Shown here: piece by piece, positions 1-64,000 of the stretch
Layout: each line of letters begins with the position of its first letter
How positions within the stretch are numbered: position 1 is the stretch's first letter
DNA from: Arenibacter sp. ARW7G5Y1
Lineage (GTDB): Bacteria > Bacteroidota > Bacteroidia > Flavobacteriales > Flavobacteriaceae
Direction: 5' to 3'
NCBI RefSeq assembly: GCF_003201775.1
Contig: NZ_QJJZ01000013.1
Coordinates: 1 to 64,000 of the forward strand
Length of the DNA: 64,000 nucleotides
Translations under genes and position numbers: made by a program
Notes under the pieces: model-generated
The model's input: the letters and a program-made list of their open reading frames with translations, nothing else
The model's database searches: none
What the model was told of the DNA's origin: nothing

Positions 1-84
1 ATTGCGTCTGATTATTGGTCTTCCAAACGACATTGCTTTTCATACCATTAAGATAAGAAAATCAATACTTTTTTTAAAATCATA

Positions 85-126
85 AACAAAAAAAAAGAGA
101 CTGCCTTTTTAGACAGCCTCTTTTTT
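85..126 (-). terminator. Rho-independent terminator
   Basis: A stem of nine positions (97-105 with 112-120, including G-U wobble pairs) is flanked by A and T runs. On the minus strand it lies just past the stop of the lipoprotein gene at 144, so it should end the copper-related transcript. The run of A and T on both sides would let it work in both directions. Confidence 0.75.
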
Positions 127-143
127 ATATGATAAAATACTAT

Positions 144-1007
144 CTAGAATTCCAATTCAAAGTATAGACTACTTGCCTCGTTTTCTTCGGTAATATCTTC
201 CCCTTTTAACACCTCTCCTGTACTGTTCAACAGTTTTAGATTTAATTTCCAATACCCTGTCATGGTCAAGGACAACTTACCCTTATAGGATTTGGAAGCC
301 GCATCATAGGTTAAATCCTCATTGTTGGGGGAACTGTGGTTACCCATACCTGGCATTCGCGGATCAAGTGCTACCGAATAGTTTTCCACATGGGAAAAGC
401 TCATCATACTGTCCATTTTATATAGCAGGGCCTCTATATCGTTAACGGCAACTTCAGGATCGGTCGGTTCAACCATGGCCAAGACATACCTCGTTTCATC
501 ACTACCCATAAAAGAAGAAACCGTTTGCTTGCCATCACTTGGTGCTGTAACATCTATGGTTTCCGTTACCGAAAATTCCTGTCCCGCTACCGTGTAGGTG
601 AAAGTTATGTCCCAGAATTCATCTGCATTACCAGGCATCTGGAATACAATATACCCTTTGGCCACCGTGTCATAATCATCCGTAATGTTTAGTTCGGATA
701 TTGGACAGGAATGGTTCATGCTCATCATATGCATTACGGGCAACCAGGTAATTTCCGGATTGGCATAATAAGTATCATCGGCAGTATTCTTTATACGTAC
801 AAAAAGTTCATTGTACCCAGTTGTAAAGCCGGTTTTTTCTTCCGAATACAGCTCCAAACTATGGCCATTGGCCGTAATATTTGTTACTAAATTAAATTCT
901 GCCAAAGGATCAATTTCGTTTTTAGGTGAATCGTCCCCATCAGATGAACAGGATGACAGCCCTATGGCGGCTATAAATGTTATTAGACCTAGTTTTATTG
1001 TTTTCAT
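144..1007 (-). CDS. Methionine-rich lipoprotein, probably copper-related (YtkA-like modules)
   Basis: A 287-residue secreted lipoprotein. The N-terminus has a hydrophobic signal ending in the lipobox LSSC (Cys20), followed by an acidic linker. The mature part has two beta-rich modules. Each holds a Met/His-rich patch: MHMMSMNHSC near residue 92, and MPGMGNHSS after a MDSMMSF stretch near 200-225. The second module ends with a GYWKLNLKL-type segment that resembles the YtkA-like fold, in which Met/His clusters bind copper. It lies 14 bases downstream of the TonB receptor gene and is surely co-transcribed with it. I infer a periplasm-facing lipoprotein that accepts copper from that receptor. The family assignment is by eye only. 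Confidence 0.6.
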   Translation of the reverse strand: MKTIKLGLITFIAAIGLSSCSSDGDDSPKNEIDPLAEFNLVTNITANGHSLELYSEEKTGFTTGYNELFVRIKNTADDTYYANPEITWLPVMHMMSMNHSCPISELNITDDYDTVAKGYIVFQMPGNADEFWDITFTYTVAGQEFSVTETIDVTAPSDGKQTVSSFMGSDETRYVLAMVEPTDPEVAVNDIEALLYKMDSMMSFSHVENYSVALDPRMPGMGNHSSPNNEDLTYDAASKSYKGKLSLTMTGYWKLNLKLLNSTGEVLKGEDITEENEASSLYFELEF

Positions 1008-1021
1008 AAGTTTATTTTTAT

Positions 1022-3085
1022 TTAATTAATTGAATAAGAAAGTGTTAAAAAGAAGTTTCGCCCCATGCGCGGAATGTTTTTCCAATCGGTATAGGTGGAG
1101 TAGTTTTCATCAAAAATATTCTCAACCCCGAACTTCGCGTACATGGAATCGTTGTTAAAATTAAAGGTCTTCCCAAAGGTCAAGGAACACACCGTATAGG
1201 CCTTTGTTTGATCTTCCCCGAATTCCGGGTTATAGTTCACTTGTTTTCCTCCACCGGTAACCCTTAGGGCTGCCGAGAACGACCTATTGTCAAATTGAAA
1301 CCCTGAGCGGTAGGAAAATGGACTTATAAAGGGTATGTTTCCCCCATTATTGTCGGTACCACGATGATAGGAAATCAACCCGGACCATTTCAGTTCTGGC
1401 AGAATGGCGTATTCCACATCCAAGGATGTGTTGAACAAATTGGCATACTCCAGGTTCTTGTAGATCTTTACCCCTTCCGCTCCTATGGTCATCACACTCA
1501 GGGAAGGATCAATTTCCCCAATGATATAATCGGCGATATGGAAATAATTGGCCTCGGCACTTAGCTTTAGCTTGGATTTTTCCCAAGAGATCTTGGCATT
1601 GGCCTCCATGGACTTTTCATTGGCAAGTTCCGGATCCCCAATATAATCATGGTTATCGAAGCTGTTGAACAAATAAAATCCATAACCTTCGGTTACGGAA
1701 GGTGCCCTATCGCCATAGGAAAGTCCCGCATTAAAATGCCATGGCATCCACATTTTATGCCATTGCCCAGAAATACTTTTTAGGAATCGCGTTTTGGATT
1801 TCTCCATCTCCGGATAAAAAATCTTTAGACTATTCAATCCAAACTCGTCTGCAACATTCTGGTTCTGAACGGTCATCCTGGTCGCTATTTTAAGAAAACT
1901 ACCATTTAGGTCCAGTTCATCTTCCGCATAGATTCCGCCATTCGCAGTACGAACATCGGGCCAAGTAAGCATAAACATGGGCAATTCATTAGGGTCATTG
2001 GGGTACATTGTCATTTCTGCCAATGATTTGTTGTAATACCCATCTACCTTAAATAACAATTGATGTTTTTTGGCCTGTAGTGCTGCTTGGGTATAAAATC
2101 CATAAGTATCGCTCCAACCCGGCATATCCATGTGGATGGGTACATCTGGCCTTTTGGTATCGTCCATGACATGGGTTACCTTATTAAAATACAACTTGGA
2201 TTTCCAATTACGTAAACTGCCCCATAAGGTATTCTGTTCAAAACCCACCGATGCAATAATGGCCCTTGCCAAGGAAACATCCATAGTCAGTGCCGGATAA
2301 CCTACATCCCTTGCTTCATCGTAAATAAGACTCGCGGTCAGGGCTTGATCTTCTGCAATTTTATAACCCCCATTGGCCGAAAAATTATATTTTTCAAACT
2401 GGGAGAAATCCACTTCCTGATCGCCCCCTGCAAAATAATTTTCCGCTATGCGATAAATAATATCCGTATCCACATAGAAATTGGGATTCGAATAATTAAG
2501 TTCTGCCCCAACAACCCCCATTTGATTGTTGCTCTCAAAACCTGTCTCCACTCCACCATAAAGGCCCGTATCCTTAAAATTACCACGATCCAGCTCCAAA
2601 TTAATGGCTCCACCGATGGTATTTCCATGTTCGGTACCTTGCTGACCGGACGCTATATGCGCCTGCGATAGGTTGGACACATCCACATAGGAGGTAACTG
2701 GATCCATTTTATCGGTACATGCACCAAAGATCTTCATTCCGTCAATAGTTACCGAAAGACGTTCCGAAAACATATTGTTCAAAGTTGGTTCCCAGGCATA
2801 TGCTCCCCGTTTCACCATATCTACCTTTTTAGAGGATTCCAGATACTCGTCCAAAGTGGAAAGGGGTTTGGGCTGCCGATGGTAATCCAAAGCCTTTCTG
2901 GCCGAAATTAGGATTACTTCGTCCAAATTAATGGTTATGACCGAATCCCTTTGCAAAACCAATTCCTGCGCGCCAATGTCTTTGGGGAAAATACAAATCC
3001 CCAATAACAAAACCCAATAATTAATAGGTCTGCCAGTTTCCATAAGTATTAGGTATACCTTATGGACACATTTAAAAATGTTCAT
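1022..3085 (-). CDS. TonB-dependent outer-membrane receptor, putative copper uptake
   Basis: About 687 residues. There is a signal-like N-terminus, a plug region (near residues 60-180, with DGMKIFGACTDKMDP and a GTEHGNTIGGAINLE stretch) and a C-terminal beta barrel ending in an aromatic-rich strand (FFLTLSYSIN). No CarboxypepD-like extension is present, unlike the other two receptors here. Predicted barrel loops are rich in methionine (IHMDMPGW, EMTMYPND, LPMFMLTW), as in OprC/NosA-type copper receptors. The start could also be the ATG at 3043, which gives a shorter N-terminus in front of the hydrophobic segment. It is flanked by a Met-rich lipoprotein and a Cys-rich small protein, and NosZ nearby needs copper. 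That context supports copper, but the substrate is an inference. Confidence 0.7.
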   Translation of the reverse strand: MNIFKCVHKVYLILMETGRPINYWVLLLGICIFPKDIGAQELVLQRDSVITINLDEVILISARKALDYHRQPKPLSTLDEYLESSKKVDMVKRGAYAWEPTLNNMFSERLSVTIDGMKIFGACTDKMDPVTSYVDVSNLSQAHIASGQQGTEHGNTIGGAINLELDRGNFKDTGLYGGVETGFESNNQMGVVGAELNYSNPNFYVDTDIIYRIAENYFAGGDQEVDFSQFEKYNFSANGGYKIAEDQALTASLIYDEARDVGYPALTMDVSLARAIIASVGFEQNTLWGSLRNWKSKLYFNKVTHVMDDTKRPDVPIHMDMPGWSDTYGFYTQAALQAKKHQLLFKVDGYYNKSLAEMTMYPNDPNELPMFMLTWPDVRTANGGIYAEDELDLNGSFLKIATRMTVQNQNVADEFGLNSLKIFYPEMEKSKTRFLKSISGQWHKMWMPWHFNAGLSYGDRAPSVTEGYGFYLFNSFDNHDYIGDPELANEKSMEANAKISWEKSKLKLSAEANYFHIADYIIGEIDPSLSVMTIGAEGVKIYKNLEYANLFNTSLDVEYAILPELKWSGLISYHRGTDNNGGNIPFISPFSYRSGFQFDNRSFSAALRVTGGGKQVNYNPEFGEDQTKAYTVCSLTFGKTFNFNNDSMYAKFGVENIFDENYSTYTDWKNIPRMGRNFFLTLSYSIN

Positions 3086-3176
3086 TTGATTTATTTAGAT
3101 AATACAATTCCTTTAAGACGCCATAAGCCTTGTAGAGGTATTGGACCGAGCCCAATTCCCTATGGCGATGATTGAA

Positions 3177-3557
3177 TTATCCCAGCTCTGGTGGCTGTGC
3201 AATATCTGTAGTATATAGAGCGGGAATTAAAGTTTGGATTCCCTTATAATTATTTTGTACTGTAAAATCGTATTCATTGACCGATCCAAGAACGAATAAA
3301 GGGTCGAACGGAGAATTGTACTGTATTTCAAAATTGAACCGTTTGCCCTCAAACGGGTTTTTATCGCTTCCCTCCGATTCTTTGGCCAATTGTTTGGCCA
3401 AGTAACATTTACCATCACAATGTAAGGAAGGGGTAGCCCTATTTTCGCAAAGATTCTCAACAATATAATCGTAATTTACTGCATATTCCGCTAAAGGCCA
3501 TAGTGGCTTTATCAGCATTATTATCGCAACAAATAGGACTAAATGTTTCATTATCAA
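3177..3557 (-). CDS. Small secreted or membrane protein with HCDGKCYL motif
   Basis: A 126-residue protein with one N-terminal hydrophobic segment (signal or anchor, residues 3-20). It is followed by a short Cys-rich stretch in which LCEN and HCDGKCYLAKQL are conspicuous, then a polar tail. I do not recognise a named family. It is the first gene of the leftward run leading to the TonB receptor (92 bases between them) and has its own promoter region with a TGACAATTGTCA palindrome. The CxxxC arrangement next to His suggests metal or redox binding. With its neighbours, a role in copper delivery is plausible but unproven. An alternative start is the Met two codons downstream. Confidence 0.6.
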   Translation of the reverse strand: MIMKHLVLFVAIIMLIKPLWPLAEYAVNYDYIVENLCENRATPSLHCDGKCYLAKQLAKESEGSDKNPFEGKRFNFEIQYNSPFDPLFVLGSVNEYDFTVQNNYKGIQTLIPALYTTDIAQPPELG

Positions 3558-3612
3558 TTTTTAAATTAAGGCAGGCTCCATGATAAAAGACGGCCATATT
3601 TAAAATACAGGA

Positions 3613-3656
3613 CAAATATAATACATATTGAATAGATATAAAGATGACAATTGTCA
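3613..3656 (-). promoter_or_regulatory. Putative promoter with TGACAATTGTCA palindrome for the copper-receptor operon
   Basis: On the minus strand 3620-3613 reads TATATTTG, an exact TAnnTTTG -7 element of the Bacteroidota type. No -33 TTTG lies at the usual spacing. Instead the perfect 12-base palindrome TGACAATTGTCA (3645-3656) is centred about 37 bases upstream of the end of the -7 element. That geometry is typical of a dimeric activator that replaces the -33 contact. The regulator is unknown. Confidence 0.45.
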
Positions 3657-3701
3657 GGTAATGCACCTTTTTGTTTTTATTCAATTTAAATAAGCAATAA
3701 T

Positions 3702-3744
3702 GTAACCTGTGTTACCCAATTTCATTTTTAGTTGTTTAATTTTA
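3702..3744 (+). promoter_or_regulatory. Putative cydAB promoter with GTAAC-N4-GTTAC operator
   Basis: GTAACctgtGTTAC (3702-3715) is a perfect inverted repeat with a four-base spacer, the layout of CRP/FNR-family sites. A near-match to the -7 element (TAATTTTA, 3737-3744) follows, with the palindrome centre about 36 bases upstream of its end. Cytochrome bd genes are commonly under FNR-type control, so this is a sensible activator site. The identity of the regulator is inferred. Confidence 0.45.
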
Positions 3745-3773
3745 AACTTAAATTAAACCTTAAGTTTTTTTTC

Positions 3774-5105
3774 ATGGAGGATATGCTCTTTTATGATAGA
3801 ATGCAATTTGCCTTTACTATCACCTTCCACTATTTGTTTCCACAACTTACCATGGGTCTTTCCCTGATCATTGTCTATTTTAAATGGAAATTTCTTAGAA
3901 CCCAAGTAGGCCATTACAATGATGCTGCCAAATTTTGGATGCGGATCTTCGCGCTTAATTTTGCCATGGGGGTTGTTACCGGAATACCAATGGAATTTCA
4001 ATTTGGGACCAATTGGGCCAAATTTTCCGAATTGACCGGGGGAATCATTGGGCAGACCTTGGCCATGGAAGGGATGTTCTCTTTTTTCCTGGAATCCTCC
4101 TTTTTGGGGCTATTTTTGTTCGGTGAGAAATTATTGGGGCACAAATTACATTTTGTAACAGGTTTCTTGGTGTTTCTGGGTTCCTGGGCCAGTGGCTTTT
4201 TAATTATTGCCACCCATTCCTGGATGCAGCATCCGGTAGGATATGAAATATTGAGCAATGGCAAATTTGTATTGAATAATTTTACTGCCCTATTTTCAAA
4301 CCCTTGGCTTTTACCCTCCTATTTGCACAATCAATTGGCCAGTTTGGTTACCGCATCTTTTGTAATGGCTTCCATTGGGGCCTTTTATATTTTGAACAAC
4401 AGACATAGTAGCTTCGGTAAGTTATTTGTTAAAACCGGGGTCGTCTTCGGGCTTGTGTCCTCGGTATTGGTAGCCTTTCCTACAGGAGATTGGGCAGCGA
4501 AAAATGTGGTGGAGCATCAGCCGGTTACCTTCGCTGCCATGGAAGGGCTATTTGAAACCCAGGACGGCGGGTCGGAAATTGTATTGATAGGGCAACCCAA
4601 TGTGGTTGATAAAAAATTGGACAATAAAATTGCGGTCCCCAATATATTGAGTTTTTTAACCTACAAAAAATGGGATGCGGAAGTGAAAGGATTAAATGAA
4701 TTTGAACCGGAAAACTATCCCACCAATATTCCGGGCCTATATTACGCCTATCACATAATGGTAGGACTGGGTACCCTATTCATAGCGCTAATGGCGGCGG
4801 GAGCCATTCAGTTATGGCGTAAAAAATTATACGCCACCAAGTGGATTTTGTGGTCCCTGCTGTTCTTCCTTCCCTTTCCCTATATTGCCAATACCACCGG
4901 ATGGTATACCGCAGAATTGGGGAGACAGCCCTGGTTGGTATATAACCTATTGCGCACTTCGGAAGGAATTTCCCCAACAGTATCCTCTGGAAATACATTG
5001 TTCACCTTATTGGGATTTATTGGATTATATCTATTGTTGGGGATGCTATTTTTGATATTGGTAGGTAAAATTATAAATAAAGGACCTGTAACTACTGAAG
5101 CTTAA
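3774..5105 (+). CDS. cydA: Cytochrome bd-type quinol oxidase subunit I
   Basis: The quinol-oxidising, haem-carrying subunit of the high-affinity bd terminal oxidase in the inner membrane. From the ATG at 3774 it has 443 residues. An earlier in-frame ATG at 3732 would add a Lys/Phe-rich stretch not expected for the family. Visible landmarks are MLFYDRMQFAFTITFHYLF with the early His that ligates a b-type haem, the ETQDGG region of the periplasmic loop, and the GRQPW signature near the C-terminus. The loop is short, as in the short-Q-loop class. Only two bases separate its stop from cydB. A palindromic operator lies upstream. This oxidase resists NO, which fits the neighbouring nitrosative-stress genes. 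Confidence 0.97.
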   Translation: MEDMLFYDRMQFAFTITFHYLFPQLTMGLSLIIVYFKWKFLRTQVGHYNDAAKFWMRIFALNFAMGVVTGIPMEFQFGTNWAKFSELTGGIIGQTLAMEGMFSFFLESSFLGLFLFGEKLLGHKLHFVTGFLVFLGSWASGFLIIATHSWMQHPVGYEILSNGKFVLNNFTALFSNPWLLPSYLHNQLASLVTASFVMASIGAFYILNNRHSSFGKLFVKTGVVFGLVSSVLVAFPTGDWAAKNVVEHQPVTFAAMEGLFETQDGGSEIVLIGQPNVVDKKLDNKIAVPNILSFLTYKKWDAEVKGLNEFEPENYPTNIPGLYYAYHIMVGLGTLFIALMAAGAIQLWRKKLYATKWILWSLLFFLPFPYIANTTGWYTAELGRQPWLVYNLLRTSEGISPTVSSGNTLFTLLGFIGLYLLLGMLFLILVGKIINKGPVTTEA

Positions 5106-5107
5106 TT

Positions 5108-6184
5108 ATGGAAATATTCTGGTATATAGTTTTAATGAGTATGTTGGCCATTTATGTCGTCTTGGATGGTTATGATTTTGGAGCGGGAATAGTACATCTA
5201 TTTTTCGCAAAAAAAGAAAAGGACAAGAAAGCCATTACCAATGCCATTGGCCCTTTTTGGGATGCCAACGAGGTCTGGCTCATTGCCTCCGGAGGTGTTC
5301 TTTTCTTTGCCTTCCCTACCTTATATGCCTCTTCCTTTAGTGGGTTTTACCTACCGTTGATCATGATTCTTTGGTTGCTGATTTTCAGGGCCATTGGACT
5401 TGAACTACGGGGTCAAATACACCACCGATTATGGGAGACCGTATGGGACAAGGCTTTTGGAATTGCCAGCTTTCTATTGGCCCTTTTCTTTGGCATAGCC
5501 TTGGGCAATGTTGTACGGGGCGTAAATTTGGGAATGGTAGAAAATGGCGTCTCCGCCCACGAAGCCCACTATTTTTTTCTCCCCTTATGGAATCCTACTT
5601 TTAGTCCAACGGCTGCACATTTAGGAATTATTGATTGGTTTACCATTTTACTAGGTCTGGTGGGAGTGGTCACCCTAACCATCCATGGTGCCAATTGGAT
5701 TATCTACAAGACCAATTCGGACCTCAACGACAAATTGAGGACCGTTATCTTTCGGCTCAATTTTGCCCTGTTGGCGTTGGTAATCCTCTCCCTTGTGGTA
5801 TGGCACGTTATAGCACCCAAGCCTTTCCTCAATTTTATTGAAACGCCATGGCTATGGATTTTTCCTATATTGACCCTTATAGGTCTTGTTGGACTCTTTT
5901 GGGTAAAGGCCTTTAAAAAGGACGGAATAGGATTTATATTCTCCTCCTTGTTCATTCTGGGCGGCTTTGCCTCTACCGCGGCATCTATTTTTCCCAAGCT
6001 TCTGCCGTCTACCAATTCTATAAATCCATCCTTGACAGTTTACAATGTAGCGGCAGATGAATACGGACTTTCGGTAGGCATAAATTGGTTTATAATTGCC
6101 TTTATACTGTTAATAGCCTATGTATTTATTCAATATAGGGTATTTAAGGGCAAAATGGATGATATTGGGTACGGGGAGCATTGA
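5108..6184 (+). CDS. cydB: Cytochrome bd-type quinol oxidase subunit II
   Basis: A 358-residue polytopic membrane subunit that pairs with CydA and stabilises the di-haem oxygen-reducing site. The N-terminus has the family pattern YVVLDGYDFGAG, followed by GPFWDANEVWLI around residues 48-60. Several further hydrophobic helices extend to the C-terminus. It starts two bases after the cydA stop, so the pair is translationally linked. The small CydX-type subunit was not recognisable downstream. Confidence 0.97.
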   Translation: MEIFWYIVLMSMLAIYVVLDGYDFGAGIVHLFFAKKEKDKKAITNAIGPFWDANEVWLIASGGVLFFAFPTLYASSFSGFYLPLIMILWLLIFRAIGLELRGQIHHRLWETVWDKAFGIASFLLALFFGIALGNVVRGVNLGMVENGVSAHEAHYFFLPLWNPTFSPTAAHLGIIDWFTILLGLVGVVTLTIHGANWIIYKTNSDLNDKLRTVIFRLNFALLALVILSLVVWHVIAPKPFLNFIETPWLWIFPILTLIGLVGLFWVKAFKKDGIGFIFSSLFILGGFASTAASIFPKLLPSTNSINPSLTVYNVAADEYGLSVGINWFIIAFILLIAYVFIQYRVFKGKMDDIGYGEH

Positions 6185-6241
6185 TATCCAAAACCCTATG
6201 CCCCACACTAAAAAATGGTGCCAAATTTTATTTAAGATAAA

Positions 6242-6273
6242 TTTGTCCGAAATAAGAATAAGAATTATATTTG
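6242..6273 (+). promoter_or_regulatory. Promoter of the Rrf2 regulator gene
   Basis: TTTG at 6242-6245 and TATATTTG at 6266-6273 are separated by 20 bases, an exact fit to the Bacteroidota -33/-7 promoter. Transcription should start near 6280, leaving a leader of about 17 bases before the ATG at 6297. Confidence 0.7.
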
Positions 6274-6296
6274 TATCGATTTAATTTAGCATTAAT

Positions 6297-6731
6297 ATGT
6301 TTTCAAAGGCTTGCGAATACGGAATAAAAGCTACTATATACATAGCCGTAAAATCTATGAGACACACGCGTGTAAGCCTTAAAGAGATTGCGGAAGAGGT
6401 AAATTCTCCGGTAGCATTTACCGCAAAAATATTGCAATCCTTGGCTAAAAGTGGAATTATTGATTCCCATAAGGGCCCAACAGGTGGCTTTGAAATCGAG
6501 GAATCGAAAATAGACACCATTAAATTACACGATATTGTACATGCCATAGATGGCGACAATATATTTGTTGGCTGTGGTCTGGGTCTGAAACAATGTGATG
6601 CCACACAACCTTGTCCTGTACATGATAAATTTGTAGGCATCAGGGAGAATCTAAAAATGATGCTGCAAAATACAAGCCTGTACGAATTGGCTACAGGACT
6701 GGATATAGGTCTAACCCACTTAAAAAGATAA
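6297..6731 (+). CDS. Rrf2-family transcriptional regulator (NsrR/IscR-like)
   Basis: A 144-residue winged-helix repressor or activator. The N-terminal half has the Rrf2 pattern (FSKACEYGIKATIYIA, then LKEIAEEVNSPVAFTAKILQSLAKSGII and the wing KGPTGGF). The C-terminal half carries three cysteines in the arrangement CGLGLKQCDATQPCPVH near residues 92-108, the position where family members ligate an iron-sulfur cluster. This suggests sensing of NO, oxygen or iron. It is followed on the same strand by a set of NO-response genes (Ric-type repair protein, hemerythrin-like protein, truncated haemoglobin), so it is the best candidate for their regulator. NsrR versus another Rrf2 subgroup cannot be settled here. 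Confidence 0.9.
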   Translation: MFSKACEYGIKATIYIAVKSMRHTRVSLKEIAEEVNSPVAFTAKILQSLAKSGIIDSHKGPTGGFEIEESKIDTIKLHDIVHAIDGDNIFVGCGLGLKQCDATQPCPVHDKFVGIRENLKMMLQNTSLYELATGLDIGLTHLKR

Positions 6732-6832
6732 AAATTTACCACAATAAACGATAAAAAGGTATTAAACTCCTTATATAAATTATGAACGAAACTGCTTATC
6801 TATAAAATCATAAAATCCATAACAACACTTAC

Positions 6833-7795
6833 ATGTTAAACATCACCGATAAACTTGTTGAAAAATACCGATCCCTTGGAGAAAATCCAGACACCTATCT
6901 GGAGGGCCTTCTTCACGCAAAACCTATCACATATTGGGATTATGTAGAGGTGGAAACCCTGCTTTCGCTGCAAAGACCACGGACCAATTTTAAAGATGAG
7001 TCCATTTTTATCATGTACCACCAAGTAACAGAATTGTACCTTAAAATGATGCTGCATGAATTACAGCAGATAGTGGATGAAAAAGGGCCTACTACGGCCT
7101 ATTTAATCAATAAAGTGGACCGACTTAACCATTACACTTCCATGCTTATCAATTCCTTTGATATTATGAAGGTAGGAATGGACTATGAAGATTACAATAC
7201 CTTTCGTAAAACCCTAACCCCTGCGAGTGGTTTTCAATCCGCACAATTCCGGTTTATTGAATTGCATTGTACTTCCTTGGTAAACCTAACTGGCCATAGA
7301 TATAAAAAAGAAGGCTCCAACAATCCAAATTTGGAGGAATGTTTTGAACATATTTATTGGAAAGATGCCGGAACGGACCCCAGAACCGGCAAAAAAAGTT
7401 TGACACTTCAACTTTTTGAGGAGAAATACCTACCAGCCTTGGCGCAAACCGCCAAAACCGTAGCGGGCAATACCTTGGAAGACAAAATGGCCCAACTGCC
7501 CTATGTTCCAGATGCATTGAGAAACAGACTTCGCACCTTTGATAAATTATACAATATAGATTGGCCCATGGTTCATTTGAGCACCGCCGAATACTATTTG
7601 GACAAAAAAGGTGAAAACAAGCAGGCTACTGGTGGTTCGGATTGGAAAAAATACCTCCATCCAAAATATCAGCAACGCAAATTCTTTCCAAGTCTATGGA
7701 CAGAAACGGAAAAACAAAATTGGGGAATTAACCATAAAAATGAACATTATGCAAGTACTGAACACACCACAGTTGACGCATCTACAAGTCGGTGA
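6833..7795 (+). CDS. Tryptophan 2,3-dioxygenase family protein
   Basis: A 320-residue all-helical haem protein of the TDO family, which opens the indole ring of tryptophan to form N-formylkynurenine. Family features seen: TYWDYVEVETLLSLQ near residue 33, FIMYHQVTELYLKMMLHEL near 60-80, SGFQSAQFR near 131-140, and a C-terminal segment with VHLSTAEYYL, ATGGSDW and FFPSLW. No other kynurenine-pathway gene is near. Its neighbours respond to NO, and the haem of TDO-like proteins can bind NO, so a non-catabolic role is possible. Its last 56 bases overlap the start of the following cupin gene. Confidence 0.9.
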   Translation: MLNITDKLVEKYRSLGENPDTYLEGLLHAKPITYWDYVEVETLLSLQRPRTNFKDESIFIMYHQVTELYLKMMLHELQQIVDEKGPTTAYLINKVDRLNHYTSMLINSFDIMKVGMDYEDYNTFRKTLTPASGFQSAQFRFIELHCTSLVNLTGHRYKKEGSNNPNLEECFEHIYWKDAGTDPRTGKKSLTLQLFEEKYLPALAQTAKTVAGNTLEDKMAQLPYVPDALRNRLRTFDKLYNIDWPMVHLSTAEYYLDKKGENKQATGGSDWKKYLHPKYQQRKFFPSLWTETEKQNWGINHKNEHYASTEHTTVDASTSR

Positions 7796-8045
7796 AAAGC
7801 TAAAAATACTGCAAATTGAGGCCTTGAAGGATATGGGTATGCCCGAGCACAACAGTTCGCACGAAGCGGTCATTGTTGTTCAAGAGGGTAAAGCCATTCT
7901 TAAAACCGAGCATAAGGAGTACGTCTTAAAGAAAGGGTCCACAATGCTGGTTCCGGCAGGATTGGAACATAGCCTTACCGTATTGAAGGATTTTAAAGCG
8001 GTTGCCATAATGGCAACAGATTCAATTATAAATTTCAAAAAATAA
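7740..8045 (+). CDS. Small cupin-domain protein
   Basis: About 101 residues from the ATG at 7740 (a second ATG at 7749 is equally possible). Single-domain cupin: a HNSSHEAVIVVQEGKAIL strand pair corresponding to cupin motif 1 and a MLVPAGLEHSLTVLKDF segment for motif 2, with the His of motif 2 present. The start lies inside the end of the dioxygenase-like gene in another frame, an overlap of about 50 bases that suggests translational coupling. Ligand and function are unknown. A second, unrelated-looking cupin sits in the nos operon. Confidence 0.8.
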   Translation: MNIMQVLNTPQLTHLQVGEKLKILQIEALKDMGMPEHNSSHEAVIVVQEGKAILKTEHKEYVLKKGSTMLVPAGLEHSLTVLKDFKAVAIMATDSIINFKK

Positions 8046-8050
8046 TTACT

Positions 8051-8776
8051 ATGAAAAATTTAATGACCAAAAATATTGGTGAAATAGTTGCAGAAAACTA
8101 CCGTACGGCACAAGTATTCAAAAATCACAAAATAGATTTTTGCTGCAAGGGAAACCGGAGTATTGTAGAAGTGGCCGAAAAATATAAACTGGACGCCACT
8201 CTCCTTTTACAGGAAATTGAAACGGTGCAGCACCAAACCAATGAAAACAATATCGATTTTAAAACTTGGCCCCTGGATCTATTGGCAGACTATATAGAGA
8301 AAAAACACCATAGATATGTGGAGGCACAAATTCCGATACTAAATCAATATCTGGCCAAACTATGCCGAGTCCATGGAGACCGTCATCCAGAACTTTATGA
8401 AATTACGGAACATTTCAACAAATGCGCTGGAGAACTGGCCATGCATATGAAAAAAGAGGAACTGATCGTCTTCCCTGCCGTACGTAAAATGGTTCAGAAC
8501 AAACAATACGGCCAAGCCCCTGCTGAACAGCATTTTGGCACCATACAAAATCCAATTCAAATGATGATGCAGGAACATGAGAACGAAGGGGACCGATTTA
8601 GGCTCATAGAAGAGTTGAGCAATAATTATAACCCACCTGCCGATGCCTGCAACACCTATAGAGTAACCTTTTCCCTTCTAAAGGAGTTTGAAGAGGATTT
8701 ACACAGGCATATCCATTTGGAAAATAATATTCTCTTTCCAAAGGCCATTGCCTTGGAAAAAGAATTACGCGCTTAA
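8051..8776 (+). CDS. ric: Iron-sulfur cluster repair di-iron protein (Ric/ScdA/YtfE)
   Basis: A 241-residue protein that repairs iron-sulfur clusters damaged by NO or oxidants. The N-terminal ScdA_N domain (residues 1-65) shows IGEIVAENYRTAQVFKNHKIDFCCKGNRS, with the Cys-Cys pair. The C-terminal hemerythrin domain supplies His and Glu ligands in HHRYVEAQI, HGDRHPEL, HMKKEELIVFP, MMQEHENEG and HRHIHLENNILFP. Length matches the family. It follows the cupin by five bases and belongs to the NO-response set. Control by the Rrf2 protein upstream is likely, by analogy with NsrR regulons. Confidence 0.95.
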   Translation: MKNLMTKNIGEIVAENYRTAQVFKNHKIDFCCKGNRSIVEVAEKYKLDATLLLQEIETVQHQTNENNIDFKTWPLDLLADYIEKKHHRYVEAQIPILNQYLAKLCRVHGDRHPELYEITEHFNKCAGELAMHMKKEELIVFPAVRKMVQNKQYGQAPAEQHFGTIQNPIQMMMQEHENEGDRFRLIEELSNNYNPPADACNTYRVTFSLLKEFEEDLHRHIHLENNILFPKAIALEKELRA

Positions 8777-8967
8777 AGCTTACCTAAAAAACAACTGTAA
8801 CCAAATCCCCCAGCGACCCAATTTTATAACCATTAAGGTGTGGCACATTATCTTAAAAATCCCCCTCGCTGCACCTTATTGGCCATAAAAACCGAGGCCT
8901 CTCCTGTACAGGAACACCCACAGGGTGACCTTAAAATTTGAGCTTAACCATACTAAAACATCTTGAT

Positions 8968-9429
8968 ATGAAAGTTAAACCTATAAAAAGACATAAAGCT
9001 ATACAACCTTTGAGCAGGGAACACCATCAAGGTTTATTGTTGTCATGGAAAATTAGGACCGGTCTCTCCAAAGGAGTATCCACAAAACGTATAAAGACTT
9101 ACGTTGATTGGTTTTATACCACCTATTTGGCTCCCCATTTTGAAGAGGAGGAAAAACACCTTTTCCCTATTCTCGGAAAAGACAACGCAATGGTAAAAAA
9201 AGCAGTGGCACAACACAGAAGACTGGATCGCCTTTTCAAAAGCACCACCGAATTAAATAAGTCCTTAAACCGTATAGAGGAAGAATTGGAACAACATATC
9301 AGATTTGAGGAACGGGTACTGTTCAATGAAATTCAGAAGATGGCGACCGAACAACAATTGCAATTCATTCTAGAACATCATATCGAAACCAAATTTTCGG
9401 AAAATACCACCGATAGTTTTTGGGAATAA
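8968..9429 (+). CDS. Hemerythrin-like domain protein
   Basis: 153 residues from the ATG at 8968 (MKVKPIKRHKAIQPL). A helical hemerythrin/HHE-type fold is indicated by LSREHHQGLLL, HFEEEEKHLFPIL, QHRRLDRLF and HIRFEERVLFNEI, which give the spaced His and Glu ligands of a di-iron centre. Proteins of this kind bind oxygen or NO or aid cluster repair. A further hydrophilic N-terminal extension from 8938 is possible but less likely. It lies 191 bases after ric in the same direction. Confidence 0.85.
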   Translation: MKVKPIKRHKAIQPLSREHHQGLLLSWKIRTGLSKGVSTKRIKTYVDWFYTTYLAPHFEEEEKHLFPILGKDNAMVKKAVAQHRRLDRLFKSTTELNKSLNRIEEELEQHIRFEERVLFNEIQKMATEQQLQFILEHHIETKFSENTTDSFWE

Positions 9430-9437
9430 CAATAAAA

Positions 9438-9731
9438 ATGACGATTATGAGACTTTACAATCAACTATTAAACGAATTTAAAAGGGAACAAACAGGCTAT
9501 TCAACCATTGCCATTATTGGTCAAAGCTGTATTGGATCTGTTGCCGCCATGGTAGTCCTAATGCACCACATACCTGCAGCACTAAAATTTACCTTGCTTT
9601 TTCTGGTTACTATTTTATGTATGGCCTATAATGGTGCCGTTTTGGCCAGATTAAGTGCCAAAACCACTTTTAACCTTTTAATCTTTAGCGTCCTTTTCAG
9701 CATTTTTACCATTGTAGGGGTCCTAATTTAA
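9438..9731 (+). CDS. Small three-helix membrane protein
   Basis: About 97 residues with three hydrophobic segments (roughly residues 20-42, 47-67 and 74-97) and a basic N-terminus. No family is recognised. It starts nine bases after the hemerythrin-like gene, which suggests co-translation. The ATG at 9447 is an alternative start. Small membrane proteins of this type occur next to hemerythrin and respiratory genes in flavobacteria, but no function can be assigned. Confidence 0.65.
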   Translation: MTIMRLYNQLLNEFKREQTGYSTIAIIGQSCIGSVAAMVVLMHHIPAALKFTLLFLVTILCMAYNGAVLARLSAKTTFNLLIFSVLFSIFTIVGVLI

Positions 9732-9867
9732 CATGGGTTGGATGGAATACCAGGCGATATGTAGTAAGTGATCAAAATATGGTTCCCAGATCGGTCCGAT
9801 CTGCCCATAGACCATCAGGACAGAAGAGTTGGATATGGTAAATGATAGTCCATTATTGGCATTATAT

Positions 9868-9969
9868 AGTAAACTACCTCGGGGCAAGCCCGCGAGGCAT
9901 TCGTAGGAAACGAACTTTAATTTTCGAGGCAAGCCTCGGGGTATTATACCCTTTGGCGGTGCCAATAAA
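9868..9969 (+). repeat. REP-like 102-base element, copy 1
   Basis: Identical to 27837-27938 except for one base (C in GCCCGCGAGG, T in the other copy). It folds as three hairpins in a row: CCTCG-GGGC-AA-GCCC-G-CGAGG, CGAGGC-AA-GCCTCG, and GGGTA-TTA-TACCC, ending near GGCGGTGCC. It sits between the small membrane protein and the ferredoxin gene. The rest of the gap 9732-9994 shows no supported gene. The layout is that of REP/RAYT-type or miniature mobile elements. No transposase is nearby. Confidence 0.8.
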
Positions 9970-9994
9970 TTGAACCCACGATAATTCAAATTAC

Positions 9995-10336
9995 ATGAAA
10001 CCCGAACCCTACACTTTTACTTATATTGACGAATTTGGGGACAGTAATACCGCTATTTGTAGCCTAAACGAATACCATAGCCTTATGGAACTTCTATTTG
10101 ATAAATATTTGCAGGAATGGGGAGATTGCAAAGGCAGGGCCTGGTGCGGAACATGTCATATACAAATTCTTCAAGGTGCTCTAAGTTCAAAAATAGAGGG
10201 CGATGAAAAACAGACCTTATCCCAACTGGAGGATGCCTCCTCTTTAAGTAGATTGGCATGTCAAATTCCAGTTAATGGGGACCTACATAATTTGGTTTTT
10301 AAAATAGTTACGGACAATGATTTCGGTTTAAAGTGA
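9995..10336 (+). CDS. 2Fe-2S ferredoxin
   Basis: 113 residues. A plant/bacterial type [2Fe-2S] ferredoxin with the cluster loop CKGRAWCGTC (residues 46-55; three Cys) and the distal fourth ligand in LACQIPVNGDL near residue 89. It is soluble and lacks a signal, so it acts in the cytoplasm as an electron carrier. Position just before the truncated haemoglobin suggests it reduces that protein or the di-iron proteins of the cluster (inference). Confidence 0.9.
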   Translation: MKPEPYTFTYIDEFGDSNTAICSLNEYHSLMELLFDKYLQEWGDCKGRAWCGTCHIQILQGALSSKIEGDEKQTLSQLEDASSLSRLACQIPVNGDLHNLVFKIVTDNDFGLK

Positions 10337-10470
10337 TCCTAAAACGTGAAGGCAAAAGATATAGTTGGGCCTGTAGAATTCCAAACAAGTATTCTAAACG
10401 CCCAAACATTGCAAAATATAGATTCAACGGACTACCTTTACAGTATTCCCTGAGCCATTAAATTTAAATT

Positions 10471-10869
10471 ATGTTGTTAAAATCGGAGATTAAGGAGAGA
10501 GAGGACGTGAACCTATTAGTGGTTAGTTTTTACACCAAGATTAGGGAGCACCAAATATTGGGGCCTATTTTTAATGGCATAATCAAGGACTGGGACAGCC
10601 ACTTGGAATTATTGACCGATTTTTGGGAGAGTCAATTATTGCTAAAGCGAAAATATATAGGTAATCCAATTGCCGTTCATCAGGAGGTAGACAAGAAAAT
10701 GAACCATACAATTACTCCTGAACATTTTGGACTTTGGCTAAACGAATGGTTTGCCACCATTGATGAGCTTTTTGAAGGGGACGTTGCGTGGATAGCCAAA
10801 AATAGGGCCCAAAAAATGTCCACCATGTTATATATGAACATCTATCAACACAGAACCAAGGACCATTAA
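10471..10869 (+). CDS. Group III truncated haemoglobin
   Basis: 132 residues, the length of a 2-on-2 globin. Group III traits: VSFYTKIREHQILGPIFNG at the start, DWDSHLELLTDFWESQLL with the E-helix region, NPIAVHQEV carrying the proximal His (near residue 71), and LWLNEWFATIDELFEG. Such globins bind oxygen and NO and in several bacteria detoxify NO or peroxide. The stop overlaps by four bases the end of the convergent nos operon gene, so the two clusters are tail to tail with no terminator between them. Confidence 0.92.
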   Translation: MLLKSEIKEREDVNLLVVSFYTKIREHQILGPIFNGIIKDWDSHLELLTDFWESQLLLKRKYIGNPIAVHQEVDKKMNHTITPEHFGLWLNEWFATIDELFEGDVAWIAKNRAQKMSTMLYMNIYQHRTKDH

Positions 10870-12086
10870 ACTTTTGCCTTAACACCATTGCCTTTGGAAG
10901 AATGCCCTAGGAGCACTAATACGGCCAATGGGATCAATATACTGGTACCTGCCAGAAATTTTGAATAATCTTCCCCTAAGGGCCAACCCATCCATGCAGC
11001 CATTCCCCTATAAAATATAAGGATTTCGGTAAGCAGAAAGCCTAACAGGTACAATGCACTGGCCGTTTTGGACAGTCTTATCAACCCAAAAAATTCCAAA
11101 AAGAATAACAGTCCCATGCTAATGACACCCAAAAAGGTCCAATGTAAATAACCAATAGTAAAATCCAGAATCGTTGCGGCCAAATTTGCAAAGTAGGGCC
11201 AAGCGGTGAGCCATTGTAACATCATTTTAACCAACAATAGGAAAGCCACCAACTTTAAAACATTCAACCGAAATGGGGAAAGTGCCGATTTCAATACCAC
11301 TTTATTTACAAGGCAGATATTTAACAGTATGCCAAAGCCCATCAGCTGCAATACAGCGCCCAAACCTCCCAAAAGATAATAAATCATTGGAGGTCCCGTC
11401 CATAGGGTAGACAGAAAAAAACTCAGAATAATTCCCAGAACCGTGGTCAGGAAAAAGTACCTAAAAGTCTTTTGGGAAATATTAATTTGAAGTTGTTCCA
11501 ATAAATAAAAAAAGAGTCCTAAAAGCGCCATTACCATCCAACCGTTATACTGAAAATGTAAATAGAAATAAATGGCCAGTCGGTACCATATGGATTCCGG
11601 TCCTAAAACCGTCATAATGGCACCTAAGGACCAAGGGCCAATACTGGAGCCTACCATGAACCAGAGGGCATATTTTACACAGCTATAGGCCTTTGTGCCC
11701 TTAAAGGGCAAAGGAACATATTTTATAAAAAAAACGGAAAACCAATAGGAGGCCAGCAGAAATAAAGTGGAGAATATTATAGAAAATAGGGCATACCCTT
11801 GAAAGGGAAAGGACAATAGCATCCCCAACAAACAAATCTGTGTAAACCAAAAAATTCTTCGGTACTTCCTATCCAAAACCCCTTTGTCCAAAAAGAGATG
11901 GTACAACAAGGTGGTAAGCGCAATATACACCCAGCCCAAAAGTGCTATATGGGAATGTGTATGCACCATAAACCTATAATTGATCGGCATTGTGGCCACA
12001 ACAAACGTCCGCAATAACACGCCCAATAAGGCAGCCAATAAAAAATAGCCTAGGGATACTTTAATATGGGTTCTGCTAGCAATCAC
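10866..12086 (-). CDS. Polytopic membrane protein of the nos operon (haem-copper oxidase subunit I-like or NnrS-like)
   Basis: 406 residues with about twelve hydrophobic segments. Conserved-looking His residues lie within or next to helices: FMVHTHSHIALLGWVY (residues 40-55), YLHFQYNGWMVMALLG (about 175-190) and GYLHWTFLG (about 318). These recall haem-binding helices of oxidase subunit I or NnrS-type proteins, but no complete catalytic set is visible, so the family remains open. It is the last gene of the nos operon, 31 bases after nosY. A role in haem or copper handling, or in electron supply to NosZ, is an inference. Confidence 0.65.
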   Translation of the reverse strand: MIASRTHIKVSLGYFLLAALLGVLLRTFVVATMPINYRFMVHTHSHIALLGWVYIALTTLLYHLFLDKGVLDRKYRRIFWFTQICLLGMLLSFPFQGYALFSIIFSTLFLLASYWFSVFFIKYVPLPFKGTKAYSCVKYALWFMVGSSIGPWSLGAIMTVLGPESIWYRLAIYFYLHFQYNGWMVMALLGLFFYLLEQLQINISQKTFRYFFLTTVLGIILSFFLSTLWTGPPMIYYLLGGLGAVLQLMGFGILLNICLVNKVVLKSALSPFRLNVLKLVAFLLLVKMMLQWLTAWPYFANLAATILDFTIGYLHWTFLGVISMGLLFFLEFFGLIRLSKTASALYLLGFLLTEILIFYRGMAAWMGWPLGEDYSKFLAGTSILIPLAVLVLLGHSSKGNGVKAKV

Positions 12087-12117
12087 GCAATATCATGGAA
12101 TTGAGTCAAAGATATCA

Positions 12118-12900
12118 TTAAAAATCCTTTCTTTTGGCTACATAGGCCAAACGCCATACAGGGATTACCGTCCATAGGCACAACATAAAGATAGACATAA
12201 AAAGTCCTAGGTTGGTTCCGAAAAACTGTTTGAAAATGGCACCCGTATATCCCAAAAGGGCGGAAATATCAAGCTTTAACAGGATTAAAGTCCTGGATAG
12301 GTCTATAGGATTGAACATGGTGGCAATCAGGGAAAGGTTATCCAAGGGATATTCCTCAAAAACGATCAACGACATTAGGAAAAGTCCGTCGTAAATTACC
12401 GCCAAAAACAACCAGGCCAGGACGGCATATCCAAAACCTTTTATCTTATTTTCATTGGACAGGGCAATATTAAAGGCAACTGCCGTAAAGATCAGCGTTA
12501 AAAACGCACCTGTTATCAATAATAGTGAAAAATCCCAAATGGCATTGCTTTGAAACAGTCCGTACAGTGCAAAGGGAATTCCCAGTCCCAATACCAAACT
12601 CACCGTCAACGAACCGGCAACCCCCAAATATTGGCCAAGAAAAATGGAGGACCTTTTAATGGGCTGTGCCAAAAGAAGCTCTGTAAATTCCTTGGAATTG
12701 TAGTAATACATGACACCAAAAATAGTCCCGATCAAGGGTACCAAAACAATAATAACGTTCATTAGGGTAATTACGGCCTTGGAGAGCTCATTGTTCAAAA
12801 ACAACAATACAAAGCCCAGCAATAGATAGAACAAGAAATAAACGTAACTCCAACGGCTACGCATTAGATCGTAAAAACTATATTTTAATATCTTAATCAT
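12118..12900 (-). CDS. nosY: NosY-type ABC transporter permease
   Basis: 260 residues with six hydrophobic segments and a short basic N-terminus (MIKILKYSFYDLMRSRWSY), the form of ABC-2 permeases. The segment YYYNSKEFTELLLAQPIKRSSIFLGQYLG is typical of NosY. With NosF and NosD it forms the NosDFY complex that matures the copper-sulfide CuZ centre of nitrous oxide reductase. It overlaps nosF by eight bases. Confidence 0.92.
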   Translation of the reverse strand: MIKILKYSFYDLMRSRWSYVYFLFYLLLGFVLLFLNNELSKAVITLMNVIIVLVPLIGTIFGVMYYYNSKEFTELLLAQPIKRSSIFLGQYLGVAGSLTVSLVLGLGIPFALYGLFQSNAIWDFSLLLITGAFLTLIFTAVAFNIALSNENKIKGFGYAVLAWLFLAVIYDGLFLMSLIVFEEYPLDNLSLIATMFNPIDLSRTLILLKLDISALLGYTGAIFKQFFGTNLGLFMSIFMLCLWTVIPVWRLAYVAKRKDF

Positions 12901-13603
12901 GATTGTTGTGGGTTGATATTGCCGCTATGGCACGTTCAAAATTGCTTTGACCAGTTTTGGTCTTTAATTCCGTAATACTGCCTTTAAAATAAATTTTACC
13001 TTCAAGTAAGTAAACGATCTGGTCTGAAACCTCTTCTACAAATTGCATAATATGGGAGGTGATCAAGAACGTCTTTCCTTTTTCCCTTTCTTCAAAAATT
13101 AACTCCTTGAGACGGATCAGTGCCAAGGGATCCAAACCATTGGTAGGTTCGTCCAAAATAATCAAGGGACTGTCGAACATAAAGGTCAGTACAATATTTA
13201 CCTTTTGTTTGGTACCTCCGGATAGGTTGCTCAATTTATTATCCAAGAATGGCTCCAATCCAAATAGACCGATCAACTTTTGTTCGTCGCTCGGTTTTTG
13301 TCGAATATCCTTAATCATTGCTATTAATTCCCTGACCTTCAGGTTTCCCGGAAAATTGGCAATTTGGGGAAGGTAATTTATGTCTTGGCGGTACTTCCAC
13401 CTATTACCAATAGGGGTATCCATCACTTCTATGGTCCCTTTATTGGGAATCACCATACCCAACACCGTTTTTATCAAAGTTGTTTTACCGGAACCATTGG
13501 GCCCCAGGATAGCAGAAATACCTCCTTGGGCAATATCGAGATCCAATCCGGCCAATACCACATTTTTACCAAATCTCTTATGTAGGCTTTCAACGTGTAT
13601 CAT
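12893..13603 (-). CDS. nosF: NosF-type ABC transporter ATP-binding protein
   Basis: 236 residues, one ABC ATPase domain. Walker A GPNGSGKTTL (near residue 34), Q-loop region NYLPQ, signature LSGGTKQKVN, Walker B PLIILDEPTNGLD and the switch His in LITSHIMQFVEE are all present. It drives the NosDFY machinery at the inner membrane. It overlaps nosY by eight and nosD by four bases, showing tight translational coupling. Confidence 0.95.
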   Translation of the reverse strand: MIHVESLHKRFGKNVVLAGLDLDIAQGGISAILGPNGSGKTTLIKTVLGMVIPNKGTIEVMDTPIGNRWKYRQDINYLPQIANFPGNLKVRELIAMIKDIRQKPSDEQKLIGLFGLEPFLDNKLSNLSGGTKQKVNIVLTFMFDSPLIILDEPTNGLDPLALIRLKELIFEEREKGKTFLITSHIMQFVEEVSDQIVYLLEGKIYFKGSITELKTKTGQSNFERAIAAISTHNNHD

Positions 13604-14838
13604 TTAATTCTTTTCATTAAGGGTTTTGCATCAACTAATTCGTCGGGAGTAAAAACAGGGGATACTTTTTCAGAAAAATCAATAATATCCATAAACAAAC
13701 TACGCAACAGTATAATAGTTTCGGGGGTTCTGTTCACGATATAGGAGAATAACTTTACCGGCCTGTAGGGAATATCACCAGTCCCGTTCCTATCCAGATC
13801 GTATCCTGTATAATTGCTCCAATAATTTTCATCAAAAATATTGTCGTTCAAATTACTGTTGTAGGCCAGATCGAAGGAATTGTACAAAAAGTTATTATGG
13901 ATAAAGGTATTGGTGTAACAGGCTCCACGCACTTTAATGGCCCAGCCATTTTTTATAAAGTTATTTTTGGAATAATTTATCCTATTGGAGCCTTCGATAC
14001 TGATGCCTACTGTATTCTCTTCAAAGGTATTGCCCGTAATTTCTGCATCATTGATCTCCTTCAACAATATCCCAAAAGAGGCAGTACCCCAATTTTTTCT
14101 AAACGTATTGCCCAACATTTTTATCCTTTTGGAGAACATGACCGCAACCCCTGCCCCATTGTTCTCAAAGGTATTGTCCTTATAAATGTCATCATTGGAA
14201 AACATAAAGTGCAGCCCATACCGAAGATTGTCCGAACTGATATTGTTTTCTATAGTGATATTGTCCGAAAACTCCAGATAGATACCATCCCTTACGTGTT
14301 GCACAATATTGCGTTCCACCACAATATTCTGTGAATACCATAATTGTATGCCGTTTCCGGAATTGTATTCGTCTACGGCATCCCCGATTATCTTATTGTG
14401 ATATACCTTTCCGTTCTTACACTTCTCCAAATAAATGCCGAAGAAGAGCTTTTCCAACACCACATTCTGTATTAAAAAATGTTCACTCTGCACCACCCTA
14501 ATGGCAGCATAATCTGCCGTATAACTGGTTCCTACATTGATGATGAACAAACCGTCTATGGTAACATTGTCCGAAACTATGGTTATAATTTCACCCTTAT
14601 CGCCACCATCGATTACAGGATAGTTTTCCCCAATAAGGGTCAGGGGTTTGGTTATTTGGATATTGAATTCGTTATAGGTCCCCTTTTTGATCAAAAGTGT
14701 ATCAAAATCAGCGGCCATGGCTACACCCTCCTTGATAGTTTTCACCTTACAGGATCCGCAGACCGTAATGGTCCCTGCCTGTAAATGAATACCAAAAAGC
14801 AACAGTAAAGAGCAGAAAAATACCTCCCTCCTTTTCAT
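13600..14838 (-). CDS. nosD: Periplasmic copper-binding maturation factor NosD
   Basis: About 412 residues from the ATG at 14838. A longer reading from 14883 would overlap the cupin gene and lacks a good signal. The signal peptide MKRREVFFCSLLLLFGIHLQA is followed by a parallel beta-helix built of repeated Asn/Gly-rich rungs of the type xxIxxNxFxxNxxG (CASH/NosD repeats), with SNDDIYKDNTFENNGAG and SKRIKMLGNTFRKNWG as examples. It is exported and works with NosF and NosY in assembling the NosZ copper site. Its ATG shares one base with the stop of the preceding cupin gene. Confidence 0.95.
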   Translation of the reverse strand: MKRREVFFCSLLLLFGIHLQAGTITVCGSCKVKTIKEGVAMAADFDTLLIKKGTYNEFNIQITKPLTLIGENYPVIDGGDKGEIITIVSDNVTIDGLFIINVGTSYTADYAAIRVVQSEHFLIQNVVLEKLFFGIYLEKCKNGKVYHNKIIGDAVDEYNSGNGIQLWYSQNIVVERNIVQHVRDGIYLEFSDNITIENNISSDNLRYGLHFMFSNDDIYKDNTFENNGAGVAVMFSKRIKMLGNTFRKNWGTASFGILLKEINDAEITGNTFEENTVGISIEGSNRINYSKNNFIKNGWAIKVRGACYTNTFIHNNFLYNSFDLAYNSNLNDNIFDENYWSNYTGYDLDRNGTGDIPYRPVKLFSYIVNRTPETIILLRSLFMDIIDFSEKVSPVFTPDELVDAKPLMKRIK

Positions 14839-15131
14839 TATCTGATAATCAGAAATTTTGAATTTTCCTCGGCCGATACCCAATGTGGCACGTCTTTGGG
14901 GAAACTGAAGTGTTGTTGACCACTTATGAAGTAGGAATTACCATTGATATGAAAGATTATCTTTCCTTCCAAAACAATCAGCTGTGCATCTGTAGGGGCA
15001 GTATGTTCCGGAAAAATGGCATCCTTTTCCAAGCTAATATTCAAAATCTCCAAGGCATCGGTTTTTACCAATTTATTTACCTGAAGTTTATTGTATTCCT
15101 GATTTTTTATCTGATCGCTAACGGTGTACAT
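14838..15131 (-). CDS. Small cupin-domain protein of the nos operon
   Basis: 97 residues. A single cupin barrel: EHTAPTDAQLIVLEGKIIF (motif 1, His and Glu ligand positions) and HFSFPKDVPHWVSAEENS (motif 2 His). No signal peptide, so probably cytoplasmic. Its stop overlaps the nosD start (TAATG). Its ligand is unknown. Its presence inside a nos operon, together with a second cupin in the adjacent NO-response cluster, makes a metal or redox-sensing role attractive but unproven. Confidence 0.75.
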   Translation of the reverse strand: MYTVSDQIKNQEYNKLQVNKLVKTDALEILNISLEKDAIFPEHTAPTDAQLIVLEGKIIFHINGNSYFISGQQHFSFPKDVPHWVSAEENSKFLIIR

Positions 15132-15245
15132 AGTTATTGTTTTTTTTGGCTAAGTAATTCCAACCACCAAGGAATGGAGGAAGTAAATTTCAGCGCTGTT
15201 CTTATTTACCTTCCATGGGAATCCCATGGGCTGCATTTTGAATGT

Positions 15246-15680
15246 TTATAATTGAAATCTCAACTTTAACTGGTCCCAGGTCAATAGGTCCCCCTCATAG
15301 GTCAACAGCGCATCTACTGCAGCTTGCTCTGTCTTAAAGGCCGTTAAAAACTCTCCCATAGGGCTGGGTATGCGATTGCTTATAAGATAGGTGGCTTTGG
15401 TTGCATTTATCAATTCCCCAGGTTGATTGTAATCGTTCACCAAAAAATAGGCCACTTGCTTAATATCTATGTCCTTGAGGTGGTTCATCATACATTCACT
15501 TGAATCGAACTTAAAGACTTTACCCTTATCGGTAACAATTTCAGCTGCATGTTGCCGGTCCACTATGGTCATACTACAAAAATGACATCCATCGGACCCA
15601 TAGGATATTGGTTGCGGACCAACATTACAGGAAGATGTCAACAATAAAAATAAAAAGACCACTATTCTGTAGTTCACCAT
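15246..15680 (-). CDS. nosL: Copper chaperone lipoprotein NosL
   Basis: 144 residues from the ATG at 15680, which places a proper signal (VNYRIVVFLFLLLTSSC) with lipobox at the start. The reading could extend to 15752, but that adds a non-signal stretch overlapping the upstream gene. The NosL copper motif GCHFCSMTI (Cys-x2-Cys-x-Met) is followed by DRQHAAEIVTDKGKVFKFDSSECMM. NosL supplies Cu(I) to apo-NosZ in the periplasm. It lies between the membrane protein gene and the cupin. A 114-base gap with no recognisable gene follows it. Confidence 0.93.
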   Translation of the reverse strand: MVNYRIVVFLFLLLTSSCNVGPQPISYGSDGCHFCSMTIVDRQHAAEIVTDKGKVFKFDSSECMMNHLKDIDIKQVAYFLVNDYNQPGELINATKATYLISNRIPSPMGEFLTAFKTEQAAVDALLTYEGDLLTWDQLKLRFQL

Positions 15681-15694
15681 ATTAAATTCTAAAA

Positions 15695-16339
15695 TTAAGT
15701 AGTTACCGCATTTTTTGATTGCCGCTTTGTTTTCAATCCCTTTTTCTTCCATCCAAGATAGGAGGCTACCAATGTAAGTGACATTCCTACAAACATCATA
15801 TAAGCCCCAACACTTGGGAGGGAGGTTACATCAAAATTCAACATTTTTTGAAAACCCAACAAAGGTGGCTTATAGGTCATAGGGGTTCCATCCTCATTGA
15901 TTACTTTAATAATGGCATGTGGATCTAGGTTGGAACCATAATCCGTAAGCCATTGATTAAAATCGTACATTCCCAATATTCCTAAAAGGGACATCAGCAC
16001 AAACCAGCCCAAGAACCATTTAAAATCCACTTTTCCAAAAAATCCCATTAAGCCTATAAGCACTCCAAGGATCACCATTCCAATGATAACCTTGGGAAAA
16101 ACATCAAATTCCCACATCTCCCCGGGTTTTGGGATGGTTTTCATACCAATATAGTGATTTAATCCGTCTATATTCTGTAAATCAAATTCAGAGACCCCTT
16201 CTATTCCCGAAATATGAATATTCATGCCCAACGGTTCTGGATATTGAGGAGCCCCCAACATAATGTTCCATAAAGGAAAGGCAAACAATCCCAATAGAAA
16301 TAATGGGCCAATAATCATTATTATACTTGCATTTTTCAT
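15695..16339 (-). CDS. Membrane protein of the nos operon
   Basis: 214 residues with four hydrophobic segments (near 7-27, 84-102, 108-125 and 178-197). Between the first and second helix is a loop of about 55 residues facing the periplasm. No named family recognised. The fixed place between nosZ and nosL suggests a partner in NosZ maturation or in electron transfer from the quinone pool. The C-terminus is basic (KKKGLKTKRQSK), as expected for a cytoplasmic tail. Confidence 0.8.
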   Translation of the reverse strand: MKNASIIMIIGPLFLLGLFAFPLWNIMLGAPQYPEPLGMNIHISGIEGVSEFDLQNIDGLNHYIGMKTIPKPGEMWEFDVFPKVIIGMVILGVLIGLMGFFGKVDFKWFLGWFVLMSLLGILGMYDFNQWLTDYGSNLDPHAIIKVINEDGTPMTYKPPLLGFQKMLNFDVTSLPSVGAYMMFVGMSLTLVASYLGWKKKGLKTKRQSKNAVTT

Positions 16340-16410
16340 TTCTTATTGTCATTTTATTATTTACAAATTGAAAAATGTATTGGATGGTTGTCCCCCTCTT
16401 CAACTTGTTA

Positions 16411-16447
16411 AAAAAGCGGGCAGTTTCTTCAACCAGACCCGCTTTTC
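16411..16447 (-). terminator. Terminator-like hairpin between nosZ and the maturation genes
   Basis: On the minus strand AAAAGCGGG (16446-16438), a 17-base loop, CCCGCTTTT (16420-16412) and further T residues follow the nosZ stop at 16471. It has the form of a strong intrinsic terminator inside an otherwise continuous operon. Partial termination would give more nosZ than maturation-gene mRNA. Confidence 0.7.
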
Positions 16448-16470
16448 TTCAAAACTAAAAATAAGTAATC

Positions 16471-18432
16471 TTATTCCCCTAGGGACCAGGAAAGCTCTAT
16501 ATTGGAATTTGCCGGTGAAACCCTGATATAGCCCTGCATCTCTTGGTGTAGTGCCGAACAGAAATCCGTGCAATAGAAGGGCCAAACCCCCACTTGCTTT
16601 GGTTCCCAAATTATTGTCTTGGTCTGACCCGGCATTACCAACAATTCCGAAGTGTTGGCTCCTATCACGGCAAAACCGTGTGGTACATCAAAATCCTGCT
16701 CTTGGTTTGTTATGTGAAAGTATACTTTATCACCTACCTTGACCCCTTCAATATTATCAGGGGTAAAATGACTTCGGATCGTTGACATATAAATATGAAC
16801 ATCCTTACCATCGCGAACCACCTTGGCATCAGCGGGACTCAAAGTAGCATATGGGTGTTTGTTTTCTGCCAGTTTATATATCTTTTGCGATTTTGGCGCT
16901 AGGATCTCTGCAGGGATTCCTGCGGCATAATGTGGCTCCCCATGGGTAGGAAAATCATAGATAAGTTCCATTTTGTCTCCTGAAATATCGTATAATTGGG
17001 CAGAATGCTCCAATTCCGGACCTGTAGGCAGATACCTATCCTTGGTAATCTTGTTCATAGCCACCACATATTTACCAAATGGTTTTCTAGAGTTACCGCC
17101 AGGAATCATCAAGTGACCAACAGAATAATAAGTAGGCTTTCTATCGATAACTTCCCAAGTTCCCAATTTCCACATCACTACCTCAGAAGAGATAAAGAAG
17201 GTGGTATAAGCATTTCCTTCACCGTCAAATTCGGTATGTAATGGCCCAAGACCTCCACTTTTTACAGTTCCGGCAAGTACCTCCTCAAATTTCAGAATAG
17301 GAATACCATAGGCTTCACCATCAAACTTTTTGCCCTCAATGGCAGCAATCATTTTATCAAAAGAGTGTACCGTTAAATCTGCCGATAACTTACCGTTCCC
17401 GATTATGTATTCCCCGGAGGGGTCTACATCACAGCCGTGGGGCGATTTTGGAGTGGGCAAGAAAAACACCGCTCCGGGTATTTTGGTGGGGTCTACGGTC
17501 AACACCTCCTTTTTCATAGTTGAAGTGGCGGTGTGGTTTTCATCACTATACACATTATGGGCGTAATTTGCCGGCATTTTGGTCCCACCTCCATTGTTTA
17601 CGTATTCTTCAATTTTTTTCCAGTTTATAGCTGCAATAAAATCCTTGTCATTTTGAGATGCGTTAACTTCTAGGAGCGAGTTGGCCTCTTCCGTATTATA
17701 AGTGGTAAAGAAGAACCATCCATGGGATTTTCCCCGTCCGGGATGCGATAGATCATAGTTAAAACCGGGCATCAATATTTGGAATTTGATATCCATATGG
17801 CCATTTTCCGGGTCTACACTTATAAAGGATAAAGCACCTTTAAAATTTCCCTTGTATTCCTTAATGGGCATATCGGCCTGGGGAACGGGTACCGAAAAAC
17901 GGGTTCCTGCAACGACATATTCGGTATTTTCGGTTATGAAAGAGGAGCTGTGGTTACCGGCACTATTAGGTACCTCAATGATTTCCTCTGTTTCAAAAGT
18001 TGTAAGGCTTATCCTTGCAATCCTCGGGGTGTTGTTCCCGTTTATGAATATCCATCTACCATCCAAGACACCATTGGTTTGACTAATATCAGGGTGGTGG
18101 GAGTCATCCCATGGCACAAAACCAAAAGAGGTGTTCAACATGGGTTTGGTCTCTTCCGAATATCCATAGCCTGAGGTGGCAAATTGGGAGAACACAGGGA
18201 TTTCCTTAAACATACGTCCAGAAGGTAGGCCATAAACCGTTAGGTTGCCACTATATCCCCCGGACATAAAAGCGTAAAACTCGTCATGTTCCCCAGGGGC
18301 TACATAGACTTTTTCAGCATTGCTCGAATTCAATGCTCCTGAAGAACCCTTGCCATTATTGCCGTTACCGCAACTAGTCAATAAGGCGGCAAAGCCCAAG
18401 AGTCCCAATACTAAATAGATATGCTTTTTCAT
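16471..18432 (-). CDS. nosZ: Nitrous oxide reductase (clade II-type lipoprotein)
   Basis: 653 residues. Reduces N2O to N2 in the periplasm using a CuA and a CuZ centre. The N-terminus is a Sec lipoprotein signal (FAALLTSC, Cys21) with no twin-arginine motif, a mark of clade II enzymes. CuZ His ligands are spread over the beta propeller: DDSHHPD, KSPHGCDVDPSGEY, GLGPLHTEFDGEG, GEPHYA and others. The C-terminal cupredoxin domain has the CuA motif CTDFCSALHQEMQGY (Cys-x3-Cys-x3-His-x2-Met). It is preceded by a fasciclin gene and a cytochrome c and followed by an intrinsic hairpin. No nitrite or NO reductase is in the window, so the cell may reduce N2O without full denitrification. Confidence 0.97.
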   Translation of the reverse strand: MKKHIYLVLGLLGFAALLTSCGNGNNGKGSSGALNSSNAEKVYVAPGEHDEFYAFMSGGYSGNLTVYGLPSGRMFKEIPVFSQFATSGYGYSEETKPMLNTSFGFVPWDDSHHPDISQTNGVLDGRWIFINGNNTPRIARISLTTFETEEIIEVPNSAGNHSSSFITENTEYVVAGTRFSVPVPQADMPIKEYKGNFKGALSFISVDPENGHMDIKFQILMPGFNYDLSHPGRGKSHGWFFFTTYNTEEANSLLEVNASQNDKDFIAAINWKKIEEYVNNGGGTKMPANYAHNVYSDENHTATSTMKKEVLTVDPTKIPGAVFFLPTPKSPHGCDVDPSGEYIIGNGKLSADLTVHSFDKMIAAIEGKKFDGEAYGIPILKFEEVLAGTVKSGGLGPLHTEFDGEGNAYTTFFISSEVVMWKLGTWEVIDRKPTYYSVGHLMIPGGNSRKPFGKYVVAMNKITKDRYLPTGPELEHSAQLYDISGDKMELIYDFPTHGEPHYAAGIPAEILAPKSQKIYKLAENKHPYATLSPADAKVVRDGKDVHIYMSTIRSHFTPDNIEGVKVGDKVYFHITNQEQDFDVPHGFAVIGANTSELLVMPGQTKTIIWEPKQVGVWPFYCTDFCSALHQEMQGYIRVSPANSNIELSWSLGE

Positions 18433-18466
18433 TGTTTTTAATTTAATTGATTATTGAGATTTATTA

Positions 18467-19048
18467 TTATTCTGTTGGGGGCAACATTACCTTATCTACC
18501 ACGTGTACAATTCCATTGCCCGCAGGTACACTGGCCAAAATTTTGGCGCCACCCACCAATACATCGTCCCCTACTACCTCAACGGTTACGTTCTGATTAT
18601 TGGCCTGTCCCAATTTTTTAAACTTCATTAAAAATTCCTTGCTGTAATTGCCAGGTGTTACGTGAAACTTTAAAATATTGGCCAAAGCATCCTTGTTTTC
18701 CGGTTTTAAAAGGTCCTCCACAGTGCCCTCAGGGAGTGCGGCAAAAGCCGCATTGGTAGGGGCAAAAACCATTAAAGGCCCGGCATTCACCAAAACGTTT
18801 TCCAATTCAGCGGCTTGTACCGCCGCCACCAAGGTGGTATGGTCCGGGGAACCAATGGCAATTTGCAGTACATTGGGAGTAGAACCATCTTCACCTATAA
18901 AGGCTTGGCCCTGTCTTTCAACTTCCTCCGTTGCAACATTGCCCTGGGTTGGAGCCGTTGCCGACTTTGGTTCGTTCTTACAACCGAACGCAAGGCCCAG
19001 CATTAGAAATGATACGATCGTTAATTTTATGTTGGTTGTCTGGAACAT
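18467..19048 (-). CDS. Fasciclin (FAS1) domain lipoprotein
   Basis: 193 residues. Signal with lipobox LAFGC (Cys23), a Thr/Glu-rich linker, then a single FAS1 domain (about 55-190) with the H1-type segment DHTTLVAAVQAAELENVL, the core PLMVFAPTNAAFAALP and the second conserved segment ILKFHVTPG. FAS1 domains mediate protein contacts at the cell surface. The gene lies 34 bases upstream of nosZ in the same operon. I infer an accessory scaffold for NosZ or its electron donor. Nothing in it suggests catalysis. Confidence 0.88.
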   Translation of the reverse strand: MFQTTNIKLTIVSFLMLGLAFGCKNEPKSATAPTQGNVATEEVERQGQAFIGEDGSTPNVLQIAIGSPDHTTLVAAVQAAELENVLVNAGPLMVFAPTNAAFAALPEGTVEDLLKPENKDALANILKFHVTPGNYSKEFLMKFKKLGQANNQNVTVEVVGDDVLVGGAKILASVPAGNGIVHVVDKVMLPPTE

Positions 19049-19063
19049 AGTATTATATGTTTA

Positions 19064-19573
19064 TTATAAGGTTCTAAAGTATTCCAATACCGCTCTGGCC
19101 TGTTCTTCGGTAAGACCTTGATTGGCCATAGGTGCTCCATTGAATTCGGCCAACAAAGCTTTTGCCAAAGGATCTTCCTTTACCATAACTTCAGGATTTA
19201 AGATCATATTCATTACCCATTCCGGGCTGCGTCTTTCCAAGACACCTTTTGGGGCAGGCCCTATGAATTTTTTATCTACCCTATGGCAGGCCAAACACAT
19301 TTGATTGTAAATTTCCTCCCCTTTTTTAGCCATTGCCTGGTCTACTTCCGGCGCCAAGGTTAAGGAAGTAATGGGCCCAATCCCCTTATTGCTTAAATCC
19401 ACGGTCTCCGAAGCCTTCGGCGCATCTGCCGCAGGAGCTGGTGTAGGTTGTTCCGTAGTGGTTTTTGCCCTGTCCACACTAAATCCTTCCTTTTTCTTTT
19501 CTTCCTTACCTCCACAGCCCATCATCAAAACTGAAAAAAGAACTGCGCTACTTTTTAAAATTATTTTCATCAC
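19064..19573 (-). CDS. c-type cytochrome lipoprotein, first gene of the nos operon
   Basis: 169 residues. Lipobox at Cys20 (SVLMMGC), a Lys/Thr/Pro/Ala-rich linker of about 50 residues, then a class I cytochrome c domain with CLACH at about residue 92 and a distal Met in GAPMANQGLTEEQA. The distal part LEYFRTL is the usual C-terminal helix. It is tethered to a membrane and faces the periplasm, so it is the probable electron donor to NosZ. Fifteen bases separate it from the fasciclin gene. Confidence 0.92.
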   Translation of the reverse strand: MMKIILKSSAVLFSVLMMGCGGKEEKKKEGFSVDRAKTTTEQPTPAPAADAPKASETVDLSNKGIGPITSLTLAPEVDQAMAKKGEEIYNQMCLACHRVDKKFIGPAPKGVLERRSPEWVMNMILNPEVMVKEDPLAKALLAEFNGAPMANQGLTEEQARAVLEYFRTL

Positions 19574-19682
19574 TTTGTTTTTATTTGTTGTTTATAGGTT
19601 ATTTTTAATTGTCCATAATACTGATTTTAAGCGTTGTTGCCCGTAAAGGCTTACTGTGTAATTTGATATTTTTAACAATTTA

Positions 19683-19732
19683 TTGTGACAAAATTAGGCT
19701 CCCATTGAATGAAAAAACATGATATAAATCAT
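19683..19732 (-). promoter_or_regulatory. nos operon promoter with FNR/DNR-type site
   Basis: On the minus strand 19696-19689 reads TAATTTTG, an exact TAnnTTTG -7 element. The palindrome ATGAT-ATAA-ATCAT (19719-19732), a close relative of the FNR/DNR box TTGAT-N4-ATCAA, is centred about 41 bases upstream of the inferred start near 19684. This is the class II activator position, and no -33 TTTG is present. A second odd palindrome, TTGT-G-ACAA (19683-19691), overlaps the -7 element and could bind a repressor. The leader to the cytochrome ATG would be about 110 bases. Confidence 0.6.
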
Positions 19733-19739
19733 ATTTAGG

Positions 19740-20178
19740 ATAAAAATGTCCTTTTTTTGATTTTTTGGCTGAACAAGGCCTGTAATATTGCCCCTATTCA
19801 AAAACCTATTTTAGAAAACGATCTTAAACAATTGTTTTTCAAAAGACTACCCCTTCATTCCATAGATCTAGCTATATTGGAAAACTAGGAATTGGTACAG
19901 CAGTATCTGTCTTTTAAATCTTTTACATATCTTAGTAAAAGCTGTTAAACAGAAACATTTGTTGTTGGTGGTCCCGATAATTTTTAGGGCCATTTCAATA
20001 TACTTTCAATCTTAATATTGAAGGTCCAAATACAGGATTTAATAGGAATTGCAATAATGTTGAAGGCTGTAATGTCAGTTTACATTTAGGCGAAACTATT
20101 TGATCCCTAATTTTTTTGAATACTAATCGCCCAGTGTCTTTATAAAACAAGCCTTGGCCCAATTGTGAACCCGTATTT
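19740..20178. other. Intergenic region without recognised gene
   Basis: About 440 bases, AT-rich, between the nos promoter and the biotin carrier gene. I see no open frame with a plausible protein, no clear hairpin terminator and no repeat. It must hold the promoter of the acyl-CoA carboxylase operon, but no convincing -33/-7 pair was found. Confidence 0.5.
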
Positions 20179-20658
20179 ATGGTGAACTACGATATTACTA
20201 TCGATAAGGAAAAAATCGTTTTAAATCCGGAGGATTCAACATCCTTGGATCTGGTTGCCATAGGCAATCGGCAGTTTCATGTCCTTAGGCACAACCGCTC
20301 TTATACAATCAAAATCTTGAATACCGATTTTGCCAAAAAAACCATGACCATAGAGGTAAATGGCAATGCTTATGAAATGGTCCTAGCAGACGAGTATGAT
20401 CAAATGGTCCGCAAAATGGGATTGCTGACCGCCCAAGTCCACAAAATAAATAGTATTAAAGCCCCTATGCCCGGACTAATCATAGATATTATGGCCACCA
20501 TAGGACAAAAGGTAGAAGCGGGCACTCCCTTGATTGTACTTTCGGCCATGAAAATGGAAAATATAATCACTTCCGGTGGGGAAGGCGTTATCAAAAGTAT
20601 AAATGTAGAAGTGAACGATACTGTTGACAAAGGACAACTAATTATTGAAATGGAATAG
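20179..20658 (+). CDS. Biotin carboxyl carrier protein of an acyl-CoA carboxylase
   Basis: 159 residues. The C-terminal third is a biotinyl domain with the attachment motif SAMKMEN (biotinylated Lys near 125), preceded by IKAPMPGLI and followed by GGEGVIKSINVEVND. The N-terminal half is a beta-rich domain found in the carrier subunits of propionyl/acetyl-CoA carboxylases in Bacteroidota. It is followed at eight bases by the biotin carboxylase gene, so carrier and carboxylase are separate proteins here. Confidence 0.93.
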   Translation: MVNYDITIDKEKIVLNPEDSTSLDLVAIGNRQFHVLRHNRSYTIKILNTDFAKKTMTIEVNGNAYEMVLADEYDQMVRKMGLLTAQVHKINSIKAPMPGLIIDIMATIGQKVEAGTPLIVLSAMKMENIITSGGEGVIKSINVEVNDTVDKGQLIIEME

Positions 20659-20665
20659 CCTTAGT

Positions 20666-22147
20666 ATGGAGATTAAAAAAATATTGGTAGCCAACCGTGG
20701 AGAAATAGCATTGCGCATCATGCGTACCGCCCAAAAGATGGGAATAAAAACAGTTGCGGTTTATTCTGATGCCGATAGGAAGGCTCCCCATGTACGATTT
20801 GCCGATGAAGCCGTGCATTTGGGAAATTCACCTTCTTCAGAATCCTACTTGAATATGGACAAAATTATGGGAGCAGCCATACAGACCAAAGTCCAAGCGA
20901 TCCATCCAGGGTATGGCTTTTTAAGTGAGAACGCCGTTTTTGCCCAGCTGGTAGCCGATAACGGAATAACCTTCATTGGCCCTAAACCCCATGCCATAAA
21001 GGTAATGGGCAATAAATTAGCGGCCAAGGAGGCCGTAAAGGCTTACAATATTCCCATGGTACCCGGAATTGAAGAGTCTATTACCGATATTTCCCTGGCT
21101 CAGACGGTTTCCGAAGAGATAGGTTTTCCTATTCTAATAAAAGCCTCCGCAGGTGGTGGTGGTAAAGGAATGAGGGTGGTGCAAGAACCATCGGAACTAC
21201 CGGAGCAAATGGAACGTGCCATCAGCGAGGCCAAGGCAGCCTTTGGAGACGGTGCCGTCTTTCTGGAAAAATATATTGAATCCCCTAGGCATATAGAAAT
21301 CCAGATATTGGCCGATAATTATGGCAACATGGTACATCTTTTTGAAAGGGAGTGCAGTATACAAAGGAGACATCAAAAGGTAGTGGAAGAAGCCCCATCG
21401 GCCATATTGACCCCACAAATAAGAGCCGCCATGGGCGAAGCTGCCATACAAGTAGCCAAGGCCTGCGATTATGTAGGGGCAGGAACGGTGGAATTTCTCC
21501 TGGACCGTGATAAAAATTTCTATTTTCTGGAAATGAACACCCGCCTACAGGTAGAACATCCAGTAACGGAATTAATTACCGGTATGGATTTGGTGGAGCA
21601 ACAGATCAAAATTGCCAGAAATGAAAAACTGGGCTTTTCACAACAAGATCTAAGTATTGAAGGGCATGCTTTGGAAGTTAGGGTCTATGCCGAGGATCCA
21701 TTGGACAATTTTCTACCCAGCATGGGTACCTTGGAAACCTATAAGCGTCCGGAGGGCAAAGGAATAAGATTGGATGACGGTTTTGAGGAAGGAATGGAGA
21801 TACCCATTTTTTACGATCCCATGTTGGCCAAATTGATCACCTATGGTAAAGACAGGGCAGAAGCCATTCAACTAATGATCAGAGCCATATCCGAGTATAA
21901 GATAAAGGGGATATCCACTACCCTGGCCTTTGGTAAGTTCGTTTGTGAACACCAAGCCTTTACCTCAGGGGAATTCGACACCCATTTTGTTAAGAATTTC
22001 TATACTCCGGAACTGTTGCAACAACAATACGCTGAGGAGCGGAAAATCGCGGCCATGGTAGGATTGAAACTATTTTTGGAATACAAGGACAAACTAAAAG
22101 TGCCCGGTAGCGAAAACTCCAATTGGCCCTTAAAACGGACCCAATGA
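20666..22147 (+). CDS. accC: Biotin carboxylase subunit of an acyl-CoA carboxylase
   Basis: 493 residues from the ATG at 20666 (MEIKKILVANRGEIALRI). The ATG at 20645 lies inside the carrier gene. ATP-grasp enzyme: the glycine-rich ATP loop KASAGGGGKGMRVV (near 160-173), ERECSIQRRHQKVVEEAPS, and FLEMNTRLQVEHPVTE with the catalytic Glu and Arg. It carboxylates the biotin of the carrier with bicarbonate and ATP. The second gene of a four-gene operon. The symbol is by class; the enzyme could serve propionyl-, acetyl- or another acyl-CoA. Confidence 0.95.
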   Translation: MEIKKILVANRGEIALRIMRTAQKMGIKTVAVYSDADRKAPHVRFADEAVHLGNSPSSESYLNMDKIMGAAIQTKVQAIHPGYGFLSENAVFAQLVADNGITFIGPKPHAIKVMGNKLAAKEAVKAYNIPMVPGIEESITDISLAQTVSEEIGFPILIKASAGGGGKGMRVVQEPSELPEQMERAISEAKAAFGDGAVFLEKYIESPRHIEIQILADNYGNMVHLFERECSIQRRHQKVVEEAPSAILTPQIRAAMGEAAIQVAKACDYVGAGTVEFLLDRDKNFYFLEMNTRLQVEHPVTELITGMDLVEQQIKIARNEKLGFSQQDLSIEGHALEVRVYAEDPLDNFLPSMGTLETYKRPEGKGIRLDDGFEEGMEIPIFYDPMLAKLITYGKDRAEAIQLMIRAISEYKIKGISTTLAFGKFVCEHQAFTSGEFDTHFVKNFYTPELLQQQYAEERKIAAMVGLKLFLEYKDKLKVPGSENSNWPLKRTQ

Positions 22148-22177
22148 TAAGCAACCAATGGTATAAAGCATTATTTA

Positions 22178-23719
22178 ATGAAGGAAAACATAAGAAAGCT
22201 CGAAGATAAAATTGCCCAAGCCAAATTGGGTGGCGGTCAAAAACGCATTGAAACCCAGCATTCCAAAGGCAAGCTTACGGCCCGTGAACGAATTCATTTT
22301 CTGTTGGACGAGGGTTCTTTTGAAGAGTTGGGTGCCCTGGTGACCCATAGGACCAAAGACTTTGGTATGGGCAAGCAAATATTTTATGGAGATGGGGTAG
22401 TCACGGGCTATGGAACCATTGCCGGTAGAAAGGTCTGTGTTTTTGCCCAGGATTTCACCGTATTTGGAGGTTCACTTTCCGAGACCCATGCCGAAAAAAT
22501 ATGCAAGGTAATGGATATGGCCATGAAAATAGGAGTGCCTATAATTGGCTTGAACGATAGCGGCGGCGCAAGAATACAGGAAGGGGTAAGATCCCTGGGC
22601 GGCTATGCCGATATCTTTCATAGGAATGTAATGGCTTCTGGGGTTGTCCCGCAAATATCCGCCATTATGGGTCCCTGTGCAGGGGGAGCGGTCTACTCCC
22701 CGGCTATGACCGACTTTACCCTGATGGTGGAAAATTCGAGCTATATGTTCGTCACCGGGCCCAATGTGGTCAAAACCGTGACCAATGAGGCGGTAAGCTC
22801 GGAAGAATTGGGCGGGGCCATGACCCATGCCACCAAATCCGGGGTTACCCACTTTACCGCGGAAAACGACTTGGAGTGTATTGCGCAGATAAAGGAACTT
22901 ATTGGTTTCTTGCCCCAAAATTGCGAGGAAGTACCAAAGCCCCTCCCCTATTCCCTAAATACCGAAATCAGGGAAAAACTGGAAACCATTGTACCGGACA
23001 ATTCCAATCAGCCCTATGACATGAGGCATATCATCAATGAAATCATAGACGATTCCCCATTCTTTGAGGTCCATAAGCATTATGCAGAAAATATAGTTGT
23101 GGGCTTTGCCAGATTGGCCGGTAAAAGTATTGGGATCGTTGCCAATCAGCCCATGATTCTGGCCGGGGTTTTGGACGTGAACAGTTCCAAAAAAGCGGCC
23201 CGCTTCACCCGTTTTTGTGATTGTTTCAATATTCCCCTTTTGGTATTGGTAGATGTCCCCGGATTCCTTCCAGGCACCGATCAGGAATGGAACGGTATAA
23301 TCACCAATGGCGCCAAGCTGCTCTATGCCCTCAGTGAAGCCACGGTTCCGAAAGTAACCGTTATTACCAGAAAGGCCTACGGGGGCGCCTATGACGTTAT
23401 GAACTCCAAACATATAGGGGCCGACCTTAACTATGCATGGCCTGGTGCCGAAATTGCGGTCATGGGTGCCAAAGGGGCCAGTGAGATTATCTTTAGGAAA
23501 GAGATCATCTCGGCGGAGGATCCAGAGGCCAAGCTAAAGGAGAAAGAAGAGGAATACGCCCATAAGTTCGCCAATCCCTATAGTGCAGCTGAAAGAGGGT
23601 TTATAGATGAAGTGATCCTTCCCAAGGATACCCGCAGGAAATTGATAAAAGCCTTCGCGCTTCTAGAAAATAAAGTGGCACATCTGCCCAAGAAAAAGCA
23701 TGGAAACATACCTTTGTAA
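22178..23719 (+). CDS. Acyl-CoA carboxylase carboxyltransferase (propionyl-CoA carboxylase beta-like)
   Basis: 513 residues. Two crotonase-type halves. The N-terminal half has [19 protein letters not shown] and [16 protein letters not shown], with the oxyanion-hole glycines. The C-terminal half has [18 protein letters not shown] and [20 protein letters not shown]. It moves the carboxyl group from biotin to an acyl-CoA, most likely propionyl-CoA, giving methylmalonyl-CoA. Length and motifs match PccB. It lies 30 bases after the biotin carboxylase. Confidence 0.93.
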
Positions 23720-23762
23720 TAGTATCCCAAAACTTAACGCAATTTTGAATCGATAACAGAAC

Positions 23763-24629
23763 ATGAGCAACTTAGAAGAACTTATTCAATTATTAACCTT
23801 GGAGAGAATCAATGACAATACCTTTGTAGGGCAGAACTATCAGGCTCCATGGGGCCGTGTTTTTGGAGGACAGGTGCTGGGCCAGTCATTGCACGCTGCC
23901 TACCAAACAGTCTCCGATGATAAGATGGCCCACTCCATGCACGGGTATTTTATTCTAGGGGGAGACCTGAGCATTCCCATTACCTATGAAGTAGATTGTC
24001 TGAGGGACGGACGTAGTTTTACCACACGTAGGGTGGTGGCAAAACAAAACGGCAAGGCCATATTTAATATGGCGGCATCCTTTCAGGTCAGGGAAGATGG
24101 CGTAGAGCACCAGATTACCATGCCCAATTTAATTACCCCCAAAAAGTTGATGAACAGTTTGGAGCAAATTGAGGAAATGAAAAAAACGGATCCGGACTCC
24201 TATAATCTTATAAAGCTTACCCATCCCAAGGTTTTTGAGTTTAAACCGGTTGAACGCCTAACCGCCCTGCTTGCTAAAAATGGCCCCCCATTCAACCATA
24301 TGTGGATGCGCGCCACAGAAAAGGTAAAAGCCGATTTACCCCTACAACAGCAATTATTGGCATATGCCTCCGATTACAACATTCTTACCACCGCCTCCCT
24401 CCCCCATCGCGAAGAACTTAGAAAAGGGAAGACATTTTATGCCAGTATAGACCATGCTATTTGGTTCCATCGCGATTTTAAAATAGACGAATGGCTTTTG
24501 TACACCATGGACAGTCCCAGCGCTTGTAATTCCAGAGGTTTTTCCAGAGGCAGTATCTTTGACAGAAATGGTGTTTTAGTGGCCTCCGTAGCACAGGAAG
24601 GATTAATGCGCAATACACAGCTAGGCTAA
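23763..24629 (+). CDS. tesB: Acyl-CoA thioesterase II
   Basis: 288 residues. Double hot-dog fold of the TesB family: WGRVFGGQVLGQSLHAAYQTV near the start, HSMHGYFILGGD, and in the second half HAIWFHRDFKIDEWLLYTMDSPSA and GSIFDRNGVLVASVAQEGLMR. It hydrolyses medium- and long-chain acyl-CoA. It follows the carboxylase genes by 43 bases, so the operon may handle branched or odd-chain acyl-CoA pools. Confidence 0.93.
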   Translation: MSNLEELIQLLTLERINDNTFVGQNYQAPWGRVFGGQVLGQSLHAAYQTVSDDKMAHSMHGYFILGGDLSIPITYEVDCLRDGRSFTTRRVVAKQNGKAIFNMAASFQVREDGVEHQITMPNLITPKKLMNSLEQIEEMKKTDPDSYNLIKLTHPKVFEFKPVERLTALLAKNGPPFNHMWMRATEKVKADLPLQQQLLAYASDYNILTTASLPHREELRKGKTFYASIDHAIWFHRDFKIDEWLLYTMDSPSACNSRGFSRGSIFDRNGVLVASVAQEGLMRNTQLG

Positions 24630-24660
24630 TACTGTTAACAAATAGGTTCCTAATGATTAA

Positions 24661-24694
24661 TAAAGCACTTTTCACCTAATTGGAAGGTGCTTTA
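24661..24694 (+). terminator. Hairpin downstream of tesB
   Basis: TAAAGCAC (24661-24668) pairs with GTGCTTTA (24687-24694) around an 18-base loop. The following T run is weak, so termination is only likely. The remaining gap up to 25017 shows no supported gene. Confidence 0.4.
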
Positions 24695-25017
24695 TGGTAT
24701 TAAATTTTTAGCGCTGCCCAGTTGCGCACAAATTGATATCCTTACTTTTCCTAGGGGTGGATTTTGGTCCGATCTTCCTTCATCCAAATGTTTTCGGACT
24801 ATCATAGACCAACTACAATCCGCCAAACTACCATTAACATCCTTGAAATACTATTTGCCTTCAGGACCCCAACTGCGGTTTATCCTAGGTAAGCAACCAT
24901 TCACCCGAACAAAAATTTTCCATCCGTTTTTTAACCATTATTTGTTCCTTTTGACCACTAAATTTCCATCCAAGCTATGGCTGGGCGAATTTTGCCCTGT
25001 AACATTAAATAAAAGAT

Positions 25018-25188
25018 ATGAAAACATTATTACTCGTTAAAGAAATTTATTCAGAAGGATTTAGAAACATTGGCAACATTATTGTCAGAAATTATTTCAA
25101 AGCATTCATGTGGTTCAGCGTGGCTATGTTTACCGTAGTGTTATACGCTTTCATTTTTAGATTGGCCACTGGATTTGTTTGGGATTAA
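25018..25188 (+). CDS. Small single-pass membrane protein (56 residues)
   Basis: An open frame of 56 residues starting MKTLLLVKEIYSEG. It has a basic, amphipathic first half and one hydrophobic segment (MWFSVAMFTVVLYAFIF, about 31-47) and ends RLATGFVWD. Its composition and clean start in an AT-rich region support a real gene, and I recall similar short proteins as an uncharacterised family in Flavobacteriaceae. No function is known. It is followed 24 bases later by a second small membrane protein gene in the same direction. Confidence 0.6.
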   Translation: MKTLLLVKEIYSEGFRNIGNIIVRNYFKAFMWFSVAMFTVVLYAFIFRLATGFVWD

Positions 25189-25212
25189 TTAAGAATAATT
25201 GCATTAATCAAT

Positions 25213-25359
25213 ATGAAAGGTATGCAGTATTTAAGGGAATTATTGGTAGGAAAAAGCGATGGAATTGAAATTCCAGTAACGCTAAAATTGTTATTGATAT
25301 TGGTATTCCTTTGCTTTTTCCTTGCCTTGTTCTCAATTTTACTATACACCTTTGAATAG
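25213..25359 (+). CDS. Small single-pass membrane protein (48 residues)
   Basis: An open frame of 48 residues: a polar N-terminal half with LLVGKSDGIEIPV, then one hydrophobic helix (LLLILVFLCFFLALFSILLY, about 27-46) and a short acidic end. It lies directly after the 56-residue gene, so the two may form a pair of tiny membrane subunits. Family not recognised. Confidence 0.5.
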   Translation: MKGMQYLRELLVGKSDGIEIPVTLKLLLILVFLCFFLALFSILLYTFE

Positions 25360-25507
25360 TATTGTTTTATTACAAGACATGAGGTTCTGCAAACTTTCAA
25401 TTTTAGACTATTTTTTTGATGTTATATAGTTCCCCCAGCTAGAACAATATAATCCTGACCTGTTTTTATGATGTTGATCCAATGACAAGTCGTTCTTAAA
25501 TAAATTA

Positions 25508-25539
25508 TGGATATTATCCAAAATAATGGAAATATTCCA
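25508..25539 (+). promoter_or_regulatory. Tandem palindromes upstream of the Y-family polymerase gene
   Basis: Two related inverted repeats, TGGATattATCCA (25508-25520) and TGGAAataTTCCA (25527-25539), have centres 19 bases apart, close to two helical turns. The second lies 29 bases before the ATG. This is the form expected of a cooperatively bound operator, for example of a damage-response repressor. No regulator gene is next to it. Confidence 0.5.
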
Positions 25540-25568
25540 TAGTTTAGCATACCTTTTTTTGGTGTGCA

Positions 25569-26783
25569 ATGAACAAAACAATACTTCATTTGGATTTGGA
25601 TACCTTTTTTGTATCCGTAGAGCGACTTCAGGACAGTAAATTGGAGCATAGGCCCATACTCGTTGGGGGGGTTAGCGACAGGGGCGTGGTGGCTGCATGC
25701 AGCTACGAGACCAGAGGTTTTGGAGTGCATTCCGGCATGCCTATGAAAATGGCAAAGGAACTCTGTCCGGAAGCCATCATCATAAAAGGGAACGCGGGAA
25801 CCTATAGCAAACATTCGGATATCGTAACCGATATTATCAAAGAGCAGGTACCGGTCTTCGAAAAATCGAGCATAGATGAATTTTATGCAGATCTTACGGG
25901 GATGGACCGGTTTTATGGTTGCCACCAATATTCCACCGAACTTCGCCATAAAATTATCAAGGAAACCGGACTTCCCATTTCCTTTGGCCTGTCGGTAAAC
26001 AAGGTAGTATCCAAAGTAGCTACCAATGAGGCCAAACCCAACAATGAACTGAAGATAGATATAGGCCATGAAAAACCTTTTTTAGCGCCTTTATCCATAA
26101 AAAAAATACCAATGGTAGGGGACAAAACCTACCAGACCCTAAGGAATTTGGGATTGCGGCAAATAAAGACCATCCAAGAAATGCCCATGGATATGATGCA
26201 GCGGGTATTGGGCGCCAATGGGGGCGTAATTTGGAAACGGGCCAATGGTATAGACAACACCCCTGTTATCCCTTTTTCCGAACGCAAATCTATTTCCACC
26301 GAACGTACTTTTGAGAGGGATACCATAGATGTCATTAAACTGCGGGGAATCCTTATTGCCATGACCGAGAATCTGGCCTATCAGTTGCGGAGGGGAAAAA
26401 AGCTTACCGCCTGCATTGCCGTAAAAATCCGTTATTCGGATTTCAACACCTATTCCAAACAATTAAAGATTCCGTACACCAGTGCAGACCATATCCTGAT
26501 TCCCAAGATTTTGGACCTGTTCAATACACTTTACAACAAAAGATTGTTGATTAGATTGATCGGCATTCGTTTCAGTCATTTGGTCCATGGCAATTACCAA
26601 ATAGATCTATTTGATGATACCGAGGAAATATTAAACCTATACAGCGCCTTGGACAAGATTAGGGAACGCTATGGGGACAAGAGCGTTATAAGGGCCTCCG
26701 GCATGGATGCCAAGACCATTGGCAGGATGCACAATCCGTTCAACGGACAACCCCCTATTGTTTTGGCACATCGGAAACTGTGA
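25569..26783 (+). CDS. dinB: DNA polymerase IV-like Y-family polymerase
   Basis: 404 residues. Translesion polymerase. Palm motifs LDLDTFFVSVERL (first catalytic Asp) and KSSIDEFYADLTG (second catalytic Asp and Glu) are present. Also seen are the finger segment SYETRGFGVHSGMPM, FGLSVNKVVSKVATNEAKPN and the little-finger domain after about residue 235. The full length matches DinB. No imuA-like or umuD-like partner is adjacent. Tandem palindromes upstream suggest damage-inducible control. Confidence 0.95.
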   Translation: MNKTILHLDLDTFFVSVERLQDSKLEHRPILVGGVSDRGVVAACSYETRGFGVHSGMPMKMAKELCPEAIIIKGNAGTYSKHSDIVTDIIKEQVPVFEKSSIDEFYADLTGMDRFYGCHQYSTELRHKIIKETGLPISFGLSVNKVVSKVATNEAKPNNELKIDIGHEKPFLAPLSIKKIPMVGDKTYQTLRNLGLRQIKTIQEMPMDMMQRVLGANGGVIWKRANGIDNTPVIPFSERKSISTERTFERDTIDVIKLRGILIAMTENLAYQLRRGKKLTACIAVKIRYSDFNTYSKQLKIPYTSADHILIPKILDLFNTLYNKRLLIRLIGIRFSHLVHGNYQIDLFDDTEEILNLYSALDKIRERYGDKSVIRASGMDAKTIGRMHNPFNGQPPIVLAHRKL

Positions 26784-27121
26784 GCGGTGGAGAGTAAACA
26801 GTGAACAGTAGGCAGTCTTCAGTAATCATATTGAGGAGTGAAAAAAAAAAAAAAAGAATCTAGAACCTAGAGACTAGAGACTAGAAGATATAAATCGAAG
26901 TAGGCAGCAAAACTCGTAATCACGCTCAAAAAAAGCTCCTTCCCCTAACTAGGCCTGTCCCGCGTTTTCGCGGGAGGTTAAGGTGGATCCTCAACTATCA
27001 GGCGAGGAGACGGAAGGGGTACCAGTTTACGGTTTAGGAAATGGGTTTTTAATCACTAGTGAGTCCCGTATTCAAAGAACTTTAACTTTGAACTTTCCAT
27101 CTTTGAACCTTCAATTACCGT
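26784..27121. other. Intergenic region with low-complexity and hairpin sequences
   Basis: The 338 bases contain a run of 15 A (26841-26855), short phrase repeats of the type tagagactagagactaga (near 26868-26886), a perfect hairpin TCCCGCG-TTTT-CGCGGGA (26958-26975), and phrases such as aactttgaacttt and tttgaacctt (27070-27115). No credible gene was found. It looks like a tract of decayed or fast-changing repeats between convergent genes. Confidence 0.6.
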
Positions 27122-27754
27122 CTACGGTATATTCAAATACTTATGCGTTTGGAGCGACACTTTCCACTTTGGGTTTTGCATAACATAATCTACTATCCAC
27201 GGAGTTACCTTGTCCCTAACGCTCCATTCCGGCTGCAGGTACAAAATACAATCCTTATTGGTCTTTGCCGCCTGCTCCTCTGCAAAAATAAAGTCGTGCT
27301 TATTGTACACGATCATCTTTAGTTCGTGCGCCTTATCATAGATAATGCCTTCCGGCAACTTGTTCTTCTTAGGGGAAAGACAGATCCAGTCCCATGTTCC
27401 GGAAAGCGGGTAAGCTCCGGAAGTTTCTATATGGGTCTTTAGGTTCTTGGCCCTTAGGGCTGCCGTAAGGGGCCCCATGTCCCAGGTAAGGGGTTCTCCC
27501 CCGGTAATGACTATGGTATCGGAATATTTGGCCGCATTGGTTACAATATGGTCTATCCCCGTGGGTGGGTGGGTTTCCGCATTCCAACTTTCCTTAACAT
27601 CGCACCAATGGCACCCCACGTCGCAACCGCCCACACGAATAAAATAAGCTGCGGTCCCCTTGTGGAAACCTTCGCCCTGAATAGTGTAAAACTCCTCCAT
27701 TAAAGGAAGCATAAGGCCTTGATCAACCAACGCTAAAACATCTTCTTTTACCAT
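27122..27754 (-). CDS. queE: 7-carboxy-7-deazaguanine synthase
   Basis: 210 residues from the ATG at 27754 (MVKEDVLALVDQGLMLPLMEEF); a start at 27787 would add a non-homologous stretch. Radical SAM enzyme of queuosine/7-deazaguanine synthesis, converting 6-carboxy-tetrahydropterin. FYTIQGEGFHKGTAAYFIR leads to the cluster motif CDVGCHWCDVKESW (Cys-x3-Cys-x2-Cys), then TGGEPLTW and HIETSGAYPL. No other queuosine gene is adjacent. Confidence 0.93.
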   Translation of the reverse strand: MVKEDVLALVDQGLMLPLMEEFYTIQGEGFHKGTAAYFIRVGGCDVGCHWCDVKESWNAETHPPTGIDHIVTNAAKYSDTIVITGGEPLTWDMGPLTAALRAKNLKTHIETSGAYPLSGTWDWICLSPKKNKLPEGIIYDKAHELKMIVYNKHDFIFAEEQAAKTNKDCILYLQPEWSVRDKVTPWIVDYVMQNPKWKVSLQTHKYLNIP

Positions 27755-27812
27755 GGCGCAAAGATAGAAAATACCCCGCTCCACCACTACTAATTAAGAA
27801 AAAGATATTTCG

Positions 27813-27835
27813 GCAGGGCCCAATCCCTGCTTTTT
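27813..27835 (+). terminator. Terminator-like hairpin upstream of the REP-like element
   Basis: GCAGGG (27813-27818) and CCCTGC (27825-27830) form a six-pair stem followed by TTTTT. On the plus strand it has no co-directional gene just upstream, because queE runs the other way. It may be a relic, part of the repeat insertion, or a block to antisense transcription. Confidence 0.35.
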
Positions 27836-27836
27836 A

Positions 27837-27938
27837 AGTAAACTACCTCGGGGCAAGCCCGTGAGGCATTCGTAGGAAACGAACTTTAATTTTCGAGGCA
27901 AGCCTCGGGGTATTATACCCTTTGGCGGTGCCAATAAA
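27837..27938 (+). repeat. REP-like 102-base element, copy 2
   Basis: Same orientation and the same 102 bases as 9868-9969 with a single difference. Three consecutive hairpins are kept. It lies in the gap between queE and the orphan lipoprotein. The rest of this 333-base gap (27939-28087) shows no supported gene, though on the minus strand it keeps a short protein-like reading that the element interrupts. Confidence 0.8.
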
Positions 27939-28087
27939 ATTGTAAATTAATCCTTTATAAGTGCCCGAGGAATACACCTTAGGTTTGTGTTTGTAAATAG
28001 GTATGCCCAGAGTACCATCTACGGTTATGGTATGCCATTTGAAGCAACTAAACAAGAGGTTCTGCATCTTCCCAATAAAACACTCTT

Positions 28088-28552
28088 ATGAAGAAAATAA
28101 TTTTAATCCTATTTATAATTGGAATTACAATATCCTGTAACAACGATGGTGGTATTACCATAACCAAACAGAACTATTTAATTTTCGGCCATTTCTATGG
28201 AGAGTGTGGAGGAGAAGCTTGTGTGGAAACTTTTAAGCTAACCGACCAAAAATTGTTTGAAGATACCGTAGACGATTATTCGGGGCAACACATGGAATTC
28301 GTGGAATTGGAAGACGCAAAATTTGAACAGGTTAAGGATTTGGTCAATTTTTTCCCCTATCGACTTCTCCATGATACTGAAACTGTTTTTGGTTGTCCGG
28401 ATTGTGCTGACGGTGGAGGACTATTTATTCAATACTCAAATAATGGAAATGTAAAAAGTTGGAGAATTGACCAGGATAAAAATAACGTCCCAAGTTATTT
28501 ACATGAATTTATGAATAAAGTAAATGTAAAAATTGAATTGATAAATCATTAA
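28088..28552 (+). CDS. Hypothetical lipoprotein with two Cys pairs
   Basis: 154 residues. Lipobox ITISC (Cys17) after a short hydrophobic signal. The mature part has CGGEAC (near 40) and CPDCADGGG (near 103), which may form disulfides or bind metal. Family not recognised. It opens the AT-rich accessory patch. No operon partner. Confidence 0.75.
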   Translation: MKKIILILFIIGITISCNNDGGITITKQNYLIFGHFYGECGGEACVETFKLTDQKLFEDTVDDYSGQHMEFVELEDAKFEQVKDLVNFFPYRLLHDTETVFGCPDCADGGGLFIQYSNNGNVKSWRIDQDKNNVPSYLHEFMNKVNVKIELINH

Positions 28553-28778
28553 AAACTACTTACCATAAATCCTATTGACAATACGTCCGTACCTCCTTGT
28601 TGCAGGCTTTGCGCATTTTTATGTAAGCAGAAAAACTTGGGGATTCTGCTTTGTACAAAAAAAGTAAAAACTAAAATCCGGCCGAAATTGGTATTCGGAC
28701 ACGGGTTGGGGCAGGTATAAAGATTAACCTCCAGTACTGTTTCTACCTACTATAACGCTAGCAGCATTTTATAAAGAT

Positions 28779-29291
<513 letters not shown>

Positions 29292-29523
29292 ATATTCCCT
29301 GATTATAATAGGCTCGATGAGTATAATCAAAAAAGCCCTCCCGATATTTTAGCAAATCTGATTTTTTGTCGATACCACACCCATTGTACAAAAACCACAA
29401 GAACTGTTTGTTTGTGCCAACACTTTAGCTAGTTTAAATGAATTGTTGAAAAATGTCTCGTAAATTCCATAAGTGACCAAACAAAATAAACCTTTAATCG
29501 CTATCTTGCAAGAACAAATCTGA

Positions 29524-30801
29524 ATGCAACAAATGGAATTAGAAGAACGCATAAACATTGAAGACTTTGATGACACTACAAGCAAAATTAGACTAATAGA
29601 GTCAGAAAACGAGCAGAAAGCTTCCTTTACCCATTATTTGCACAATCACAAAAACGGTGTTTCCCAGTTCTATAAAAAAGATGCTATTGAACATGTTAAG
29701 GATGTTTTAGAAAAAAAATATCCCGAGAATAAAATTTCACATCAATCGGCGGAAGAAGCACTACAATATTTACTATACGATTTCAAAAATTCAGTCCCGT
29801 TTCCTGAGCCTAAAATTCAAAAATTCAAATTTATTGACCTCTTTGCAGGAATTGGTGGATTTAGATTGGCTCTCCAAAATCTTGGAGGAAAGTGTGTTTT
29901 TACAAGCGAATGGGACAAATATTCCAAACGGACTTACCAAGCAAATTTTGGAGAAGTGCCTTTTGGAGATATAACTAAGCCTGAAACAAAAAGTTATATC
30001 CCAGATGGATTTGACGTTCTGTGCGCTGGCTTTCCCTGTCAAGCTTTTTCAATAGCTGGCAAAAGAGGTGGTTTTGAAGATACTCGCGGTACACTATTTT
30101 TTGACGTTGCGGAGATCATCAAGAAAAAACAACCAAAGGCAATATTTTTAGAAAATGTTAAAGGTCTTCGAAGTCACGATAGAGGTAAAACTTTGTCGAC
30201 AATTTTAAATGTACTTAGAGAAGATTTGAACTATTATGTTCCTGAACCCCAAGTAATAAATGCTAAAGAATTTGGGGTTCCCCAAAACAGAGAACGAATT
30301 TTCATTGTTGGCTTTAGAAAAGATTTAGGAATTTCGGAATTCCAATATCCGGAACCTATTGATGAAAAGGTAGTTTTAGAAGATATTTTAGAAGAAGATG
30401 AAGTGTCCGTGAAATACTACTTATCAACAACTTATATCGACACACTTCGTAAGCATCGAGCAAGACATGAAAGTAAAGGCAATGGGTTTGGCTATGAAAT
30501 AATCCCTAATGATGGAATCGCCAATGCCGTAGTTTGTGGGGGAATGGGTCGCGAAAGAAATCTTATCCTAGATGACAAACTAACAAACTTCAAACCTGTA
30601 ACAAAAATATCCGGCGAAGTCAACCGTGAGGGAATTAGAAAAATGACTCCTAGAGAATGGGCTAGACTACAAGGTTTTCCTGATGAATTTAAAATTGTTG
30701 TTTCAGACCAACAGGCTTATAAACAGTTTGGTAATTCTGTTGCAGTTCCTGCTATTCAAGCAACAGCTGAAAAAATTATTGAGAAACTTAGCTGCAAATG
30801 A
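29524..30801 (+). CDS. DNA cytosine-5 methyltransferase, HpaII-like (CCGG)
   Basis: 425 residues. An N-terminal region of about 100 residues is not part of the catalytic fold. Then come the C5-methyltransferase motifs in order: I FIDLFAGIGGFR (near 102), IV AGFPCQAFS with the catalytic Cys, VI FLENVKGL, VIII QNRERIFIVGF, IX REWARLQGFPDEF and X KQFGNSVAV. The variable region YYLSTTYIDTLRKHRARHESKGNGFGYEI strongly resembles what I recall of M.HpaII, which methylates CCGG. Its stop overlaps the endonuclease start by four bases. Confidence 0.92.
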   Translation: MQQMELEERINIEDFDDTTSKIRLIESENEQKASFTHYLHNHKNGVSQFYKKDAIEHVKDVLEKKYPENKISHQSAEEALQYLLYDFKNSVPFPEPKIQKFKFIDLFAGIGGFRLALQNLGGKCVFTSEWDKYSKRTYQANFGEVPFGDITKPETKSYIPDGFDVLCAGFPCQAFSIAGKRGGFEDTRGTLFFDVAEIIKKKQPKAIFLENVKGLRSHDRGKTLSTILNVLREDLNYYVPEPQVINAKEFGVPQNRERIFIVGFRKDLGISEFQYPEPIDEKVVLEDILEEDEVSVKYYLSTTYIDTLRKHRARHESKGNGFGYEIIPNDGIANAVVCGGMGRERNLILDDKLTNFKPVTKISGEVNREGIRKMTPREWARLQGFPDEFKIVVSDQQAYKQFGNSVAVPAIQATAEKIIEKLSCK

Positions 30802-31877
30802 TAACAGGTAATAAAGGCGAATGGAGCGAGGTTTACACACTTCTTAAAATAATTTCAGACAAAAAATTATTTGCTGGAGACAGTGACTTAAAAAAGCTCG
30901 AAAGCCTAATTTTTCCTATAATTAAAATATTAAGAGACGAATCCAACGGCACTTACGAATATGGTTATTTAAGCGACTTAGTTATCATAAAAGGGAATGC
31001 TGAAGAGTTTAGAATACCAATTACACAGTTTAAAGAGAAAGCCGCTATATTACTTTCAAAATTAAAAGAATCAACTACTGCAACTTTTTCAATTCCTGAA
31101 ATTGAGACTTTCATGAATTCTTTTAACTGTGTTTCACTTAAAGCTAAATCTTCTGTAAAAAGTGATATTAGAATTGTAATCCACGATCAAAGAACAGGAA
31201 CAACCCCTGAATTGGGTTTCAGTATAAAATCACAACTGGGGGGTGCTTCTACCCTATTGAATGCAGGAAAAACAACCAATTTCGTCTATGAAATTGAGCA
31301 TACTATTTTATCCGAGCAACAAATTCAGACAATTAATGGTATAGATTCAAGAAGCAAAATCAAAGATAGAATAGAAAAGCTTGAGGAGTTTTCAGGTGCA
31401 TTAAGATTTAGACAAACAGAAAGTTCGGTTTTTGGTAATAATCTAACCTTGATTGATAGTGCTTTGCCTAATATTCTTGCCGAGATAATTCTTCTGTTTT
31501 TCACATCAAGCCATTCTAAAACAATTGATTTAGTAAATGAAATTTCAAGGTTAAATCCGCTTGAATTTAATCTGGAAACAAATCACCCCTACTATTCATA
31601 TAAAATTAAACGCTTCTTGACGGACATTGCCTTGGGTATGATGCCTTCAAAAGTTTGGACAGGAGAACTTGATACAACAGGTGGATATTTAGTTGTCAAG
31701 GAAAACGGAGAAATATTATGCTACCACATTTATAACCGGAACGAATTTGAAGACTATTTGCTGAACAATACCAAACTTGAAACAGCAAGCAGCACAAGAC
31801 ATGATTTCGGAACAGTTTACGAAGCGAATGGCAAACAGCTTTTTAAACTGAACTTGCAAATTAGATTTTTGAAGTAA
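30798..31877 (+). CDS. HpaII-family type II restriction endonuclease
   Basis: 359 residues. It starts MITGNKGEWSEVYTLLKII, characteristic of the HpaII family. A candidate nuclease core around DIRIVIHDQRTGTTPELGFSIKSQLGG provides Asp, Glu and Lys in the spacing of a PD-(D/E)xK-like site. The coupling with a CCGG-type methylase supports cleavage at CCGG. The four-base overlap ensures co-translation after the methylase. Composition is AT-rich like its partner, which suggests acquisition as a unit. Confidence 0.88.
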   Translation: MITGNKGEWSEVYTLLKIISDKKLFAGDSDLKKLESLIFPIIKILRDESNGTYEYGYLSDLVIIKGNAEEFRIPITQFKEKAAILLSKLKESTTATFSIPEIETFMNSFNCVSLKAKSSVKSDIRIVIHDQRTGTTPELGFSIKSQLGGASTLLNAGKTTNFVYEIEHTILSEQQIQTINGIDSRSKIKDRIEKLEEFSGALRFRQTESSVFGNNLTLIDSALPNILAEIILLFFTSSHSKTIDLVNEISRLNPLEFNLETNHPYYSYKIKRFLTDIALGMMPSKVWTGELDTTGGYLVVKENGEILCYHIYNRNEFEDYLLNNTKLETASSTRHDFGTVYEANGKQLFKLNLQIRFLK

Positions 31878-32145
31878 GACATTTATTACTAAAAAGTTAG
31901 ACAACTTAGTATTAAAGAATAGGCCAAGTACAATTGAATATTTGGGAATAAAAATGTGCTCGCATACACATCCATCTAGCGCCAGCCTGTCCTCCTCCTA
32001 AACACAAGACAAACCAAAAGGATAAGACCACACCTTTTCCAAGTTTTTTTTATATTTAAATTAGTTTAACCCCTAAGCTGTTAATTATTGGTACGCCCTT
32101 ACCCCAATACAAAAGGTTGGCATACATGTTTTTAAATACATTCCT

Positions 32146-32562
32146 ATGATGGAGACTGCAGGTTATTCAGGAACTCCCTTGGCCAAAAAGCTGGGAATTA
32201 AAGAAGGTTACACCATAAGACTTATAAACCCTCCCGATTATTATTTTCAACTCTTTAGTGATTTACCCCCTGGGATCAATGTTATACCCCACTTAAAGAC
32301 CAAGAAGGATTTTATACATTTTTTTGCCAAAACAGTGACCGAACTTCATAACAACCTTCCAACAATGCGGCAAGAAATAGAGCAAAACGGGATTATATGG
32401 ATTTCCTGGCCCAAAAAATCCTCCAAAGTACAAACGGAACTTAATGGCAATACGGTTAGGGAAATAGGCCTAAAATATGGTCTTGTGGATATAAAGGTCT
32501 GTGCAGTGGACGAAATTTGGTCCGGACTAAAATTCGTTATCCCTGTTAAGGACAGGAAATAA
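32146..32562 (+). CDS. DUF3052-family protein
   Basis: 138 residues. Typical layout: AGYSGTPLAKKLGIKEGYTI at the N-terminus, WISWPKKSSKVQTELN in the middle, and the C-terminal block GLVDIKVCAVDEIWSGLKFV. No known activity. The Cys in KVCAVDE is part of the family pattern. It stands alone between the restriction-modification pair and a DUF1801-type gene. The gaps on both sides (about 270 bases each) hold nothing I can name. Confidence 0.88.
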   Translation: MMETAGYSGTPLAKKLGIKEGYTIRLINPPDYYFQLFSDLPPGINVIPHLKTKKDFIHFFAKTVTELHNNLPTMRQEIEQNGIIWISWPKKSSKVQTELNGNTVREIGLKYGLVDIKVCAVDEIWSGLKFVIPVKDRK

Positions 32563-32832
32563 TTCCAAATGTCCCATAACACAAAGCTCCCCTTCCATGG
32601 ACTAAAAATTTGTCCAACATTCACCTTTTTAATAAAGCCCAATTCCCCCAGCTGCCACCACCAATTTTTGCTTAAATGCAAGAGCTTCTTACCTATTTTA
32701 TAGGGAACGCCCACCAACCCCAATCACATCATATATCCAAAACATTTATACTATTTGCCGAAAATTCATAATTTAGTACCTACACCCATTACTAATTGCT
32801 CGGTTATAATCCACATTCAAAAATCCTACCTT

Positions 32833-33414
32833 ATGAATCCAAAAGTAGTTGATAGATTTTTAGATAGGGCTAAAAAATGGAACCAGGAAATGACCTTGTT
32901 GAGGGAAATCTGCCTGGAGTGTGGCCTTACGGAAGAATTTAAATGGATGCACCCCTGTTATACGTTTCAAGGCAAAAATGTTGTTTTAATTCACGATTTT
33001 AAAGCGTATTGCGCCCTTCTTTTTCACAAAGGAGTTCTGCTGAAGGACACCAACAACATCTTGACCCAACAAACCGAGAACGTACAATCTGCCCGTCAAA
33101 TTCGCTTTACAGGCCTACAGCAGATCATTGATCTAAAATCTACCATCAAAGCCTATATTTTCGAGGCCGTTGAAGTAGAAAAAGCGGGATTGGAAGTGCC
33201 TATGAAAAAGACTTCCGAATTTAAAATGCCCAATGAACTTAAAAAGGCCTTGGATAATGATCCCGATTTAAAAGCTGCTTTCCAAGGCTTAACACCGGGA
33301 AGACAAAGGGGGTATTTGCTGTATTTCTCACAAGCCAAGCAATCGGCCACAAGAGCTAACAGGGTTGAAAAATATATATCCAAAATTCTCCAGGGCAAAG
33401 GATTAAATGACTAG
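32833..33414 (+). CDS. YdeI/DUF1801-type protein
   Basis: 193 residues from the ATG at 32833 (MNPKVVDRF). Two parts: an N-terminal DUF1801-like domain (about 1-110; EEFKWMHPCYTFQGKNVVLIHDFKAYCALLF) and a C-terminal YdeI-type tail (about 140-193; ALDNDPDLKAAFQGLTPGRQRGYLLYFSQAK). Function unknown in the family. It ends 55 bases before a strong terminator. Confidence 0.85.
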   Translation: MNPKVVDRFLDRAKKWNQEMTLLREICLECGLTEEFKWMHPCYTFQGKNVVLIHDFKAYCALLFHKGVLLKDTNNILTQQTENVQSARQIRFTGLQQIIDLKSTIKAYIFEAVEVEKAGLEVPMKKTSEFKMPNELKKALDNDPDLKAAFQGLTPGRQRGYLLYFSQAKQSATRANRVEKYISKILQGKGLND

Positions 33415-33468
33415 TGATAGTGAGTGAGATAAACAAGCTCCCATTCCATAACTTATTATAAATAAACA

Positions 33469-33502
33469 ATGCCCAGGATCCAAGAGCCTGGGCATCGTTT
33501 TT
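33469..33502 (+). terminator. Rho-independent terminator
   Basis: ATGCCCAGG (33469-33477) pairs perfectly with CCTGGGCAT (33487-33495) around a nine-base loop and is followed by a T run. It ends the DUF1801/YdeI transcript and also stands between it and the convergent oxidoreductase gene. Confidence 0.85.
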
Positions 33503-33554
33503 ACACTATCGAACCATTGTGTTACAATGGTGGTCATTAGGGAGCTACCGCTTC

Positions 33555-34892
33555 CTATACGTTCTCAGGAACTTCAAATCCTTCCCTATAATCACGTCTC
33601 AACATTTTATCCGCTTCTGGGTCGTTTATGAACGACTCGGATTTTGGATTGAATGTAAGGACACGATCCAGTCTATAGGCAATATTGCCCAAGTGTGCCA
33701 AGCCCGAAGAAAGGTGGGCTGTTTCTACCGGCCCGTTCAGGATCGTTTTGTCGCGCTTGCGCACTGCCTCTATAAAATTGGCAAAATGTCCGTCCGTACC
33801 TCCGTTACCTCGGTCCATTCCGGTTCCAGATTCTCCGCCATCCTCGCCAGATTTCCCTGGTGTCCTGTCCTTGCCTAGATACGTCTTATACTTATCGTAG
33901 CCATCTACTACCAAAATACCCTTATCTCCGTAGAAAATGTTCCCCACGGTGGCACCTTCCTCGGTGTTGGTGCACCAAGGCCGTACTTCAAACTGTATGA
34001 TCTTTCTTTCTTCCGGGTAGTTATATACCGAGGTAAGCACTTCCGGCACCTCCTTACAATCGTCCCAAAGGTACTTACCGCCCATAGAGGTAATCTTTGT
34101 TGGAAGCCCTACATCCAAGCCCCACATACATAGATCGGTTTCATGTATACCTTGGTTCCCTACATCCCCATTGCCATAATCCCAATGCCAGTGCCAATTG
34201 TAGTGCACCAAATTTCTGGTAAATGGCCGTTTTGGCGCTGGTCCGGTCCACAGGTCATAATCTATTCCTGCCGGTACGGGAGAGAAACCTTGGTCCCCGA
34301 TATCACCTCTCCAACGAAAAACAATACCCCTGGCCATATAAACCCTTCCTATATATCCATCGCGCATCAAATTAATAGCCTCGTTCACGGCAGGGGAACT
34401 TCTTAATTGCACCCCGTGCTGTACAATACGATCATATTTTGCAGCTGCCTCTACCATTTTACGACCTTCCCAGATGTTGTGCGACCCTGGTTTTTCAACA
34501 TAGGCATCCTTTCCGGCCTGACAGGCCCAAATTACAGAAAGGGCGTGCCAGTGGTTTGGCGATGCAATACTCACCACGTCTATATCTTTATTGTCCATGA
34601 CCCTACGAAGATCTTGCTCCAAGGCAACATCCTTTTTATAGGTTTCCTTAAACGATTTTTGGCGATCCCTTAATAAGTTCATATCCGGATCGCACAAGGT
34701 GGTAACCTGCACATTTTTTTGTGCCATAAGGCCTTGAATATGACTTTTTCCACGGCCATTGACCCCTAAAACCGCCGCATTAATACGGTCGTTGGCCCCA
34801 AAGACTGTGGATGAGATTATAGTAGGTGCCGCAATAACGGCAGAACTGGCCACGGCCGTTCTTTTGATAAATGATCTTCTCGTAGATTTCAT
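33555..34892 (-). CDS. Tat-exported Gfo/Idh/MocA-family oxidoreductase
   Basis: 445 residues from the ATG at 34892. Twin-arginine signal TRRSFIKRTAVASSAVIAAP, then a Rossmann domain (about 35-160) with VLGVNGRGKSHIQGL, DVVSIASPNHWHALSV and the sugar-dehydrogenase signature YVEKPG. The C-terminal alpha/beta domain follows, with WHWDYGNGDVGNQGIHETD. Exported members act on carbohydrate or inositol-type substrates in the periplasm. A GTTAACGTTAAC palindrome lies about 200 bases upstream and may be an operator. No sugar transporter is adjacent. Confidence 0.9.
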   Translation of the reverse strand: MKSTRRSFIKRTAVASSAVIAAPTIISSTVFGANDRINAAVLGVNGRGKSHIQGLMAQKNVQVTTLCDPDMNLLRDRQKSFKETYKKDVALEQDLRRVMDNKDIDVVSIASPNHWHALSVIWACQAGKDAYVEKPGSHNIWEGRKMVEAAAKYDRIVQHGVQLRSSPAVNEAINLMRDGYIGRVYMARGIVFRWRGDIGDQGFSPVPAGIDYDLWTGPAPKRPFTRNLVHYNWHWHWDYGNGDVGNQGIHETDLCMWGLDVGLPTKITSMGGKYLWDDCKEVPEVLTSVYNYPEERKIIQFEVRPWCTNTEEGATVGNIFYGDKGILVVDGYDKYKTYLGKDRTPGKSGEDGGESGTGMDRGNGGTDGHFANFIEAVRKRDKTILNGPVETAHLSSGLAHLGNIAYRLDRVLTFNPKSESFINDPEADKMLRRDYREGFEVPENV

Positions 34893-35087
34893 TTGCAATT
34901 ATATTTACGTTAACTATTTATTTTATAGACATTATACCAAAGTCTGACCTATAATTCCCAAACCGGTTTAATCCTTTAAGCAACCAGGCGCCCATTCGGA
35001 ATTTTTGTGTTTTGGGCCAACATTTACAATTCATGTAAAATATACCTCATCTCCTTTTGCATGAAAGTTAGCATTATTTTTTTATTC

Positions 35088-35099
35088 GTTAACGTTAAC
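35088..35099. promoter_or_regulatory. GTTAACGTTAAC palindrome
   Basis: A perfect 12-base palindrome with a central CG, the form of LacI-family operators. It lies in the 332-base gap between the divergent Gfo/Idh/MocA and DUF1801 genes. A half-similar CGTTAAC occurs at about 34911-34917. The rest of the gap is AT-rich with no gene. Confidence 0.4.
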
Positions 35100-35224
35100 A
35101 AGAATAGTTTTTTGTTATTTTTTTAAACTTTGGATGTGGATTATTAATATTCATGGTACTTTTATTTAACAACCTTGTATTAATTTAATTTATCCATTAC
35201 CTTTCTTTATTTAAATTTTAGGTT

Positions 35225-35653
35225 ATGAAAGATTTACGGTTTAAGACCGATAGCAGGGTTGAATCGGTTTTCAATAATTACCCTCCAGAAATCCGTAAAA
35301 AATTAGAAATCCTGAGATCCCTGATCATTGAATCCGCCCAAAATATTGAAAGCCTCAGCTTGCTTGAAGAAACCCTTAAATGGAGCGAGCCCAGTTATAT
35401 AGCTAAAAATGGCAGTACCATCAGAATAGATTGGAAACCAAAAAATCCGGATCAATATGCCATGTACTTCCAATGCACCAGCAAATTGATACCCACCTTT
35501 AAAATGGTGTATCACAATATGTTTAGGTTCGAGGGCAGCAGAGCTATTATTTTTCATTTGAAGGACAGCATCCCCAAAAAGGAATTGCAGGCTTGCATTA
35601 CCGCTGCCCTCACCTATCACCAAGTGAAGCACTTACCCACCTTGGGCTTGTAG
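35225..35653 (+). CDS. DUF1801-domain protein
   Basis: 142 residues. DUF1801 (YdhG-like) pattern: SVFNNYPPEIRKKLEILRSLI, EETLKWSEPSYIAKNGSTIRI, YAMYFQCTSKLIPTF. Function unknown. It is an isolated gene next to the siderophore-receptor region. The following 315-base gap holds the receptor promoter. Confidence 0.85.
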   Translation: MKDLRFKTDSRVESVFNNYPPEIRKKLEILRSLIIESAQNIESLSLLEETLKWSEPSYIAKNGSTIRIDWKPKNPDQYAMYFQCTSKLIPTFKMVYHNMFRFEGSRAIIFHLKDSIPKKELQACITAALTYHQVKHLPTLGL

Positions 35654-35874
35654 GTTCCATTAGAGATATTCTTGGCCGCTACCTACAACCAACCCCCTCC
35701 AAAAAAAGTTTATCCAACCCTAACGCCTACCCCTATATCTGAAAGCAATGGGTGAAGAAATCGCACATCATAGCCGCAATCACTATCCATATTCAGCTAA
35801 AACAACTGAAATCATCATTGGATTCAACCTTACAACAAGTCATTACCCCTTGATAATCAAGTCTTAATATATTC

Positions 35875-35929
35875 TTATTTAGATTTAATATAAATAATTT
35901 GGTCAATTCAATTCTTCAAGATATTTTTG
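35875..35929 (+). promoter_or_regulatory. Siderophore-receptor promoter with Fur-like box
   Basis: TTTG (35898-35901) and TATTTTTG (35922-35929) are 20 bases apart, an ideal -33/-7 promoter for the ATG at 35969. Abutting the -33 element is an inverted repeat with arms TTATTTA (35875-35881) and TAAATAA (35891-35897). An AT-rich palindrome here is what a Fur-type repressor would use for an iron-uptake gene. Confidence 0.6.
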
Positions 35930-35968
35930 CGCTCAAATCACTATTTATTATTAGTCTAAATAAAAACC

Positions 35969-38392
35969 ATGAAATTTCAATTAGCCTTTTTGCTTCTTTT
36001 AACCACCACCTCAATTGCATTTTCACAAAGCGCAACCATAAGTGGGACCATAACGGACAACACCCAAATTCCTTTATTCGGAGTAAACATTATTGTACAG
36101 AACTCTGAAAAAGGAACCCAGAGCAATGAAAATGGATATTTCGAAATCAAAGGACTGGACAATGGAGACCACACCCTTAGTATTTCCTATTTGGGTTTTA
36201 AGACCAGGGTTATTGCGTTTTCCATTGTAAACAACAATTCCTTAGATCTAAGGAATATTGTTCTGTACGAAGGAAACGAAATATTGGGCGAGGTTGTCGT
36301 TGAAGGGGAGCGCATTAATAAATTCTCTAGAAAGAAAACGGCCTATGTATCCAAGCTACCTCTAAAAGACATTGAGAACACCCAGGTGTATAACACGATT
36401 ACCACCGATCTTTTGGAATCACAAATAGTGACCAATTTTGACGATGCCCTTAAGAATGCCGCCGGTGTAGAGAACTTATGGACCTCCACGGGTCGTGGTG
36501 GAGACGGCGCTGGATACTATTCCATGCGTGGGTTCTCCGTTCAGCCACAATTGGTCAATGGTCTGCCAGGCTTAACCAACGGTACCATAAATCCTGCCAA
36601 TATAGAACGTATAGAGGTGTTAAAGGGACCTTCGGCAACCCTATTTGGCAATGCCGTTAGTTCCTATGGCGGACTCATTAATGTTGTGACCAAAAAACCC
36701 TATATAGGTACGGGAGGAGAACTTTCCTTTACCTCTGGTACCTACGGATTAAATCAGATAACGGGCGATTTTAATACTGCTATCAATAAAAGTGAAAATC
36801 TTTATTTTAGGATCAATACCTCCTACTCCACGGAACAGAGTTTTCAGGATGCCGGTTTTAGAAAGTCATTTTTTGTTGCCCCTTCCCTTTCCTACAAGGT
36901 AAACAACAAATTATCCTTCTCCTTCTACGGAGAAATTACACAGGCGGAACAGACCAATCCTACATTTCTATTTTTAAATCGAGGCGCCCCAACCGAGGCC
37001 CAAAATCTTGAGGAATTGGGCTACAACAACAAACTATCCTTTACTAGTAATGACTTGACTTTGGAGAATCCTACCCAGAATTATAGGATTGAAATGGATT
37101 ATAAATTGTCCGATACTTGGCAATCGCAAACCCTTCTTTCCAAAAGTTCCACCTCTACCAAAGGATACTATTCCTACCTATACGATTATGGAATTTTAGG
37201 GAACGATACCTTCACAAGATTTATCAATAAACAAAACGCCAATACTCAGACCACGGACATCCAGCAAAATTTTATAGGCGATTTCAAGATTGCCTCCCTT
37301 AGGAACCGAGTGGTAATTGGCCTGGATTATTTCAATGCTACGGAAATCAACAATAGTACCGGCTATGCCTTCTATGGCAATGTAACTCCAGAGGGCGGAT
37401 CCAATGGGGACAATCCCTTTACCGTTGCGGTAGAAACCGATTCTTATGCCCTCTCCACGGCAGCAGTAGATGCCGTTCTATCTACACAGGCCGTAGGGAA
37501 CATTAAATCTAAATATCACATCTATAGCCTTTATGCCTCCGATGTCCTAAATATCACCAATAAGCTTTCGGCAATGCTTGGACTGCGTATAGATCGTTTT
37601 GACAATGAAGGCAATTTGTCCAATGTGGACGATGATTATGATCAAACCACCCTGTCCCCCAAGTTTGGATTGCTTTACCAACCCCTCTTGGATGAACTTT
37701 CCATCTTTGCCAATTACCAAAACGGATTTACCAATGTTGCCCCACAATTGATAGGAGATCCGGACGCGGGACCACAGACCTTGGAAACATTTGATCCAGA
37801 ACAGGCCAATCAGTTGGAATTTGGTGTTAAGACCAACCTTTTTAACAACAGGTTAAATGCAACCATTAGTTACTACGACATTAAGGTCAAGGACCGTGTC
37901 ATTACCGATCCCTCTTCTCCCTTCAACAAAATTCAAGGCGGGGAAGTGGAAAACAAAGGTTTTGAAATAGAAATCAACGCCAACCCCGTTAAAGGTTTGA
38001 ACCTAAGGGCCGGCTTTAGTAATAACGATAGTGAGACCATCAAATCTGACAATGCCGAGATTTTGAATCGAAGACCTCTTGAGGCAGGTCCTGAAACACA
38101 GTATAATTTTTGGGCCAACTATGAGTTGCAAGAGGGTACATTGGACGGTTTTGGAATGGGTCTTGGGTTTAACGGCGCAAGTGAGCGTTTTGCCATAAAC
38201 TATGCCTCTACAGGAGAATTTATCCTACCAAGCTATACCATTGCCAATGCCTCCCTTTATTACCAGGCCCACAAGTATCGCATTGGCCTAAAACTAAATA
38301 ATGCGTTCAACAAAGAATATTACAAAGGCTGGTCCACGATCAACCCTCAGACACCTAGAGTCTTGTTGGCCAACTTTACGTACAAGTTTTAG
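35969..38392 (+). CDS. TonB-dependent siderophore receptor
   Basis: 807 residues. Signal peptide (LAFLLLLTTTSIAFS), a CarboxypepD-like domain (about 22-105; ATISGTITDNTQIPLFGVNI and DGDHTLSISYLGFK-type strands), a plug (about 130-270) with YSMRGFSVQPQLVNGLPGL, IERIEVLKGPSATLFG and GGLINVVTKKP, and a barrel ending in Phe (LLANFTYKF). The siderophore-type plug motifs and the PepSY partner point to ferric hydroxamate or a similar xenosiderophore. It has a strong promoter with a Fur-like box. Confidence 0.93.
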   Translation: MKFQLAFLLLLTTTSIAFSQSATISGTITDNTQIPLFGVNIIVQNSEKGTQSNENGYFEIKGLDNGDHTLSISYLGFKTRVIAFSIVNNNSLDLRNIVLYEGNEILGEVVVEGERINKFSRKKTAYVSKLPLKDIENTQVYNTITTDLLESQIVTNFDDALKNAAGVENLWTSTGRGGDGAGYYSMRGFSVQPQLVNGLPGLTNGTINPANIERIEVLKGPSATLFGNAVSSYGGLINVVTKKPYIGTGGELSFTSGTYGLNQITGDFNTAINKSENLYFRINTSYSTEQSFQDAGFRKSFFVAPSLSYKVNNKLSFSFYGEITQAEQTNPTFLFLNRGAPTEAQNLEELGYNNKLSFTSNDLTLENPTQNYRIEMDYKLSDTWQSQTLLSKSSTSTKGYYSYLYDYGILGNDTFTRFINKQNANTQTTDIQQNFIGDFKIASLRNRVVIGLDYFNATEINNSTGYAFYGNVTPEGGSNGDNPFTVAVETDSYALSTAAVDAVLSTQAVGNIKSKYHIYSLYASDVLNITNKLSAMLGLRIDRFDNEGNLSNVDDDYDQTTLSPKFGLLYQPLLDELSIFANYQNGFTNVAPQLIGDPDAGPQTLETFDPEQANQLEFGVKTNLFNNRLNATISYYDIKVKDRVITDPSSPFNKIQGGEVENKGFEIEINANPVKGLNLRAGFSNNDSETIKSDNAEILNRRPLEAGPETQYNFWANYELQEGTLDGFGMGLGFNGASERFAINYASTGEFILPSYTIANASLYYQAHKYRIGLKLNNAFNKEYYKGWSTINPQTPRVLLANFTYKF

Positions 38393-38427
38393 ACAGAACA
38401 TCAACATCAACCATCAAAAGCTTAGCT

Positions 38428-39567
38428 ATGAAATTTAGAAAATTCTTATTTGAACTTCATAAGATATTGGGGCTCACTACAGGTGTAGTTGTCTTTATCG
38501 TAGCCATTACCGGCTGTTGCTGGGCATTCAGGGATGAGATTGAAAGTCTTTATGATGACTATAAAAAGGTGACCCCCCAAAACAAGCCTATACTTACCCC
38601 TACAGAGGCCAAAATGTATGCCAAGGAAGTGTTTCCCGATAACCACATACATGGAACCCTGTATAAAAAGGCGGATGATGCCATTGAGGTAATTTTTTAT
38701 GATCCAAAGCCAGAATTTTATCAAAGTGTTTTTCTAAATCCATATACTGGCAACGTGATACAGGTGGATGATCATTTGTCCGGGTTTTTTGCTTTTATAT
38801 TAAAAGGTCATATGCGGTTATGGTTGCCAAAAGAAATTGGGGAGCAGGTAGTTGGAGCTTCCATACTTATTTTTATGTTGATCATAATTTCGGGTATCTT
38901 CCTTTGGATACCTAAGAAGCGTAAAAATCTAAAACAACGTTTAAAGTTCAATTGGAAAGATACTACGCGTTGGAAACGAAAGAACTTTGACCTTCATGCA
39001 ATCATCGGTTTTTATATATGCTCCCTAGCACTGATCCTTGCCTTTACGGGTTCGGTAATGTCTTACAACTGGATGAAATATGTTCTGTACAAGTCGTTGG
39101 GAGGGGAAAAGGAGGCGGCATTTATAATTCCTGAAAATATTGGTTCTCCAAGCCAAAGCGAAGGTGTGTTGCCGATAGACCTTCTTATTCCCAAACTGCA
39201 GGCAGCATCTCCCAATGCAGAAAGTTTTGAACTTCACTACCCCACGAGCGCGGATGCAAGTATTTATGTGGAAGTCTCCAATAGCTCTGGATTATACTAC
39301 GATTCGGACTTTCGCTTTTTTGACCAATACACCCTGGAGGAAATTGAGACTCCGGGCATTTATGGCAAATATGAAAATGCCAAGTTAGCGGATAAAATAC
39401 TGCGTATGAATTATGACATCCATATCGGGGCCATAGGGGGAATTGCTGGTAAAATAATTGCCTTTTTGGTGAGCCTCCTTACCGCCAGCCTTCCGGTTAC
39501 CGGAATTTTATTATGGTATGGAAGAACCTATAAAAAGAAAAATACTCTGGTAAAAATGGAGGCCTAG
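38428..39567 (+). CDS. PepSY-associated transmembrane protein, putative ferric-siderophore reductase
   Basis: 379 residues with four hydrophobic segments (about 12-33, 138-160, 187-210 and 342-365) and PepSY-like periplasmic regions. Conserved His positions: FELHKILGLTTGVVVF near the first helix, FDLHAIIGFYICSLALILAFTG near the third, and YDIHIGAIGG near the last. Such proteins, encoded next to TonB receptors, are thought to reduce or release iron from siderophores at the inner membrane. It starts 35 bases after the receptor and is co-transcribed. Confidence 0.9.
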   Translation: MKFRKFLFELHKILGLTTGVVVFIVAITGCCWAFRDEIESLYDDYKKVTPQNKPILTPTEAKMYAKEVFPDNHIHGTLYKKADDAIEVIFYDPKPEFYQSVFLNPYTGNVIQVDDHLSGFFAFILKGHMRLWLPKEIGEQVVGASILIFMLIIISGIFLWIPKKRKNLKQRLKFNWKDTTRWKRKNFDLHAIIGFYICSLALILAFTGSVMSYNWMKYVLYKSLGGEKEAAFIIPENIGSPSQSEGVLPIDLLIPKLQAASPNAESFELHYPTSADASIYVEVSNSSGLYYDSDFRFFDQYTLEEIETPGIYGKYENAKLADKILRMNYDIHIGAIGGIAGKIIAFLVSLLTASLPVTGILLWYGRTYKKKNTLVKMEA

Positions 39568-39703
39568 CACCAAACAAAAAAATATTGTAAATTAATACCT
39601 TCCTTCCTCCTTTGTGGATGAATTTGGAAGCAGTGATAAATACAATAACGATACAAACCGATATTATATCAATAAAGTGCCCTGTATCTAAAAACCAAAT
39701 TAT

Positions 39704-40744
39704 ATGAAAAATGCGGTCTTCAGTATTTTAACTTTATTGATTACTGCTTTTTCCATGGCCCAAACCAAATCCATCAATGAAAGAAAATTTATTTCTTTAG
39801 GTGGTTTGGAACAGTGGATTACTATAAAAGGTGATGACATTTCGAAACCGGTAATTCTTTTCATCCATGGTGGTCCTGGCAGTACAATGAGTCAATTCAC
39901 CAATGCCATGTATGGCGAATGGGAAAAGGACTTTATTTTGGTGAATTGGGACCAAAGAGGAGCCGGAAGAACTTATGGCCGTAATTTACCCCCAAACGTC
40001 ACTGAAGATTACTGGATAGAGAACCCATTAACAGTAGAGCAGATGACCAAAGATGGAATTGAGCTCACCAAATACCTTATTAACTATTTAAACAAGAAAA
40101 AAGTTATTCTCATAGGTACCTCCTGGGGTTCTATCCTGGGTACGGAAATGGCGTTGGATCACCCTGAACTTTTTCACGCCTACATTGGAAATTCCCAATT
40201 CGTTAATTTCTCGGAAAACATTGATTTTGCCTATCATAAAGTTTATGGGTTGGCCAAAAAAGAGAATGATATTGAGAGTATTCAAAAACTTGAATCCCTA
40301 GGGATTCCACCTTACAACAATGCCAAAAAATATGGTCAATTGTTGCAGGTCGTAAAAAGTTACGAAAGAAAAAACACCCAACCTGTGCCTAATACGTGGT
40401 ATAAATTGGAAGCTGAATACGATAATGAAAAAGATAGTAAGGATAGGTATGATGGAGATGATTATTCATTTCTACATTTAGTTGGTCATGAAAAACTCAA
40501 CATAAAATCCATGGTATCTGAAATTGATTTCAACAAAAATGCCTTGAATTTTAAACTTCCCATTTATTATATACAGGGGGAAGAGGACATACTTACCTCC
40601 AAAGAGCTTAACAAACCATATTTTGACCAAATAAAAGCTCCGATAAAGGAATATTTTCTAATACCTGATGCCGGTCATGGCCAAAACCAATCGGTGGTTG
40701 ACAAACAATTTGAGGTTGTAAACAAATTTAAATCGAGCCATTAG
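39704..40744 (+). CDS. Exported alpha/beta-hydrolase (prolyl-iminopeptidase-like)
   Basis: 346 residues. Signal peptide ending SMAQ, then an alpha/beta-hydrolase fold. The oxyanion segment is ILFIHGGPGSTMSQF, and VNWDQRGAGRTYG is typical of proline iminopeptidases (S33). Nucleophile elbow GTSWGS near residue 140, Asp in QGEEDILT and His in DAGHGQ. Substrate unknown. It stands 136 bases after the PepSY gene and may be independent. Confidence 0.88.
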   Translation: MKNAVFSILTLLITAFSMAQTKSINERKFISLGGLEQWITIKGDDISKPVILFIHGGPGSTMSQFTNAMYGEWEKDFILVNWDQRGAGRTYGRNLPPNVTEDYWIENPLTVEQMTKDGIELTKYLINYLNKKKVILIGTSWGSILGTEMALDHPELFHAYIGNSQFVNFSENIDFAYHKVYGLAKKENDIESIQKLESLGIPPYNNAKKYGQLLQVVKSYERKNTQPVPNTWYKLEAEYDNEKDSKDRYDGDDYSFLHLVGHEKLNIKSMVSEIDFNKNALNFKLPIYYIQGEEDILTSKELNKPYFDQIKAPIKEYFLIPDAGHGQNQSVVDKQFEVVNKFKSSH

Positions 40745-40889
40745 CAGATAACCACAGGTAGCATGCATAAAAATAAATGCCCACAGCAACTTCTCCTTGA
40801 CGACAAGCTCAATCCTTTCGGCCAAGGAAGGCCTATGAGCAACAGCTTTTTTGAACCAGCTCTACGCTTAAACAATTATTAGATCCATT

Positions 40890-41381
40890 ATGAAACCCAA
40901 CATCGAAATAAAACCGGCCCTAACGGCGACCGACTTCCTAGAGGCAAAAGAGTTGATTTTGGAATATGTAGACTGGTTGGGCATTGATCTATCGTTTCAA
41001 AATTTTGATCAAGAAATGGCAGGCCTGCCCAAAATGTACAACCCTGGGGATGGTGGATTATTTATTGCACAAATAAATGGGGAAGCCGTTGGCATTGCCG
41101 GTATCCGTAGATTCAACGAGCAGGATTGTGAAGTAAAAAGAATGTATGTAAAGCCCCAAAGCAGAGGCATGGGCATAGGGCAATTGTTACTGAAGCAATG
41201 TCTGGATACCGCTAGGAAACTTGAATACAAAAGTGTGAAATTGGACACGGCGGATTTTATGAAATCGGCCATAAAACTCTATACGGACCATGGTTTTGAG
41301 GAAATCCCCGCCTACCGGCATAACCCTCACGAATCTGCCAAGTATTTTGAATTGGATTTGACCAAGAACTTCAATTTTTAA
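40890..41381 (+). CDS. GNAT-family N-acetyltransferase
   Basis: 163 residues. GNAT fold: VGIAGIRRFNEQDCEVKRMYVKPQSRGMGIGQLLLKQCLDTA contains motif A with the acetyl-CoA loop QSRGMGIG (near 90). KLDTADFMKSAIKLYTDHGFEEIPAY is motif B. Substrate unknown. Confidence 0.9.
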   Translation: MKPNIEIKPALTATDFLEAKELILEYVDWLGIDLSFQNFDQEMAGLPKMYNPGDGGLFIAQINGEAVGIAGIRRFNEQDCEVKRMYVKPQSRGMGIGQLLLKQCLDTARKLEYKSVKLDTADFMKSAIKLYTDHGFEEIPAYRHNPHESAKYFELDLTKNFNF

Positions 41382-41413
41382 ACAACCACTTAAGGACAAC
41401 TATACCTCGCAAA

Positions 41414-42061
41414 ATGAAAAATATAATTGCGGATACAGAAAATAACCGCCTGTACAAACTGGCCCTTGGATTTGCCTTGTTCACCATAATCTACAATGTT
41501 GCCGAGGGCCTAATCTCTACCTACTTAGGTTTTGAGGACGAAAGCCTGGCGCTGTTCGGGTTTGGTGCGGATAGTTTTATAGAGGTCATCTCCGGTATTG
41601 GAATAGCACACATGATCCTAAGAATCCAAAAAAAACCTGAAAGTAACAAGGATGTTTTTGAACGTACCGCTTTGAGGATAACAGGATTCGCCTTTTATAC
41701 TCTTGTGGCAGCCTTGGTATTCACTAGCCTGTACAACATATGGATTGGCCACAAACCTATAACCACCTTTTGGGGCGTTGTCATATCCATAGTCTCCATT
41801 GCCATTATGTGGATGCTTGTCCTGGGGAAAAGAAAGGTGGGTAAAGAACTAGACTCGGAACCAATCCTCTCCGATGCCAATTGTACTATGGTTTGTGTAT
41901 ATATGTCCATTATCCTGTTAATTAGTAGTGCTTTCTATGAACTGTGGAACATTCCCTATATAGACAGTATTGGTACTCTGGCCCTTTCCTATTTTGCATT
42001 TAAGGAAGGAAAGGAATGCTTTGAGAAAGCCCGTAGCAATAAATATTGTGGTTGCGATTGA
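41414..42061 (+). CDS. Membrane protein resembling a cation-efflux (CDF) domain
   Basis: 215 residues with about five hydrophobic segments. YNVAEGLISTYLGFEDESLALFGFGADSFIEVISG resembles the first metal-site helices of cation-diffusion facilitators, and LSDANCTMVCVYMS has the position of the second-site helix with Asp and two Cys. It ends in a Cys-rich tail (YCGCD). No cytoplasmic CDF domain is present, so it is short for that family. Metal or thiol transport is an inference. Confidence 0.65.
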   Translation: MKNIIADTENNRLYKLALGFALFTIIYNVAEGLISTYLGFEDESLALFGFGADSFIEVISGIGIAHMILRIQKKPESNKDVFERTALRITGFAFYTLVAALVFTSLYNIWIGHKPITTFWGVVISIVSIAIMWMLVLGKRKVGKELDSEPILSDANCTMVCVYMSIILLISSAFYELWNIPYIDSIGTLALSYFAFKEGKECFEKARSNKYCGCD

Positions 42062-42121
42062 TTTTTAGTGACTAAAGCGAACCTAAGAATAAAGTTCACA
42101 TATTAAAAATATTGCTTAAAA

Positions 42122-42152
42122 TTTGTTTAGTTAGGATTCCTTACTATATTTG
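42122..42152 (+). promoter_or_regulatory. Promoter with embedded TTAGGATTCCTTA operator (copy 1)
   Basis: TTTG (42122-42125) and TATATTTG (42145-42152) are 19 bases apart. Between them lies TTAGGATTCCTTA (42131-42143), one base from the perfect palindrome TTAGGA-T-TCCTAA. A repressor bound there would block RNA polymerase directly. It drives the thioredoxin-like gene. Confidence 0.6.
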
Positions 42153-42186
42153 TGGAGCAATAGTGTTTAACTTAAAAATTGGAAGA

Positions 42187-42420
42187 ATGAAAAAATCAGT
42201 TTTTTATCACGCAGGATGTCCCGTATGCCTAAGTGCAGAACATGAGATCTTGGAACTAGTAGGAACGGACAATGTGGAAATTGTACATTTCGGAACCAAC
42301 AAATCCCGTATTCCCGAAGCCGAAAAAGCCGGGGTTAAATCGGTTCCCGCCTTGGTTACCCCCACCGGAAATGTGCTCCACATTAACTTTGGCGCTTCTA
42401 TGGCAGATGTAAAGGGTTAA
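42187..42420 (+). CDS. Small thioredoxin/glutaredoxin-like protein
   Basis: 77 residues from the ATG at 42187; a reading from 42112 would run through the promoter. Thioredoxin fold: FYHAGCPVCLSAEHEI with the CPVC active site at residues 11-14, and the cis-Pro segment VKSVPALVTPTGNVLHINFG. No signal, so cytoplasmic. Probably a thiol reductant. First member of the gene set sharing the TTAGGATTCCTAA motif. Confidence 0.85.
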   Translation: MKKSVFYHAGCPVCLSAEHEILELVGTDNVEIVHFGTNKSRIPEAEKAGVKSVPALVTPTGNVLHINFGASMADVKG

Positions 42421-42439
42421 AAAAATTTAATTTTACTGG

Positions 42440-42452
42440 TTAGGATTCCTAA
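42440..42452 (+). promoter_or_regulatory. TTAGGATTCCTAA palindrome (copy 2)
   Basis: A perfect odd palindrome, TTAGGA-T-TCCTAA, lies 19 bases after the thioredoxin-like stop and 32 bases before the apparent start of the DUF2024 gene. It matches the motif in the promoter of the first gene. Confidence 0.55.
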
Positions 42453-42484
42453 TTACCTATCGAGTCATTTCAACAAGAAATACA

Positions 42485-42748
42485 ATAAAGATATCGGTTT
42501 GGGACACTTACGTAGCCCGTGAAGATGGTAAGTCCATGCATTTTGACATACTGGTCCCCAGTACAATGGAAGATAAGGACAGGGTTATTAAATACGGGCG
42601 TAAATTCCTATCCCATAAGCCGTTCCCAACAGCCGACATATCCTCCAAGAAATGTAAATTCTGCCATATGGAACAGGTTTCAGAGGCCATAGCCGATATT
42701 ATCATTAAAGAAGGATATTATATCGTAGAAATGGAAAATTGCGAATAA
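42485..42748 (+). CDS. DUF2024-family protein with apparent ATA start
   Basis: Read from 42485 the product is 87 residues and begins with the family's usual first strand (xKISVWDTYVAREDGKSMHFDILVP). The first codon is ATA, where the family has ATG. No ATG, GTG or TTG exists upstream in frame before a stop at 42428. An internal ATG at 42536 would give 70 residues but lose the conserved VWDTYV strand. The C-terminal part has KCKFCHMEQVSEAI and IVEMENC. Either a rare start codon, a start-codon mutation or a sequencing error. Function of DUF2024 is unknown. Confidence 0.7.
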   Translation: MKISVWDTYVAREDGKSMHFDILVPSTMEDKDRVIKYGRKFLSHKPFPTADISSKKCKFCHMEQVSEAIADIIIKEGYYIVEMENCE

Positions 42749-42753
42749 TTTAA

Positions 42754-42766
42754 TTAGGATGACTAA
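42754..42766 (+). promoter_or_regulatory. TTAGGATGACTAA operator-like site (copy 3)
   Basis: TTAGGATGACTAA differs from the perfect palindrome at two positions in the right arm. It lies 37 bases before the MarR-family ATG, as expected for self-regulation. Confidence 0.45.
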
Positions 42767-42770
42767 CTTT

Positions 42771-42801
42771 GCCTGTCGGGTATAATCCCGACAGGCTTTT
42801 T
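42771..42801 (+). terminator. Terminator hairpin touching the MarR start
   Basis: GCCTGTCGGG (42771-42780) and CCCGACAGGC (42787-42796) pair perfectly around TATAAT and are followed by TTTTT. It should end the DUF2024 transcript. It stops two bases before the MarR-family ATG at 42804, so transcripts entering that gene from upstream would either terminate or carry the hairpin right at the start codon. Confidence 0.8.
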
Positions 42802-42803
42802 AT

Positions 42804-43415
42804 ATGGATAAAAGTATTTTTAATCCGGACCATCAGGAGAACGACGTTTCCAGTAAAATTGTTGCCGGACTTGAACGTATCTCCGAAGCATTCAAGGTTT
42901 TGCTCTGGGATAAAGCCAAATTATTGGGATTAAGCCCCATCCAGATCCAGATCTTAATTTTTATTGCCTACCACAAAACCGAATTCTGTAATGTAAGCCA
43001 CTTGGCCAAAGAATTCAATATTACCAAACCCACTATTAGTGATGCCATTAGGGTATTGGACAAAAAAGGCTTCATTACCAAAAACTACTCCTCCAGCGAT
43101 AGTAGAAGTTATTCCATTGGCCTCTCTGTAACTGGCCGAGATATTGTGGCCGAAACATCAGATTTTGCCAATCCCTTAAAGAACCAGCTTACCACTATCC
43201 ATCAGACCGACCTGGAAGCTCTATTCGGAACCCTTGGCAAACTTATCTATCAATTAAATAAAAGCGGCATTCTTACCGTGCAAAGAACTTGTTACGGATG
43301 TAAATTCTATAGTAGGAATACCGAACGGGACTATTGCAACTTATTGGATAAAGAATTATTGAATTCGGACATTAGGCTGGACTGCCCTGAATTTGAAGAA
43401 AGGCAAATACACTAA
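42804..43415 (+). CDS. MarR-family regulator with four-cysteine C-terminal tail
   Basis: 203 residues. Winged-helix MarR domain (about 20-140): LLGLSPIQIQILIFIAYHK, VSHLAKEFNITKPTISDAIRVLDKKGFI (recognition helix) and the wing SSSDSRSYSIGLS. After residue 150 a non-canonical tail carries CYGCKFYSR, YCNLLD and DCPEF, four cysteines arranged like a zinc or iron-sulfur site. This suggests a redox or metal sensor. Its likely operator is the TTAGGATTCCTAA motif, found three times in the 700 bases upstream, next to thiol-related genes. Confidence 0.88.
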   Translation: MDKSIFNPDHQENDVSSKIVAGLERISEAFKVLLWDKAKLLGLSPIQIQILIFIAYHKTEFCNVSHLAKEFNITKPTISDAIRVLDKKGFITKNYSSSDSRSYSIGLSVTGRDIVAETSDFANPLKNQLTTIHQTDLEALFGTLGKLIYQLNKSGILTVQRTCYGCKFYSRNTERDYCNLLDKELLNSDIRLDCPEFEERQIH

Positions 43416-43572
43416 TTCTTCAGTTCCAATTTATATAATGTTTGCAAAAGCTGAATATCTTCCCTTCACCTTTGTGATATTTGCCAAGATTTAGGATATT
43501 TACCGCTTCCAAGTTTTAAGAAAAACTGGCAAATCCAAACCTTAGGTCACCCTAGGCTTATAAACTAAGTAA

Positions 43573-45948
43573 ATGAAGAACATTTGGCTACAGTGCAGTC
43601 TATTTCTATTGGTTATCATTCCTTGCGTGGCACAACAGGGAAATACCTCAACATTATCCGTCAAAGAAATTATGCAGGGCGATGACTTTGTGGGGCATCT
43701 TCCTTCCAATCCACAATGGTCCCTGGACGGACAGACCCTTTATTTTGACTGGAATCCCGTACAGGCCCAAAGCGACTCACTTTACAGCTACCATTTAAGA
43801 TCGTCCAAGACGGTAAAAACAGATTTTGAAACAGCATATGCCCTACCCGGCTCCAACGGGGTCTATAACCAGGATAGATCCCTGAAACTATATACCAAGC
43901 GGGGTGACATATTTATGTTGAACCTTAAGACCCAACTCATTACACAAATAACCCGGACCGAAGCTTACGAAAGCTCTCCCCATTTTACCGAGAACGGCAC
44001 CAAAGTGGCCTACCAAAAGGGCAAAAACCTATTTACTTGGAACATAGCTACCGGAAGTACCGTACAGCTGACCCAGATTAAGTCTAAAAAAACGGATGAC
44101 GAAAAAAGTAAAAAAGACCAATGGCTTTACGAAGATCAATTGGGCCTATTTGATGTGCTGCGCGAAAGAAGAGCAAAAAAAGATGCCGCCGAGGAAATGA
44201 ACAAACGCCTAGAGGCCAAGGAACCCTTGCCCATTGACCCCGGAGACAAATCCATCTACAATCTAAAGATTGATCCCAAGGGAGAATATATCACCTACAT
44301 AGCCGTAAAATCGCCAACATCCAATAAAGGCACCATTGTTCCCCATTACGTTACCGAATCAGGGTATACCGAAGAAGAAAATACAAGATCCAAGGTAGGC
44401 GACGAACCCTACGAATATGAAATGTTCATATATGATATGGCCAAAAGAAAAGCCTATCAAGTTGTCCTGGACAGCCTGGAAGGTTTGGATTATATACCTG
44501 AGTACACCAAGGATTACCCCGATAAGGCCTACGAAAATAAAAACAGACTGGGCTATATTGATGGCCCTCTATGGAGCGAGGACGGAAAATATGCTGTAAT
44601 CAACATTAGCAGCAACGATTATAAAGACCGATGGATTGCACTGCTAGACCCCAAAAACGGTACGGTTACGCAGTTGGATCGCCAACATGACGAAGCTTGG
44701 ATAGCCGGTCCTGGTATTGGGGGAGGCAATATAGGTTGGATGCCCGATGGAAAAAGTATCTGGTTCCAATCTGAAAAAACTGGCTATTCGCATCTCTACA
44801 GAATGGATGTAATTACCAATAAAGTAACGGCATTAACATCTGGGGAATTTGAAATTTACGACCCTCAAATTTCAAAGGACAAGAAACGCTGGTATTTTAC
44901 CGCCAATAAGAACCATCCCGGGGACAGACAGTTCTATAGTATGCCTATCGGAGGTGGACAACTACGGCAGTTGACCCAGATGACCGGTGACAACCAGGTT
45001 ACCCTATCTCCTGACGAGCGTAAAATGGCCATTTTGTATTCGTACGCCAACAAGCCCACGGAACTCTATCTACAGGACAATCCTATTTGGGGAAAATCCA
45101 AGGCAGAAGCAAAACGTATCACTTTCTCCACTACCCAAAGCTTTAACGCATACCATTGGCGCGACCCGGAAATAATCACCTTTAAGGCCAAGGACGGTGA
45201 AGCGGTGCATGCCCGTTTGTACCAACCCAATTCCAATATCAAAAATAAGGCAGCCGTAATTTTCGTACATGGAGCCGGCTATTTACAGAACGCCCATAAA
45301 TGGTGGAGCAGCTATTTTAGGGAGTATATGTTCCACAATCTCTTAGTGGACAATGGTTATACCGTTTTGGATATAGATTATAGGGGAAGTGCCGGTTATG
45401 GTCGGGATTGGAGAACAGGGATTTACAGGCATATGGGTGGAAAGGACCTGTACGACCATGTGGATGGAGCCGAATATTTAATAAATGAACTGGGCATAGA
45501 CCAGGATAAAATAGGCATCTATGGCGGTTCCTATGGTGGATTTATTACCCTAATGGCAATGTTCACTGCCCCCGACACCTTTAAAGCCGGGGCGGCCATA
45601 AGATCCGTGGGAGACTGGGCAGCATACAACCATGGGTATACGGCCCGTATTTTGAACACTCCTGTCACCGACAGTTTGGCCTACCGAAGAAGCTCGCCCA
45701 TATATTTTGCGGACGGATTAAAGGGCGATTTATTGATACTTCACGGCATGGTGGACGACAACGTACATTTTCAGGATATGGTGCGACTATCGCAACGCCT
45801 TATCGAATTGGAGAAACACAATTGGGAAATGGCCGTGTACCCAGTAGAACGGCATGGTTTTGTAGAACCCAGTAGCTGGACCGATGAATACACCCGTATC
45901 TTTAAGTTGTTCCAAAAGAGCTTATTGAATAAGAAACAGGAAGAATAA
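43573..45948 (+). CDS. S9-family prolyl oligopeptidase / dipeptidyl peptidase
   Basis: 791 residues. Signal peptide (FLLVIIPCVAQ), an N-terminal beta propeller (about 30-510) and a C-terminal alpha/beta-hydrolase domain. Nucleophile elbow YGGSYGGFITLMA (Ser near 655), Asp in HGMVDDNVHF and His in VERHGFVEP. DYRGSAGYGRDWRTG is typical of DPP-IV-like enzymes. It cleaves peptides in the periplasm, probably after proline. Isolated gene. Confidence 0.93.
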   Translation: MKNIWLQCSLFLLVIIPCVAQQGNTSTLSVKEIMQGDDFVGHLPSNPQWSLDGQTLYFDWNPVQAQSDSLYSYHLRSSKTVKTDFETAYALPGSNGVYNQDRSLKLYTKRGDIFMLNLKTQLITQITRTEAYESSPHFTENGTKVAYQKGKNLFTWNIATGSTVQLTQIKSKKTDDEKSKKDQWLYEDQLGLFDVLRERRAKKDAAEEMNKRLEAKEPLPIDPGDKSIYNLKIDPKGEYITYIAVKSPTSNKGTIVPHYVTESGYTEEENTRSKVGDEPYEYEMFIYDMAKRKAYQVVLDSLEGLDYIPEYTKDYPDKAYENKNRLGYIDGPLWSEDGKYAVINISSNDYKDRWIALLDPKNGTVTQLDRQHDEAWIAGPGIGGGNIGWMPDGKSIWFQSEKTGYSHLYRMDVITNKVTALTSGEFEIYDPQISKDKKRWYFTANKNHPGDRQFYSMPIGGGQLRQLTQMTGDNQVTLSPDERKMAILYSYANKPTELYLQDNPIWGKSKAEAKRITFSTTQSFNAYHWRDPEIITFKAKDGEAVHARLYQPNSNIKNKAAVIFVHGAGYLQNAHKWWSSYFREYMFHNLLVDNGYTVLDIDYRGSAGYGRDWRTGIYRHMGGKDLYDHVDGAEYLINELGIDQDKIGIYGGSYGGFITLMAMFTAPDTFKAGAAIRSVGDWAAYNHGYTARILNTPVTDSLAYRRSSPIYFADGLKGDLLILHGMVDDNVHFQDMVRLSQRLIELEKHNWEMAVYPVERHGFVEPSSWTDEYTRIFKLFQKSLLNKKQEE

Positions 45949-45981
45949 ATGGGTCACTTATTTGGAATGGAGTGCATTTCT

Positions 45982-46134
45982 TTATTTTCTTGGAATATTA
46001 AGGGCAATAGATAAGGTGCATTTTTTATCCCCATTACAACCTTTTGAGTAATTGACCTCCAAGCGGAAAGACTGAAAACTTAAATTGCCAATCAGTATTG
46101 GGACCATAAAAATGCAGGCCGTAATGCAATACAT
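45982..46134 (-). CDS. Possible small exported protein or gene remnant
   Basis: A 50-residue frame on the minus strand in an otherwise empty 360-base gap. It has a hydrophobic start (ITACIFMVPILIG) and a polar second half with CNGDKKCTLSIALNIPRK, where two Cys flank a turn. It could be a tiny exported protein or the decayed end of a larger one. Support is weak. The rest of the gap (45949-46308) shows nothing else. Confidence 0.25.
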   Translation of the reverse strand: MYCITACIFMVPILIGNLSFQSFRLEVNYSKGCNGDKKCTLSIALNIPRK

Positions 46135-46308
46135 TTTTAGAAATCACAGTCACAAAAAGCAAGGGGAATTTAACCAATGTAACAGTAATATTCAGCAAAG
46201 TATTCTTACCGTAAAGTAAGCGCTAGGTGGGAGGGCATAGGAATAACTTAAAACCAACAACTTTTCTTTTGACCAAAAATTAGTCTATTTTTATCAAAAA
46301 TTAACCTA

Positions 46309-47826
46309 ATGGACATCAAAGACAAATTCTTTGCACATATAGAGGAAGGATATACCACAAAGGGAGACTTTATTACCATGGGATCTGCCATGCTGGATGG
46401 GGAAACAATAACCAATGCACACGTAAAAATCCCGTTAAAGACCCTTAACAGGCATGGTCTTATTGCCGGAGCAACGGGTACCGGTAAAACCAAAACATTA
46501 CAGATAATTGCTGAAAACTTATCGGACAAAGGTATCCCAGTGTTGTTGATGGACCTTAAGGGGGATCTGAGTGGACTGGCACAACCCAGTCCCGGACATG
46601 CAAAAATTGATGAACGTCACGCCAAAATAGGTGGCCTACCCTTTACCCCCAAAGCCTTTCCCGTGGAAATGCTTTCCCTTTCCGAACAGGATGGGGTAAA
46701 ATTACGTGCTACTGTTTCAGAATTTGGACCGGTACTCTTAAGCCGAATATTGGATCTTTCGGTGACACAGGAAGGAATCGTAGCAGTTGTTTTTAAGTAT
46801 TGTGATGATAATAAACTGCCGCTACTAGACCTAAAAGACTTTAAAAAGGTACTGCAATACGCTACCGAAGAGGGCAAAAAGGAATTCTCCGATTCCTATG
46901 GAAGAATCTCCACCAGTTCTACCGGAACCATTCTGAGAAAAATAATAGAACTGGAACAACAAGGTGCAGAGCTATTTTTCGGGGAAAAATCTTTTGATGT
47001 GGAAGACCTTACTCGTATCGATGAAAATGGCCGGGGCTATATCAACATTTTACGTTTGACCGATATCCAGGATCGTCCCAAATTGTTTTCTACCTTCATG
47101 CTGAGCCTCTTGGCTGAAATTTATGATACCTTTCCAGAACAAGGGGATACGGACAGACCGGAATTGGTCCTCTTTATAGACGAGGCCCACCTCATTTTTA
47201 ATGAGGCTTCAAAAGCCCTATTGAATCAAATTGAGAGTATCGTAAAATTGATCCGCTCCAAAGGAATAGGGGTGTATTTTGTAACCCAAAACCCTACCGA
47301 TGTCCCGGATGCGGTTCTGTCCCAGTTGGGATTAAAGGTGCAACATGCCTTACGGGCTTTTACGGCAAAAGATAGAAAAGCCATAAAACTTACCGCAGAA
47401 AACTATCCCATTTCAGATTTCTATGACACCAAGGAAGTTTTAACTTCCCTGGGAATAGGGGAGGCACTGATCAGTGCCCTTGACGAAAAGGGAAGACCAA
47501 CCCCCCTAGCGGCCACTTTGCTTAGAGCCCCTATGAGCCGTATGGATATTCTTACGGACAGGGAGCTAAAAGAAGTTATAGACAAATCCAAATTGGTTGG
47601 AAAATACAATGAAACCATAGATCGCGAAAGCGCCTATGAACTGCTTAACGATAAGATTGAACGGGCAGAGAAACTGGCAGAGAAGGAAAAGGCCTCTTCC
47701 AAAACTAGATCAACCCGATCTTCCACAAGAAGGGCCAGTACACGCCAAAACCCTGTAATAAAAGTATTGACCAGTGCTACTTTTATAAGGGGAGTCCTAG
47801 GCGTTTTAAAGAAAGTAATGCGATAA
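46309..47826 (+). CDS. HerA-like ATPase (DUF853)
   Basis: 505 residues. P-loop NTPase of the HerA/FtsK superfamily: NRHGLIAGATGTGKTKTLQ (Walker A near residue 57), LLMDLKGDLSGLAQPSP, and ELVLFIDEAHLIF (Walker B). Also VYFVTQNPTDVPDAVLSQLG and an arginine-finger-like segment further on. The C-terminus is a basic, Ser/Thr/Arg-rich linker (KTRSTRSSTRRASTRQNP) leading to a hydrophobic end. Predicted DNA-translocating ATPase of unknown role. No NurA-like nuclease is adjacent. Confidence 0.9.
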   Translation: MDIKDKFFAHIEEGYTTKGDFITMGSAMLDGETITNAHVKIPLKTLNRHGLIAGATGTGKTKTLQIIAENLSDKGIPVLLMDLKGDLSGLAQPSPGHAKIDERHAKIGGLPFTPKAFPVEMLSLSEQDGVKLRATVSEFGPVLLSRILDLSVTQEGIVAVVFKYCDDNKLPLLDLKDFKKVLQYATEEGKKEFSDSYGRISTSSTGTILRKIIELEQQGAELFFGEKSFDVEDLTRIDENGRGYINILRLTDIQDRPKLFSTFMLSLLAEIYDTFPEQGDTDRPELVLFIDEAHLIFNEASKALLNQIESIVKLIRSKGIGVYFVTQNPTDVPDAVLSQLGLKVQHALRAFTAKDRKAIKLTAENYPISDFYDTKEVLTSLGIGEALISALDEKGRPTPLAATLLRAPMSRMDILTDRELKEVIDKSKLVGKYNETIDRESAYELLNDKIERAEKLAEKEKASSKTRSTRSSTRRASTRQNPVIKVLTSATFIRGVLGVLKKVMR

Positions 47827-47878
47827 TCCATTGCACCATAAAAATCCATAATAAGTAAGAATACCTTTTAATTATAAA

Positions 47879-48427
47879 ATGATAAGAAAAACGATTTTTG
47901 CCGTAGCACTAAGCGCGCTACTCTTTATTCAATGTAACACCAATACGGATTTTGTAATTGCCAAAGACCAAGTAGGCAAGCTGCTAAAATCCAATACCAT
48001 TGATGACATTGAAACCGTATTTGCCAGTGATTCCATAGTTAGGGATACGGTAAATACCAGAATAGGTGCAGCAGTAAAAAAAATCAACATTTATGAAAAG
48101 GGAGGCAAGCATTTACTCACCCTTACCCCTAATATGGACAGCATTCAGAAATTTGAAATTATCCGCATTTACGATCCAAGATATGTTACCGAAAAAGGGG
48201 TTGGACTCAATAGCACCTTTAAGGATATCAAGGACAAACACAGCATTAAAAAAATTATTACCGCCCTCAACAATGTAGTGGTTTTCCTAAAAGACTCCGA
48301 CGCTTATTTCACAATTGCCAAGACCGAACTTCCCAGCAACCTACAATATGGCAACAACACCAATATTGAAGCTGTTCAGATACCGGACAAGGCTAAGATC
48401 AAATATATGATGGTAGGCTGGGAATAG
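47879..48427 (+). CDS. Hypothetical lipoprotein
   Basis: 182 residues. Signal with a lipobox-like LLFIQC (Cys19), then a mostly alpha/beta globular part without a recognised motif. It lies 52 bases after the HerA-like gene and 11 bases before the hydrolase gene, so it is probably part of one transcript. Confidence 0.75.
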   Translation: MIRKTIFAVALSALLFIQCNTNTDFVIAKDQVGKLLKSNTIDDIETVFASDSIVRDTVNTRIGAAVKKINIYEKGGKHLLTLTPNMDSIQKFEIIRIYDPRYVTEKGVGLNSTFKDIKDKHSIKKIITALNNVVVFLKDSDAYFTIAKTELPSNLQYGNNTNIEAVQIPDKAKIKYMMVGWE

Positions 48428-48438
48428 CCACAGATTCT

Positions 48439-49278
48439 ATGCAAAAACTACTTTATCGCACGCTGGCACTATCCTACGGTGCCTACTTCAATTCAACCGC
48501 CCTTTTCTCGGAAAGGGAGGCTGGTAAAAAAGCGTTCAAAACTTTTACGACGCCTAGAAAGGGCAGAATTTTGCCGGTTCATCAAGAATACCTACAACGG
48601 CATTTGGGCAAAAGGGTTAAGGTGAACAACACTGGACTGCAGACCTATGAATGGCCGGGAACAAGGGAAACCGTTCTTTTAATGCACGGCTGGGAAAGCA
48701 ATGCTTTTAGGTGGCGATATCTCATTGAAAAATTACAGGAAAGGGAATTTAACATCATTGCCTTTGACGCCCCAGGCCATGGACATTCAGAAGGAAATAG
48801 CTTAAACGTGGTTACCTATTCGGACAGCGCACGGCAGCTCATAGACCTTTACCGGCCCAAATATATTGTTGGGCATTCCATGGGGGGACTTGCCACCCTT
48901 CACAATCAATATCAAAATCCAAACACCTCCATTGAAAAAATAGTGACTTTGGGAGCCCCGGCCGAACTTTCCGAGCTAATGTCGCATTACCAAAACCTGG
49001 TCAGGTTTAACAAGCGGGTACTTGAAGCCTTGGATAGGCACATATATGAGCATTTCAACTTACGAATCCACGATATATCGACCCCCAAGTTTGCCAAATC
49101 CATTGAACAAAAAGGGCTTATCATCCACGATGAACGGGATACGATAACCCCGTTCAACGCTTCCGAACGTCTTCACCAAAACTGGAAAAATAGTAGCTTA
49201 ATAAAAACCACCGGGCTTGGCCATTCCTTGCACCAAGAGGAAATAAACTTACAGATAGTAGACTTTTTATTGTCCTAA
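48439..49278 (+). CDS. Alpha/beta-hydrolase
   Basis: 279 residues. Oxyanion segment VLLMHGWESNAFRW (near residue 73), DAPGHGHSEG, nucleophile elbow GHSMGG (Ser near 146), Asp in IHDERDTITP and His in GLGHSLHQ. A basic N-terminal stretch of about 60 residues precedes the fold. No signal peptide is obvious. Substrate unknown. Confidence 0.88.
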   Translation: MQKLLYRTLALSYGAYFNSTALFSEREAGKKAFKTFTTPRKGRILPVHQEYLQRHLGKRVKVNNTGLQTYEWPGTRETVLLMHGWESNAFRWRYLIEKLQEREFNIIAFDAPGHGHSEGNSLNVVTYSDSARQLIDLYRPKYIVGHSMGGLATLHNQYQNPNTSIEKIVTLGAPAELSELMSHYQNLVRFNKRVLEALDRHIYEHFNLRIHDISTPKFAKSIEQKGLIIHDERDTITPFNASERLHQNWKNSSLIKTTGLGHSLHQEEINLQIVDFLLS

Positions 49279-49378
49279 ATTATAGCGCATTTTTACTCCC
49301 TAGCCTATTTCCTTTTTAAATTATGTTTATTTTTAAAAGTTTTATATCCCCTATTCCATAAATTAAAGAACTGGACCC

Positions 49379-49804
49379 ATGCCCGAGATTACTCCCTTTC
49401 ATATTGCCATTCCCGTACATAATTTGGCGGAGTGCCGTAAATTTTACGGGGAAATATTAAACTGTGAAGAAGGAAGAAGCAGTGACCATTGGGTAGACTT
49501 CAACCTGTTCGGCCACCAATTGGTAATCCATTACAAGCCTAAGGCCAAGGGAGAAGATTTGCACCTTAACCCTGTAGATGGCAAGGATGTCCCTGTACCA
49601 CATTACGGAGTAGTCTTACCTTGGGATACTTTTTTTTCCTTTTCGGAAGAACTTATTGCCAAGGGTATAAACTTTGTTATTGAGCCCTATATCCGCTTTA
49701 AGGGCGAGGTAGGCGAACAGGCCACCATGTTTTTTTTGGACCCTGCAGGAAATGCCTTGGAATTCAAAGCCTTTAAGGATATGGGACAATTATTCGCCAA
49801 ATGA
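49379..49804 (+). CDS. VOC-family (glyoxalase-like) protein
   Basis: 141 residues. Two beta-alpha-beta-beta-beta units of the vicinal-oxygen-chelate fold: [21 protein letters not shown] at the start, [11 protein letters not shown] in the middle and [15 protein letters not shown] at the end, giving metal-ligand His and Glu positions. Probable dioxygenase or isomerase of unknown substrate. Confidence 0.9.
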
Positions 49805-49865
49805 GCTTCCCTTAGTCCATTACATTTTATTCCTTTATTTATTCAAGATAAAGCAACCTAAAAAC

Positions 49866-50702
49866 CTACATATTTTTCATAAATTTCATATTGTGCTCCA
49901 TACTCTCAAAAGGGGTACTGGCATACTCTTCTTGTTCTATGAAAATATATTTAAGTCCGGATTCCTTTTTATATTTAAGCACTTGGGCAATATCCAAGCC
50001 TCCCTTTCCAAACTCGGTACTTTCCTTTTTCACCATATCCATATCCTTCAAATGCCATAAAGGAAACCTTCCTTCATATTTTCTGAAATAATCCAAAGGA
50101 TTCTTCCCGGCAACCACTACCCATCCCAGATCAAGTTCCATATGTACCAGACCCGGATCCGTATTGTTCAATAAAATATCGTAAAACACTTCCCCGTTTT
50201 CGGATTCGAATTCATATTCATGATTGTGGTATCCGAATTTGATATTTCTACTACCGCATTCCTCCCCTGCCTTATTAAAGGCCTCGGCTACAGCCTTGTA
50301 GTTATCCGCCGTCTGTCCTTCGGTAGGCATGGAGGAACAAATTAAATATTCCTGACCGGCCTCGGCCGCCTGATCCATAGTCGCCTTCCATTGTTCATCC
50401 AAGGCTACGTGGCCGCTCCTAAGGGTCATGCCAAGGTCTTCACAAACGTCTTTCATTTCTTTCGGCTTCAGACCGTAATACAGCCCCTTGGTACTCCTTG
50501 CCGATTCAATCTGTTTAATACCCAAGGCCGCAATACGCTTTAAGGTACCAACGGCATCTTCCAACATCTCCTTGCGAAAGGTATACAATTGTACCCCTAA
50601 ATTTTTTTTAGGATTCTTATAGGGTAAGGTAAAGGATGGCAATAAAACCATTCCCGCTGCCAACATTCCTGACTGCATTAAAAATTCTTTTCTCGATGTC
50701 AT
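49866..50702 (-). CDS. Exported sugar phosphate isomerase/epimerase-like TIM-barrel protein
   Basis: 278 residues. N-terminal signal with a Tat-like SRKEFLMQSG followed by a hydrophobic run. The fold is AP-endonuclease-2 / xylose-isomerase-like: GVQLYTFRKEM, IKFGYHNHEYEF (metal His), MELDLGWVVVAG and HLKDMD. It lies 15 bases after the aldo/keto reductase gene on the same strand, so both probably act in one carbohydrate route. Confidence 0.88.
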   Translation of the reverse strand: MTSRKEFLMQSGMLAAGMVLLPSFTLPYKNPKKNLGVQLYTFRKEMLEDAVGTLKRIAALGIKQIESARSTKGLYYGLKPKEMKDVCEDLGMTLRSGHVALDEQWKATMDQAAEAGQEYLICSSMPTEGQTADNYKAVAEAFNKAGEECGSRNIKFGYHNHEYEFESENGEVFYDILLNNTDPGLVHMELDLGWVVVAGKNPLDYFRKYEGRFPLWHLKDMDMVKKESTEFGKGGLDIAQVLKYKKESGLKYIFIEQEEYASTPFESMEHNMKFMKNM

Positions 50703-50717
50703 AAATTTATTCTTTTC

Positions 50718-51689
50718 TTATTGCGACCATTCGGTTGGTTTTCTATCCCATCTATGGCTTTTCAATTCTTCATATAATATAATGGGCAACCCCTTGCCAT
50801 CACTTACGGCCGTATTCATTAAAACGTTCCTTTCCTTGCGCATTCCAGGGATAATGGTGCTCACCGATTTGTTCATGGTAATAAAACGCAACGCCATTTC
50901 AGCCATGGTCATCCCCTCCGGAACAACCGGTCTCAATAGATCTGCCCTGTCCGCACTCGCAATTAAATTCTCGGGAACAAAATACGTTCCCCTCCAATCC
51001 CCTTCCGGAAACTTGGTCTCTTTGGTAATATTCCCGGTCAAGGTGCCTTCATCAAAAGGAACCCTTGCAATAACAGCTATATCCAATGCTTCACATAAGG
51101 GAAAAAGCTCGTCTTCCGGAGCTTGGTCGAAAATATTGTAAATAACCTGCACCGCATCAAAAACACCGGTCTTAAGGGCTTTTATACCATTTTCGGGCTC
51201 CCAACGGTTTACACTGATCCCCATGGCAGCTACCTTCCCCGACTTTTTTAAATCTTCCACTGCTCTTTGCCATTCCTCACGATCGGACCAACTGTCGTCC
51301 CAGGTATGGAATTGCATTAAATCCAATTGCTCCGACCGTAAATTTTTAAGGGTTTTTTCGGTATAATCCATTATATGGGAGGTAGGATAGGATTCCTCTA
51401 AACTATATTCCGGTTTTGCCGGCCATTTGAAATTTTTCGCCGGAATCTTACTTGCGGTATATAGTTTCTTGTTGGGAAACCTTTGCAACAACTCTCCCAA
51501 TAATTTTTCACTGTGCCCATGGCCATAGGCCCAAGCGGTATCGAAAAAATTAACTCCGTTTTCCACGGCCAGATCCAACGACTTGGCAGACAGCAGGTCA
51601 TCGGATTCGGTCCATCCGCCCATACCCCACATTCCATATCCTATTTCACTAACATCCCATTGGGTTCTGCCAAATTTTCTTTTGATCAT
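50718..51689 (-). CDS. Aldo/keto reductase
   Basis: 323 residues. (Beta/alpha)8 NADPH-dependent reductase: FFDTAWAYGHGHSEKLLGELL with catalytic Asp and Tyr near 49-56, YTASKIP with the catalytic Lys, DLMQFHTWDDSW with His, and the cofactor region ISTIIPGMRKERN-like near the end. It forms a pair with the downstream isomerase gene. Substrate likely a sugar aldehyde or ketone (inference). Confidence 0.92.
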   Translation of the reverse strand: MIKRKFGRTQWDVSEIGYGMWGMGGWTESDDLLSAKSLDLAVENGVNFFDTAWAYGHGHSEKLLGELLQRFPNKKLYTASKIPAKNFKWPAKPEYSLEESYPTSHIMDYTEKTLKNLRSEQLDLMQFHTWDDSWSDREEWQRAVEDLKKSGKVAAMGISVNRWEPENGIKALKTGVFDAVQVIYNIFDQAPEDELFPLCEALDIAVIARVPFDEGTLTGNITKETKFPEGDWRGTYFVPENLIASADRADLLRPVVPEGMTMAEMALRFITMNKSVSTIIPGMRKERNVLMNTAVSDGKGLPIILYEELKSHRWDRKPTEWSQ

Positions 51690-51781
51690 ACTTGTTCTTT
51701 ACACTCTTACTCCGAAAGATCCCGGACATGGGTTAGTTCGAATTCGATTTAAAAATCAAACCGACCCATGTTGTTTAGATA

Positions 51782-52642
51782 TCAATATTGATGGAAGGCA
51801 TCGGAAACAAATTCCAAAACCACGGGTAGGGATTCCCGCCAATAGGTCCAACTATGACGCCCTTCCCTCACCCTGTATTCATGTGGCACCTCCTTCTTTT
51901 TCATAGCAATATGCACCAGACTATTGCCTTCATATAGAAAATCATCGTCCCCACAGTCTATGTACCATCTAACCGACTTTAGATCCTCTAGGGATGAAGC
52001 CTGTATAAGCGACAGGGCATTGTGTTTTTCATAATAGGCACTTACAAGACCATCTTCGTACTTCTCATTGTTATTTTTTAGCCTTTGTTTAAAATCATCC
52101 AAACTTAGGGCTCCTATATAGGCACTTAAAGGACAGGCTGAAGAAAATAACTCCGGGTGGCGCAAGGCGTACATGAACGATCCACCACCACCCATAGAAA
52201 GGCCGGCTATGGCCCTAAAGCGCTTTTCCCCTTTAATGCGATATTTCTTCTCTACATAGGGCATTAATTCCTCAAAAAAGAAATCCTCATACCTCCAGTC
52301 CCCTTTTATGGAATTGAAATAGCCTCTAGTACCCGTATTGGCGTCTGGCATCACAATAATCATTGGAGTAGCCTTACCTTCTTGAATAGCGTTATCCGTA
52401 ATGCGCAACACCTCTCCAAATTGCACCCAGCCCGTTTGATCGTCCCCAGCTCCATGTAATAGGTATAATACCGGATAACTTCTATTGGATGTTTCATAAT
52501 CAGGCGGCAGGTATACAGCAAATTTCCTTTCGCTCTTTAGAATTTCACTCTTCATTGTAAGAGCATCAAATACCTTTCCGGTCTGCGCGTTTGAGGCGGT
52601 AAGCCAAACTAGCGCACATAACAATAATAGATTATTTCGCAT
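51782..52642 (-). CDS. Exported esterase (esterase D / S-formylglutathione-hydrolase-like)
   Basis: About 286 residues from the ATG at 52642, which starts a good signal peptide (LLLLCALVWLTASNAQ). The reading can extend to 52681 but without a signal at its start. Alpha/beta-hydrolase: YPVLYLLHGAGDDQTGW, nucleophile IAGLSMGGGGSFMYAL (Ser near 150), CGDDDFLYEGN for the Asp and EGRHSWTYWRE for the His. Family members release feruloyl, acetyl or other acyl groups from polysaccharides. Confidence 0.9.
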   Translation of the reverse strand: MRNNLLLLCALVWLTASNAQTGKVFDALTMKSEILKSERKFAVYLPPDYETSNRSYPVLYLLHGAGDDQTGWVQFGEVLRITDNAIQEGKATPMIIVMPDANTGTRGYFNSIKGDWRYEDFFFEELMPYVEKKYRIKGEKRFRAIAGLSMGGGGSFMYALRHPELFSSACPLSAYIGALSLDDFKQRLKNNNEKYEDGLVSAYYEKHNALSLIQASSLEDLKSVRWYIDCGDDDFLYEGNSLVHIAMKKKEVPHEYRVREGRHSWTYWRESLPVVLEFVSDAFHQY

Positions 52643-52685
52643 ATTTATCAGGTTTCTACCACGTACGGTATACATTAGCAAATAA

Positions 52686-53873
52686 TTATTGAAGCCCTGG
52701 AATATCCACTATTTCGTTCACGTCCTCATCATAATCCACGCCTTCTACCATAAAACCGAACAAATTGAAGAAATCCTTTTCATACCCTTTAAGATCACCA
52801 ATATTGGGTAAAGTTTCGGTAGTGGCCTTCTTCCAAAGTTCGGCTACCTTGGCCTGCACATCAGCGCGCATTTCCAAATCATCTATTCGTATTCTTCCTT
52901 TATCATCGGTAGGTACCTGGCCAGCATACAATCTATCCTGGAACAAGCGCTGAATTTGTTCTATACATCCTTCGTGTATGCCCTCCTCCTTCATTACCTT
53001 GTACAGTAGGGATATATATAAAGGAATTACCGGTATGGCAGAACTTGCCTGGGTCACCAAGGCCTTATTTACCGAAACATAAGCCTTACCATTTAATGGC
53101 TTTAAACTGTCCGTAATGGTAAAAGCAGTGGCTTCCAAATGATCCTTGGCACGGCCAATGGTTCCTTTTCTATAAACCGCTTCTGTAAGTGACGGACCAA
53201 TATAAGAGTAGGCTATAGTGGTAAATCCTTCAGAAAGCAGACCTTCACCTTTCAAATCATCGATCCACATTTTCCAGTCTTCACCTCCCATGACCGCCAC
53301 AGTATTCGCTATATCATCCCCTTGGGCAGGTTCTATGGACACTTCGGATACTACCCCGGTATGAAAGTCCACCGTTTTGTTTTGAAATTTAGCCCCTATT
53401 GGTTTTAAGACCGATTTATATTTTACTCCAGTATCCGGATGCGTCCTTACCGGGGAAGCCAAACTGTAAATCACCATATCTATTTGTCCCAAATCGGCTT
53501 TGATAAGAGCTAAGGTCTGTTTTTTAATTTCATTGGAAAAGGCATCCCCATTTATACTTTTGGCGTATAATCCCGCCTTATGCGCTTCTTTTTCAAAGGC
53601 CGCACTATTGTACCAACCTGGGGAGGCCGGTCTGCCCTCTGAAGGTGGTTTTTCAAAAAACACCCCTATAGTGGAAGCTCCTGCACCAAAGGCGCTGGTA
53701 ATTCTGGAGGCCAGGCCAAATCCTGTGGAAGCTCCTATCACCAATACTTTTTTTGCCCCATCAATGGCTCCCTTGGACTTTATATATTCAATTTGGTCAA
53801 TAACATTTTGTTCACATCCTTTAGGATGGGAGGTAAGGCAAATAAATCCGCGTGTTCTAGGCTCTATTATCAT
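52686..53873 (-). CDS. fabV: Trans-2-enoyl-ACP/CoA reductase
   Basis: 395 residues, the usual length. NADH-binding KKVLVIGASTGFGLASRI (near 40-57), FEKPPSEGRPASPGWYN, and the active-site segment YSYIGPSLTEAVYRKGTIGRAK with the Tyr-x8-Lys arrangement of FabV, plus LNGKAYVSVNKALVTQASSAIPV. Last step of fatty-acid elongation in the cytoplasm. FabV-type enzymes are triclosan-tolerant. It starts 162 bases from the dipeptidase gene, with no operon partner. Confidence 0.95.
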   Translation of the reverse strand: MIIEPRTRGFICLTSHPKGCEQNVIDQIEYIKSKGAIDGAKKVLVIGASTGFGLASRITSAFGAGASTIGVFFEKPPSEGRPASPGWYNSAAFEKEAHKAGLYAKSINGDAFSNEIKKQTLALIKADLGQIDMVIYSLASPVRTHPDTGVKYKSVLKPIGAKFQNKTVDFHTGVVSEVSIEPAQGDDIANTVAVMGGEDWKMWIDDLKGEGLLSEGFTTIAYSYIGPSLTEAVYRKGTIGRAKDHLEATAFTITDSLKPLNGKAYVSVNKALVTQASSAIPVIPLYISLLYKVMKEEGIHEGCIEQIQRLFQDRLYAGQVPTDDKGRIRIDDLEMRADVQAKVAELWKKATTETLPNIGDLKGYEKDFFNLFGFMVEGVDYDEDVNEIVDIPGLQ

Positions 53874-54035
53874 TTCTTAATTTATTTTCAGCACTTTCCC
53901 AATACGGGTCGTGCAAAAGTGCATATTGTTTATAATTTTCCCAATTATCGAAGATATATAAAAGATTCAAAAGATAAAGTTGAAGTGGGCAAAATTGCAT
54001 CCCATAATAGGGAATTATACAAAACTATTCCCAAG

Positions 54036-55199
54036 TTAAGGCAATTGTTCCATTAAAAACCGTTTAACATTCTCGCCCATAACGGCTCTGATCTCCAATT
54101 CCGAAAATCCTTGATTCATTAATTCCTGTACAATAAATGGCAGACCGGTTACATCTATAGGGGTTGTGGCCGCCCCATCAAAATCGGACCCTAGGGCCAC
54201 ATGTTCTATACCCACCAGATCACGGACATACTTCATAGCCTCCACAATGTGCTTAATCTCCCCTTTTATGGCACCTCTAAAAAACCCAATACCTATTAGC
54301 CCCCCGGAGGCTGCAATTCTATTTATATGTTGGTCTGATATATTTCTGGGGCTATCCTTGGTGCCTTTAACACCGGTATGGGATACCACAACCGGACGGG
54401 TAGTTTGGTCAAGAATTTCATCTATCATTTTGGGGGATACGTGAGCCAAATCGATTATGATACCCAAACGGTTCATCTCCTTGATTACCTCCTTACCAAA
54501 ATTGGTAAGTCCAGCCCCGGAAAGACCATGTGCGGATCCACCTAATTCATTGTCGAAAAAATGCGTGGGAGCCATCATTCTAACTCCTTCGTCGTAAAGG
54601 TTCTGTACATTATACAAATTCCCCTCCAGACAATGTGCCCCTTCAATTCCCAAAAGGCCTCCAATGACCTCTGGGTCCGTTTGCTTAGATGCTATCAATT
54701 TTGTTAGATCTTGGCGCGATTCAACCAATAAGAATTTACCGTCATACTTCTCTTGGTATTCCTGCAAAGCCCTTGCCTGGTGCACGGCCCGCTTGTACAG
54801 ACTAAACCACTTATCGGGCAGTTGGCCCTGAACGAAATTCAACAACGTAATTTTATCGAAGGCATCCGCACTGTTCTGCTTAAAATTTTGCCCTTTGGGC
54901 GATTTGGTAACAATGGTAAAAGCCTGCAAGCTCATATTGGCCTGTTGCATACGTGGAAAATCCAAATGGGCATAATCCATTTTTTTGGTCAAGTCACGAT
55001 CCCAAAGCAAGGCATCACAATGCAGGTCTGCAATGAACCCCAAAGAATTATACAGTTCTTTTGCTTCGGGCCCCAGTTGTCTGGGATCGTTATATTCAAC
55101 AAGGTTCATCTGTTTATCCAAAATTGGAGACACCAGAAACGTTGCCAAGAAATAAAGCAGTAGTACAACGGCCAAGGTATACCTAAGAATTTTTTTCAT
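54036..55199 (-). CDS. Membrane (renal-type) dipeptidase
   Basis: 387 residues. N-terminal hydrophobic anchor (LAVVLLLYFLATFLVSPIL). Peptidase M19 zinc ligands: IADLHCDALLWDRD, LGIEGAHCLEGN, IDLAHVSPKM and VVSHTGVKGT, then ALGSDFDGA. It hydrolyses dipeptides in the periplasm. Stand-alone gene. Confidence 0.92.
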   Translation of the reverse strand: MKKILRYTLAVVLLLYFLATFLVSPILDKQMNLVEYNDPRQLGPEAKELYNSLGFIADLHCDALLWDRDLTKKMDYAHLDFPRMQQANMSLQAFTIVTKSPKGQNFKQNSADAFDKITLLNFVQGQLPDKWFSLYKRAVHQARALQEYQEKYDGKFLLVESRQDLTKLIASKQTDPEVIGGLLGIEGAHCLEGNLYNVQNLYDEGVRMMAPTHFFDNELGGSAHGLSGAGLTNFGKEVIKEMNRLGIIIDLAHVSPKMIDEILDQTTRPVVVSHTGVKGTKDSPRNISDQHINRIAASGGLIGIGFFRGAIKGEIKHIVEAMKYVRDLVGIEHVALGSDFDGAATTPIDVTGLPFIVQELMNQGFSELEIRAVMGENVKRFLMEQLP

Positions 55200-55406
55200 C
55201 CAATTTCGCCAATTTTGTGAGCCAAAAAATAATCAAAATAAATTAAAAACAATTATAAAGTGAATCGATTTCTAAATTTTTAAGTCCTAATGGACTGTAT
55301 CTCTTTTTGGTGTTGTCTAAAAACGTAAATGCTTGTAAAACAAAAAAGAAGATTTAACGTTATGTCATTAAATTGAATTTGGAAACACCTACTAAAATCT
55401 GAACTC

Positions 55407-55556
55407 ATGAAAAAAGCAATCTACTTAGCAACATTCTTATTTTGCACCCTAACCATCTTCAGTTGTACCAATGACGAAGATGAGGAAAAAATTGATGTCC
55501 TAACCCCTTCCGATAGTACCCAAACCAGTCTTGAAGTTTTTGAACCAGCGGAATAG
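55407..55556 (+). CDS. Small acidic lipoprotein (49 residues)
   Basis: An open frame of 49 residues: a signal MKKAIYLATFLFCTLTIFSC with lipobox FSC (Cys20), then 29 acidic residues (TNDEDEEKIDVLTP). Short acidic lipoproteins with this layout are frequent in flavobacteria. The ATG is well placed and a perfect terminator follows 12 bases after the stop, which supports a real gene. Function unknown. Confidence 0.7.
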   Translation: MKKAIYLATFLFCTLTIFSCTNDEDEEKIDVLTPSDSTQTSLEVFEPAE

Positions 55557-55561
55557 GGCAT

Positions 55562-55608
55562 AAAAAAGGTCGGTTTGTAGCGAGATATTCTCCAAACCGA
55601 CCTTTTTA
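55562..55608 (+). terminator. Bidirectional rho-independent terminator
   Basis: GGTCGGTTTG (55568-55577) pairs perfectly with CAAACCGACC (55593-55602), flanked by an A run and a T run. It serves the small lipoprotein on the plus strand and the histidine kinase on the minus strand. Confidence 0.9.
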
Positions 55609-55653
55609 TTATTGTTTTACTCCCTTGAAATTCTTTTTAAATCGGCCATTTTC

Positions 55654-56733
55654 TCATTTGAAGGTAATGGTAAAGGTAACCCCATTATTAACTTCACTTT
55701 CTACTGCAATAGTACCTCCGAGACTGTTGATATGATTATACACCAGATAAAGTCCAACCCCTTTACTATCCCCATCTCCACCTCCATTATTATGGAATTT
55801 TTGATTGAGGCCAAATATTTTACTGCCAAACTTTTCCATGTCAAAACCAAGGCCGTTGTCTGTATAAATAAGCTGATTCTTACCTTCTACAACCTGTGAT
55901 GTAATAGAAATTACCGGCGGAACATCGGGCCTGGCATACTTAATGGAATTGGTCAACAGGTTTAGGAAAATACTTTCCATATAACTTGGATTATGTCTTA
56001 CGCCCCTTAAATTGGAAAAATCTACATTAAAGGTTACATTGGCATTCCCCAATAGGGAACTGATGGATGACTTAACCTGTTTAAGAATTAATTCAAAATC
56101 TACTACCTCCAGGTCTATGTTCGATGTTTCCCTCTTACTTATAAGATCCACATAATTGTTCAGGGAATTATTGAGCCCCTCGGTGGCCATCTTCATATAA
56201 TCCAAGGTTTCCAAAATTTCCTTATCTTCAATTTTGCTCATATCCAAAAACCCAAATATGGATAATAAATTGTTTACTGGAGACCTTAAATCATGGGATG
56301 TGGTATAATTGAGTTGTTTCAACTCATGGTTTTTATCCACCAAGTTGATCAGATGCTCAATACGCTCTTTTTCCAGTTTCTTTTTATGGGTTATATTTTT
56401 GGCAATGGCATATACCAATTTTTCATTCTCCAAGGGTATGGAAGTCCAATGCAACCAAATTATCTCCCCTGTTTTAGAGACGTATCTATTTTCGTAATTG
56501 ACCAAGGGCACATTCTTTATCAAATTCTCCCTATATCTACCCGTCAGGTCCCTATCTTCCTCATGGATGAACTCCTGTATTTTCCTGGAAAACAACTCCT
56601 CTTCGGTATAGCCCAAGAGTTGCACCAAAGCTGGATTTACTTTTTTAAAATAGCCGTCATAACCAGCTATACATAATAAATCCATGGAAAGATTAAAAAA
56701 AGGTTCCAGACTAAGGTTATCGGTTTCTTGCAT
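55654..56733 (-). CDS. PAS-domain sensor histidine kinase
   Basis: 359 residues from the ATG at 56733 (MQETDNLSLEPFF). A longer frame to 56832 has no domain. N-terminal PAS domain (about 10-125; DLLCIAGYDGYFKKVNPALVQLLGYTEEEL), a coiled connector, then HisKA with SHDLRSPVNNLLSIFGF (phospho-His near 148) and HATPase_c with LLTNSIKYA (N box), IYTDNGLGFDM (G1) and GGDGDSKGVGLYLVYN (G2). No transmembrane segment, so a cytoplasmic sensor. No response regulator is adjacent. Confidence 0.93.
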   Translation of the reverse strand: MQETDNLSLEPFFNLSMDLLCIAGYDGYFKKVNPALVQLLGYTEEELFSRKIQEFIHEEDRDLTGRYRENLIKNVPLVNYENRYVSKTGEIIWLHWTSIPLENEKLVYAIAKNITHKKKLEKERIEHLINLVDKNHELKQLNYTTSHDLRSPVNNLLSIFGFLDMSKIEDKEILETLDYMKMATEGLNNSLNNYVDLISKRETSNIDLEVVDFELILKQVKSSISSLLGNANVTFNVDFSNLRGVRHNPSYMESIFLNLLTNSIKYARPDVPPVISITSQVVEGKNQLIYTDNGLGFDMEKFGSKIFGLNQKFHNNGGGDGDSKGVGLYLVYNHINSLGGTIAVESEVNNGVTFTITFK

Positions 56734-56883
56734 GCTGTTGTTATGATAATGGTAATATACGTTTTTTAACCAAACAAAATAAATACTAGTGCTTGTCCTG
56801 CCCAAGGCCAGACTATTAGGTAAGCTCTTCACAAATTCAAAAAACTGCCATTATCAATCCCATCACGAACATATGGGTATAAA

Positions 56884-56913
56884 CAAAAAAACCGCAGTTA
56901 AAATGAATGCGGT
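56884..56913 (-). terminator. Rho-independent terminator of folD
   Basis: On the minus strand ACCGCA (56912-56907) and TGCGGT (56895-56890) form a stem around an 11-base loop and are followed by a run of seven T. It lies ten bases past the folD stop. Confidence 0.8.
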
Positions 56914-56922
56914 CTTCTGGAA

Positions 56923-57807
56923 TTATTTTTGGCTTCTATGCCTTTCCCGTGCCAACAAGGTATTTTTTAACAACATGGCGATCGTCATTGGTCCCACACC
57001 TCCAGGAACCGGAGTAATATAAGAAGCCTTCTTGCTCACATTTTCAAAATCCACATCCCCCGTTATATAATAACCTCTCTCTTTGGTGTCGTCCGGAACT
57101 CTGGTGATGCCAACATCAATGATTACGGCATCATCCTTCACCATTTCGGCTTTTAAAAAGTTGGGCACTCCCAATGCGGAGATAACTATATCGGCCTGTG
57201 ATATAATCTGGGTAATATTTTTGGTATGGCTATGCGTAAGGGTTACGGTGGAATTTCCAGGCCAACCTTTTCTTCCCATAAGAATACTCATTGGTCTACC
57301 TACAATATGGCTCCGACCAATAACTACGGTATGCTTTCCCTTTGTCTCCACCTTATATCTTTCCAAGAGTTCCAATATCCCAAAAGGCGTGGCAGGAATA
57401 AAAGTGCTCATATCCAGGGCCATTTTTCCAAAGTTGGTCGGATGGAATCCGTCCACATCCTTATCCGGATCCACCGCCAACAAGACACGTTGTGTATTGA
57501 TCTGCTCTGGCAAAGGCAATTGAACAATAAATCCGTCTATATCCTCATTCTTGTTGAGTTCTTCTATTTTGTTCAACAACTCCTGTTCCGAGGTGGTGCT
57601 TGGCAACTGTACCAAGGTAGATTCGAATCCTACTTTCTCACAGGACCTTACCTTGCTACCAACATAGGTAAGACTGGCACCGTCGTTCCCCACGATAACC
57701 GCTGCCAAATGTGGCACCTTTTCACCACGCTCCCTCATTTTAGCTACCTCAGCGGCTATTTCCTCCTTTATTTGATTCGATACTTTTTTACCGTCTAAAA
57801 TTTCCAT
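56923..57807 (-). CDS. folD: Methylenetetrahydrofolate dehydrogenase/cyclohydrolase
   Basis: 294 residues. Bifunctional one-carbon enzyme. Catalytic Lys in YVGSKVRSCEKVGF, DGFIVQLPLPEQ, KDVDGFHPTNFGKM, NADP-binding VVIGRSHIVGRPMSILM and the C-terminal YITPVPGGVGPMTIAMLL. Length matches. A small four-helix-bundle gene lies 12 bases upstream and ffh beyond it. Confidence 0.96.
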   Translation of the reverse strand: MEILDGKKVSNQIKEEIAAEVAKMRERGEKVPHLAAVIVGNDGASLTYVGSKVRSCEKVGFESTLVQLPSTTSEQELLNKIEELNKNEDIDGFIVQLPLPEQINTQRVLLAVDPDKDVDGFHPTNFGKMALDMSTFIPATPFGILELLERYKVETKGKHTVVIGRSHIVGRPMSILMGRKGWPGNSTVTLTHSHTKNITQIISQADIVISALGVPNFLKAEMVKDDAVIIDVGITRVPDDTKERGYYITGDVDFENVSKKASYITPVPGGVGPMTIAMLLKNTLLARERHRSQK

Positions 57808-57818
57808 TCATTTAAAGT

Positions 57819-58229
57819 TTAATGTTCAAGGTTGTTGTTTGTTGAATTTTGACCCCTTGTACTCTGATCGGGACAAGTAACTAATAAAGGAGCTGATTTT
57901 TTTTTACTTTCCAAAAGAACCAATTCGTAAAGAACCTCGAAAGAGGATCTGTTAATATGATTTCTATCCAATACTCTATAAAGTTGGGAACGTAGTTCAC
58001 CACATGAAGCTTTTGCTATTCTTAAAAATTGAATAAATTCGCGATTGCCATTGCGCTCGAACCCTTCTGAAATATTATCCATAATTGATCCAGAACTTTT
58101 ATCCATCTGATTCCTAAGAGCATAATTGCTGCCTAAAGAAGTGGTTTCAAAAATTTGATGTACTTTATTACATATCTCCCGAGCCAACTGCCATATTACC
58201 AAATCTTCAAACCTTTCAACCTTTGCCAT
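57819..58229 (-). CDS. Four-helix-bundle protein (S23/IVS-encoded type)
   Basis: 136 residues. The pattern FEDLVIWQLAREICNKVHQIF, LRNQMDKSSGSIMDNISEGFERNGNREFIQFLRIAKASCGELRSQL is that of the small bundle proteins first seen in 23S rRNA intervening sequences and related to the Avd subunit of diversity-generating retroelements. Role unknown. Inserted between ffh and folD, with phrase-like repeats (gaacctggaaccttt) just upstream at 58262-58290. No reverse transcriptase is in the window. Confidence 0.88.
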   Translation of the reverse strand: MAKVERFEDLVIWQLAREICNKVHQIFETTSLGSNYALRNQMDKSSGSIMDNISEGFERNGNREFIQFLRIAKASCGELRSQLYRVLDRNHINRSSFEVLYELVLLESKKKSAPLLVTCPDQSTRGQNSTNNNLEH

Positions 58230-58308
58230 TAGGACATCTATTTTATACTTTGCTCCTGCAATCTGAAACCTCGAACCTGGAACCTTTGACTTTCAATTTC
58301 GAACAACC

Positions 58309-59646
58309 CTACTTCATCCCCTTCATGGCCCCCATCATCTGCATCATCTTTTTGCCGCCGCCGCCCTGCATCATCTTCATCATCTTGCTCATTTGATCAA
58401 ATTGCTTCAGCAATTGATTTATTTCCTGAATACTGGTACCACTACCTTTGGCTATCCTCTTTTTTCGACTGGCGTTCAATTTAGCCGGGGTAGATCGTTC
58501 ATCCGGGGTCATGGAATGTATAATGGCCTCTATATGTTTAAAGGCATCATCATCTATATCCAAGCCTTTTAAAGCTTTTCCTGCTCCAGGAATCATCCCC
58601 ATAAGATCTTTAAGGCTACCCATCTTTTTTATTTGCTGGATCTGGCTTAAAAAGTCATCAAAACCAAATTTATTCTTGGCTATCTTCTTCTGGATTTTCC
58701 TGGCCTCCTCCTCATCAAACTGCTCTTGGGCCCTTTCCACCAAAGACACCACATCCCCCATACCAAGGATTCGTTCGGCCATACGGGAAGGGTAAAAGAC
58801 ATCTATGGCATCCATTTTTTCCCCCGTACCTATAAACTTAATGGGCTTGTTTACGACAGATTTAATGGAAATAGCGGCACCACCACGGGTGTCCCCATCC
58901 AATTTTGTTAATATGACCCCGTCAAAATTAAGAACGTCGTTAAAGGATTTGGCAGTATTAACAGCATCCTGTCCTGTCATGGAATCTACCACGAACAGGG
59001 TTTCCTGAGGCTGTATGGCTTTATGGATATCGGCAATTTCATTCATCATTTGCTCATCCACTGCCAAACGACCTGCCGTATCAATAATAACTACATTAAA
59101 ACCATTGGCCTTTGCATGGGCAATACCTGCTTTTGAGATGGCAACGGGGTCATTATTTCCCCGGTCCGAAAAAACCTCAACACCAATCTGCTCCCCTACT
59201 ACATGAAGTTGGTCTATCGCAGCAGGCCTATAAACATCACAGGCCACCAACAAAGGTTTTTTTGTCTTTTTGGTTTTAAGATAATTGGCCAATTTTCCTG
59301 AAAAGGTAGTTTTACCGGAACCCTGTAGACCGGACATTAGGATTACGGAGGGCGTACCGGATAAATTGATGCCCTCAGCGTCTCCGCCCATAAGCTCAGT
59401 AAGCTCGTCCTTCACCAATTTTACCATCAACTGGCCTGGCTGAAGGGAGGTCAATACATCCTGTCCCAATGCTTTTTCCTTTACCTTATTGGTAAACTCC
59501 TTGGCAATTTTAAAGTTGACATCCGCATCCAAAAGTGCCCTACGCACCTCCTTTAAGGTTTCCGCAACATTGATCTCTGTAATTTGTCCATGTCCTTTTA
59601 GAACATGTAACGCCTTATCCAACTTTTCACTTAAATTATCAAACAT
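58309..59646 (-). CDS. ffh: Signal recognition particle protein Ffh
   Basis: 445 residues. N domain (1-90), G domain with GLQGSGKTTFSGKLA (G1, near 107), DVYRPAAIDQL, VIIDTAGR (G3) and TKLDGDTRGGAA (G4), then the methionine-rich M domain (about 300-445) ending MMKMMQGGGGKKMMQMMG, which binds 4.5S RNA and signal peptides. Essential targeting factor. The RNA partner is not in the window. Confidence 0.97.
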   Translation of the reverse strand: MFDNLSEKLDKALHVLKGHGQITEINVAETLKEVRRALLDADVNFKIAKEFTNKVKEKALGQDVLTSLQPGQLMVKLVKDELTELMGGDAEGINLSGTPSVILMSGLQGSGKTTFSGKLANYLKTKKTKKPLLVACDVYRPAAIDQLHVVGEQIGVEVFSDRGNNDPVAISKAGIAHAKANGFNVVIIDTAGRLAVDEQMMNEIADIHKAIQPQETLFVVDSMTGQDAVNTAKSFNDVLNFDGVILTKLDGDTRGGAAISIKSVVNKPIKFIGTGEKMDAIDVFYPSRMAERILGMGDVVSLVERAQEQFDEEEARKIQKKIAKNKFGFDDFLSQIQQIKKMGSLKDLMGMIPGAGKALKGLDIDDDAFKHIEAIIHSMTPDERSTPAKLNASRKKRIAKGSGTSIQEINQLLKQFDQMSKMMKMMQGGGGKKMMQMMGAMKGMK

Positions 59647-59733
59647 AGTCTTACTGTATTATCAGGAAAGCGCAAATTTAAGAATAACTGCCGTAAGTGT
59701 GAAGCCTGGGATGAAAAATATAAAAGTAAAAAA

Positions 59734-59763
59734 AGGGCAGCTTCCTGAGGAAGCCACCCTTTT
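59734..59763 (-). terminator. Terminator after the modular lipoprotein gene
   Basis: AGGG-ca-GCTTCC (59734-59745), loop TGA and GGAAGC-ca-CCCT (59749-59760) form a stem with one internal mismatch pair, with A and T runs on both sides. It lies just past the lipoprotein stop at 59785 on the minus strand. Confidence 0.75.
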
Positions 59764-59784
59764 CCAAAAATTGGGGCAAAATTT

Positions 59785-61533
59785 TTATTTCTTTTCTAAA
59801 ACAAGAACTTCTATGTTGTTCCCATTAATCATCTTTAACTCTACGCGATCATTGGTAATGGAGACAATTTTCCAGTCGTCCATTAAGACTTGCATGGCCG
59901 TAGCCAAGCCAAAATTAAGGTAACATTTCAGCTCTCCTTCACTATCCCTTATTATTCTCCAGAGTCCCGGATAGGCTGGTCCGGTTTCGCCTGTGGTAAC
60001 ATTCACGGCTAGTTCGGCCTGAAAGTCGAAGACAAAAGCTGCATAATTTTGGGTTTCATCATTATCGCCCTCCATATATTTTGCAATTATCCATTCTCCG
60101 CCCATCATGATATTCCTAATCTCGGCAACATCTTCATCGTCGGCGTTATTATCACAAACCCTTTCCAAGATTAGTTCATAATTCCCATCTTCTATAGTAA
60201 ACTTTAAACGTTTATCCCTAAGATCGGACAATAACCATTCAAAACTCACCCCTGGCTCGTCCCCCATGGTAATGGCCATTACCAAACGCCCTTGGGCATT
60301 GGTCGTAATAGCCCAGGTACCTTCTGACATATCGGATTCGTTGCTCAAAGTAACCACCCCCTCGGCCTGAAAAGCGAACTCGTACCCCAATAACCTATCA
60401 AGGTCTTCGTTGTTCAGCATTACCTTTTTTATGACCCAGCTACACTCTTTTAAAATTTCCCTCAAGGTATCCGGTGTGTTATCTACGATACCACATGCCT
60501 TTTTCATTATTATCCGCTCCCCTTCACCGGCATACAACTTAATTTTACCATCGTCCAGATCATAAACAAACCACTCCAGGTCAAAATCGGCCAAGGCTTC
60601 AAAGTCCAACTTCAACAAGACCCTGTTCTCTCCAATTCTGGTACTCCAGGTTCCCGTTAAACTGTTCCCTGCCCTATCTTTCATTACGACCTTTCCGTCA
60701 TCGGTAAAATTCATTACGTAATCAAAATACTGACCTGTATTGTCTATATTGGCCCGTATTACTTCATTCACCAACCATGGGCAGGCCACTAGGTACTCTT
60801 CCAAACGCTCTTGGGTAAAGTCATCATCATAATCGTCGTCCTCATCACATTCACTTTTGGCCGTTTCAATGGCATTGGCCAGTTCGGCATTATTGCTTAC
60901 ACTAATTTTAGTATCATCATATAATTCCAATGTAATAGGGAAATCAAAACTAAGTAGGTCATCATCACCACGTTCGGCGAAATAGCGTCTTAATTGCATA
61001 TCATTTTCTACGGTAACATTCCCTGTTTGCTGTAGATTGATATCAAAGGAATATACAACAATAGGGTACACAAAATCTATACATTCTATATCATCGTCAT
61101 CCCCACCTTCAACACACTCTTCAACCTTTTCACGAAGTTGTTCCTTGTTACTTATAGTTACTTCCGTATAATCCGACAAGGTAATCTGTATTGGGAATAT
61201 AATTTCCAAGATATCATCATCTACCTCTACCTCATTAAAAAGCTGCTTTATCAACTTTAAATCTTCAATAGCATCTATTTTAACTTCCAGGCCATTTACA
61301 TTTACCATATATGGAAAGTTGATTGCAATACAACTTGCTCCATCCACAATATTGTCATAAGAACCATCTTTGGACGACGTTCTTTTAATTAGTTGTGCCG
61401 TACTGGAACTTGCCAATATGGCTTCCTGGTTATCCTCTCCAGGCAATTCTTCAAACTCTTCCTGACAAGAAGTGAAATTTAATGCCACCAGAAGTAGGCT
61501 CCCGTACATTAAATATGACATAAACTTTTTCAT
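59785..61533 (-). CDS. Large modular lipoprotein, three plus three repeats
   Basis: 582 residues from the ATG at 61533; a longer frame to 61578 lacks a signal. Lipobox FTSC (Cys23). Two sets of internal repeats are visible. Residues 66-230 hold three modules of about 60-80 residues with an FPI/YPI strand, a strand with a conserved turn (ITLSDYTEVTISN, LELYDDTKISVSN) and a helix ending in Cys or an acidic stretch. Residues 240-582 hold three lipocalin-like modules of about 110 residues: helix, CPWLV/CSWVI/GEWII strand, GTW/GLW, a W[L/F]-based hairpin and a closing strand (IIMKKACG, LILERVC, VLVLEKK). Very acidic. Promoter matches that of fecR. Confidence 0.85.
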   Translation of the reverse strand: MKKFMSYLMYGSLLLVALNFTSCQEEFEELPGEDNQEAILASSSTAQLIKRTSSKDGSYDNIVDGASCIAINFPYMVNVNGLEVKIDAIEDLKLIKQLFNEVEVDDDILEIIFPIQITLSDYTEVTISNKEQLREKVEECVEGGDDDDIECIDFVYPIVVYSFDINLQQTGNVTVENDMQLRRYFAERGDDDLLSFDFPITLELYDDTKISVSNNAELANAIETAKSECDEDDDYDDDFTQERLEEYLVACPWLVNEVIRANIDNTGQYFDYVMNFTDDGKVVMKDRAGNSLTGTWSTRIGENRVLLKLDFEALADFDLEWFVYDLDDGKIKLYAGEGERIIMKKACGIVDNTPDTLREILKECSWVIKKVMLNNEDLDRLLGYEFAFQAEGVVTLSNESDMSEGTWAITTNAQGRLVMAITMGDEPGVSFEWLLSDLRDKRLKFTIEDGNYELILERVCDNNADDEDVAEIRNIMMGGEWIIAKYMEGDNDETQNYAAFVFDFQAELAVNVTTGETGPAYPGLWRIIRDSEGELKCYLNFGLATAMQVLMDDWKIVSITNDRVELKMINGNNIEVLVLEKK

Positions 61534-61557
61534 AACGATTTGGTTTTTATTTGTTCG

Positions 61558-61593
61558 TATATATCTAAAACAACCCACTTTTAAAATACCCTA
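61558..61593 (-). promoter_or_regulatory. ECF-type promoter of the modular lipoprotein (shared motif)
   Basis: On the minus strand TAGGGTATTTT (61593-61583), nine bases, then TTGTTTTAGATATATA (61573-61558). The same two blocks at the same spacing precede fecR at 62311-62346. This is not the housekeeping TTTG/TAnnTTTG form, so it is a good candidate for recognition by the ECF sigma factor encoded next to it. Confidence 0.6.
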
Positions 61594-61617
61594 CCTAATT
61601 TTTTGTTTTTTTTAAAA

Positions 61618-61625
61618 TATCTTTG
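61618..61625 (+). promoter_or_regulatory. -7 element of the sigma factor gene
   Basis: TATCTTTG matches TAnnTTTG exactly and lies 20 bases before the TTG start at 61646, supporting that start. No -33 TTTG at the standard distance was found. The shared lipoprotein/fecR motif is absent on this strand. Confidence 0.4.
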
Positions 61626-61645
61626 AAAAAATAAAACAGGAAGGA

Positions 61646-62158
61646 TTGAAAGCTATCAAAGAAGAACATGTATGCGAGGATAAAGTTTACGCTTCAATCT
61701 TTAGCACCCATTCCAAAACGGTTTTTAATTACATATATTATAAGTTCGGCAATGAGGAAAAAGCGTATGATGTTGTACAAGAGGCCTTTATGAAATTATG
61801 GGAAAACTGTTCCAAGGTTGCACCGGACAAGGCCAAGTCCTATGTATATACCATTGCAAACAATTTATACCTGAATGTTATAAAAGCGGAAAAAGTAAGA
61901 TTAAAATACGCACCGGATACCAATGCAATTGTAAATGAATCCCCGGAATTTTTATTGGAGGAACAGGAATATAAAGAAAAATTGGAACGTGCATTGGCAG
62001 CTTTGCCAGAAAACCAACGTACCACCTTTTTGCTAAATAGGATAGATGGAAAGAAATATGCGGAAATCGCGGAAATGGAGGGGGTAAGTGTAAAAGCTAT
62101 TGAAAAAAGGATGCACTTGGCCTTAAAAACACTTAGGGACCAGATTGAAGGAATATAG
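61646..62158 (+). CDS. RNA polymerase ECF sigma factor (FecI-like)
   Basis: 170 residues with a TTG start at 61646, because no in-frame ATG precedes the conserved region. Sigma-2 region: VFNYIYYKFGNEEKAYDVVQEAFMKLWENC with the core-binding and -10 helices. Sigma-4 region: ALAALPENQRTTFLLNRIDGKKYAEIAEMEGVSVKAIEKRMHLAL with the -35 helix-turn-helix. It is followed by fecR and a TonB receptor, the FecI/FecR/FecA arrangement in which the receptor signals through FecR to the sigma factor. Confidence 0.93.
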   Translation: MKAIKEEHVCEDKVYASIFSTHSKTVFNYIYYKFGNEEKAYDVVQEAFMKLWENCSKVAPDKAKSYVYTIANNLYLNVIKAEKVRLKYAPDTNAIVNESPEFLLEEQEYKEKLERALAALPENQRTTFLLNRIDGKKYAEIAEMEGVSVKAIEKRMHLALKTLRDQIEGI

Positions 62159-62310
62159 GACAAAGAATTGAATACGGAGTAATGAGTAAATGGGCAATTG
62201 GGGTATTTTAACCTATTTAGGGTTAGAAAATTATCATTTTATACAGCAATCCCAAGACACGACACAAATATCGCTATACTAGTAGTAATTGTTAATTGTT
62301 AATTGAAAAG

Positions 62311-62346
62311 TAGGGTATTTTCAGTTTTGATTGTTATACCTATATA
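62311..62346 (+). promoter_or_regulatory. ECF-type promoter of fecR (shared motif)
   Basis: TAGGGTATTTT (62311-62321), nine bases, then TTGTTATACCTATATA (62331-62346). The second block matches that of the lipoprotein promoter at 13 of 16 positions and the first block at all 11, with equal spacing. A partial copy (GGGGTATTTT) is at 62200-62209. It lies just before the fecR ATG, separating fecR transcription from the sigma gene. Confidence 0.6.
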
Positions 62347-62358
62347 AAGCTAGAAACC

Positions 62359-63267
62359 ATGCAGGAAAATTATTTGGCAAAATGGCTCAACAACGAACTC
62401 ACGCAAGAGGAGTTGGTTAAGTTTAAAGAGACCGAAGAGTATGCCTCGTACATAAAACTACGGGAAGCCACCAATAATTTGGCAGCGCCTGATTTCAACA
62501 TGGCCAAGGCTTGGGATGACCTCAACAAACACAAGGCTTCCACCAAGAAAAAAGTAATTAATCTTAATCCATATAAGAAATATTTGGGCATAGCCGCTGC
62601 CATTACCTTGATTATTGTTGCCTCCTTTTTGTACTATGGCAACTTGAACGAGGAAATAAGTACACAATATGCAAAAAGGACGGAAATATTGCTTCCAGAT
62701 GCTTCGGAAGTTAGACTGAATGCAGATTCCCAAATTTCGTACAGCAAAAAGAATTGGACAAAAAAAAGGGACATAGCACTAAACGGAGAAGCTTATTTTA
62801 AGGTAGCCAAAGGAAAGCGTTTTACCGTAACAACGGAGCAAGGAACCGTAACCGTTTTGGGTACCCAATTTAATGTAGAAAACAGAAAAGGCTATTTTGA
62901 AGTAGCCTGCTACGAAGGTTTGGTAAGTGTTGTGTACAACAAGCAAGAAATTAAACTCCCAGCTGGCAATTCATTGGTGGTCATAAACGGAGAATTACAG
63001 GCCTTAAAAATACCAAATACAAAGGAACCCTCCTGGATAAGGAACGAAAGTAGTTTTAAAAGTATTCCCTTGAAATTTGTTTTGGATGAATTTCAAAGAC
63101 AATTTAGTATTGAGGTCTCTACCAAAAACATAGATACCAATCAATTATTTACAGGATCCTTTAGCAATACGGATAAGGAATTGGCGTTGCAAAGTATTAG
63201 TACTCCTTCTCAGATCATGTATAAACTAGAGGGGAATAAAGTGCTGTTCTATGCTGAAACGCCATAA
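62359..63267 (+). CDS. FecR-family anti-sigma factor
   Basis: 302 residues. Short N-terminal cytoplasmic part (YLAKWLNNELTQEELVKFKETEEY), one transmembrane helix (YLGIAAAITLIIVASFLYYG, near 73-92), the FecR domain (about 110-210: TEILLPDASEVRLNADSQISY, LNGEAYFKVAKGKRFTVTTEQGTVTVLGTQF) and a DUF4974-like C-terminal domain (FKSIPLKFVLDEFQRQFSIEV). It holds the ECF sigma factor until the receptor signals. Its end overlaps the start of the receptor gene by 17 bases. Confidence 0.93.
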   Translation: MQENYLAKWLNNELTQEELVKFKETEEYASYIKLREATNNLAAPDFNMAKAWDDLNKHKASTKKKVINLNPYKKYLGIAAAITLIIVASFLYYGNLNEEISTQYAKRTEILLPDASEVRLNADSQISYSKKNWTKKRDIALNGEAYFKVAKGKRFTVTTEQGTVTVLGTQFNVENRKGYFEVACYEGLVSVVYNKQEIKLPAGNSLVVINGELQALKIPNTKEPSWIRNESSFKSIPLKFVLDEFQRQFSIEVSTKNIDTNQLFTGSFSNTDKELALQSISTPSQIMYKLEGNKVLFYAETP

Positions 63268-64000
63268 AGACCTTGTATTTCTTGTTGCCCTTTGTTTATC
63301 CCTTCTTTTCCCTTATTCCAACCGGGCACAAGATAATAGTGCGCCAAAAGCAAATCTAATCAGTTATTTGGAAAAACTGGAAAGGGAGTTCAACATAAAA
63401 TTCTCCTATGCCGATCAGGACTTGCAACAATTGCAATTTTCTATTCCGGATACCAATTCCCTACCCCAAATACTTGACGAGCTTCGCAGTCAGACCCTAT
63501 TGGACATCACTAAGCTCAATGATCGTTATTTTGCCATATCCAAAAGTAAGTTCATAGATATCTGTGCCAAGGTGATGGATAATTTTGAGAACAGCACCAT
63601 CATGAATGCTACCGTGCAGGTTTTGGGCAACAATATATCGCAAATTACCGATCTTGAGGGGCAGTTTAGAATTAAGCAGGTGCCTAGAAATGCCAATATC
63701 GCCATAAAACACCTTGGTTTTAAGACCAAATATTTAAGTGCGGAAGAACTCCTGGACAATAATCCATGCAAGACCATATTATTGTCTCCAAATTATCAGC
63801 AACTGGAAGAAGTTGTTGTCTATCAATTCCTTACAACCGGTATCACTAAAGAACCGGATGCCAGCATTGAACTCAACACGGACAAATTTGGAATTTTACC
63901 CGGTCTTATAGAACCTGATGTACTGCAGACCATACAAGCATTGCCCGGAATTAAGAGTGTGGACGAGACCGTGTCCGACATCAATGTGAGGGGAGGTACC
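63251..64000 (+). CDS. TonB-dependent receptor with STN domain, cut at window end
   Basis: The first 250 residues are present and the frame is open at the right edge. Signal peptide (LVFLVALCLSLLFPYSNRAQ), STN domain (about 30-100; LISYLEKLEREFNIKFSYAD) that contacts FecR, a carboxypeptidase-like regulatory domain (about 100-185; CAKVMDNFENSTIMNATVQV) and the beginning of the plug (LPGLIEPDVLQTIQALPGI, DINVRGG). The STN domain marks it as a signal-transducing FecA-like receptor. The substrate cannot be judged from this part. Confidence 0.92.
   Translation, partial: MLKRHKDLVFLVALCLSLLFPYSNRAQDNSAPKANLISYLEKLEREFNIKFSYADQDLQQLQFSIPDTNSLPQILDELRSQTLLDITKLNDRYFAISKSKFIDICAKVMDNFENSTIMNATVQVLGNNISQITDLEGQFRIKQVPRNANIAIKHLGFKTKYLSAEELLDNNPCKTILLSPNYQQLEEVVVYQFLTTGITKEPDASIELNTDKFGILPGLIEPDVLQTIQALPGIKSVDETVSDINVRGGT

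Follow-up and report, generated by a model that had tools for sequence, protein, structure and literature searches.

Within the MarR family of transcriptional regulators, thiol-switch members such as OhrR, MgrA, and SarZ are under cysteine (Cys) redox control, bind palindromic operators, and regulate their own genes; their switch consists of one or two Cys residues in the protein core. Another member, AdcR, targets zinc uptake genes. In Corynebacterium, the winged helix-turn-helix regulator ArnR carries a [4Fe-4S] cluster and is an NO-responsive repressor of hmp and narK, and the available part of its description gives three conserved Cys (179, 193, and 223) (PMC12343034).

Here, we analyzed a locus of Arenibacter sp. 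ARW7G5Y1 in which a MarR-family gene (42804–43415; this and all features with coordinates in the promoter–gene module below are on the forward strand) encodes a protein of 203 amino acids with four Cys in its C-terminal tail (Cys163, Cys166, Cys178, and Cys194; 43290–43385). Positions refer to the window, that is, the whole 64-kb stretch of DNA that was analyzed. Among the systems seen, ArnR is the nearest in logic: as far as the available part of its report goes, both combine a winged helix, a dimer helix, and conserved sensory Cys on the C-terminal side, and ArnR represses stress genes, as the present regulator would, but the three Cys of ArnR differ from the CxxC..C..C layout found here (PMC12343034). 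The cut-off of the NCBIfam ArnR model was failed (15.3 bits vs. 400). The MarR fold is shared with OhrR, MgrA, and SarZ, whereas the switch would here be an added Cys4 tail, and the NCBIfam OhrR model (a Vibrio model) was also failed (21.6 bits vs. 200). With AdcR-type proteins the regulator has in common the fold and possible zinc binding, but its targets are thiol-type proteins, and the AdcR cut-off was failed as well (20.7 bits vs. 175). A literature search, covering a minority of subscription journals, found nothing on regulators of this class, on the operator they use, or on the DUF2024 setting described below: it returned no report on MarR with DUF2024, nothing relevant on heme or P460 with MarR, and ArnR as the only analog of a Cys4 or zinc MarR protein. 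Redox-responsive MarR autorepressors are a known kind, and the Cys4-tailed class, its operator, and the DUF2024 setting are those for which no publication was found.

The initial annotation placed three copies of one palindrome ahead of three consecutive genes, and all three are present, starting at positions 42131, 42440, and 42754. The operon promoter consists of a -33 element TTTG (42122–42125) and, 19 bp further on, a -7 element TATATTTG (42145–42152), with a predicted +1 at G42157. Operator 1, the dyad TAGTTAGGATTCCTTACTA (42128–42146) with the core TTAGGATTCCTTA (42131–42143), fills the spacer between these elements, as had been proposed, and overlaps the -7 box. The thioredoxin-like gene (42187–42420) encodes 77 amino acids including Met, with a CPVC motif, and the middle site TTAGGATTCCTAA (42440–42452) separates it from the DUF2024 gene (42485–42748; 87 amino acids, with a CxxCH motif). 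Operator 3, TTAGGATGACTAA (42754–42766), overlaps the -7 element TAACTTTG (42764–42771) of the regulator gene; it is recognized by sequence, by conservation, and by its fixed -7 offset in relatives. It is made up of one full and one weaker half-site, near the usual form in relatives, TTAGGATTACTAACTTTG. A terminator-like hairpin with a T-run (42771–42801) follows and overlaps the predicted start site of the regulator. Just 5′ of the module lies a gene of the cation-efflux family (Pfam; 41414–42061) whose product has a C-terminal CGCD.

The regulator passes the Pfam cut-offs for winged-helix MarR proteins (MarR_2, 43.9 bits vs. 27; MarR, 34.1 bits vs. 24.6), and its six best named relatives belong to Arenibacter species (80–91% identity). 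AlphaFold2 gave a confident MarR core, and MarR proteins lead the best 50 Foldseek matches listed. The four C-terminal Cys noted in the initial annotation are real and invariant in an alignment of 104 regulators (104/104); Cys62 is variable, being kept in 88 of the 104. In 60 of the 89 solved chains, those listed, the matched stretches all end before the Cys4 tail. The tail itself was modeled with short strands at pLDDT 49–71, and zinc and iron–sulfur are therefore indistinguishable from the model.

Both target proteins have solved homologs. The thioredoxin-like protein matches PDB 2k8s, an entry named thioredoxin (E-value 1.5e-24), and scores 17 bits against Pfam Thioredoxin_3 (PF13192), under the cut-off of 24.8. 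The other protein exceeds the gathering score of DUF2024 (PF09630; 100.4 bits vs. 27) and is homologous to PDB 2hfq. The records seen for these two structures, whose source organism we take to be Nitrosomonas europaea, give no function. Among loci whose gene could be read from its start, both Cys of CPVC are present in 92 of 92 aligned thioredoxin-like proteins, and Cys57, Cys60, His61, and Cys86 (the last Cys) in all 57 aligned DUF2024 proteins. On the same basis, the 55 aligned DUF2024 loci start with ATG in 53 cases, GTG in one, and ATA in the window, where ATA seems to be the start; ATG is used in nine further loci from the genus. The next in-frame ATG in the window is at 42536, and annotation may begin there. 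In 39 of 104 loci, the regulator is accompanied by a third protein of about 240 amino acids (e.g., L142:4954–5676), called secreted on account of a signal-like N-terminus recognized by eye. Searches of Pfam, NCBIfam, and PDB found no match to it, its model (pLDDT 71.1) had no Foldseek match at E-value ≤ 0.001, and its gene was sought but not found in the genome of the window.

Palindromes next to AT-rich promoters could arise by chance, and in the window the 13-mer motif is indeed not enriched (35 matches with up to three mismatches vs. 34.0 expected from dinucleotide-keeping shuffles). In the 5.73-Mb genome, the exact form TTAGGAWTCCTWA occurs at 42131 and 42440 only, and matches with at most one mismatch (27 + 24 on the two strands) are not above the reversed control (28 + 36). 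We therefore turn to orthologous loci, where conservation shows the site to be non-random. The set of 104 loci came from 45 of 53 matched genomes (199 searched) and was extended by further searches (90 of 397 matched, and 17 of 18 for the genus); the remaining eight of the 53 had weak matches only (E-value > 1e-30, read as paralogs) and were counted as MarR-negative. The gene order is thioredoxin-like–DUF2024–MarR in 30 loci, thioredoxin-like–MarR in 28, thioredoxin-like–secreted–DUF2024–MarR in 26, and thioredoxin-like–secreted–MarR in 8, with MarR alone in 7 and other arrangements in 5. We took the best match with at most two mismatches inside 170 bp upstream of each gene, used single-base shuffling as the null, and removed loci with less than 120 bp upstream (1/93 for the thioredoxin-like and 2/39 for the secreted-protein gene). 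Such a site precedes the thioredoxin-like gene in 82 of 92 loci (1.2 expected), the secreted-protein gene in 29 of 37 (0.4 expected), the DUF2024 gene in 19 of 60 (0.7 expected), and the MarR gene in 74 of 104 (1.3 expected). That DUF2024 has a site directly before it in only 19 loci counts against the module model proposed below; all 19 have the order thioredoxin-like–DUF2024–MarR. Across these loci and the genome searches, the palindrome proved to be conserved, and chance is already refuted as an explanation, with virtually no probability left to it. The earlier suggestion of a functional area for DUF2024 is also supported. In at least 5 of the 80 named loci (L130–L209), a globin-like gene (Pfam Bac_globin) comes after the regulator, roughly 0.6 kb downstream of where the latter starts.

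The operator also co-occurs with the regulator. A 22-bp operator–promoter unit with 0–1 mismatch was found in 34 of 45 genomes containing this MarR gene and in 0 of 154 lacking it (Fisher's exact test, P-value = 4e-29, overstated because the genomes are related); the corresponding figures are 38/45 and 0/154 for the thioredoxin-like gene and 21/45 and 0/154 for the secreted protein. Eleven MarR-positive genomes are without a 0–1-mismatch site: four have a switched operator (G026, G080, G120, and G129), two a degenerate one (G156 and G169), and five are without the thioredoxin-like gene at E-value ≤ 1e-15. When 20 MarR-positive genomes were searched for exact TTAGGAWTCCTWACTA, all matches lay no more than about 2 kb from the regulator (19 genomes; G159 had none), and allowing one mismatch gave four matches outside the locus. 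In G102 (L247), the operator stands with a thioredoxin-like–secreted–DUF2024 operon 26 kb away from the regulator gene, so the operator follows its targets. The regulator itself was found in 28 of 395 genomes of the wider phylum at E-value ≤ 1e-25.

Candidates for a broader distribution were also considered. Two-mismatch operator–promoter matches occurred in four MarR-negative genomes (G044, G127, G133, and G173) and were set aside; a sequence common to G044, G133, and G078 lies inside an ORF, and the match in G173 and a second one in G133 are under open frames as well. The match in G127 (L271), TTAGTATTGCTTACTATATTTG, has two mismatches and lies outside any long open frame. A wider regulon in the genome of the window was rejected after 34 places with at most one mismatch had been read by script: site 1 aside, a -7-like box was present in two (L058 and L262), both within long open frames, and none of the 32 one-mismatch places elsewhere in the 5.73 Mb had a convincing promoter. 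In L042, TTAGGACTACTAA and TTATATTTG are located 1211 bp before the regulator, ahead of an ORF that resembles gamma-glutamylcyclotransferase (named by eye), a possible extra target. In the genomes searched, the operator is near-exclusive to the module, which supports the local mini-regulon envisaged in the initial annotation.

It might still be argued that an unlinked regulator binds the palindrome and that the MarR gene is merely one of its targets, since a self-repressing gene and a passive target look alike. The absence of the 0–1-mismatch operator–promoter from the 154 genomes without this MarR speaks against such a regulator, as does the way in which the operator changes with the DNA-binding region of the MarR protein, and we regard this possibility as very improbable. 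The change is seen in a sub-clade of eight regulators (L036–L039, L114, L115, L118, and L119; SH-aLRT 99 in a quick tree), whose first operator is TAGTTAGnTnAACTAACTA with 0–1 mismatch. The same operator change is present before the secreted-protein gene in all six loci having that gene, and a mixed site precedes the regulator in seven, L037 being without a clear site. All eight regulators have Asp80 replaced by Glu and Pro76 by Ala in the recognition helix, and Ser65 by Asn and His66 by Tyr just before it. Asp80 is found in 89 of 89 regulators with a GGA-type operator. Glu80 is found in 10 of 104: besides the eight of the sub-clade, it is present in the distant L045, which shares their operator type, and in L120, whose site is a hybrid. 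A simple rule is contradicted by L020, L043, and L117, which a script typed as GTT but which have Asp80 and mixed half-sites. Operator typing left out L031, L042, and L120; a GGA-type operator was found before the operon in the L031 genome. The covariation rests on few events because the switch is mainly that of one clade plus single cases. Conserved pseudo-palindromic sites at its own and neighboring promoters change along with the MarR protein, and the earlier idea of one regulator, one dyad, and self-regulation is supported. The pairing of two operator types with corresponding DNA-binding residues also lends itself to a natural test of MarR specificity.

To describe promoter geometry, we counted TAnnTTTG, TAnnTTTA, or TAnnTTAG as -7 boxes; in the accessible part of a study of flavobacterial promoters, this box spans -12 to -5 (PMC9723704). 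A -7 box lies at operator +14 in 81 of 82 thioredoxin-like promoters and at operator +10 in 65 of 74 MarR promoters, and these fixed offsets suggest that sites 1 and 3 are both positioned to block RNA polymerase. The middle site is another matter. A -7 box was sought there in the window and is absent, and in relatives the equivalent site has one in 5 of 29 cases before the secreted-protein gene and 2 of 19 before DUF2024. Since it mostly lacks such a box, its role should differ from those of sites 1 and 3, and the initial view that every site is the operator of the next gene is not supported for it. It is probably an auxiliary site, acting as a roadblock, loop, or transcript hairpin.

Alternatively, the middle site could act at the RNA level, as a hairpin for termination or processing with an operator-like arm. 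Ahead of the secreted-protein gene, 13 of 29 copies are followed by a second arm of the TCCTAAC type that could form a hairpin, as are 5 of the 19 copies ahead of DUF2024, and visual inspection of L116 and L122 places the site in a loop closed by a long stem. The fold in the window is, however, weak (-7.6 kcal/mol, z = -1.2 with dinucleotide-keeping shuffles), and the genus of the window keeps the dyad without such an arm (10 loci, two of them with one mismatch). We consider such an RNA element a serious but less favored alternative to the auxiliary site.

The terminator-like hairpin before the regulator gene is strong when complete (-21.9 kcal/mol, z = -7.0 with dinucleotide-keeping shuffles) and reaches -11.5 kcal/mol when folded from 42775. 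It is conserved at the MarR promoter: against single-base shuffles, z < -2 was obtained for 61 of 76 loci, a set that excludes MarR sites with more than three mismatches (17/104) or lying less than 30 or more than 80 bp from the start. Where promoter and hairpin overlap (42764–42801), the 5′ arm of the hairpin contains the predicted start site of the regulator. The full hairpin would end operon transcripts, and transcripts beginning at the regulator start would have an incomplete 5′ arm. Another palindrome, GCAATAGTGT (42157–42166), stands where the operon transcript is predicted to begin and is an imperfect copy of GCANTANTGC; CA....TG is preserved there in 65 of 93 thioredoxin-like promoters (3.1 expected from single-base shuffles). 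The initial annotation had named neither this palindrome nor the terminator nor the secreted protein of many relatives. The pattern TAnnTTTG-N4-GCANTANTGC has one copy in each of five of eight genomes, always at this locus, and is absent from the other three, including that of the window. As no copies lie outside the locus in the eight genomes, a site for a global regulator was rejected; the palindrome is perhaps a 5′-end stem of the mRNA.

The distribution of the Cys4 tail gives some indication of the signal. By eye, the same tail is present in plasmid-encoded MarR proteins of Thermus, Deinococcus, Nostoc, Rhizobium, and Sphingomonas, and such proteins outside Bacteroidota show 24–31% identity. 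Several of their genes lie near a secreted-protein or thioredoxin-like homolog, the former in Deinococcus, three Rhizobiaceae, Spirosoma, and Hymenobacter. Of 58 plasmid records with distant Cys4-tailed regulators, 13 were viewed, and 10 of these have redox, heme, or nitrogen-oxide genes within 6 kb, although the 13 were hand-picked and the neighbors have no background control. Two Thermus records contain P460 and a third nitrite reductase and cytochrome c; the Nostoc record has thiol peroxidase and a thioredoxin-like homolog, that of Hymenobacter catalase, HTHP, and protoglobin, that of Deinococcus a peroxidase-related enzyme, that of Pararhizobium catalase, TlpA, and a truncated globin, that of a Rhizobium superoxide dismutase and TlpA, that of Sphingomonas redoxin, and that of Tistrella TlpA. 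The Paraburkholderia, Sinorhizobium fredii, and Spirosoma records have no redox gene within 6 kb. Because of these neighbors, oxidative or nitrosative stress is favored as the signal.

The thiol, oxidant, or metal signal suggested in the initial annotation stands in part: the invariant Cys4 tail, the CxxC and CxxCH motifs of the targets, and the redox and heme neighbors of distant relatives all point to it indirectly, and we infer that the module answers a redox signal. Cys4 tails of the CxxC type frequently hold structural zinc, and many MarR proteins respond to ligands. The tail might then be a structural zinc site, in keeping with the short strands of the model; the signal would be a small ligand that binds where the two subunits meet, as it does in classical MarR proteins, and the redox appearance of the targets would be incidental. 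Given the invariant motifs of the targets and the redox and heme genes beside distant relatives, this reading seems to us rather unlikely.

Taken together, the locus is likely a local autoregulated MarR repressor module, and we think it reasonably probable that it forms a redox-type mini-regulon in which MarR represses the operon and itself, with the Cys4 tail as the switch. The model builds on the architecture, conservation, near-exclusivity, co-occurrence, and matching regulator–operator change observed above. Binding, repression, the Cys4 ligand, and the signal are its predicted parts. A MarR dimer would bind the dyad TAGTTAGGAnTCCTAACTA. Bound to operator 1, it would occupy the spacer together with part of the -7 box and thereby close the promoter of the thioredoxin-like/DUF2024 operon (with the secreted protein between them in many relatives); bound to operator 3, it would cover the regulator gene's -7 box, leading to self-repression. 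The terminator overlapping the regulator promoter would separate the two transcription units. The Cys4 site, with zinc or iron–sulfur, would be the likely switch; if it were broken by oxidant, NO, or metal change, the protein would release DNA and thiol-active proteins would be made.

A more specific and quite tentative proposal is that a widespread MarR class senses NO or reactive nitrogen (or peroxide) through an Fe–S or zinc Cys4 site and controls a defense module with three products: a thioredoxin-like protein containing CPVC, a DUF2024 protein that binds metal, and the secreted protein. Distant regulators have genes for cytochrome P460, nitrite reductase, or globins in their vicinity, and a metal-binding DUF2024 protein is tabulated in 29 of 30 Thaumarchaeota in the available part of one report (PMC6393860). 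If true, the NO-sensing reading would tie DUF2024 to nitrogen-oxide chemistry. For the DUF2024 and secreted-protein families, the analysis supplies a regulator together with a promoter and a stress context that can be tested, probably oxidant or nitric oxide, and the results point to a class of Cys4-tailed MarR proteins in Bacteroidota, Deinococcota, Cyanobacteria, and Proteobacteria.
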